From the NCBI GenBank assembly GCA_002715505.1, contig PAZF01000007.1:35372-67713 (forward strand): a stretch of 32,342 bases of DNA. The letters run 5' to 3'. This document shows positions 1 through 32,342 of this stretch, piece after piece (position 1 is the first letter of the stretch; the number at the start of each line of letters is the position of its first letter). Made by a program: the position numbers and the translations under genes. The notes beneath the pieces are model-generated. The model was not told the DNA's origin. It did no database searches and saw only the letters and a program-made list of their open reading frames with translations. This stretch comes from Candidatus Pelagibacterales bacterium. GTDB lineage: Bacteria; Pseudomonadota; Alphaproteobacteria; TMED109.

Positions 1-2
1 TA

Positions 3-254
3 AGTAAAGTTAGAGAAAAAGAAATTCCTGGTTTCGGAGAAGTTTTTAGGTTTATTAGTTATAAAAAAATTGGCACCTCAACTATACAGTCAAGAGCCTC
101 AGCATGTATTGCAAAAAATACATTTTTATTTAGTTTGCCAGGGTCCCCTGGTGCTTGTAAAGATGCATGGGAGGAAATAATTAAAACTCAGTTAGATAAT
201 AGAAACAGGCCATGTAACCTTGTAGAACTAATGCCCCGGCTATCCGAAAAGTAA
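3..254 (+). CDS. moaB: Molybdenum cofactor biosynthesis protein B (MoaB/MogA family), C-terminal part
   Basis: The reading frame is already open at the left edge, so only about the last 83 residues are present and the start lies outside. Visible family signatures are the [10 protein letters not shown] stretch, [13 protein letters not shown] and the C-terminal [12 protein letters not shown]; together these are characteristic of MoaB. MoaB/MogA proteins bind molybdopterin and adenylylate it during molybdenum cofactor synthesis. The gene is convergent with the blh gene on the other strand; its TAA ends one base before the blh stop, leaving no room for a terminator between them. The motif match is strong; the exact subfamily (MoaB versus MogA) is inferred from the C-terminal sequence. 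Confidence 0.88.
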
Positions 255-255
255 T

Positions 256-1125
256 CTATTTAATCCTATAATTTATAATAGCCTTTAATAACATATGAGG
301 TATTGTTAGTGAAGCAAGACCAATGAAAGTGATCTGGATTAACTTTTGCTCAAAAGAGTCTTTTAAAAAAAAATTAAAAAATACTAAAGATAAAAATAAA
401 GTTAGAAATAAATTTATTATTAAAATTTTATTTTTAACTTTATTGCTTTCGATATTAAAAAAACTTATTTCTTGTCTATAGTTTTTAATACTATGAAAAA
501 AACAAAAATAGCATAAAAAATAAAGCAAGGGGTTAAGTGTTAAAGCTGTTAAAAAAATTGTTATTATATTCAATAGTAAATATTTATTTTTTAAATTAGA
601 AAAAAAGATAAAAGCAATAAAAACTAATAATAGATAACTTAAGTAGAAAAAAAATAATATAATTTTTTCAATAGAATTTGATTTAGTTAAAATAAAAAAT
701 ATTGACTCAATTTCTCTTGTTTGAAAAAAAATTATTAAACTTATTAATGAGGTAGATAATATCAGCCTTTGAAATAAATTTATATCCAATTTCCAGTCTT
801 CAGAAAAGTGAAAAATAGAAATTATTAAAAAAATTGAAAGGGATATTATAGGAAATGATAACCATAGGAAAAAAAATGCCACTATAGTAAATAAATAGAC
901 TAGATTAAAAAAAATAAAACTATAGAAACCACCATACAAGCCATTTTGTTTAGCTAGCAATGTATCTAAGGCCCCATGCGGTAATCCAAAAAAAATTATA
1001 AAGAAAATTAATACATATGATATAAATTCACGATTAAAAAGATCCATAAAAAAAAAATTTAAAATAACAACCATTAAGGAAGAAAATAAATATATGTAGC
1101 TTTCATTAATATTCTTGATTTTCAT
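256..1125 (-). CDS. blh: Brp/Blh-type beta-carotene 15,15'-dioxygenase (retinal synthase)
   Basis: An integral membrane protein of 289 aa, almost entirely hydrophobic, that should cleave beta-carotene into two retinals. Family motifs are GLPHGALD (His50, Asp54) and FHFSEDW (His106). A third conserved histidine is His211 in CFFHS, and another lies in the C-terminal IPHMLL. In family members I remember, the His211 region reads HSxxH; here it is HSIKN, so one of the histidines proposed to bind iron may be replaced by Asn. It is the last gene of the crtI-crtB-crtY-blh run, starting 9 nt after the crtY stop. Together with proteorhodopsin this explains its job: supplying the chromophore. Very AT-rich, with many Phe/Ile/Lys/Asn codons. 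Confidence 0.9.
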   Translation of the reverse strand: MKIKNINESYIYLFSSLMVVILNFFFMDLFNREFISYVLIFFIIFFGLPHGALDTLLAKQNGLYGGFYSFIFFNLVYLFTIVAFFFLWLSFPIISLSIFLIISIFHFSEDWKLDINLFQRLILSTSLISLIIFFQTREIESIFFILTKSNSIEKIILFFFYLSYLLLVFIAFIFFSNLKNKYLLLNIITIFLTALTLNPLLYFLCYFCFFHSIKNYRQEISFFNIESNKVKNKILIINLFLTLFLSLVFFNFFLKDSFEQKLIQITFIGLASLTIPHMLLKAIINYRIK

Positions 1126-1134
1126 TTTTTTACA

Positions 1135-2265
1135 TTAATTTATTTTATTTAAAAAATACTTTTTTGGCATTGAAAGTACTACCTTTAAATAATCAAGCAA
1201 AGTAGGTACTCCAATCATAAATCTAAAAAAGGATTTTGAATTTATTCTTTTTAGGAAAATAAAAAAAATCAAAGGAGCTGATGAAAGATTTTTTTCTAGA
1301 ACCCCTAAAAATATTCTATCAAGAAAATAAACAATTATATTTTCCTTTGGATGAGAGATAGGTTTTCCGTTTTCTTTTAAGTTAATAGCAGATTTTTTTG
1401 CCCATTCCTGAATTCTTAAAAACGCATATCCAGAGGAAGGCCTTACGGCGCCTCCTATACTTCCTGCATAAAAATATTTATTATTTTTAAAATAAGTATT
1501 TTTATTAATAAACCCCATAGGAATTACTCCATATTCTTTTCTAATTATTTTATAATTTTTAAATTTATTTGTTATTAAACTTTTTAATAATATTTTATCT
1601 AGCTTTTTAGACGTTATTTTAGACTTAGAGAAAAATGTTACCTCTACTAAAAATCTATTTTTTTTTATAGGTAATATGTAATCAAATAAAAAATTATTTT
1701 TCTCATATCGCATACTTTCCATTATATATGCTGCTGTAGAATCAAATCTATTATTATTTGCTATTATTTCATATCCTAAAAATGATTGGAACAAAAAGGG
1801 GCTTTTTACATATATATTCTTTTTGGGCCTAGTATCTAGGATATTATTAGCAATATAGATCTTTTTATTTGTATAAACTAAATATTTATTATTTAAGTTA
1901 CTAATTTTCAATACTTTTTCACCCAAAGCTAAATTAACATTAACTGATTTTTTAATTATACTTTTTGCATGCAGATAAAAATCAATGCTTCTTATATAAT
2001 GATAGTAATAATTATTAGAATTATGAGTAATTTGATTTCCTTTTAAACTAAAGGAAGAGGTTTTCCAAGACTTAGAAATTAGTTTACTTTCTATATCATT
2101 ATTATTTTGCCAAAAACACCAGCTTCTATCATCTTCATATTTTTTTCTTTGTTCTACTATTAAAAAAGTATGATCATATATATTATTTTTAATTAGTTCT
2201 GTTGCAAAAGATAAGGCAGAGCAACCTCCTCCTAAAATTAAATAATCTATTTCATGATGCTTCAT
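1135..2265 (-). CDS. crtY: Lycopene beta-cyclase (CrtY type)
   Basis: A flavoprotein of 376 aa that cyclises both ends of lycopene to give beta-carotene. The N-terminal dinucleotide-binding motif is LILGGGCSAL (residues about 9-18), followed by the DDRSWCFW block typical of CrtY near residue 45, and a C-terminal GGAVRPSSGYAF block that matches the family's G-x-x-x-P-[ST]-[ST]-GY segment. The length is normal for bacterial CrtY (about 380 aa). The start codon overlaps the crtB stop as ATGA, which indicates translational coupling. It sits between crtB and blh, so its product goes straight to retinal formation. Confidence 0.92.
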   Translation of the reverse strand: MKHHEIDYLILGGGCSALSFATELIKNNIYDHTFLIVEQRKKYEDDRSWCFWQNNNDIESKLISKSWKTSSFSLKGNQITHNSNNYYYHYIRSIDFYLHAKSIIKKSVNVNLALGEKVLKISNLNNKYLVYTNKKIYIANNILDTRPKKNIYVKSPFLFQSFLGYEIIANNNRFDSTAAYIMESMRYEKNNFLFDYILPIKKNRFLVEVTFFSKSKITSKKLDKILLKSLITNKFKNYKIIRKEYGVIPMGFINKNTYFKNNKYFYAGSIGGAVRPSSGYAFLRIQEWAKKSAINLKENGKPISHPKENIIVYFLDRIFLGVLEKNLSSAPLIFFIFLKRINSKSFFRFMIGVPTLLDYLKVVLSMPKKYFLNKIN

Positions 2266-3164
2266 ATTTTATTATTTATTACTACAATATTTTTTATATA
2301 TTTATGCAGCTTTCCATTATGATTATAATTCTTCTTGTGAATATTTATATTTAAAAAAAAAATTGCAAGGCATTTAAAAAGGCATAAAACTTTCTCTAAA
2401 AAACTGACTTTTTCTCTTTTATACAAATTTGAAAAACTTTTTTTTATTATTTTCAATCCAATTTGTCTATATATTATAAGTGCCAATAAGACAGTAAATC
2501 TACTCCTTAAATTTAAAAATGCTAACCCTTTTTGAGCGCTTTGGTAATATTCATCTGCTACACTTAATAACTTCAAACTTAAAGACTTTAGTTTAATAAT
2601 AGTTTTTTTATCAAGACTTTTTATATCACTTATACTTAATTTTTTCCAACTCATTGGTAAATATATTCTATTCATATTTGCATCTTCGACAATATCTCTT
2701 GCAATATTTGTAAGTTGAAAAGCTATTCCTAAGTCTACTGCATATTTATAAGCTATTTTTTCTTTTACACCTAAAATATTTGACATCATTAACCCAACAG
2801 TTCCTGCTACTAGGTATGCATAAGATATTAATTCTTGATGATTTTTAATTCTTACTTTTTTTTTTAAATCTAAGCTAACACCTTTAATAAGCTGAAGAAT
2901 ATGTATTTTATTTATCATATTATTTGAAATTAATACTTTAATATTAGCTAATTTTAGACTATTAGAGTCATGGTTTAAATCTTTGACAATTTTCTTTAAT
3001 TTGGCTTCTTTTGCTTTAGACTTCTTGTCTGCTATATCATCTATATATCTACATAATTCATACAATATGGCACTATTTTCAAATGTTTTCTTTTTAAGAA
3101 ATAGTGAAGCAAAAAAGAAACTTTTACTGTTTTTTTTAAAATTATTTTTAGTTGATGTATTTAT
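2262..3164 (-). CDS. crtB: Phytoene synthase, apparently using an ATA start codon
   Basis: Condenses two GGPP molecules to phytoene, the committed carotenoid step. Visible motifs are SFFFASLFL (residues about 15-23), the first Asp-rich segment CRYIDDIAD, and the second Asp-rich segment in ARDIVEDANMNRIYLP. The frame is open up to 3191, but no ATG, GTG or TTG occurs before the TTG at 3065. That TTG is residue 34 and would delete the conserved SFFFASLFL segment. The best start is ATA at 3164-3162: it has GGAG 8 nt upstream, overlaps the crtI stop as ATAA, and gives 300 aa, the usual family length. A single-base change or assembly error from ATG is the alternative. The stop overlaps the crtY start (ATGA). 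Confidence 0.88.
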   Translation of the reverse strand: MNTSTKNNFKKNSKSFFFASLFLKKKTFENSAILYELCRYIDDIADKKSKAKEAKLKKIVKDLNHDSNSLKLANIKVLISNNMINKIHILQLIKGVSLDLKKKVRIKNHQELISYAYLVAGTVGLMMSNILGVKEKIAYKYAVDLGIAFQLTNIARDIVEDANMNRIYLPMSWKKLSISDIKSLDKKTIIKLKSLSLKLLSVADEYYQSAQKGLAFLNLRSRFTVLLALIIYRQIGLKIIKKSFSNLYKREKVSFLEKVLCLFKCLAIFFLNINIHKKNYNHNGKLHKYIKNIVVINNKI

Positions 3165-4621
3165 AACAGTTTCTCCAGAACTCTTGCAGAGCTAAGAACT
3201 CCTGGGAGCCCTGCACCTGGATGAGTTCCTGCTCCAACTAGATATAGATTTTTTATTATTTCAGATTTATTATGAAACCTAAACCAAGCAGACTGTGTAA
3301 AGAAAGGTGCTAAGGAAAAACCTGCTCCAGCATCTGATAAATATCTTTCTTTAAAATCTAAAGGAGTCATATAAAAGCATTGAACAATTTTTTTTCTCAA
3401 ATCAGGCATAAGTCTTTTTTCTAAAACTCTTATAATTAAATTTTTAAATTTCTCAGACTCATTCTTCCAATATATATTTTTAGAAAGTAAATTTGGAACA
3501 GGAACTAAAGCATAAAAACTGTCACAACCTTTAGGTGCAAAGCTTTTATCGGTAGCAGTTGGTCTATGTAAATAAATTGAGATATCTTCGGGTAGTTGAT
3601 ATTTTTTAAAAATTTTAACTAGTAGCTCATAATATTCTTTTCCGAATAAAATAGTATGATGTTCAATTTTGTTATATTGCTTATTAGTTCCAAAAAATAA
3701 AACGAATAAACCCATAGAATGTTTAGCATATTTTTTTTTATATTTAAAAATTCTTTTGTTTTCGAGTTTGATAACGTTTTTGTATAAATATAAAGGGTCC
3801 ATATTAGAGATATAAACATCAGCCTCTCTTTTTTTTCCCTTGTGATCTAGAATAGAACAAATTTTACCATCTTTTATATTAAATTTATTTATGGTTGTAT
3901 TCAAAGTTACCTGTATTCCTACATCTTTTATTAGTTTTGAGAAAGCTCTAACTAGGTTTCCCGTTCCTCCCATAGCAAAATAAACTCCATGTGCCCTTTC
4001 TAAGTAATGTATAAGAGAATAAATACATGTTGTTTCAAAAGGATTTCCTCCAACGAGTAGGGGCTGAATAGAAAATGCTCTTCTAAGTTTCTCACTTTCT
4101 AAATATCTACAAGTAAATTTATAAACACTTTGATAAGATCTAAATTTTAATAAAGAAGGTATTTGCCTTAACATAGTTGAAAGGTTATGAAAAGGCTTGT
4201 CGGCTAATTCACAAAAAGCTAAGTCATAAATTTTTTTTGATTGCATTAGTAAATTATTATAATTTTTTGCATCATTCTTATTAATTTTCTGAATATTATT
4301 GATGGTATTTGAAACTGAGTTTTCATAGTCAAAATATGATCCGTCATTATAAACAAATCTGTACCATACTTTTAAAGGTTTTAAAGTCACATAATCTGAT
4401 AATTTTTTATTATGAATTCTAAATAGTTCTTTGAATAAGAAAGGAGCTGTAATAATTGTAGGGCCAGCATCATATTTAAAACCTTTGATATCGAAGAACT
4501 GGGCCCTTCCTCCAAGATTATTGCACCTGTCAATTATTTCTACTTGATATCCTTTTTTTTTTAATCTCAAAGCGGAAGCCATACCCCCGAAACCTGCACC
4601 TATTACAATAGCTTTTTTCAT
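3161..4621 (-). CDS. crtI: Phytoene desaturase (CrtI type)
   Basis: A FAD-dependent desaturase of 486 aa that converts phytoene to lycopene. The N-terminal Rossmann motif is VIGAGFGGMASALRL (residues about 6-20), followed by the GGRAQ block (residues about 38-42). The C-terminal FAD signature is LVGAGTHPGAGLPGVLSSA, which is diagnostic of bacterial CrtI. Length and both ends are normal. It is the first gene after the hairpin that follows proteorhodopsin, and it is coupled to crtB by a 4-nt overlap. Its ATG at 4621-4619 is the natural start because the FAD motif begins within five residues of it. Confidence 0.95.
   Translation of the reverse strand: MKKAIVIGAGFGGMASALRLKKKGYQVEIIDRCNNLGGRAQFFDIKGFKYDAGPTIITAPFLFKELFRIHNKKLSDYVTLKPLKVWYRFVYNDGSYFDYENSVSNTINNIQKINKNDAKNYNNLLMQSKKIYDLAFCELADKPFHNLSTMLRQIPSLLKFRSYQSVYKFTCRYLESEKLRRAFSIQPLLVGGNPFETTCIYSLIHYLERAHGVYFAMGGTGNLVRAFSKLIKDVGIQVTLNTTINKFNIKDGKICSILDHKGKKREADVYISNMDPLYLYKNVIKLENKRIFKYKKKYAKHSMGLFVLFFGTNKQYNKIEHHTILFGKEYYELLVKIFKKYQLPEDISIYLHRPTATDKSFAPKGCDSFYALVPVPNLLSKNIYWKNESEKFKNLIIRVLEKRLMPDLRKKIVQCFYMTPLDFKERYLSDAGAGFSLAPFFTQSAWFRFHNKSEIIKNLYLVGAGTHPGAGLPGVLSSARVLEKLL
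3162..3176 (-). promoter_or_regulatory. Ribosome binding site and ATA start codon of crtB
   Basis: On the minus strand GGAG (3176-3173) is followed by an 8-nt spacer and ATA (3164-3162). The ATA shares two bases with the crtI stop TAA (3163-3161), giving ATAA where a coupled pair would normally show ATGA. No ATG, GTG or TTG occurs in any minus-strand frame close enough to replace it. ATA (AUA) starts are rare and poorly initiated, so CrtB yield may be held low or depend on ribosomes terminating on crtI. Confidence 0.6.
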
Positions 4622-4632
4622 TATTTATACCA

Positions 4633-4670
4633 TAAAAAAATGCCCTACTATTAAAGTAGAGCATTTTTTA
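4633..4670 (-). terminator. Hairpin terminator/attenuator between proteorhodopsin and crtI
   Basis: On the minus strand a 10-bp stem, ATGCTCTACT pairing with AGTAGGGCAT (one T-G wobble; arms at 4664-4655 and 4649-4640, loop 4654-4650), is followed by a run of T's (complement of the A run before 4641). This is the shape of an intrinsic terminator. The other side also has an A/T tract, so it could act in both directions, although no plus-strand gene ends here. It would let the opsin be expressed at a higher level than the downstream crt-blh genes, which would be reached by read-through or by their own promoter. Confidence 0.78.
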
Positions 4671-4689
4671 AAACTAGTAAGTGTAGTTA

Positions 4690-5376
4690 TTATTTATTAT
4701 CAGCAGTAGCTGCAGCCCAAATAACAACTCCAAATGCTATTTTGTTGATAAAATCAGCTAGGTTATAAATAATATTTAAACCTTCTGCGCTTCCTCCACC
4801 AGTATAACCCACTACATATCCAATAGGATAAATAGCCCAACCGATGGTTACTATCAATCTAAGAGCATTGAAAGCTTTCTGACTAGCTGCCGATCCTTTG
4901 CTAGCATTTATCTGACTTGCTTCGCCTGCAAAAATCTCATAAATTATGTATAACCAACCTAGCATACCTATAACGAATCCTACCCAAACATTAATGGATC
5001 CAACTTCTCCTAAGTATCCAGCTACTAACATAACTACAGAGGCTATCAATAATCTCCAAAAAAGCGAGGATTGAACCACTGCAATTGCAGCAAGAATTAG
5101 ATAAAACTCAACAATTTGTAGAGGAACTGTCAAAAGCCAGTCAACATATCTAAATACTATAGGTGTTTCTCCTGTTTCTACCCAAACTCCTCTCATATAA
5201 AAATAATGGATTGCTGCAATTCCTGTCACCATTGCTGCTACTGTTAATGAAGTCTTCCATTTACCTACAGCTCTATCTCTTTCTACCCAAAAGAAATAGG
5301 TTGCTGCTACCATAGCTGCAGAAATTATCCAAAAGGACATTCCTACTAAATCTGACGGATCTAATTGTCCACTCAT
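4690..5376 (-). CDS. Proteorhodopsin, light-driven proton pump, blue-tuned type
   Basis: A seven-helix retinal protein of 228 aa. The helix C segment RYVDWLLTVPLQIVEFY gives the proton-pump set: Arg76, the proton acceptor Asp79 (D97 of the reference proteorhodopsin), Thr83 and the proton donor Glu90 (E108). Gln87 is at the spectral tuning position (105), where Gln is associated with blue absorption and Leu/Met with green. His57 matches the conserved His75 near the acceptor. The Schiff-base lysine is Lys212 in DFINKIAFG. The N-terminus is short with no clear cleaved signal. A strong GGGAGG ribosome binding site lies just upstream. Base composition is visibly less AT-rich than the neighbouring crt genes, as expected for a highly expressed protein. 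Confidence 0.97.
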   Translation of the reverse strand: MSGQLDPSDLVGMSFWIISAAMVAATYFFWVERDRAVGKWKTSLTVAAMVTGIAAIHYFYMRGVWVETGETPIVFRYVDWLLTVPLQIVEFYLILAAIAVVQSSLFWRLLIASVVMLVAGYLGEVGSINVWVGFVIGMLGWLYIIYEIFAGEASQINASKGSAASQKAFNALRLIVTIGWAIYPIGYVVGYTGGGSAEGLNIIYNLADFINKIAFGVVIWAAATADNK

Positions 5377-5381
5377 ATTAT

Positions 5382-5390
5382 ACCTCCCTC
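5382..5390 (-). promoter_or_regulatory. Strong Shine-Dalgarno site of proteorhodopsin
   Basis: On the minus strand GAGGGAGGT (5390-5382) lies 5 bases before the ATG at 5376-5374. It is one of the best ribosome binding sites in the window, where many genes have weak or no Shine-Dalgarno sequence. A weak candidate promoter is upstream: TTGAGA (5422-5417), a 17-nt spacer and TTTAAC (5399-5394). It would leave a very short leader, so I rate it as doubtful. Confidence 0.6.
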
Positions 5391-5428
5391 AAGGTTAAAG
5401 TTAAAAACACGTCTCGTCTCAATGGTTG

Positions 5429-6019
5429 TTAAACCTTGTCTCTATAATCGCAATAATCATCAAATATGTCAATATCTCTTAATGTTTGACAAAACCCCGT
5501 ACTTATTCCGTTCTCTTTTAAATTATTTGTTAAATCATCTAGCACATACTTCGTACTCCATCTAATACCTTTAAAAGGATAATTTATAGATTTTTTATTA
5601 GAAAATCCTATAAGCCAAAATCCTCTGTCATAGGTTGGGCCTAATACAATATCTGAGTTTTTTAATACCTCAAAAGCATTTAATATATATTTTAAATTTA
5701 TTTCTGGAATATCGCTTCCTATCAAAATAAATTTATTCCTTATGATAGATTTCAGGAACCAAATTTTTTCACCTAAATCAGAACCCTTTTGTAGGAGAAT
5801 ATTTTTAGAAAAATTGAATGAGAAACTCCTAAATTTTTTTCTGGGTGTAGTATACAAAAATAACTCAAAATTTTTTTTATTGGATAAGATTTTTTTTATA
5901 TTTTCAATATTTAGTAGTGTAAATCTTTTTACATTACAATTACCAATATCCTTTGCAAGTCTACTTTTTATAAATCCATGAATTGGACTTTTAGTCATTA
6001 GGAAAATACTATTATTCAT
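5429..6019 (-). CDS. TIGR04282 family glycosyltransferase (rSAM/selenodomain-associated transferase 1, DUF2064)
   Basis: A soluble protein of 196 aa with the nucleotidyl/glycosyl-transferase-A fold signatures of the DUF2064 family: the N-terminal MTKSPIHGFIKSRLA (a variant of M-x-K-x-P-x-x-G-x-x-K-T-R-L), FILIGSDIPEI in the middle, and GPTYDRGFWLIGF. The last block usually reads D-G-G; here it is D-R-G. Databases call members arsenosugar biosynthesis glycosyltransferases because some lie near arsM/arsS-like genes, but neither is in this window and the true substrate is unknown. It overlaps the TIGR04283 gene by 8 nt, so the pair is coupled, and it ends 52 bp upstream of the proteorhodopsin start on the same strand. 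Confidence 0.85.
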   Translation of the reverse strand: MNNSIFLMTKSPIHGFIKSRLAKDIGNCNVKRFTLLNIENIKKILSNKKNFELFLYTTPRKKFRSFSFNFSKNILLQKGSDLGEKIWFLKSIIRNKFILIGSDIPEINLKYILNAFEVLKNSDIVLGPTYDRGFWLIGFSNKKSINYPFKGIRWSTKYVLDDLTNNLKENGISTGFCQTLRDIDIFDDYCDYRDKV

Positions 6020-6686
6020 TTCGTGTATAAATTTTATATATGATTTTTTTATTTACATTAAGCAAGAAAAGAATCTGACATATTATATGAATAATTCCTT
6101 GAACAAATACACCATTTTTTTCATAACGTCTGAAAGATGTTATCACCCTTGATTTAAGTAATATTCTATTTTTTTTTGGTACTTTTGTTACAAGCTCTAA
6201 ATCTTCCATAACTTTTTCTTTAGAATGTCCTCCGATTTTAAAATAATAATTTCTACTAATTAGTAAACCTTGATCTCCGAAAGGCAATTTAAAAAGCAAG
6301 GTTCTTATATTTGCCCATATTGATATAAATTTTGCTATAAATTTTTTTTCTCTAAATATAATTTTAAAAAAAGCAATTTTTATTTCGTTATTATTTTTTA
6401 TAAATTTTTTTATTTCTAAAATATTTTCTATATTAAGCTCTGTATCAGCATGCAGAAAAAAGAGCCATTTAGTATCACTCTTTTCTGCCCCTTTAAGTTG
6501 TTGTAGTCCTCTGGAAGGAAGTGTAGTTAAAAATTTTATCTTATTTTTTATATATAATTTTTCTGAATTATCATTAGACCCACCATCAATCACTAAATGT
6601 TTATTTTTTTTAAAAAAACTGAGGTTCTTTAAAATTATATTAATATTACCTTTCTCGTTAAGACATGGTATGATTATAGTAATCAT
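6012..6686 (-). CDS. TIGR04283 family glycosyltransferase (rSAM/selenodomain-associated transferase 2, GT2-like)
   Basis: A GT-A glycosyltransferase of 224 aa. The N-terminus ITIIIPCLNEKGNI is the GT2 nucleotide-binding strand. LVIDGGSNDNS follows, then GLQQLKGAEKSDTKWLFFLHADTEL with the metal-binding aspartate region, FGDQGLLI, and VMEDLEL. This order (RGxxQ, LHADT, FGDQ, MED) is the TIGR04283 pattern. Substrate and acceptor are not evident; the arsenosugar label of the family is not supported by any neighbour here. The start overlaps the ubiA stop as ATGA and the end overlaps the TIGR04282 gene. All three therefore appear to be one transcript running towards the rhodopsin. Confidence 0.88.
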   Translation of the reverse strand: MITIIIPCLNEKGNINIILKNLSFFKKNKHLVIDGGSNDNSEKLYIKNKIKFLTTLPSRGLQQLKGAEKSDTKWLFFLHADTELNIENILEIKKFIKNNNEIKIAFFKIIFREKKFIAKFISIWANIRTLLFKLPFGDQGLLISRNYYFKIGGHSKEKVMEDLELVTKVPKKNRILLKSRVITSFRRYEKNGVFVQGIIHIICQILFLLNVNKKIIYKIYTRNE

Positions 6687-7387
6687 GTTAATATAATATT
6701 CCAGTAAATCAGTAGTAAGGATGTAAAAAAACCAAAATAGCTATTATATTTGAAGGAATTCTCACAAGATAGTGGATCATTTAATTTAGTTTTTATAGTT
6801 ATAATTATAATTGATAAAAATAATATACAAAATAATAATAAAAATAAAATATCCACCATAATAATAGAAAATGAAATGATCCAAAAAACAAAGCACATCA
6901 TATAATTTGATATTAAAAATACTTTTGGAGTTTTTTTAAACTTAATGGAGGTCGATTTAACGCCTATTTTTTCATCATCTTTTATATCTTGAAAACCATA
7001 TAAAGTGTCATAAGCTATTGTCCAAAATATACATCCGAAGTAAAAAAGAAGAAGTGAATAATCTGCATTAAAGTTTGTCAAAGCATAATAACCAACAAAT
7101 ACTCCCCAATTAAAATTTATTCCTAGCCATAATTGAGGCCACCAAGTTATTCTTTTCATGAAAGGATAGCTGACTATTAGTGGTAATGCTATAAGACACA
7201 ATGCTATACTAAATTTACTAATAAAAAATAAAGGAATAGAGCCCAACAAAAAATTAATAAATATAAATATTATAGCTTCAGATTTAGTGACTATGCCATT
7301 AGCTATTAATCTTTTACTTGTTCTTTTAACTAGTATATCAATTTTTTTATCACTTAAATCATTCCATATACAACCAATAGATCTCAT
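6683..7387 (-). CDS. ubiA: 4-hydroxybenzoate polyprenyltransferase, main C-terminal part of a frameshifted gene
   Basis: Membrane prenyltransferase of ubiquinone synthesis, joining a polyprenyl chain to 4-hydroxybenzoate. This frame carries both Asp-rich motifs: IWNDLSDKKID (first, within the N-terminal 20 residues of this piece) and DTLYGFQDIKDDEKIG (second), plus several membrane helices. The first 66 or so residues of the enzyme are in another frame (7359-7559). Removing one T from the 11-T run at 7411-7401 joins the frames as I-I-F-F-L-G-A-C-G-M-R-S, the expected family sequence. The ATG at 7387 is therefore an internal Met, not the true start. Either the run is miscounted in the sequence, or the gene depends on slippage, or it is broken. 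The enzyme is essential for respiration in most such bacteria, which favours the first two. Confidence 0.88.
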   Translation of the reverse strand: MRSIGCIWNDLSDKKIDILVKRTSKRLIANGIVTKSEAIIFIFINFLLGSIPLFFISKFSIALCLIALPLIVSYPFMKRITWWPQLWLGINFNWGVFVGYYALTNFNADYSLLLFYFGCIFWTIAYDTLYGFQDIKDDEKIGVKSTSIKFKKTPKVFLISNYMMCFVFWIISFSIIMVDILFLLLFCILFLSIIIITIKTKLNDPLSCENSFKYNSYFGFFTSLLLIYWNIILT

Positions 7388-7559
7388 TCCACAGGCTCCT
7401 AAAAAAAAAAATTATGCAAAGATGATAAACATCTAGTATATTTTGAGTTGAGAGACATATACCCCATAGACAAGGGTAAAAAAGAAATAATATTCCATGA
7501 GGTTTGTTATATCTTGAAGCTAGTATAAATTTTTTTAAATAAATAAAGTAGTTTTTCAT
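7359..7559 (-). CDS. ubiA: 4-hydroxybenzoate polyprenyltransferase, N-terminal piece of the frameshifted gene
   Basis: Encodes the start of UbiA: ASRYNKPHGILFLFYPCLWGI is the usual R-x-x-[RK]-P-x-G-x-x-L-x-x-x-P membrane entry segment. After CIIFFF the frame leaves the family sequence because of the 11-T run (minus strand 7411-7401). It then reads out-of-family residues to a stop at 7359, overlapping the main piece by 29 bp. Treat the two entries as one gene, 7559 down to 6683. The ATG at 7559-7557 abuts the rsmE ATG (sequence CATATG), so ubiA and rsmE have no intergenic DNA at all. Confidence 0.82.
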   Translation of the reverse strand: MKNYFIYLKKFILASRYNKPHGILFLFYPCLWGICLSTQNILDVYHLCIIFFFRSLWNEIYWLYME

Positions 7560-8300
7560 ATGAGTTATAAAAATATCCCAAGATTATATATTAATAAAGC
7601 ACTAAAAAGTGACCTCGAAATTTTACTAGAAGTCAAAGATACGCATTACTTAAGGAATGTATTAAGATTAAAAGATAAAAATATATTGAGAGTTTTTAAT
7701 GGTGTTGATGGAGAATGGGAAGCATTAATCTTGGACAGATTTTGTAAAAAAATAAAATGCGTTAAAAAAAACAAAGAACAATCATTTACAGAGGGTCCAT
7801 GTTTATATTTTTCCTTAATAAAAGGTCACAATCTTAGGTGGTTATTGGAAAAGGCTACTGAACTTGGAGTGAAAGAATTACAGCCTATTATTACTGATAG
7901 AGTTAACATAAGAAGTTTTAACTATCAAAAAGCTGTAACACACTTGAAAGAATCAAGTCAAGTTTCAGAAAGACTTGATTTGCCAAAACTTTATCAACTT
8001 AAAACATTAAAAGAGGCATTATTAGAATTAAAAAATAAATCACAGAAAGCTATCTTTTGTAATGAGTCCAGAAATGATGTTTATTTATCAAATTATTTAA
8101 CAAATAACTTTTCTAAAAAAATTTCTTTTATAGTGGGGCCTGAAGGAGGGTTTTCAGATAAGGAAATTAAATTTATAAAAGCACAACCTAATATTCAAAG
8201 TGTTAAAATCCATGACAGAATTCTTAGAGCTGAAACTGCAGTAGTTTTAATTATATCCATCTATAAAAATTTTTTAATTACTGAAAGTAAGGTTAATTAG
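7560..8300 (+). CDS. rsmE: 16S rRNA (uracil(1498)-N(3))-methyltransferase RsmE
   Basis: A SPOUT-class rRNA methyltransferase of 246 aa that methylates U1498 in the 30S decoding region. Motifs are N-terminal NIPRLYI, then HYLRNVLRLK (PUA-like domain), LIKGHNLRWLLEKATELGVKE, and the SAM-binding knot IVGPEGGFSDKEI with RILRAETAV near the C-terminus. The start is fixed by the IPRLY motif, which begins six residues after the only available ATG. The gene is divergent from ubiA with zero spacing, a pairing seen in other Alphaproteobacteria. Its promoter must lie inside ubiA, or the mRNA is leaderless. Its 3' end overlaps the convergent CNNM gene by 8 bp. Confidence 0.94.
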   Translation: MSYKNIPRLYINKALKSDLEILLEVKDTHYLRNVLRLKDKNILRVFNGVDGEWEALILDRFCKKIKCVKKNKEQSFTEGPCLYFSLIKGHNLRWLLEKATELGVKELQPIITDRVNIRSFNYQKAVTHLKESSQVSERLDLPKLYQLKTLKEALLELKNKSQKAIFCNESRNDVYLSNYLTNNFSKKISFIVGPEGGFSDKEIKFIKAQPNIQSVKIHDRILRAETAVVLIISIYKNFLITESKVN

Positions 8301-9534
8301 GCTTTTGTATATTAACTTTGGTAATTCTGGTTTTGTTCCTGGAGGAAACAGTAAGCATTATTCCATCTATTAAAAAAATTTCTCCTATTTCTGGTATTCT
8401 CTTTGTATAGTTAATAATTAATCCTGCAATTGTAGAAGCTTTGTTTTCAGAAAATTTTAAACTATAGGTTCTATTAAGATCTCTAATACTAACATTTCCA
8501 TTTACTTGAATTTTACCTGACATATCTGATTTATGACTTAGTGAAGGAATATCATGTTCATCTTCTATCTGTCCCACTATTTCCTCTAAGATATCTTCTA
8601 ATGTAACAAGACCTTGTAATACTCCATACTCATCAACTACAAATGCCATTTGTTTTTTATTTTCCTTAAAAGAATTTAGCTGGTGAAGTAAGCTTGTAGT
8701 TTCTGGAATAAAAACCGGTTTTTGCATAATTTTTTCAATATTAAAATTTTTTGATTTAATTGTCATTTTGAACAGATCTTTTACCAATATTACTCCGACA
8801 ATATTTTCTGAGTTGTTATCCCAAACTGGCAATCTTGAAAAGTTAGTTTTATTTAGTTTATCAAGTAATTCTTTTTTAGATAATTTTTTATTTAAACTAT
8901 ATATATCTTTTCTATGTATCATTACCTCACTCACTTCTCTATCAGTCAAATCTAAAATGCTTTCTAGCATTAGCTTATTTTCTTTTGACATATTTCCTTC
9001 TTTATCAGCAAGCAATATTGCACCTCTTATTCTATCAAGGTTAAAGCTATGCTTAGCTTGGGTTTTAGTTTTCACTAAATTATGTATTGCTTTATGAATA
9101 AGATTATTGATTGGAAATAAAACTGTAATAACTGTATTTAAATAAGGAGTAAAAAGCATTAAAAGTTTATCTGCCTTCCTTATGGCATATATCTTGGGAA
9201 GAACTTCAGCAAATATAAAAATAATAGTCGTCATAGTTAATGTTGAATATAGAATTCCTACCGCACCAAATGCTTTAATAAATAAGTTTGTAGCGACAGC
9301 TGATGAAAGAATATTAACCAGATTATTACCAAGTAAAATTGCACTTATTGCTAACTCTTTATTTTTTAAAAGCTTCTGGGTTTTAATGGCTTTTTTGTCA
9401 TTTTCCTCAACTCTTTTTTGTAAAAGATCTTCTGATATGCTTGTTAATGCAGTTTCAGAAGAAGAGAAAAAAGCTGACATTATTATTAATAAAACTATTG
9501 TAATGATTTGATAAATTAATATTGCTTCAATCAT
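8293..9534 (-). CDS. HlyC/CorC (CNNM) family membrane protein with CBS pair
   Basis: About 413 aa in the order DUF21 transmembrane domain (residues about 1-170, with SAFFSSSETALTS and LLGNNLVNI), a CBS pair (about 190-310, including FVVDEYGVLQGLVTLEDILEEIVG) and a C-terminal CorC/HlyC domain. Relatives are magnesium/cobalt transport or efflux proteins, or have unknown roles. I chose the ATG at 9534; an in-frame TTG two codons upstream (9540) is the alternative. The ATG overlaps the aroB stop (ATGATTGA), so the two are probably coupled. Placement next to aroB/aroK is a frequent arrangement in Alphaproteobacteria. Confidence 0.88.
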   Translation of the reverse strand: MIEAILIYQIITIVLLIIMSAFFSSSETALTSISEDLLQKRVEENDKKAIKTQKLLKNKELAISAILLGNNLVNILSSAVATNLFIKAFGAVGILYSTLTMTTIIFIFAEVLPKIYAIRKADKLLMLFTPYLNTVITVLFPINNLIHKAIHNLVKTKTQAKHSFNLDRIRGAILLADKEGNMSKENKLMLESILDLTDREVSEVMIHRKDIYSLNKKLSKKELLDKLNKTNFSRLPVWDNNSENIVGVILVKDLFKMTIKSKNFNIEKIMQKPVFIPETTSLLHQLNSFKENKKQMAFVVDEYGVLQGLVTLEDILEEIVGQIEDEHDIPSLSHKSDMSGKIQVNGNVSIRDLNRTYSLKFSENKASTIAGLIINYTKRIPEIGEIFLIDGIMLTVSSRNKTRITKVNIQKPN

Positions 9535-10630
9535 TAACAAATTCCTTTATTGCAAGTGCAATTTTATTTTTGTTTACTTTATTTTTGATAAAAGCTTTTC
9601 CTATGTCTTTTAATAATATAAATTTTATATTATCATCAGTTCTTTTTTTATCCGAAAGCATATTTCTAATCAAGCTTTTAGGCAACCACTTTCTTTTTGC
9701 GTCCAAGGATTTTAATGATGTAGGAAGTTTTAGCTTATTATAATGGGATTCTATCAAATTATAAATATTTGGTTTTGTAATTCCTAATAATATTGATAAT
9801 TTTATAGCCATTAAAAGGCCAACTGATACTGCTTCGCCATGTCTAATTTTATAATTAATATCTTTTTCAATCGCATGCGCAAAAGTATGCCCAAGATTTA
9901 ATAACATTCTGTAGTTTTTTTCTTTTTCATCTATTTTTACAATTTTAGCTTTTTTTATACAGCATTTTGAAATTACATTGATCATGGTGCTAGGGTTTCT
10001 TGAATTAATTTTTTTATAATTTAGGTCTAGCCATAAAAAAAACTTTTTATCATTTATTAGCGAATATTTTAAAACCTCTGAATATCCAGATAAGAATTCT
10101 TTTTTAGATAACGTTTTTAAGGTATTAGGGTCAATAAAAACTGCAGACGGCTGATAAAAACTTCCTATCAAATTTTTTCCATTAACTGTATTAACACCAG
10201 TTTTTCCTCCTACAGAACTATCTACTTGAGCAAGTAAAGTGGTAGGGACTTGTATAAACCTGATGCCTCTTAATATTATTGATGCTAAAAAACCAGAAAA
10301 ATCCCCTACAATGCCTCCTCCTAGTGCATAAATTACGTCGTTCCTTTTGACTCCGGTTTTTAATAACTTCTCTGCTACTTTTTTTATTAATACTAAGTCT
10401 TTGCTAGCTTCTCCAGGTTTTATAATTATAATTTGATTTTTTATTTTACTTTTTTCAAATAAAAAAGTAAATTTTTGTTTGTAATATTTAGCTACATTTT
10501 TATCAGTAATAATAATTGCTTTAGAATTTTTATAATTAGAGATGTGATGAGACACAACATCCTTAAATACATTTGTTTTTATAATAATTTTATATGACTT
10601 ATCTTTAATATCTAGTTTAACTACTTTCAT
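9527..10630 (-). CDS. aroB: 3-dehydroquinate synthase
   Basis: Converts DAHP to 3-dehydroquinate, the second step of the shikimate pathway, using NAD+ and a divalent metal. The diagnostic segment YALGGGIVGDFSGF is followed by RFIQVPTTLLAQVDSSVGGKTGVN, and the metal-binding NLGHTFAHAIE lies further on. The length of 367 aa is normal. It starts one base after the aroK stop, the classic aroKB pair, and overlaps the CNNM gene downstream. Lys/Asn-rich like the rest of the window, with no missing key residues seen. Confidence 0.96.
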   Translation of the reverse strand: MKVVKLDIKDKSYKIIIKTNVFKDVVSHHISNYKNSKAIIITDKNVAKYYKQKFTFLFEKSKIKNQIIIIKPGEASKDLVLIKKVAEKLLKTGVKRNDVIYALGGGIVGDFSGFLASIILRGIRFIQVPTTLLAQVDSSVGGKTGVNTVNGKNLIGSFYQPSAVFIDPNTLKTLSKKEFLSGYSEVLKYSLINDKKFFLWLDLNYKKINSRNPSTMINVISKCCIKKAKIVKIDEKEKNYRMLLNLGHTFAHAIEKDINYKIRHGEAVSVGLLMAIKLSILLGITKPNIYNLIESHYNKLKLPTSLKSLDAKRKWLPKSLIRNMLSDKKRTDDNIKFILLKDIGKAFIKNKVNKNKIALAIKEFVND

Positions 10631-10631
10631 T

Positions 10632-11183
10632 TTATTTTCTAAAAAATTTTAATTTATCAATAGTTTCTTCAACTAAAGTATTTTTATTAATGTTACCGGT
10701 TTCAATTTTAATATCTGCTTCTTTATAAATAAAATTTCTTTTTTTTAATAAGGCTTCCAGTTCACTTTTACTTTTAGTTTTAGAAAATAAAGGCCTTACA
10801 TTCATTGAATTAGTAATTCTATTATAAATAATATCTATATTAGTATTTAGCCAAATACTAATACAGCTTTTTTTAATTTTTTCTCTAATTTTAATATTTA
10901 GAAAACTTCCTCCTCCTAATGAAATCACAGAGTTTTGATTATTATTGATAATATCAATAATTATATCCTGTTCTAATTCTCTGAAGTAATTTTCACCATA
11001 AAATTCAAAAATATCATTAATTTTCATATTTTTTATTTTTTCAATTTCAATGTCAGTATCTATATGAGAAAAGTTGATTTTTTTAGAAAGCCCTCTGCCT
11101 AAAGAAGATTTTCCTACTCCCATGAAGCCCACTAATGCTATAATGTTTTTTTTTAGAGTTAAGTTTGAGATATTAAAATTCAA
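10632..11183 (-). CDS. aroK: Shikimate kinase
   Basis: A P-loop kinase of 183 aa that phosphorylates shikimate. The Walker A is GFMGVGKSSLG (residues about 18-28), HIDTDIEIE holds the substrate-binding Asp-x-Asp, SLGGGSFL is the shikimate-binding glycine motif, and RPLF is the lid segment. It is the first gene of the aroK-aroB-CNNM run on the minus strand. It is divergent from the small membrane-peptide gene at 11259; the 75 bp between them is nearly all A/T and must hold both promoters, but no convincing -35/-10 pair stands out. Confidence 0.95.
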   Translation of the reverse strand: MNFNISNLTLKKNIIALVGFMGVGKSSLGRGLSKKINFSHIDTDIEIEKIKNMKINDIFEFYGENYFRELEQDIIIDIINNNQNSVISLGGGSFLNIKIREKIKKSCISIWLNTNIDIIYNRITNSMNVRPLFSKTKSKSELEALLKKRNFIYKEADIKIETGNINKNTLVEETIDKLKFFRK

Positions 11184-11258
11184 AAAAAATTATATATACT
11201 AATATTATTATTTATTATTATACTTATATATCATAAAATTATAGAAATTACATAAAAA

Positions 11259-11402
11259 ATGCTTTTAAAAAGATTAATTGTTTTGTTGTTTTTAGTTACT
11301 GTAGGCGGTAGTTTAATTTTCCTTATTTTTTGGGATCTACCAGCACCTAATAAACAAATAGAAAGAGAAGTAGATATCAATAGATTTAAAACATATGATT
11401 AG
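11259..11402 (+). CDS. Small 47-aa single-span membrane peptide upstream of the 629-aa protein
   Basis: ATG at 11259, stop TAG at 11400-11402. The peptide begins MLLKRLIVLL, has one hydrophobic segment of about 22 residues (LIVLLFLVTVGGSLIFLIF), then WDLPAPNKQIE and a short polar tail. An F-W-D-x-P-A-P segment after a single helix is a pattern I recall from small hypothetical proteins upstream of xerD in other Alphaproteobacteria, which supports it being real. It overlaps the next gene by 8 bp (ATGATTAG), so the two are likely coupled. No function is known to me. The alternative, a chance open frame in AT-rich DNA, is less likely given the hydrophobic profile, overlap and position. Confidence 0.72.
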   Translation: MLLKRLIVLLFLVTVGGSLIFLIFWDLPAPNKQIEREVDINRFKTYD

Positions 11403-13284
11403 GCTTTTATTATTTATTTTCATTGTTTTTTCTCAAGAGAGTAATGCCCAGGAAAGTCCAAAAAATATCATCTCTGAAGAAAATAAAAATATTCTCAAAC
11501 AGGAAGGAGTTATTTTAGATGAAAATAATGATCTTAATTTAGAAGATACTAATATTAAAAAAGAAACAGAAAGCCAAAATTATAACTCTGAGGTAAATAG
11601 CGAAAATGAAGAACAAAATGCTATAGTTGTAGAAGATTTACCTAACAACTTTAATCCATGGCATGGTATTTTATCTAGTGATAATGAGGGGCTGGGCTGG
11701 ATGATGTGGGGAAATACAAATTATCTATTATCTAGCAACCTAATTGATCAAGTTAATCCTTCTACATACTCTCCTACATTAAATAAACTTTTAAAAAACT
11801 TTCTGTTATCAAGAGCCAAAGGTCCTACTCACAAAATTAAGGAAGATAGGAGTTTAGTTAATAATAAATCTAGTAGCGAAACACTTCCTTTTTTAGAAAA
11901 GAAAATAGCTTACTTAATTCAAACAGGTTATCAAGAAGATTTGAAAAATTTTATAAGTAGTATTCCTCAGAATTTAAAAACTAATAATTTTGAAGAAAAG
12001 CACTTTCAAATAAGACTAAATAATTTCGATGTTGTCTATCTATGTAGTAATATATCTAAAATGCTGTCTCAAGGAAATAGACTAACTCTTCACAGAAAAA
12101 TATTAATTGTTTGCAAACTTATTTTAAATAAGGAAGAAGAGGCTATGCTCGCTATGGAGCTCCTAGAAAACGATATTCTAGAAGAAGATAACTTTTTAAA
12201 AAATGTAAGAAAATATCTTAGCGAAACAGTAAATGACAAAATATCTGAGGATCATGTATTTAGTGATGAAAGCAACTTATTAAAAATACTTAGTTTTTAC
12301 GATTATGAAACAGCTAAAAAAACATTTAAAGATATGCCTCGAATTTTTAATAAAACAGTTTATGATTTAAAATTATATTCCAAAGAATTGCAAATAGAAA
12401 GTCTAGAGTTTTTAGTAAATCAGGGAGTTTACCCTGGGTCAAAATTAATTGAAGAATATAATTCCTTAGTAGCAGAAGAAGAATTGGCTTCACTTTTTAA
12501 TAAAAATGAAAAAATTAATATTAAAGAAAATACTGTAAAAACAAGAGCAATATTATTTAAGTTAATAAATTTAAGTATATCTAAGGTAGATAGAGCAAAA
12601 TACCTTATGACTCTATGGGATTTAGGATATAAAAAAAATATCTTTAGAGCGACAGCTGTTATAACTAAAAATTCAGTTCTATCGTTATCTCCCGATCCAA
12701 CATTAAATTGGTTTAATTTATCAGCCTTCAAAGCTTTGCTGTTATCAGAAGAAGTAGAAGCTTCCAAAAAATGGATTTTTTATGGTACTAGTGATGTTAA
12801 AGAAAGAGCTAGTATTGATATAAGTTTTTGTAAATTATTAATTTTGTTATATATGCATGATAAAAATACACAAGATTCCTTAAATGAATTTTTGGATATA
12901 AATCACCTTTTAAATATTTTGTTTAATGATTTCAATATAGATGAAAAAAAATTTGTTAAACTAATTTTGACTTTGGGTTCTCTAGGTGAAAAAATCCCCA
13001 ATGAAATGTGGGAAACATTTTTAGACAATCAATCGGCAGAGAGTAATGCATTTAATTTTTTTAGATTTGATGCTAGCAAATACTTTTTACTGGATAACGC
13101 TATAATTAAAGGTAATTTAGCAGAGGCTACACTCCTTTCTTTTATCTTGTTGCAATCTGAAAAAGAAACATATAAAGAATCTTTTAGTTTTTATAAAGGA
13201 ATTGAAGGACTTTACTTAGCTGGGCTAGAAAAATATGCAAGGAACTATGCTATAGAAGAGAACCTTTATTTTTTATTAAGATGA
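11395..13284 (+). CDS. Conserved secreted protein of unknown function upstream of xerD
   Basis: 629 aa. The N-terminus is a signal peptide (MIRLLLFIFIVFSQESNAQ, cleavage plausible after about residue 19), followed by a Glu/Asn-rich acidic linker to about residue 80. The first ordered block contains GLGWMMWGNTNYLLSSNL and SPTLNKLLKNFLLS. The rest looks alpha-helical with no motif I can name. Large alphaproteobacterial proteins with W-G-x-T blocks sit in the same place before xerD, sometimes misnamed antifreeze glycopeptide proteins. It overlaps the 47-aa gene (8 bp) and xerD (4 bp, ATGA). It is probably periplasmic or envelope-anchored; a helical-repeat scaffold is possible but unproven. Confidence 0.85.
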   Translation: MIRLLLFIFIVFSQESNAQESPKNIISEENKNILKQEGVILDENNDLNLEDTNIKKETESQNYNSEVNSENEEQNAIVVEDLPNNFNPWHGILSSDNEGLGWMMWGNTNYLLSSNLIDQVNPSTYSPTLNKLLKNFLLSRAKGPTHKIKEDRSLVNNKSSSETLPFLEKKIAYLIQTGYQEDLKNFISSIPQNLKTNNFEEKHFQIRLNNFDVVYLCSNISKMLSQGNRLTLHRKILIVCKLILNKEEEAMLAMELLENDILEEDNFLKNVRKYLSETVNDKISEDHVFSDESNLLKILSFYDYETAKKTFKDMPRIFNKTVYDLKLYSKELQIESLEFLVNQGVYPGSKLIEEYNSLVAEEELASLFNKNEKINIKENTVKTRAILFKLINLSISKVDRAKYLMTLWDLGYKKNIFRATAVITKNSVLSLSPDPTLNWFNLSAFKALLLSEEVEASKKWIFYGTSDVKERASIDISFCKLLILLYMHDKNTQDSLNEFLDINHLLNILFNDFNIDEKKFVKLILTLGSLGEKIPNEMWETFLDNQSAESNAFNFFRFDASKYFLLDNAIIKGNLAEATLLSFILLQSEKETYKESFSFYKGIEGLYLAGLEKYARNYAIEENLYFLLR

Positions 13285-14216
13285 GTGCTAATTCAAAATA
13301 CTTTAAAATGAATATGATTGATTTATTTTTAGATAAAATTATAACTGAAAAAAATCTTAGTGTATCTTCTATTAATTCCTATGAATCTGATCTTAAATTA
13401 CTTAATAAATACCTAAAACAAAAAAAAACTAACTTTCTTTCATGTAATGAAGAAATTTTAAAAACATGGGTAAGTTTTTTAATGATGAGTGGTTTAAAAG
13501 TTTCTACAAGAATAAGAAAAATTAGTGTAGTTAAACAATTTTTTACTTTTATTGTTTTGGAAAATTTTAGAAATACCAACCCTTCGTTAAATTTATTATT
13601 ACCTAAAAATTTAAAAAGTATTCCCAGGTTTTTAAGTGAAAATGATATTACAAAGCTATTAGCTTATATGAAGACGAATTCTGAATCATTTAAGGATCTG
13701 CAAATACTAATTTTAACCGAGGTTCTGTATGCGACCGGTTTAAGAGTATCTGAGCTTGTAAAACTTAAAATGTCATCTGTATCTGAAGATTTTAAAAATT
13801 TACATATTACAGGTAAAGGAAATAAAGACAGAGTTCTCCCATTAGGAGAGTATGCTCAGCGACTTTTAAAAAGCTATTTGCCACATGTGAAATTAAAATA
13901 TAATAAAAATAAGCAGGGAGATAATGCTCAGAAATGGCTTTTTCCTAATACGAAATCTCATATTACCAGACAAACATATTATAATAAACTTAAGTCAGCT
14001 GCTATAAAATCAAATATAAATGCCAATAACATTTCACCTCATGTTCTAAGACATGCTTTTGCATCACATATGTTAAAAAATGGTGCAGATCTAAAAGTTA
14101 TACAGCAGTTATTAGGACATGAGGATATTTCGACTGTTGAGATATATACTCATATAAATATAGATGACACTATGAAAGCTTTAAAAAAACATCCACTAAG
14201 TAAATTTGATATTTAA
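13281..14216 (+). CDS. xerD: Tyrosine recombinase XerD (chromosome dimer resolution)
   Basis: 311 aa, with an N-terminal SAM-like core-binding domain (residues about 12-100) and a C-terminal catalytic domain. All catalytic residues are visible: Arg155 in ATGLRVSEL, Lys179 in TGKGNKDR, His254 and Arg257 in HVLRHAFASH, His280 in LLGHEDI and the nucleophile Tyr289 in IYTHI. The context (upstream secreted-protein gene, accA nearby) is that of the chromosomal XerD of Alphaproteobacteria rather than a phage integrase. It works with XerC and FtsK at dif to resolve chromosome dimers. The start ATG overlaps the upstream stop. Confidence 0.93.
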   Translation: MSANSKYFKMNMIDLFLDKIITEKNLSVSSINSYESDLKLLNKYLKQKKTNFLSCNEEILKTWVSFLMMSGLKVSTRIRKISVVKQFFTFIVLENFRNTNPSLNLLLPKNLKSIPRFLSENDITKLLAYMKTNSESFKDLQILILTEVLYATGLRVSELVKLKMSSVSEDFKNLHITGKGNKDRVLPLGEYAQRLLKSYLPHVKLKYNKNKQGDNAQKWLFPNTKSHITRQTYYNKLKSAAIKSNINANNISPHVLRHAFASHMLKNGADLKVIQQLLGHEDISTVEIYTHINIDDTMKALKKHPLSKFDI

Positions 14217-14223
14217 AATATAT

Positions 14224-15213
14224 ATGCTTGAGAAATTAAAAAATAAACCTTTTAGATTAAATAGATCAGAGTTAGCGGTTCCTGGATCGAGATCTGATTT
14301 TTTTGAAAAAGCTGCTCAAGGTAATAGTGACATTGTTTTTTTAGATTTAGAGGACTCAGTTGCGATTGAAAAAAAAGATCAAGCTAGAATAAATGTAGTG
14401 GAGGCTATCGAGGGGATAGATTGGGGTAAAAAAACTTTATCAGTTAGAGTTAATTCAATGGATACTGATTTTTTTGAAAAAGACATATTAAGTTTATTAG
14501 ATACAAAAAATGAAAGACTAGATTTATTAATGCTTCCAAAAGTAAATTCTGATAAAGATGTTCTTAAACTAGAGAAAGTTGTAAGACAATTAGAGAAAAA
14601 AAATAAAAGAGAAAAAAGATTAGGTTTTGAATTAATTATACAGACAGCTAAAGGACTTATAAACGTAAATAATATTGCCGGTGCAAGCAATAGAGTTGAA
14701 AGTTTGCATTTTGGAGCAGCAGATTTCGGTACTTCTATTGGAGCTAAAACTATGAGTATCGGGGGTGCTAGTAATTTTTATGGTACTCTCAGTCAATTAC
14801 ATAAAAAAAACAAAAAAAGAACTCTTTTTCTCAATGATATTTGGCAGGTAGCTTTATTTAATATTAATTTGGCTGCGAGTGCGCATGATCTAAGAGCAGT
14901 TGATTGTCCATATGGAGACTTTAATGATAATGAAGGTTTTGAAGCGCTAGCAAAAAGTTCATATTCTTTGGGCTTTGATGGTAAGATGGTAATTCATCCC
15001 AACCAAATTAATATTGCAAATAAAGTTTATTCTCCTACAAAAAAAGAGTTGCTAGAAGCAAAAGAAATGCTACATATAATAGAAAAGTCTTCTCAAGAAG
15101 GAAAAGGAGCCGTAGTATTTCAAGGAAAGATGTTAGATATTGTTACTGTTAAACAGGCTAAAAATATAGTAGAATTGCATAATAAAATAGTTAGTAGAAG
15201 TAAAAATGATTAA
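14224..15213 (+). CDS. mcl: Malyl-CoA/beta-methylmalyl-CoA lyase-like protein (CitE superfamily)
   Basis: 329 aa. RSELAVPGSRSDFFEKAAQG, VFLDLEDSVA, SVRVNSMDT (Arg75), HFGAADFGTSIG (Asp167) and CPYGDFNDNEGF follow the order of malyl-CoA lyases, which cleave or form malyl-CoA and beta-methylmalyl-CoA from glyoxylate plus acetyl-CoA or propionyl-CoA. The usual metal-ligand Glu in the I-I-E-[ST]-A block is Gln140 (codon CAG) here, at the position of E141 in known enzymes. That could change or abolish lyase activity. I chose the ATG at 14224, 7 nt after the xerD stop; a TTG at 14206 would add six residues. It sits between xerD and accA and overlaps accA by 8 bp. Confidence 0.85.
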   Translation: MLEKLKNKPFRLNRSELAVPGSRSDFFEKAAQGNSDIVFLDLEDSVAIEKKDQARINVVEAIEGIDWGKKTLSVRVNSMDTDFFEKDILSLLDTKNERLDLLMLPKVNSDKDVLKLEKVVRQLEKKNKREKRLGFELIIQTAKGLINVNNIAGASNRVESLHFGAADFGTSIGAKTMSIGGASNFYGTLSQLHKKNKKRTLFLNDIWQVALFNINLAASAHDLRAVDCPYGDFNDNEGFEALAKSSYSLGFDGKMVIHPNQINIANKVYSPTKKELLEAKEMLHIIEKSSQEGKGAVVFQGKMLDIVTVKQAKNIVELHNKIVSRSKND

Positions 15214-16165
15214 GTTTTTTTTAGATTTTGAAAATGAAATAGCTCAAATAGAAGGTAGAATTAATGAGCTTAGACACATGAGTACCGGGAAAAGTGTATC
15301 AATTCTTAAAGAGATTACAGATTTAGAATTTAAAGCTAATAAAATTCTTAAAGAAAAGTATTCAAATTTGACTCCATGGCAGAGAGTCCAAGTAGCAAGG
15401 CATCCTGATAGACCTCATTCTGCTGATTATATTAATAATTTATTTGATGACTTTATACCTTTAAGCGGGGATAGAAAATTTGGAGAAGATAGCGCAATTA
15501 TAGGTGGATTAGCTTCATTTGATGGAACTTCTGTTATGCTTATTGCTCAAGAAAAAGGATCTGATACTGAGAGTAGGTTGATAAGAAATTTTGGTATGGC
15601 AAAACCAGAGGGATACAGAAAAAGTATTAGGCTTATGAAACTAGCAGATAAATTTAATATACCTATTATTACCTTAATTGATACTGCAGGTGCGTATCCT
15701 GGGATTGGAGCAGAACAAAGAGGACAATCTGAGGCAATAGCATCTTCTATTAAAACCTGTTTGAATGTTAAGGTTCCATTAATTAGTATAATTATTGGTG
15801 AAGGAGGTTCAGGAGGTGCTGTTGCTCTTGCGACTGCAGATAAAGTACTAATGCTAGAAAATTCTATTTATTCTGTCATATCTCCAGAAGGATGCGCTTC
15901 TATATTATGGAAAGTTGAGGGTTATGATGAAGCAGCTGCTAATAATTTAAAAATCACTTCTGAAGATTTAAAAAGACTTAAAGTTATTGATCAGGTTATA
16001 AAAGAACCTTTAGGGGGAGCGCACAGAAATCCCAGTGAAATTTTTACTACTCTTAAAAAAGAACTAACGATAGTGATTAAAGATTTAAATAAGAAATCAA
16101 AGACTTTATTATCAAAGGAACGAAAACTTAAATATCTTAAGTTTGGATCTAACTTTACTCTGTAA
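15206..16165 (+). CDS. accA: Acetyl-CoA carboxylase carboxyltransferase subunit alpha
   Basis: The alpha subunit of the carboxyltransferase that makes malonyl-CoA for fatty acid synthesis, working with AccD. The N-terminal segment has the coiled IAQIEGRINELR. TPWQRVQVARHPDRPHSADY follows, then DDFIPLSGDRKFGEDSAI, IDTAGAYPGIGAEQRGQSEAI and the oxyanion segment GEGGSGGAVALATADKV with SVISPEGCASILW. The length of 319 aa is typical. The start ATG lies inside the end of the malyl-CoA-lyase gene, implying coupled translation. Confidence 0.97.
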   Translation: MIKFFLDFENEIAQIEGRINELRHMSTGKSVSILKEITDLEFKANKILKEKYSNLTPWQRVQVARHPDRPHSADYINNLFDDFIPLSGDRKFGEDSAIIGGLASFDGTSVMLIAQEKGSDTESRLIRNFGMAKPEGYRKSIRLMKLADKFNIPIITLIDTAGAYPGIGAEQRGQSEAIASSIKTCLNVKVPLISIIIGEGGSGGAVALATADKVLMLENSIYSVISPEGCASILWKVEGYDEAAANNLKITSEDLKRLKVIDQVIKEPLGGAHRNPSEIFTTLKKELTIVIKDLNKKSKTLLSKERKLKYLKFGSNFTL

Positions 16166-16171
16166 ATATTC

Positions 16172-17014
16172 TTGTCACTTTTAAAGAAACTTAAAGAATT
16201 AAATAATTTTTCTGATAAAAAAAATTTTTTCAATCTTGTATGTTGTAATACCAATGTTGGATTAGTTCACAGGAAAATTGTTAGCTTAATTGTTAAAAAT
16301 AAACTACCTTATAACATTAAAAATAATAATTTAATTTTTAAGGAAAAAAAAAAAAAATTACTAAATTTAACCTTAAAAAATACATGTGATCTTTTATTAA
16401 CTAATAAAATAATTAAGGAAGAAACAGGAGAAAACTTTCCCTGTGTACTGTCTTTAGGAAAAAAAGAATATTTTATTTTAGACAGATCATTAGTAGAGTA
16501 TTTAGGTATACGAGGCTATGGTGTTCATTTAGTAGCTTATATTAAGAATAAAGACAATATAAAAATTTGGGTTCCTTTGAGGTCAAAAACAAAAAGAGTA
16601 GAGCCTAATAAGCTTGATAACACCGTGGCAGGAGGAATATCAGCTGGAGAGACTTTATTACAAGCACTATTTAGAGAAGGTTACGAGGAAGCTTCATTCA
16701 AAGAAAAAACTTTATTAAGAGCTAAACAGGTAGGAACAATTAGCTATACTTGGAGGAACAAACCTTATTCATTAAGGAGAGATACTCTTTTTATTTTTGA
16801 TTTAGAATTATCTAAAGACACTATTCCCAAAAATAATGATGGAGAGGTTTCAAAGTTTAAACTTTATGACCATAAAAAAGTACGAGATAAAATTCAAAAG
16901 ACTAATGATTTTAAAAAAAACTGTGCTTTAGTTCTAGCAAGTTTTTTAATTAGAAGAGGTTTGATTAATATAGATAATGAGAAAAATTACGAAGAAATTT
17001 CTAGATTTTTATAA
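16172..17014 (+). CDS. DUF4743/Nudix hydrolase (thiamine pyrophosphokinase-related type)
   Basis: 280 aa: an N-terminal DUF4743-like domain (residues about 1-110) and a C-terminal Nudix domain. The Nudix box starts at Gly154 and reads G-x5-E160-x7-R168-E169-x2-E172-E173, but its final Gly is Ser175. Relatives in yeast and plants hydrolyse damaged thiamine diphosphate forms; that role is only inferred here. The start is a TTG at 16172, six nt after the accA stop, since no ATG precedes the conserved region. An unbroken run of 14 A's (16344-16357) lies inside the gene and stays in frame as Lys codons. The end overlaps prpE by 6 bp. Confidence 0.83.
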   Translation: MSLLKKLKELNNFSDKKNFFNLVCCNTNVGLVHRKIVSLIVKNKLPYNIKNNNLIFKEKKKKLLNLTLKNTCDLLLTNKIIKEETGENFPCVLSLGKKEYFILDRSLVEYLGIRGYGVHLVAYIKNKDNIKIWVPLRSKTKRVEPNKLDNTVAGGISAGETLLQALFREGYEEASFKEKTLLRAKQVGTISYTWRNKPYSLRRDTLFIFDLELSKDTIPKNNDGEVSKFKLYDHKKVRDKIQKTNDFKKNCALVLASFLIRRGLINIDNEKNYEEISRFL

Positions 17015-18898
17015 CTTAAAAGAATTATAAATTTCCTTAATATATTCCAAAGTAGTTTTGTCTTCAATAGTAGCAGGAATATTGAAATTTTCTCCGTTTA
17101 ATATTTTTGAAATTGTAGATCTTAATATTTTTCCTGATCTAGTTTTGGGCAAATTTTCAACTACATATGCAATTCTAAATGAAACTACAGCTCCTAATTT
17201 TACTCTAACAAGCTCTATTACTTCTTCAATTATTTTTGAATTAGACTTAATTGAATTTGTATTTAAAACTAATAGTCCTAAAGGGACTTCTCCTTTTAGT
17301 GGATCTTTTAACCCTACTACTGCACACTCTGCAATATCTTCATGTAAGGTTAGTATTTCTTCAATTGAGCCCGTAGATATTCTATGACCTGCACAATTAA
17401 TAATATCATCAGTTCTAGACATTACTGATATATAGCCATCTTTATCAATCACTCCAGCATCAGATGTATTGTAATAACCTTTATACTTTTTTAAATAAGC
17501 CTCAAAAAATCTTTTTGGATCATTCCATATACTAGAACTGCAACCTGGAGGAAGAGGAAGTTTTATAACCAAATTACCCATTTTTTCTTTTTCAACAGCA
17601 TTTCCTTCTTCATCAAGTATTTCAACTTGAAAACCTGGAGCTGCTTTCCCTGTAGAACCATATTTAATATCAAAAATACCAAATTCTGGGAAATTTCCTG
17701 CGATAGACCATCCAGTTTCTGTTTGCCACCAATGGTCTATAACTGGAATATTAAGATTATCAATAGACCACTTTATCGTTTCTGGATCAGCTCTTTCACC
17801 GGCTAAAAATAAATACTTAAAATTATTTAACTTATATTTTTTAATTTCTTTTCCTTGAGGATCTATTTTTTTAATCGCACGAATTGCAGTGGGAGCTGTA
17901 AACATAGTAGAAACATTATGTTCAGAAATTACTCTCCAGAATTGTCCAGCATCAGGAGTTCCTACTGGCTTTCCTTCATATAAAACAGTAGTACATCCAA
18001 ATAATAGTGGAGCATAAACAATGTAAGAGTGCCCAACTACCCATCCCACATCAGATGCTGCCCAAAAAATATCTTCTTTTTTAATATCATAGGTCATTTT
18101 CATACTGTTATAAAGTGCAACTGCATGACCTCCATTTGTTCTCACAATACCTTTAGGTATTCCTGTTGTTCCTGATGTGTAAAGAATATATAAAGGGTCT
18201 TCTGATTTCAATGAAACACAATCTACTGATTTTTCCTCTTGGTTAGACATCAACTCTGTCCAACTTAAATCCCCTTCTTTATTTAAAGAAACATTAAGTT
18301 CTTCTCTCTGATAAATAATTTGATTTTTAGGAGTATGGAAACTTAAAAGTATTGCTTCATTTAAAATATCTTTGTAATTAATAATTTTATTTGGTTCTAA
18401 TCCACAGCTTGCAGACAATATCACTTTTGGAGTTGAGTCAGAAATTCGATTAGCCAATTCTTGGGAAGCAAAACCACCAAATACTACTGAATGAATAGCG
18501 CCTATCCTAGCACAAGCCAGCATAGAAACTATTACCTCAGGTATCATGGGCATGTAAAGAATTACCCTATCTCCCTTAGAGACACCTAGTGATAAAAGAA
18601 TATTAGCTAATTTTGATACATCGGAAAGCAGCTGATTATATGAAATGAACTTTTTTTTTTTAGAAATTGGACTGTCATAAATAATGGCATTTTTACTTCC
18701 TAATCCGTTATTTACATGTCTATCTAAACAATTAAAGCAGGTATTCAGTTCTCCGTCTTTAAACCAAATATATTTACCTTCTTCATCTTGCGATAAAACT
18801 TTTTGGTAGGGCTTAAACCAGTCAATAAATGAAGCTTTTTTTTTCCAATAAATTTCTGGGTTTTCTTTCCAAAAACCATATTCTTTTTCGTATGACAT
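17009..18898 (-). CDS. prpE: Propionyl-CoA synthetase (PrpE/ACSS3-like acyl-CoA synthetase)
   Basis: An adenylate-forming enzyme of 629 aa activating propionate (and possibly acetate) to the CoA ester. Motifs are the phosphate-binding YTSGTTGIPKGIVRTNGG, HWWQTETGWSIAG, the PLPPGCSSSIWND block that distinguishes PrpE from Acs, and the C-terminal catalytic Lys in PKTRSGKILRSTISKI. Length is as expected. It lies opposite the DUF4743/Nudix gene and 41 bp downstream of the BI-1 gene, separated from it by a terminator. Since the nearby malyl-CoA-lyase family can use propionyl-CoA plus glyoxylate, the two may share a substrate; that is inference. Confidence 0.92.
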   Translation of the reverse strand: MSYEKEYGFWKENPEIYWKKKASFIDWFKPYQKVLSQDEEGKYIWFKDGELNTCFNCLDRHVNNGLGSKNAIIYDSPISKKKKFISYNQLLSDVSKLANILLSLGVSKGDRVILYMPMIPEVIVSMLACARIGAIHSVVFGGFASQELANRISDSTPKVILSASCGLEPNKIINYKDILNEAILLSFHTPKNQIIYQREELNVSLNKEGDLSWTELMSNQEEKSVDCVSLKSEDPLYILYTSGTTGIPKGIVRTNGGHAVALYNSMKMTYDIKKEDIFWAASDVGWVVGHSYIVYAPLLFGCTTVLYEGKPVGTPDAGQFWRVISEHNVSTMFTAPTAIRAIKKIDPQGKEIKKYKLNNFKYLFLAGERADPETIKWSIDNLNIPVIDHWWQTETGWSIAGNFPEFGIFDIKYGSTGKAAPGFQVEILDEEGNAVEKEKMGNLVIKLPLPPGCSSSIWNDPKRFFEAYLKKYKGYYNTSDAGVIDKDGYISVMSRTDDIINCAGHRISTGSIEEILTLHEDIAECAVVGLKDPLKGEVPLGLLVLNTNSIKSNSKIIEEVIELVRVKLGAVVSFRIAYVVENLPKTRSGKILRSTISKILNGENFNIPATIEDKTTLEYIKEIYNSFKL

Positions 18899-18904
18899 AA
18901 GGGA

Positions 18905-18928
18905 TAAAAAGGGGTCTAAAGACCCCTA
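18905..18928 (-). terminator. Intrinsic terminator after the BI-1 gene
   Basis: On the minus strand AGGGGTC (18927-18921), a TTTA loop and GACCCCT (18916-18910) form a perfect 7-bp, GC-rich stem followed by TTTTTATCC. It lies 12 bp after the stop of the BI-1 family gene and ends just before the prpE start, so prpE must have its own promoter around or within this spacer, or rely on read-through. Confidence 0.85.
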
Positions 18929-18939
18929 ATAAAAAAAAC

Positions 18940-19674
18940 TTATTCTCTGTTGCCGAAAAGCATCAATAAGTATTGAAACAGTAATAATAAGTCTAGATAC
19001 AGCTTTAATGCACCCATTACTGCTTTTTTTGAAGAGTCTTCTGAATTTTCATTTTCTACGTAAATCTCTTTAATAACTTGTGTGTCGTAAGCAGTAAGTC
19101 CAGCAAAAATAATTACACCCATAATAGACATTGCAAACTGCAATCCTGAGGAACCTAAAAAAATATTTACTATTGATGCAATTATAAGTCCTATAAGACC
19201 CATCATGAGAAAAGATCCCATTTTTGCTAGTGATCTTTTGGTGGTATATCCCCATATGCTCATAGTAAGGAACATAGATGCTGCAATAAAAAATACTCTC
19301 GCGATCGTTGCACCAGTGTATACTAGAAAAATACTAGCTAATGATATGCCATAACAAGCTGCCAATACCCAAAAAAGATTTTGAGCAGTGCTAGCCTTCA
19401 TTTTGTTAATACCAAAGCTCATCCACAATATAATTCCTAAAGGGGCAAACATAACAAGATAAGCCATAGGTGGTTGCATTAATGAAACAACTAATGGATT
19501 TTGAGCAACAAAAGCGCCAGCAAACAGCCAGGCAACAACTCCTGTTATACCTAACCCAACTGACATATAGCCATATACTTTAAGCATAAACTTTCTCAAT
19601 CCTTCATCAGTAGATGACAGGGAAGAAGCTCTATTCCTTACGTTGTAATCATTAGTAAATCTACCAAATGCCAT
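18940..19674 (-). CDS. Bax inhibitor-1/YccA (TMBIM) family membrane protein
   Basis: A protein of 244 aa with about seven hydrophobic helices. The N-terminal polar leader (about 30 residues, FTNDYNVRNRASSLSS) is followed by LRKFMLKVYGYMSVGLGITG and, at the C-terminus, GLTAYDTQVIKEIY and LKLYLDLLLLFQYLLMLFG. These are the YccA/BI-1 family blocks, with the conserved Asp pair region near TAYDTQ. Relatives modulate membrane proteolysis (FtsH) or act as calcium-leak channels; the role here is unknown. It ends at a clear intrinsic terminator and is divergent from phhB across about 100 bp of AT-rich DNA. Confidence 0.92.
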   Translation of the reverse strand: MAFGRFTNDYNVRNRASSLSSTDEGLRKFMLKVYGYMSVGLGITGVVAWLFAGAFVAQNPLVVSLMQPPMAYLVMFAPLGIILWMSFGINKMKASTAQNLFWVLAACYGISLASIFLVYTGATIARVFFIAASMFLTMSIWGYTTKRSLAKMGSFLMMGLIGLIIASIVNIFLGSSGLQFAMSIMGVIIFAGLTAYDTQVIKEIYVENENSEDSSKKAVMGALKLYLDLLLLFQYLLMLFGNRE

Positions 19675-19775
19675 TTAAATCTCCATATTTATTTGTTAAT
19701 AAAACTTATTATAATATATGCTATTTATAATACTATATTCAAGTTTAGAATAATAATAATTAGTGAGAGTTTAAT

Positions 19776-20057
19776 ATGGAAAATAATATAAAATCATTTT
19801 TCTCTGATAATAATTGGGATTTAATTGATAATAATAAAAAGGCAAAAAAAGTTTTTAAATTTAAGACATTTACTGCAGCTTTTGCATGGATGACAGAGGT
19901 GGCGTTTGAAGCAGAAAAATTAGATCATCATCCAGATTGGTCTAATACATATAATACAGTAAATGTCTTATTAAGTACTCATGACGAAGACAAATTAACG
20001 GAAAAAGATATTATTTTGGCAAGTTTAATGGATAAATCATTTGGTAAACATAATTAA
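19776..20057 (+). CDS. phhB: Pterin-4a-carbinolamine dehydratase
   Basis: A PCD/DCoH enzyme of 93 aa that recycles 4a-hydroxytetrahydropterin. The signature EKLDHHPDWSNTYNTVNVLLSTHD (residues about 48-71) holds the conserved His-His-Pro and the Tyr...Thr-His-Asp segment. No phenylalanine hydroxylase is in the window, so its partner is elsewhere, or it serves a general pterin repair role or molybdopterin-related function. The ATG has a GAGAG just upstream. The 101-bp region before it (19675-19775) is almost pure A/T with several TATAAT-like hexamers; no single promoter can be picked. Its end overlaps the DUF3429 gene by 17 bp. Confidence 0.93.
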   Translation: MENNIKSFFSDNNWDLIDNNKKAKKVFKFKTFTAAFAWMTEVAFEAEKLDHHPDWSNTYNTVNVLLSTHDEDKLTEKDIILASLMDKSFGKHN

Positions 20058-20499
20058 AAAAAAAAAAATTCATGAATTTCTTGGTATTTTAGCAACTTTT
20101 CCCTTTATACTAATTATTTTTTTATATTTTATAGATCAAGATAATTATTTAAGATATTTAAATGTAACAGTATTTTATTTATTTATAATAATAAGTTTCA
20201 TTGGCGCCGCATATTGGGGAATTGCACTAAATTTTAAAAATAAAAATGTAAAACTTGCTATATTTTCAGTAATACCAGCAATTTTGGTAAATATTATTTA
20301 TTTATTAAATATAAATTTGTGCATAAGTTTAATTGTAGGAATATTTTTTATTAATGTTATTTTTTTATATGAAGGCAAATATCTTCATAATTATATTCCA
20401 ACATGGTATTTGAAGTTACGGAAAAGATTAAACTTTACAGTTACAAGTTTGGTTTTAGTAATAATTTTAATCACCTTTAATTATGAGGGTTACTTTTAA
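20041..20499 (+). CDS. DUF3429 family small membrane protein
   Basis: 152 aa with about five hydrophobic segments. GAAYWGIAL in the second segment and PTWYLKLRKRLNFTVTSL near the end match the F-x-G-x-x-x-W-G-x-A and W-Y-L-x-L-R-x-x-L blocks of DUF3429. No function is known. The likely start is a TTG at 20041 inside the end of phhB; no ATG comes before the first helix. A run of 13 A's (20056-20068) follows the start and codes Lys. The 3' end overlaps the convergent EamA gene by 23 bp, an unusually long tail overlap. Confidence 0.75.
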   Translation: MVNIIKKKKIHEFLGILATFPFILIIFLYFIDQDNYLRYLNVTVFYLFIIISFIGAAYWGIALNFKNKNVKLAIFSVIPAILVNIIYLLNINLCISLIVGIFFINVIFLYEGKYLHNYIPTWYLKLRKRLNFTVTSLVLVIILITFNYEGYF

Positions 20500-21349
20500 T
20501 TAATTTTATTCCTGCAAAAATAATAATTAAAGCACCAAAAATCATACTAGCGGAAATTTTTTCGTTAAAAAAACTAACGCCAATAATACTTCCAAATAAA
20601 ATTCTAGTGAAGTCAAATGGCATAACTTTTACAGTTTCTGATTTTTTTAGTCCTTCTATAGTAAAGTATTGTGCTAACAATCCAAAAATTGATAAGCAAA
20701 ATATAAAAAAAAAATCTTTAAATAAAATTTTAGAGCAACAAAAAATAAAAGGTACAAGTAAAATTAAAGTGGAATTTAGTGAAAAATAAAATTGAATTTT
20801 TATGTTGTCTTCTTTTTTAGAAATACTCTTTAGAAATATTTTTATGTAAGCTATTAATAGAGTTGCCAAAATAGCACAAATATAGTAATAGACGAGATTT
20901 TGTTTACCTTCTTCAAAGCCTAGTATTAAAATAACTCCTATGAAACCTATAAAAATATAAAAAAAAGACGTAGTTTTTATCTTTTCTTTTAAAAAAAAAA
21001 AAGCTAAAGGTACTAAAAAAAAAATTTTAGCAAAGGAGATTATAATAAAATTTGAAAGAGGTAATTTGCTAACTGCATAAAAATTTAAAAGCATTGCACT
21101 TATTCCTATTACTGCTCTCATTAGATGGTTAGAATATAAAGTAGTTTTAGTTTTTATTTTAAAAATATAAATAAAAGGTAATAAAATGATTGTAGCTAAT
21201 AAGGATCTTAGAAAAATAATTTCAATTAAGTTTAGATTTGAAGAAGATAATTTAACAAAGGCTGACATTAAAGAAAAGAATAATGAGGCTATTGATATGT
21301 AGATAATTCCTTTAATATCCAAGCTAAGATTTTTAAAAAAATTGATCAT
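20477..21349 (-). CDS. EamA-family (DMT superfamily) transporter, second of a tandem pair
   Basis: 290 aa with about ten hydrophobic helices in two EamA halves. Family features are IEIIFLRSLLATIILLPF in helix 2, PLSNFIIISFAKIFFLVPLAFFFLKEK in helices 3-4 and the second-half counterpart MPFDFTRILFGSIIGVSFFNEKIS. Members export amino acids, nucleotides or other small metabolites; the substrate cannot be read from sequence. It starts one base after the stop of the upstream EamA gene, so the pair is one transcript. The two proteins are diverged paralogues, suggesting an old duplication or a heterodimer. Confidence 0.88.
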   Translation of the reverse strand: MINFFKNLSLDIKGIIYISIASLFFSLMSAFVKLSSSNLNLIEIIFLRSLLATIILLPFIYIFKIKTKTTLYSNHLMRAVIGISAMLLNFYAVSKLPLSNFIIISFAKIFFLVPLAFFFLKEKIKTTSFFYIFIGFIGVILILGFEEGKQNLVYYYICAILATLLIAYIKIFLKSISKKEDNIKIQFYFSLNSTLILLVPFIFCCSKILFKDFFFIFCLSIFGLLAQYFTIEGLKKSETVKVMPFDFTRILFGSIIGVSFFNEKISASMIFGALIIIFAGIKLIKSNPHN

Positions 21350-21350
21350 T

Positions 21351-22241
21351 TTAAAGTCTTTTTGCTGTTATTAAAGTAGTACTTTCCTGAGAGCTAGTCT
21401 TTCTCTCTCTGTAGGCTACATAAATACTTGATAAAAATATTATTAAACCTCCTACCCAAACCCAAAAATCAGTTACTTCTTTAAATAAAATAAAAGCTAA
21501 AACCGCCGTAAATGGTAACCTTAAATAATCAAAAACTAAAACAAAAGTTGCGTCTGAGGAAGAAAATGCTTTAGTTATACCTATATGAGCTAAAAATGCT
21601 GTTAACCCTGTTGAGGTTAAAAAAATAAAAGATGTAATTGTAGGAGTTTTCCAAAAAATTATACAAGGAATAAATGAGACTATAGCTAAAACCATTGGCA
21701 TATAAAATACAACAGCATTGGGATGATCAATTAAAGTAATTTTCTTAATATAAACTGATGCCATTCCCATTAAAATAGAAGCAATTAAAGTAATAAATAT
21801 AAAAAGATTAAAATGAGTTAAACCAGGTCTAATTATTATTAAGGCCCCTACTAAGGAAATTAATATAGCTATAATTCTTCTGTATTTGATTTTTTCTTTA
21901 AGTAAGAAGATAGCAAAAATTGCTCCAAATATTGGGGCAGTAAAATTTATAGCAGTTGCTTCTGCTAAAGGAATTTTCGAAATAGAATAAAACCATAAAT
22001 ACATAGCTAATACAGCTAATATACATCTAGTTGACTGCAACTTTATAGAGTTTGTTTTTAGGCTTTTAATTCCAGATTTTATGATCCAAGGAAAAATAAA
22101 AATTACAGCAAAAAATGATCTAAAAAAAATTATTTGGGATAAATGAAAATCTGCTGATAAATATTTTACTAAGGTATTGAGCAACGCAAAGTTAATCGAT
22201 GCAAAAAGCATCCAAATTCCTGATTTTATACTTGATGACAT
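21351..22241 (-). CDS. EamA-family (DMT superfamily) transporter, first of a tandem pair
   Basis: 296 aa and ten predicted helices in two EamA repeats. FHLSQIIFFRSFFAVIFIFPW, PLAEATAINFTAPIFGAIFAIFLLKEKI and, in the second half, FVLVFDYLRLPFTAVLAFILFKEVTDFWVWVGG are typical of the RhaT/EamA exporter group. The substrate is unknown. It is divergent from scoA with only 31 bp between the start codons. That spacer holds two overlapping TATAAT-like hexamers and must serve both directions. Confidence 0.9.
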   Translation of the reverse strand: MSSSIKSGIWMLFASINFALLNTLVKYLSADFHLSQIIFFRSFFAVIFIFPWIIKSGIKSLKTNSIKLQSTRCILAVLAMYLWFYSISKIPLAEATAINFTAPIFGAIFAIFLLKEKIKYRRIIAILISLVGALIIIRPGLTHFNLFIFITLIASILMGMASVYIKKITLIDHPNAVVFYMPMVLAIVSFIPCIIFWKTPTITSFIFLTSTGLTAFLAHIGITKAFSSSDATFVLVFDYLRLPFTAVLAFILFKEVTDFWVWVGGLIIFLSSIYVAYRERKTSSQESTTLITAKRL

Positions 22242-22272
22242 AAAGTTTTTTTTATAATTTATAATTTATATC

Positions 22273-22986
22273 ATGTATAAAAAAAATTATAAAAAAATTT
22301 ATAATTCTCCTGAAGAATCTCTTAAAGATATTCTATTTGATGGGATGACTATAATGTCTGGTGGTTTTGGTTTATGTGGATTGCCTGAGAACCTCATACT
22401 TGCAATAAAAAAAAGCGGAGTCACTAATTTAAGCGTTATTTCTAATAATGCAGGTACAGAAGGGTTTGGTTTGGGTTTACTTCTAGAAACTAGACAAATA
22501 AAAAAAGCTATATCTTCATATGTGGGTGAAAACAAACTATTTGAAAAACAATACTTATCTGGAGAAATTGAATTAGAGTTTAACCCTCAGGGAACGCTTG
22601 CAGAAAGAATAAGAGCCGGAGGTGCAGGAATACCTGCTTTTTTTACTGCAACAGGTGTTGGTACAGTTGTTTCAAAAAATAAAGAAACAAGATTTTTTAA
22701 TGAGAAAGAATATGTTATGGAAACAGGCTTGGTAGCTGACTTAGCAATTGTTAAAGCTTGGAAGGGAGACGAGGCAGGAAATTTAGTTTTTAGAAAAACG
22801 GCAAGAAACTTTAATCCTATTATGGCAACAGCAGGAAAAATTACGGTAGTAGAAGTAGAAGAACTTCTAAGTGTGGGAGAATTAGATCCAGATCAAATTC
22901 ATACGCCTGGTATATATGTGAATAGGATTATAAAAGGTGATAATTACAGCAAAGCAATAGAAAACCTAACAGTGAGAGAAAAATGA
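22273..22986 (+). CDS. scoA: 3-oxoacid CoA-transferase subunit A
   Basis: 237 aa. [20 protein letters not shown] is the N-terminal glycine-rich CoA-binding segment of subunit A, followed by [33 protein letters not shown] and [14 protein letters not shown]. With ScoB it transfers CoA between succinyl-CoA and acetoacetate or a similar 3-oxoacid, feeding ketone bodies to acetyl-CoA. The start is the ATG at 22273; no Shine-Dalgarno is visible, so the mRNA may be short-leadered. It overlaps scoB by 4 bp (ATGA), the standard coupled arrangement for the two subunits. Confidence 0.95.
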
Positions 22987-23615
22987 GCTGGGATAGAGAA
23001 AAAATGTGTCTTAGGGCATCAAAGGAATTAAAAGACGGAGATTATGTAAACTTAGGTATAGGTATGCCAACATTGGTAGCAAATTATATATCTCAAGATT
23101 TAAATGTGACTTTGCAAAGTGAAAATGGAATGCTCGGGATGGGCCCTTTTCCATTAAAAGGAGAAGAGGATGCAGATTTGATTAATGCTGGCAAGCAAAC
23201 AATAACCTCTCTGCCTGAGTCTAGTTATTTTTCTTCAGCTGACTCATTTGCAATGATAAGGGGAGGTCATATTGATTTATCTATTTTAGGAGCAATGGAA
23301 GTTTCTAGCAAAGGAGATTTGGCTAATTGGATGATACCAGGAAAAATGGTTAAAGGTATGGGAGGAGCAATGGATTTAGTTGCAGGAGTAAAAAAAGTAA
23401 TTGTTTTAATGGATCACAACGCAAAGGACGGATCACCGAAAATTTTAAATTCCTGTAGTTTACCATTAACAGGTAAAGAAGTCGTTGATCTTATCATAAC
23501 AAATTTAGGGGTATTTGAGATTAACAATGGAATAAAGTTATTGGAGTATGCTGAAAATGTTTCAAAAGAAGAAATAATTAAGAAAACTGGAGCAGAAGTT
23601 TTGTTTACAAACTAA
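22983..23615 (+). CDS. scoB: 3-oxoacid CoA-transferase subunit B
   Basis: 210 aa. The catalytic glutamate that forms the CoA thioester is in [45 protein letters not shown] and [18 protein letters not shown] are subunit B blocks. Length is typical. The stop overlaps the convergent quinone oxidoreductase gene by 4 bp. Together with scoA it points to the use of acetoacetate or related 3-oxoacids as carbon; a thiolase is not in the window. Confidence 0.96.
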
Positions 23616-24583
23616 CACTTTAATATTATTTTACCTATATTTTTTCTATCAGATAATTCTTTTAAGGCCTGTGGAGCATCTTGTAAATCAAATATTTTGT
23701 TTATACATGGATTTAATTTATTGTCTTTAAATAGTTGACCTAAAACTTTCAAGTCTTTCTCAATTTCTTCTGGCTTTCTATAAGCTAACTCTCCCCAATA
23801 AAGACCCTCTGCTCTGGCATTTTTAAGTAGCAATCTATTTGCAGGAATTTCTGGTATTTTGCCTGAAGTAAACCCGACTATAATTATTCTACCGTCCCAT
23901 TTTAATGATTTTACTAAATCTAAACTTGATTGTCCTCCTACCATATCTATTACAACATCTACCTCACTTACACCAATTTTTTTTAATTCTTGTCTTAGAA
24001 TATTATTATTGTAGTTTAAAACAGTATCTGCCCCTTTTTTAAGACACTCTGATAGCTTCCGATCATCACCACCACAAGCAATAACATTTGCACCATAAGC
24101 TTTTGCAATTTCAATTGCTGCCATTCCAACACCGCCTGTAGCTCCTAATATTACACATTTTTCATTTTTTTTAAGTCTTGCTTTAGTTACTATAGCACTA
24201 AAAGCGGTTCCATAAATTACTGGAAATCCCCCAGCCTCTAATAAATCCATTCCTTGTGGTAAAAAATAGGTATTTTCTTGAGGTACTACTACTTCAGTTT
24301 TATATCCTCCATATTTCATTATTGCCACTACGCTATCACCAATTTTAAATTTTTTTACGTTTGAACCTATTTCTGAAATAATACCAGAAACTTCTAAACC
24401 AGGAGAAAAAGGTGGTCTAGGTCTTTCCTGATATTTTCCTTTTATTATGAGTATATCGGCAAAGTTCACGCCTATCCCTTTAACATTTATCCTTACTGAG
24501 TCAGAAGCAATTTTATGACTAGCTGACTTTTCATAAATCAAAATATCAGGATCTCCGTATTTTTTCGCTATAACATTAAACAT
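23612..24583 (-). CDS. NADPH:quinone oxidoreductase (zeta-crystallin-like MDR family)
   Basis: A zinc-free medium-chain reductase of 323 aa. [17 protein letters not shown] and [12 protein letters not shown] mark the catalytic domain; [25 protein letters not shown] (residues about 145-170) is the NADPH-binding Rossmann motif. The structural-zinc cysteine cluster of alcohol dehydrogenases is absent. It likely reduces quinones or enones such as enoyl compounds. Divergent from the IalB-like gene across 65 bp. Confidence 0.9.
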
Positions 24584-24648
24584 TTTACTTTACATAAAAA
24601 AAATAATATATGTTAAGTATTCTTACTTAATTATTCTTAGGAGTAAAC

Positions 24649-25164
24649 ATGCTTTTTTTTATTGGTAAGGTTTTTTTAATCTTTTTCATTTTAATAACCA
24701 ACGCCAATTGTGTAGAAAAGAATTGGTTTAAAAAAGGCCAATTTGAAGATTGGAAAGTTTTTGCTAAGGCTGAAAAAGACATTTGTTATACTATTTCTAA
24801 GCCTAAAAAAATGGAAGGAGAGTATAGTTTACGTGGAAGAGTTGATGTAATTGTTGCGATTAACAATAATTTTCAAGATAAATATTATGTAGGTTTTGAT
24901 TTTGGTTACTCATTTGCTGAAAACAATAAGGTAAAGCTTACCATAGATGATAAATTTGTTTTTAAATTAGATACGTTTTCCGATACTGCTTGGATAAACT
25001 CTTTTGAAAATCCTAACCTAAATATCAAGATTATTGAGGCAATGAAAAAAGGAAAAGTTTTAGTAGCCGAAGGTACGTCTAATAAAGGAACAAATACTAA
25101 AGACTATTATTCTTTGGTTGGTTTTACTAAAGCATTTAAAAAAGTAAAAGATGTCTGTAGATAA
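24649..25164 (+). CDS. Invasion-associated locus B (IalB)-like periplasmic protein
   Basis: 171 aa with an N-terminal signal peptide (about residues 1-20, ending NANC; the Cys could also suggest a lipobox-like site but this is weak). The core FEDWKVFAKAEKDICYTISKP, VGFDFGYSF, KLDTFSDTAWI, IIEAMKKGKVLVAEGTS and NTKDYYSLVGFTKAF is the IalB domain pattern. The two cysteines (in DICY and near the end, KDVCR) could form a disulfide. IalB is named for Bartonella invasion, but free-living Alphaproteobacteria carry it directly before rlmN, so a general envelope role is more likely. A good Shine-Dalgarno (AGGAG) precedes the ATG. It overlaps rlmN by 14 bp. Confidence 0.85.
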   Translation: MLFFIGKVFLIFFILITNANCVEKNWFKKGQFEDWKVFAKAEKDICYTISKPKKMEGEYSLRGRVDVIVAINNNFQDKYYVGFDFGYSFAENNKVKLTIDDKFVFKLDTFSDTAWINSFENPNLNIKIIEAMKKGKVLVAEGTSNKGTNTKDYYSLVGFTKAFKKVKDVCR

Positions 25165-26233
25165 AATAAATATATTTAACCGCACCAAAAAAGATTTAGA
25201 AGATTTCTTAAAAAATGAGAGCATAAAGTTATTTAGAAAAAATCAAATATGGAATTGGTTATACGTTCAAGGTGTAAAAAGTTTTTTTGAAATGAATAAT
25301 TTATCATTAACTCTTAAAGAGCAACTAGAAAAAAAATTCAAAATATCTTTCTTAACTGTAAATAAAGCATTTACTTCCAAGGATGGAACAAAGAAATGGT
25401 TGTTTAAACTTAATGATGGAAAAGAAATTGAAACAGTTTTTATTCCAGATGGAAAAAGAGGAACTATTTGCATTTCGTCTCAGGTTGGATGTTCACTTTC
25501 TTGTTCATTTTGTCATACAGGAACAATGAAACTTGAGAGAAATTTAGAGTTAGAAGAAATTATTGGACAAGTTATAACAGTAAAAAATTTTTTAAAAGAT
25601 TGGAAAAAAAAAACAGAAGAAAAAATTGTAACAAATATTGTTTTTATGGGAATGGGAGAACCTCTTCTAAATTATAGAAATGTAATAGAAGCTATTAAAG
25701 TACTTACTGATGAAAAAGGCTTAGCTATTTCAAAAAGAAAAATTACTTTATCAACATCTGGTATAGTAAATAAGATTAAAGATTTTCAAAGAGATACCGA
25801 CATCAATTTGGCTGTTTCACTTCATGCAGCCAATGATAAAGTTAGAAACGAGCTGGTTCCAATAAATAAAAAATGGCCTATTGCAACTCTTCTAGAAGAA
25901 CTTAAAATATATAATAAATTAGAAAGAAAAAAACGCATTACTTTTGAATATATTATGCTTGATGGAATAAACGATTCTTTAAAAGATGCTAAACAGTTAA
26001 TTAAATTAGTAGGACCGCTAAAATCAAAAATAAACCTGATACCATTTAACCCATGGCCAAACTCATCTTACGATGTAAGTTCAAATGAAAAAATAGAAAA
26101 ATTTAGAAATTTTATTTTGGAAAAAGGAAAAATTATAGCTACAATTAGAAATCCTCGAGGCAATGACATTTTAGCAGCATGTGGTCAGTTAAAATCTTTT
26201 AAAAAAAAAAATACAATTAAGGAAGGGTTATGA
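25151..26233 (+). CDS. rlmN: Dual-specificity RNA methyltransferase RlmN
   Basis: A radical-SAM enzyme of 360 aa that methylates C2 of A2503 in 23S rRNA and of A37 in some tRNAs. The 4Fe-4S cluster motif is C114-x3-C118-x2-C121 in [21 protein letters not shown] is the SAM-binding GGE-like motif, [21 protein letters not shown] is a family block, and the methyl-carrying cysteine is Cys344 in ILAACGQL. All key residues are present. It is coupled to the IalB-like gene upstream and to argG downstream (4-bp overlap). Confidence 0.96.
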
Positions 26234-27411
26234 AAAAAAAAATAGTTTTAGCTTATTCTGGAGGACTAGACACGTCTGTAATTCTTAAATGGTTGCAACT
26301 GGAAAAAAATCTAGATGTTATTGCATTCATAGCTGATGTTGGACAAAGAGATGAATTAGAAATTGCAAAAAAAAATGCTATAAAAATGGGAGCATCCAAA
26401 GTAATTGTTAAAAATTTAAAAAATACTTTCGTAAAAGAATATGTTTTCCCTATGTTTAGATGCAACACTTTGTACGAAGGAACTTACCTATTAGGAACAG
26501 CTATTGCAAGACCATTAATTGCCAAAACGCAAATGGAGGTGGCTAAAAAATTTAAGGCAGAGTTTGTTTCACATGGCGCTACTGGAAAAGGGAATGATCA
26601 AATAAGATTTGAGCTAGGTTACTATGCATTTAAAAAAAATATAAAAATTATTGCTCCATGGAGAGAATGGGATTTAAATTCTAGAGTTAAGCTTATTAAT
26701 TATGCTAACAAGCATGGCATACCGCTAATGGGTAAAACAAGAAAAGAACCTCCATATTCAATGGATGCTAATTTACTTCATATTTCTTATGAAGGAAAAA
26801 TACTTGAGGACCCTTGGAAACAACCAGAAAAAAAAATGTTTAGAATGACAAAAAATCCTGAAAGTTGTTCTTCTAAAGGAGAGGTTATTGAAATAGGTTT
26901 CCTAAAAGGTGATCCAATATCAATTAACAGCAAGAAGTTTTCACCAGAACAATTACTTGAAAATCTTAATATTATAGGTGGAAAACATGGAATAGGAAGA
27001 AAAGATATAGTAGAGAATAGAACAGTGGGGATGAAATCTAGGGGTGTTTATGAAACTCCTGGAGGAGAGATATTATTGATAGCCCATCGCGCTATGGAAA
27101 GTCTTACTTTAGACGGACCGTCTATTTTACTAAAAGATGAAATAATGCCCAAGTATGCAAAATTAATTTATGATGGACTCTGGTTTAGTCCTGAAAGAAA
27201 AATGTTACAAGCTTTAATAGATGAGAGTCAAAACAAAGTAACAGGGAAGGTAAGATTACTTTTAAGACAGGGTTGTATTAATTTGATAGGTAGAAAGTCT
27301 AAAAACTCTTTGTATAATGAAAAATTAGCAACTTTTGAAGAAGATAATTTATATAACCAGAAGGATGCTCAGGGCTTTATTAAATTAAATGCGTTAAGGT
27401 TTAGAACTTAG
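26230..27411 (+). CDS. argG: Argininosuccinate synthase
   Basis: 393 aa, joining citrulline and aspartate with ATP in arginine synthesis. The N-terminal ATP-pyrophosphatase motif is [41 protein letters not shown] and [13 protein letters not shown] are the remaining family blocks. Length and termini are normal. It is the third gene of the IalB-like/rlmN/argG operon, an order found in several Alphaproteobacteria, and its stop overlaps the convergent yggT stop by 4 bp. Confidence 0.97.
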
Positions 27412-27701
27412 CTAAAATTTAAAATCCCTGAATATTCAAATAATAAATTTCTAAAAAAAATTAATAATATTATTAAAATTATAGGTGATACATCTATCCC
27501 ACCAAAGTCAGGAAGAATGCTTCTTATAGGCCTTAATAAAGGCTCAGTTACTTTATATAAAAAGTTGCCTATTAAATTAACAATATTGTTACTGGTATTT
27601 ACTATGTTAAAAGCTACTAGCCAACTTAGTATAGCCTGAGCGATCAAGAACCAAATAAAAATTTCTATTAATTGGCTTATTAATATTATTATTGAAGTCA
27701 T
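27408..27701 (-). CDS. YggT family membrane protein
   Basis: 97 aa with two hydrophobic helices flanking a conserved loop. The N-terminal [17 protein letters not shown] and [34 protein letters not shown] match the single-domain YggT signature (P-x-L-x-P-[IL]-R, then D-x-S-P). YggT/YlmG proteins are linked to cell-division or membrane organisation and sometimes osmotic tolerance, without a settled biochemical role. It is downstream of amt on the same strand, 96 bp away across an inverted repeat. Confidence 0.9.
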
Positions 27702-27745
27702 AGTATTATTCTATTAATAAAAACTATTAATTTAAAGAGAAATTT

Positions 27746-27781
27746 AAAGTAGCAAGAAAAGGTTAACTATCTTACTACTTT
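27746..27781 (-). terminator. Inverted repeat downstream of amt, possible terminator
   Basis: Minus-strand AAAGTAGTAAGA (27781-27770) can pair with TCTTGCTACTTT (27757-27746) as a 12-bp stem with one T-G wobble and a 12-nt loop. It begins 16 bp after the amt stop. No good T tract follows the stem on this strand (AAATTTC), so it may instead be a 3'-end stabilising structure or a weak terminator. The stem is too long and regular to be ignored. Confidence 0.5.
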
Positions 27782-27797
27782 AAAAAGTACTAGGTTA

Positions 27798-29108
27798 TTA
27801 TTCTTTTGAGACGTATTCTGGATAACCTGAGGTACCTGTTTCTGTTAGGTCTAAACCATATTCTTCATCTTTATCTGAAGCTCTAATGCCGACGGTTACT
27901 TTTAGCGTGGACCAAACAATAGATGAAGTAATTACAGTAAATATACCAAAAGCTAATATACCAATTATTTGTATTCCATATGATGTATCTGAATTAGTAA
28001 AGGGTACGATTAATGTTCCCCAAATACCTGCAATTAAGTGGGCAGGTATTGCTCCTACAACATCATCAATTTTTAGTCTATCTAATAGCTTCATTCCATA
28101 CATACACAAAATACCTCCTATGCCTCCTATGATAATAGCTTGACCTATAGATGGTGTTAAGGGTTCTGCAGTGATACTTACTAATCCAGCTATAGCACCA
28201 TTTAATGTTGCAGCTATATCTGTTTTTCCATCAACTAATCTGCTTAGCACCATAGGAGCTATTATTCCTCCTGCTGCTGCCATAGTTGTATTTGCAAATA
28301 TAATAGCTACTGCATTGGCATCTGCATATGATCCTAATGCTAACTGGGATGCTCCATTAAATCCAAACCAACCTAACCATAGTATCCATACTCCTAATGT
28401 GGCCATGGGAATGGATTGACCTGGCATAACATTCACGTTTCCTTTGGCATCAAATTTTCCTTTCCTAGCACCTAGTAAAATAGCTCCGGTTAAGGCTGCC
28501 CATCCACCAACAGAATGAACTATTGTTGACCCAGCAAAGTCAGAAAATCCTATTTCATTTAACCATCCTTCACCCCATTGCCATGATCCAGATATAGGAT
28601 ATAAAATAGCTGTTAGTATTATTACAAAAGCAAAAAATGGCCATATTAAAACTCTTTCTGCTAAAGCACCAGATACTATAGAAGCAGTTGTAGCAACGAA
28701 AACCATTTGAAAAAACCAGTCTGATGTAGGTGAGTAATTTTGACCTATTAAATCACTTTCATTTCCTATACCACTAGACCAAATACTAAAAGATCCTATA
28801 TAACCACCATCTACTCCATCATACATTAAATTATAACCTATCAAATAGTAAGCAACTCCAGCAATAGAGAATAGGCCAACATTTTTGATACAAATTACAA
28901 CAGTATTTTTACTTCTTACCAGACCAGCCTCTAACATTGTAAAGCCTGCAGCCATCCACATGACTAAAAATCCACCAATACAAAATAGTAAAGTATTAAA
29001 TATAAAACTTATTTCTGCGGGATCTGCTACTGCTGTTTCATGGCCGTCTGCTAAAGCCAAATTTGTAGATACAAATGAGGCTAATACAAAAAAAACAAAT
29101 TTAAGCAT
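27798..29108 (-). CDS. amt: Ammonium transporter (Amt family)
   Basis: 436 aa with an N-terminal signal peptide (residues 1-20, ending ALA before DGHE) and eleven expected membrane helices. Conserved residues are Asp190 and His198 in FSDFAGSTIVHSVGGW and His357 in GAIPAHLIAGIWG; the two histidines are the twin-His pair that conducts ammonium. GFTMLEAGLVRSKN is the N-terminal family block. No glnK/glnB is adjacent, so PII control, if present, is encoded elsewhere. It follows three small membrane-protein genes on the same strand with a 115-bp gap that holds a palindrome and TATAAT, consistent with its own promoter. Composition is less AT-rich than its neighbours, suggesting high expression. Confidence 0.96.
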   Translation of the reverse strand: MLKFVFFVLASFVSTNLALADGHETAVADPAEISFIFNTLLFCIGGFLVMWMAAGFTMLEAGLVRSKNTVVICIKNVGLFSIAGVAYYLIGYNLMYDGVDGGYIGSFSIWSSGIGNESDLIGQNYSPTSDWFFQMVFVATTASIVSGALAERVLIWPFFAFVIILTAILYPISGSWQWGEGWLNEIGFSDFAGSTIVHSVGGWAALTGAILLGARKGKFDAKGNVNVMPGQSIPMATLGVWILWLGWFGFNGASQLALGSYADANAVAIIFANTTMAAAGGIIAPMVLSRLVDGKTDIAATLNGAIAGLVSITAEPLTPSIGQAIIIGGIGGILCMYGMKLLDRLKIDDVVGAIPAHLIAGIWGTLIVPFTNSDTSYGIQIIGILAFGIFTVITSSIVWSTLKVTVGIRASDKDEEYGLDLTETGTSGYPEYVSKE

Positions 29109-29182
29109 TTTTGCTCCTTTATTAATTAAAAGAGTTAAAGTACCAAAAAAATTTTGATTATCAACACAAAATATGAAATGTC

Positions 29183-29201
29183 ATGATTATAATTTAATCA
29201 T
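29183..29201 (-). promoter_or_regulatory. Palindrome with a TATAAT box upstream of amt
   Basis: ATGATTA (29183-29189) and TAATCAT (29195-29201) are a perfect 7-bp inverted repeat around a 5-base centre. On the minus strand the palindrome contains TATAAT (29191-29186), a consensus -10 about 80 bp upstream of the amt ATG. The -35 region is poor. A repressor or activator site that overlaps the -10 would fit nitrogen control, but no sigma-54 or NtrC consensus is visible. Confidence 0.35.
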
Positions 29202-29223
29202 TTGCACATTAAATAATCATTAA

Positions 29224-29514
29224 TTATGAAAGTTTAACATCTTTTACTTCTTCCCCGTCTCTAGTAACTACTTTTAATTTTATTGACCCTGTTTCTTTGT
29301 TGGTTACTTTAAGTAGCTTTCTCTGAGGATCATTAGCTTTAATCTTAATTAATGCATCTTGTACATCAGCTCTAGTTGCAAGTTCCAGCAATCTATCTTG
29401 TAAAAACTCTATTCTATTTTCTAATTTATTTAGCTCTTTAGCCCTATTTCCCTCAATTGCAAATAGAGCAACGATACAAATTGCTACTATAACTAAAAAT
29501 ATTACTTCAGCCAT
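29224..29514 (-). CDS. Small single-span membrane protein with coiled coil, unknown function
   Basis: 96 aa: one N-terminal helix (IFLVIVAICIVALFAI, residues about 5-20), then a charged helical stretch with heptad-like leucines (LNKLENRIEFLQDRLLELATRAD, about residues 28-50), and a C-terminal basic/beta-prone part (LLKVTNKETGSIKLKVVTRDGEEVKDVKLS). I do not recognise a family. The ATG overlaps the upstream 62-aa gene's stop by one base (TGATG), so they are very likely coupled. Topology suggests an anchor with a cytoplasmic or periplasmic coiled coil that could multimerise. Confidence 0.72.
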   Translation of the reverse strand: MAEVIFLVIVAICIVALFAIEGNRAKELNKLENRIEFLQDRLLELATRADVQDALIKIKANDPQRKLLKVTNKETGSIKLKVVTRDGEEVKDVKLS

Positions 29515-29699
29515 CAGTTAACCATCTTAATTTTAGAAGTGAACCTGTCTAAAATAAAAGCTTCTCCTTGTTCATTAACTATTTTGACAAATCTTATTTC
29601 GTCGATATTTTTAAATATTACAAAACCTAAAGATATTAAAATTATTAGGTTTATAAGAAGTAATCGGCTTTTATATATTTTTGAATAGGTTAATATCAT
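29514..29699 (-). CDS. Small membrane protein with C-terminal DRFT-x-KIK module, unknown function
   Basis: About 61 aa: a short basic N-terminus, one membrane helix (LLLINLIILISLGFVIF), then EIRFVKIVNEQGEAFILDRFTSKIKMVN. That tail resembles the end of the neighbouring 134-aa protein (KVRYTILTDPYGIEFVYDRFTGKIKK), so both carry helix plus R-[FY]-...-G-x-x-F-[IV]-x-D-R-F-T-x-K-I-K. I chose the ATG at 29699; a GTG one codon upstream (29702) is equally possible. No family recognised. Confidence 0.7.
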   Translation of the reverse strand: MILTYSKIYKSRLLLINLIILISLGFVIFKNIDEIRFVKIVNEQGEAFILDRFTSKIKMVN

Positions 29700-29737
29700 C
29701 ACAATTTCTCAGTAAAGAGAAGATTATGATATATTAA

Positions 29738-30142
29738 CTAATAGTTAATTTTCTTTTTAATCTTCCCTGTAAACCTATCGTATACAAATTCAATGCCATA
29801 AGGGTCTGTCAAAATAGTATATCTTACCTTATGGAAGTTTTCAGTTAAGACAAAAATTAAAGAAACTAATACAGAGGAGGTAGCAAGGGCTTGTCTATAT
29901 TTATATAAGTAAATCTTATTATTATCGAGAGTGGCAATAATTTTACCTAAAGGCCCTTTTTTATTTGCTTTTTCGAAGGCTATCTTTTCTTTTTCTATAT
30001 CCTTTAATTCTTTGTATTTTTCAAGTATATCTTCTTTTCTTATAGGCTTAGTTCTATTTCTCCAACTAATGTTATCTATATCATCATACTCAAATACAGC
30101 ATCAGGATTTATTGCCAAAATAGCATCACTTAAAGTGATCAT
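29738..30142 (-). CDS. 134-aa protein: phage-like N-domain plus membrane helix and DRFT-x-KIK tail
   Basis: The N-terminal 45 residues (SDAILAINPDAVFEYDDIDN then ISWRNRTKPIRKEDI) resemble a short domain I recall from marine phage and phage-like proteins of the form A-I-x-x-I-x-P-D-A-x-F ... I-x-W ... P-I-x-x-x-[ED]-[IL]. A Lys/Glu-rich helical linker follows, then a hydrophobic segment (ATSSVLVSLIFVLT, residues about 86-99) and a tail with FVYDRFTGKIKKK, shared with the downstream 62-aa gene. A strong GGAGG lies 4 nt before the ATG. No neighbouring phage genes are present, so it looks like a domesticated or host domain. The function is unknown. Confidence 0.75.
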   Translation of the reverse strand: MITLSDAILAINPDAVFEYDDIDNISWRNRTKPIRKEDILEKYKELKDIEKEKIAFEKANKKGPLGKIIATLDNNKIYLYKYRQALATSSVLVSLIFVLTENFHKVRYTILTDPYGIEFVYDRFTGKIKKKINY

Positions 30143-30199
30143 AGTTCCTCCGTATATTATTCTTTGATAACTATAATAACGGAAAATATTAAACAGCTG

Positions 30200-30802
30200 T
30201 TAGTTATTTTTTTGAGGCCATTGATTTACTAAGTCGATAAACAAAGGGTCGATGGAGTTTTTATTACTTTTCAGTTCTTCAGATATATCTCCAGGAGTAT
30301 CATTAAAACCAAATTTAGTAAAATCTTTCATTCTCATAGGATATAAAACACCATCTAAGTGATCACATTCATGCTGTATTAAAGCAGCCCATGTAGATTT
30401 AGCTTCATGTTTTATTAGTTTTTTGTTTAAATCATAATATTCTACCAAAATATTGCTATATCTAGGAACTTTTCCATGCAATCCTGGAATAGATAAACAT
30501 CTTTCCCAATAGCTTTCCTTAGCAATTGAAAGTGGTTTAATTACAGGATTTATCATAACAGTCCATGGAACTTCACTAAACCCAGCATTTTTGGGTATTC
30601 TATTATTATTAACTCTATAGACTACTATTCTTTTGTTTACTAAAACCTGAGGTGCAGCTAGCCCACTTGCACCAATAAACTCTAAGGTTTCTTTCATATC
30701 AGATACTAATTTTTTTATATTACTAAAATCTTTGAAAGAAACTTCGTCTGCTTTTTTTCTCAATATTGGGTGTCCCATTTTTACTATATTTAAAACTGAC
30801 AT
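30200..30802 (-). CDS. def: Peptide deformylase
   Basis: A metallohydrolase of 200 aa that removes the formyl group from nascent proteins. Motif 1 is GASGLAAPQ (residues 44-52). Motif 2 is ERCLSIPG with the metal ligand Cys102, where the common form is E-G-C-[LE]-S. Motif 3 is QHECDHLDG with metal ligands His144 and His148 and catalytic Glu145. The Arg before Cys102 is unlike the usual Gly and may mark a divergent subfamily. A second, canonical def may exist elsewhere (def-fmt operon). It begins one base after the alpha/beta hydrolase gene ends, so it is in that operon. Confidence 0.92.
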   Translation of the reverse strand: MSVLNIVKMGHPILRKKADEVSFKDFSNIKKLVSDMKETLEFIGASGLAAPQVLVNKRIVVYRVNNNRIPKNAGFSEVPWTVMINPVIKPLSIAKESYWERCLSIPGLHGKVPRYSNILVEYYDLNKKLIKHEAKSTWAALIQHECDHLDGVLYPMRMKDFTKFGFNDTPGDISEELKSNKNSIDPLFIDLVNQWPQKNN

Positions 30803-30803
30803 T

Positions 30804-31892
30804 TTAACTAATTCTTTTATAAAAGTTATTTATTGCTTCAAAGGTTTTTTTTGGCTGTTCTTGTTGAACCCAGTGACCAGCATTTTCAATAATAGTAGTT
30901 CCATAAAAATTTTTAAATAGTTTTTTCATATTATTTAATTGCCAAGGCTTTTGATAAATACCCCAATCAGCCTTTCCTGCTAAAAAAATGCAAGGTAAAG
31001 TTATATAATTAGGTAAACTTAAGTTCTTAATATTTTTATTTTCTTTTTTACTTAACATCATTTTGTACCAATTTAGAGGTCCTTGAAAAGAGTTTTTTAT
31101 AAAGCTATCTGCATAAACTTTTAAATCATTATCAGATAACCATAAACATTTTTTTATTTGACTTTGACTAGGCATATATTTTTTTACTGTTTGAGACATA
31201 CCCAAATTATTGCTCATAATATAATACTCTGGCATTTGAGTTAACTGACTTACTGATGAATTTATTAGTTCATGAGGTTTATTCTTTTCATAATCATAAC
31301 TTTTAAAATGATAATATGCCCTTAAGAAATTAAAAACTCCTTGTTTGCAATACGTCATATTTTTATTAGCAGTTTTACCAGAAAAATAAACTTGATAATG
31401 TTTTTTTGCTGGTCTTAGCGACTTAAGATTTTTGTTAATTTTTCTAATATCAAACTTTACCTTATCATCGGTTCCTGCTGAAAAAGGCATACTCATTATA
31501 GCAATGGATTTAACATAATTTGGGTAGAGCAAGGTAAAGTAGCCAGCAACATATGATCCGAAGTCATGACCAACTATATGAACTTTCATTATTCCGAGAT
31601 TAAAGAGAAGACTGTAGATATCTTTTGTTAAATTAAATATACTGTAGTGGGTGACTATATTTTTTGAATCATTAATAGTTTTTGTTTTTCCGTAGCCTCT
31701 TTGATCTGGAGCTATACAGTAATAACCTTCTTTTGCAAAATATTTTAATAGGTATCTGTAACTATATGCTAGCTCAGGGAAACCGTGAAGAAATAAAATC
31801 ACGTTTGATTTTTTTTTATTAATTTTTCCTGAGTAAGTAATAAAATAATTTAGTCCATTTATACCTGCTATTATTCTTTTATAAATTTTCAT
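30804..31892 (-). CDS. Alpha/beta hydrolase, soluble epoxide hydrolase-like
   Basis: 362 aa. FLHGFPE (residues about 34-40) is the oxyanion-hole HGxP motif of epoxide hydrolases and haloalkane dehalogenases. APDQRGYGKT follows, and the nucleophile elbow GHDFGS has Asp110 as nucleophile, which fits epoxide hydrolase rather than a serine esterase. The catalytic His is in ENAGHWVQQEQP near the C-terminus. A cap domain lies between. The substrate is unknown. It lies 3 bp after the upstream SDR gene and 1 bp before def. Confidence 0.85.
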   Translation of the reverse strand: MKIYKRIIAGINGLNYFITYSGKINKKKSNVILFLHGFPELAYSYRYLLKYFAKEGYYCIAPDQRGYGKTKTINDSKNIVTHYSIFNLTKDIYSLLFNLGIMKVHIVGHDFGSYVAGYFTLLYPNYVKSIAIMSMPFSAGTDDKVKFDIRKINKNLKSLRPAKKHYQVYFSGKTANKNMTYCKQGVFNFLRAYYHFKSYDYEKNKPHELINSSVSQLTQMPEYYIMSNNLGMSQTVKKYMPSQSQIKKCLWLSDNDLKVYADSFIKNSFQGPLNWYKMMLSKKENKNIKNLSLPNYITLPCIFLAGKADWGIYQKPWQLNNMKKLFKNFYGTTIIENAGHWVQQEQPKKTFEAINNFYKRIS

Positions 31893-31895
31893 AAT

Positions 31896-32342
31896 TTAAT
31901 AGGGTATTATTTTACCCTGGTAATCCATAAAATTTCCGGAGTCTTCTATTTTTAAATTAGCAATAACATTCAAAATATAAGTGGCAGACTCAAGTGCCGA
32001 AAAATAATTTTTGCTTTTAATAAAAGGTTTTGATAACTCAGTTAAAACAGTACCAGGATGAATAGCTATTAATATTAAGTTAGATTTTTTTCTACTAAAC
32101 TCTATAGAAGATGATTTTACAATTTGGTTCAAAGCTGCTTTTGAGGCTCTATATCCAAACCAACCTCCTAGGTAATTGTCACTTATACTTCCTACTCTAG
32201 CAGATAAACAAGCTAAAACTGAATTATTTTTATCATTCATGAGTGGAGAAAAGTATTTAATAACTAGTGCATGACCTATAGTATTAGTCTTAAACGATTT
32301 GAGTAGATAATTGCTATTTATTTCAGAAATTTTTTTTTCTGG
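31896..32342 (-). CDS. Short-chain dehydrogenase/reductase (SDR), C-terminal part
   Basis: The frame continues without a stop to the right edge, so the N-terminal NAD(P)-binding half is outside the window. The visible part has the helix NTIGHALV (the N-x-x-G-x-x-L block), the catalytic-serine strand ACLSARVGSISDNYLGG, YRASKAALN with the Tyr-x-x-x-Lys pair, and IHPGTVLTELS. The SARVGSISDN-x-x-GGW-x-x-YRASK arrangement is that of the C-factor/CsgA-like SDR group common in marine Proteobacteria. The internal ATG at 32240 is not the start. The gene leads the operon with the alpha/beta hydrolase and def, as far as this window shows. Confidence 0.9.
   Translation of the reverse strand, partial: PEKKISEINSNYLLKSFKTNTIGHALVIKYFSPLMNDKNNSVLACLSARVGSISDNYLGGWFGYRASKAALNQIVKSSSIEFSRKKSNLILIAIHPGTVLTELSKPFIKSKNYFSALESATYILNVIANLKIEDSGNFMDYQGKIIPY

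Follow-up and report, generated by a model that had tools for sequence, protein, structure and literature searches.

A probable AUA start codon of the phytoene synthase gene crtB embedded in the crtI stop codon of a marine alphaproteobacterial carotenoid operon

In the carotenoid operon described here, the phytoene synthase gene crtB very probably starts at an AUA codon that shares bases with the stop codon of the upstream gene crtI, as judged from the junction and its counterparts in related genomes. The explanation that best fits all observations, and which we consider probable as a whole, is that CrtB is made from this AUA by ribosomes that re-initiate after the crtI stop and are held by a Shine-Dalgarno (SD) sequence, in a clade that tolerates near-cognate starts and in which AUA and AUU would be weak but usable start codons of about 1% of the genes.

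The window, i.e. the whole 32-kb stretch of DNA analysed (32,342 nucleotides), is part of a 1.70 Mb genome in 31 contigs with a GC content of about 30%, which is labelled G000. All genes of the cluster are located on the minus strand. A proteorhodopsin-like gene (4690-5376), which was recognised from its translation and which none of the NCBIfam models matched, adjoins the carotenoid genes. The phytoene desaturase gene crtI (3161-4621; TIGR02734, 520.8 bits vs a cut-off of 238.1) is located upstream of crtB (2262-3164; 300 codons from ATA plus the stop) and overlaps it. Downstream of crtB lie a crtY-like lycopene cyclase gene (1135-2265) and a gene for a Brp/Blh-type beta-carotene 15,15'-dioxygenase (blh, 256-1125; TIGR03753, 144.8 bits vs a cut-off of 95.25). 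The junction of crtB and crtY is an ordinary ATGA at 2265-2262, in which the ATG of crtY overlaps the crtB stop. CrtB contains a squalene/phytoene synthase domain (PF00494, residues 10-255, E 1.1e-46, 160 bits vs a cut-off of 26), and its best NCBIfam model is NF042419 (CrtB) with 163.9 bits, which is below the curated equivalog cut-off of 480. The neighbouring crtI, crtY and blh support an assignment as CrtB over HpnC/HpnD, but the score is too low for the equivalog name. Gene content and order are the same as in the proteorhodopsin-linked crtIBY-blh clusters of marine Alphaproteobacteria. Upstream of the proteorhodopsin-like gene we further noticed two glycosyltransferase-like genes (5429-6686 of the window), for which TIGR04282 and TIGR04283 (arsenosugar biosynthesis) score just below their cut-offs.

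An earlier note on this DNA had placed the crtB start at an ATA that overlaps the crtI stop as ATAA and follows a GGAG at a spacing of 8 nt, and these coordinates hold. On the minus strand the junction reads GGAG AAACTGTT ATA A, where the ATA (3162-3164) and the crtI stop TAA (3161-3163) share bases in a -4 register (ATAA, 3164-3161), crtB being in the -1 frame of crtI, and where the GGAG (3173-3176) lies within the end of crtI, 8 nt from the ATA. The pair would resemble an ATGA pair in its working without being one, since the downstream start codon is ATA and not ATG. Upstream, the crtB frame is closed by an in-frame TAG (3192-3194) and is open from 3191 to 2262. Its first ATG, GTG or TTG is a TTG at 3065 (3063-3065), which is located inside the enzyme core and past the conserved N-terminal helix segment SFFFASLFL (3096-3122), so that none of the three canonical codons retains this segment, just as the note had stated. 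In the source genome, the 75 nt preceding SFFF contain no ATG, GTG or TTG in any frame.

The named close relatives of the source genome are marine alphaproteobacterial records of TMED93 and the single-cell genome AG-390-K05, and G000, G001 (TMED93), G002 and G003 (AG-390-K05) represent four species of one genus. The crtB products of the other three species are 62-63% identical to the source CrtB, and all four species have the ATA in the ATAA register with the GGAG at the identical place; ATG was present in none of them. The same ATA, register and GGAG are found in the public records L006 and L007, which represent two of the four species. In a member of another genus with 49% identity (G006), the junction is ATT ATA A after an AGAGAGG SD, with the ATA again in the ATAA register. 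No in-frame NTG codon is present upstream of SFFF in the four genus species or in G006, and of all NTG and ATH codons there, only the ATA at position -14 relative to SFFF recurs in all four members of the genus. In any frame, the only ATG, GTG or TTG in the 75 nt before SFFF of these four is a TTG that serves as a leucine codon of crtI.

The leader from the ATA to SFFF comprises 13 codons and is free of insertions and deletions across the genus. Within codons 2-14, independent comparisons gave differences at 1-2, 3 and 6-7 of the 13 sites for codon positions 1, 2 and 3, respectively, the genus representing three independent lineages in these comparisons. Since the leader differs mainly at third positions, it appears to be read as a translated frame. 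Within crtI, the SD is spelled by a leucine codon ending in G followed by GAG in every species of the genus, a choice for which codon usage gives a probability of 0.151 x 0.223 = 0.034; since the species share ancestry, this value is supportive but does not amount to a formal test. The conserved ATAA by itself is only weakly informative: crtI ends with a leucine codon and a stop, and TTA TAA is the commonest spelling of these two in a genome in which TTA makes up 52% of the leucine codons and TAA 67% of the stops. The strong evidence for AUA lies in the shared absence of NTG codons, the conserved SD and the translated leader. Alternatively, translation may begin a few codons away from the ATA at a non-ATH codon. 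In each species, part of the SD is concealed by the predicted fold of the junction; a conserved hairpin was rejected, and RNA structure is no proof of coupling, because the predicted folds differ between species.

To place the junction within the genome, we surveyed 827 kb of the source genome, about half of it, in which 31 same-strand gene pairs have the ATAA register. In every other pair a canonical start comes no later than 16 codons on, and in almost every one no later than 7, while crtB needs 33. A general role of ATAA overlaps as sole start was thus rejected, crtB being the only 1 of the 31. The genetic code is standard: among 766 genes, TAA is used 512, TAG 130 and TGA 124 times, and a code change with loss of TGA as a stop was rejected based on these 124 genes, common ATGA overlaps and a tRNA-Trp with the anticodon CCA.

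The earlier note had offered a single-base error or mutation as an alternative; the true codon would then be ATG (in an ATGA), either misread during sequencing or assembly or newly mutated in one genome. Metagenome-assembled genomes do carry errors, and some genes of the source genome look broken at poly-A runs, but the same ATA is present in independent metagenome-assembled genomes, in a single-cell assembly of another species and in G006. Because the same base would have to be wrong in all assemblies, this alternative is refuted, and its probability is practically nil. It is hardly more credible that translation begins at the TTG at 3065 and yields a shorter CrtB. This TTG is the first canonical codon and would leave the Asp-rich motif intact; however, the codon is TTA in the other three species, a start there would delete the conserved SFFFASLFL, and the 13 codons ahead of SFFF evolve as coding sequence. 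We also regard it as very improbable that crtB is reached by a frameshift from crtI or by polymerase slippage on a run of eight A, resulting in a fusion or a shifted start. The position of crtB in the -1 frame of crtI, the A8 run in the leader of the source genome and the poly-A breaks elsewhere in this genome would be in line with such a route, but the overlap lacks an X XXY YYZ site, the A run is absent in G002, and within the genus there is no ATG, GTG or TTG in another frame outside crtI from which slippage could proceed.

If the AUA is the start of crtB, it is not the only one of its kind in the clade. We screened for genes with coding sequence ahead of the first ATG, GTG or TTG and an SD 4-10 nt before an ATA, ATT, ATC or CTG. 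Positives numbered about 9 in G000 (698 genes), 8 in G002 (564 genes) and 5 in G003 (358 genes), including a few that we judged to be false, whereas one SAR11-like control genome of equal GC content gave a single positive among 354 genes, which was spurious on inspection. Orthologues were compared at the same aligned codon, where real sense genes have only ATA or ATT; for the sisters, smaller parts of two genomes were read. The gene infC starts, with an SD, at ATA in the genera g1, g4, g7, g6 and g2 and at ATC in g8 (L081:1746 (-), L080, L082, L193-L212). An aspartate aminotransferase-like gene has ATT after AAGGAG in 4 of 4 genus members and ATT after an AGGAGG-like SD in most of the g7 members read, and ATG or TTG in g6 and g2 (L049:17468 (+), L107:10639 (+), L184-L189). 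For fdhD, the start is ATT in g1 and g7, where it overlaps or adjoins an upstream TGA, ATT or ATA in g4, and ATG in g6 (L084:9066 (+), L151:15164 (+), L213-L224). Conserved starts were also found for thiE (ATT) and for the gene of a SPOR protein (ATA), and for several near-cognate genes the Pfam domain begins ahead of the first canonical codon. In G000, argC, pyrE, a glycosyltransferase gene and a NosR-like gene also look near-cognate, their orthologues being located outside the sampled sister sequence. A GST gene without ATG in the source genome was rejected, since its sister has ATG, and coaD, bioD and one aminotransferase gene were rejected because their frames are broken at poly-A runs. 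These frame breaks (L083:17070; L042 (-), around 15915; L047:9635) reflect either assembly error or polymerase slippage. As a separate observation, pheS of G003 (L148:1774 (+)) seems to start at ATC after GAGGTG.

It is conceivable, though we are somewhat doubtful, that in these AT-rich marine Alphaproteobacteria (g1, g4, g7) AUA and AUU are regular starts of about 1% of the genes owing to a laxer initiation machinery, crtB being one case that is embedded in a stop. A cause of the near-cognate excess was sought in RsmA, the initiator tRNA and IF3, and was not found there, as all three look ordinary. Loss of RsmA/KsgA was rejected based on a full-length match in G000. An unusual initiator tRNA was likewise rejected: its stem is the common alphaproteobacterial one and reads AGG/CCT across the family and in the SAR11-like control, which is why a tRNA pattern requiring a GGG/CCC stem gave no match. 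IF3 is complete with no motif missing and has only a few clade-specific substitutions in an alignment that includes the E. coli sequence. In E. coli, infC starts at AUU and is autoregulated through IF3. It resembles crtB in having a near-cognate start with an SD, and the infC of the clade itself has AUA or AUC; unlike E. coli infC, crtB encodes a metabolic enzyme and is not known to be connected with IF3. If E. coli infC and the AUA starts of S. aureus are taken as a guide, the AUA start of infC points to an IF3 that still discriminates in these bacteria.

For crtB, we picture the following course of events. A ribosome finishing crtI at the UAA would slip back by one base, while the GGAG in the last crtI codons would keep it on the anti-SD, so that the AUA would come to sit in the P site. 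The initiator tRNA, presumably fMet-tRNA, would then pair with the AUA by A-U, U-A and a C.A mismatch at the third base. Most ribosomes on crtB would thus come from reinitiation after crtI, with a yield per ribosome below that of AUG. Coupling of crtB to crtI translation is likely in view of an anatomy that fits termination-reinitiation, and a throttling of CrtB by the reduced efficiency of AUA would be expected from other bacteria. The literature on SD-dependent reinitiation and on the AUA yields in S. aureus is the reason for proposing this route. For gene overlaps, SD-dependent termination-reinitiation has been established in both E. coli and archaea (PMC6728339), and post-termination 70S scanning in vitro depends on the SD and IF3 (reviewed in PMC5972666), although 70S scanning and reinitiation are under debate (PMC12548453). 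In S. aureus, infC, ccpN, citZ and cvfC1 have conserved AUA or AUU starts with about 10-30% of the AUG yield, AUA giving around 10%, with ccpN reaching as much as 30% in rich medium (PMC13009471).

Two further explanations accept AUA as the start. Ribosomes could load de novo on the GGAG, so that crtI translation would be irrelevant; we consider this unlikely. It would agree with the conserved SD and with infC, the aspartate aminotransferase-like gene and others, which use AUA or AUU without such an overlap, but the ATA coincides precisely with the crtI stop in five species, near-cognate starts are poor at de novo loading, and part of the SD is base-paired in the predicted fold. Rather improbable is also a dedicated control, in which the AUA would tune carotenoid flux via the level of IF3 or the pool of free ribosomes. 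Phytoene synthase frequently limits the rate of the pathway, the AUA is conserved in two genera, and infC starts at AUA as well, so that both genes would feel IF3; however, many unrelated genes of the clade share such starts, and the genus g7 uses TTG for crtB. In view of the further AUA and AUU starts of the lineage, which the earlier note did not foresee, no special regulation of crtB has to be assumed.

AUA starts are known elsewhere, and what is new here is the stop-overlap setting and the clade-wide excess. Like the S. aureus set, crtB has a near-cognate start with a good SD that is kept in relatives; unlike that set (PMC13009471), which is not described as overlapping an upstream stop, it has a four-base SD inside crtI. 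Compared to coupled ATGA/TGATG pairs, the four-base register is identical and the SD also lies within the upstream gene, whereas an AUA start and a UAA stop replace AUG and UGA (PMC6728339). Gene finders limited to ATG, GTG and TTG truncate or miss such genes, including crtB and an aminotransferase gene. An AUA locked into an upstream stop provides a clean natural experiment on whether ribosomes that reinitiate evade proofreading by IF3, and should the clade-wide excess persist across complete genomes, it would open a comparative route to the determinants of bacterial start-codon stringency.

An ordinary tolerance of near-cognate codons is probably the origin of the crtB start, which the good SD and the crtI stop would keep in place whether or not it brings a regulatory advantage. 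The AUA is not essential for the pathway, since crtB of the related genus g7 starts at a TTG that immediately follows the crtI stop; the tree allows either ATA or TTG to have come first. In other alphaproteobacteria, readable crtI-crtB junctions with ATG, GTG or TTG do not show the AUA-in-stop feature. In L069 and L071, which belong to another alphaproteobacterial family, the junction is ATAATG, i.e. an ATA in the same register followed by an in-frame ATG, which is possibly a picture of the ancestral state.
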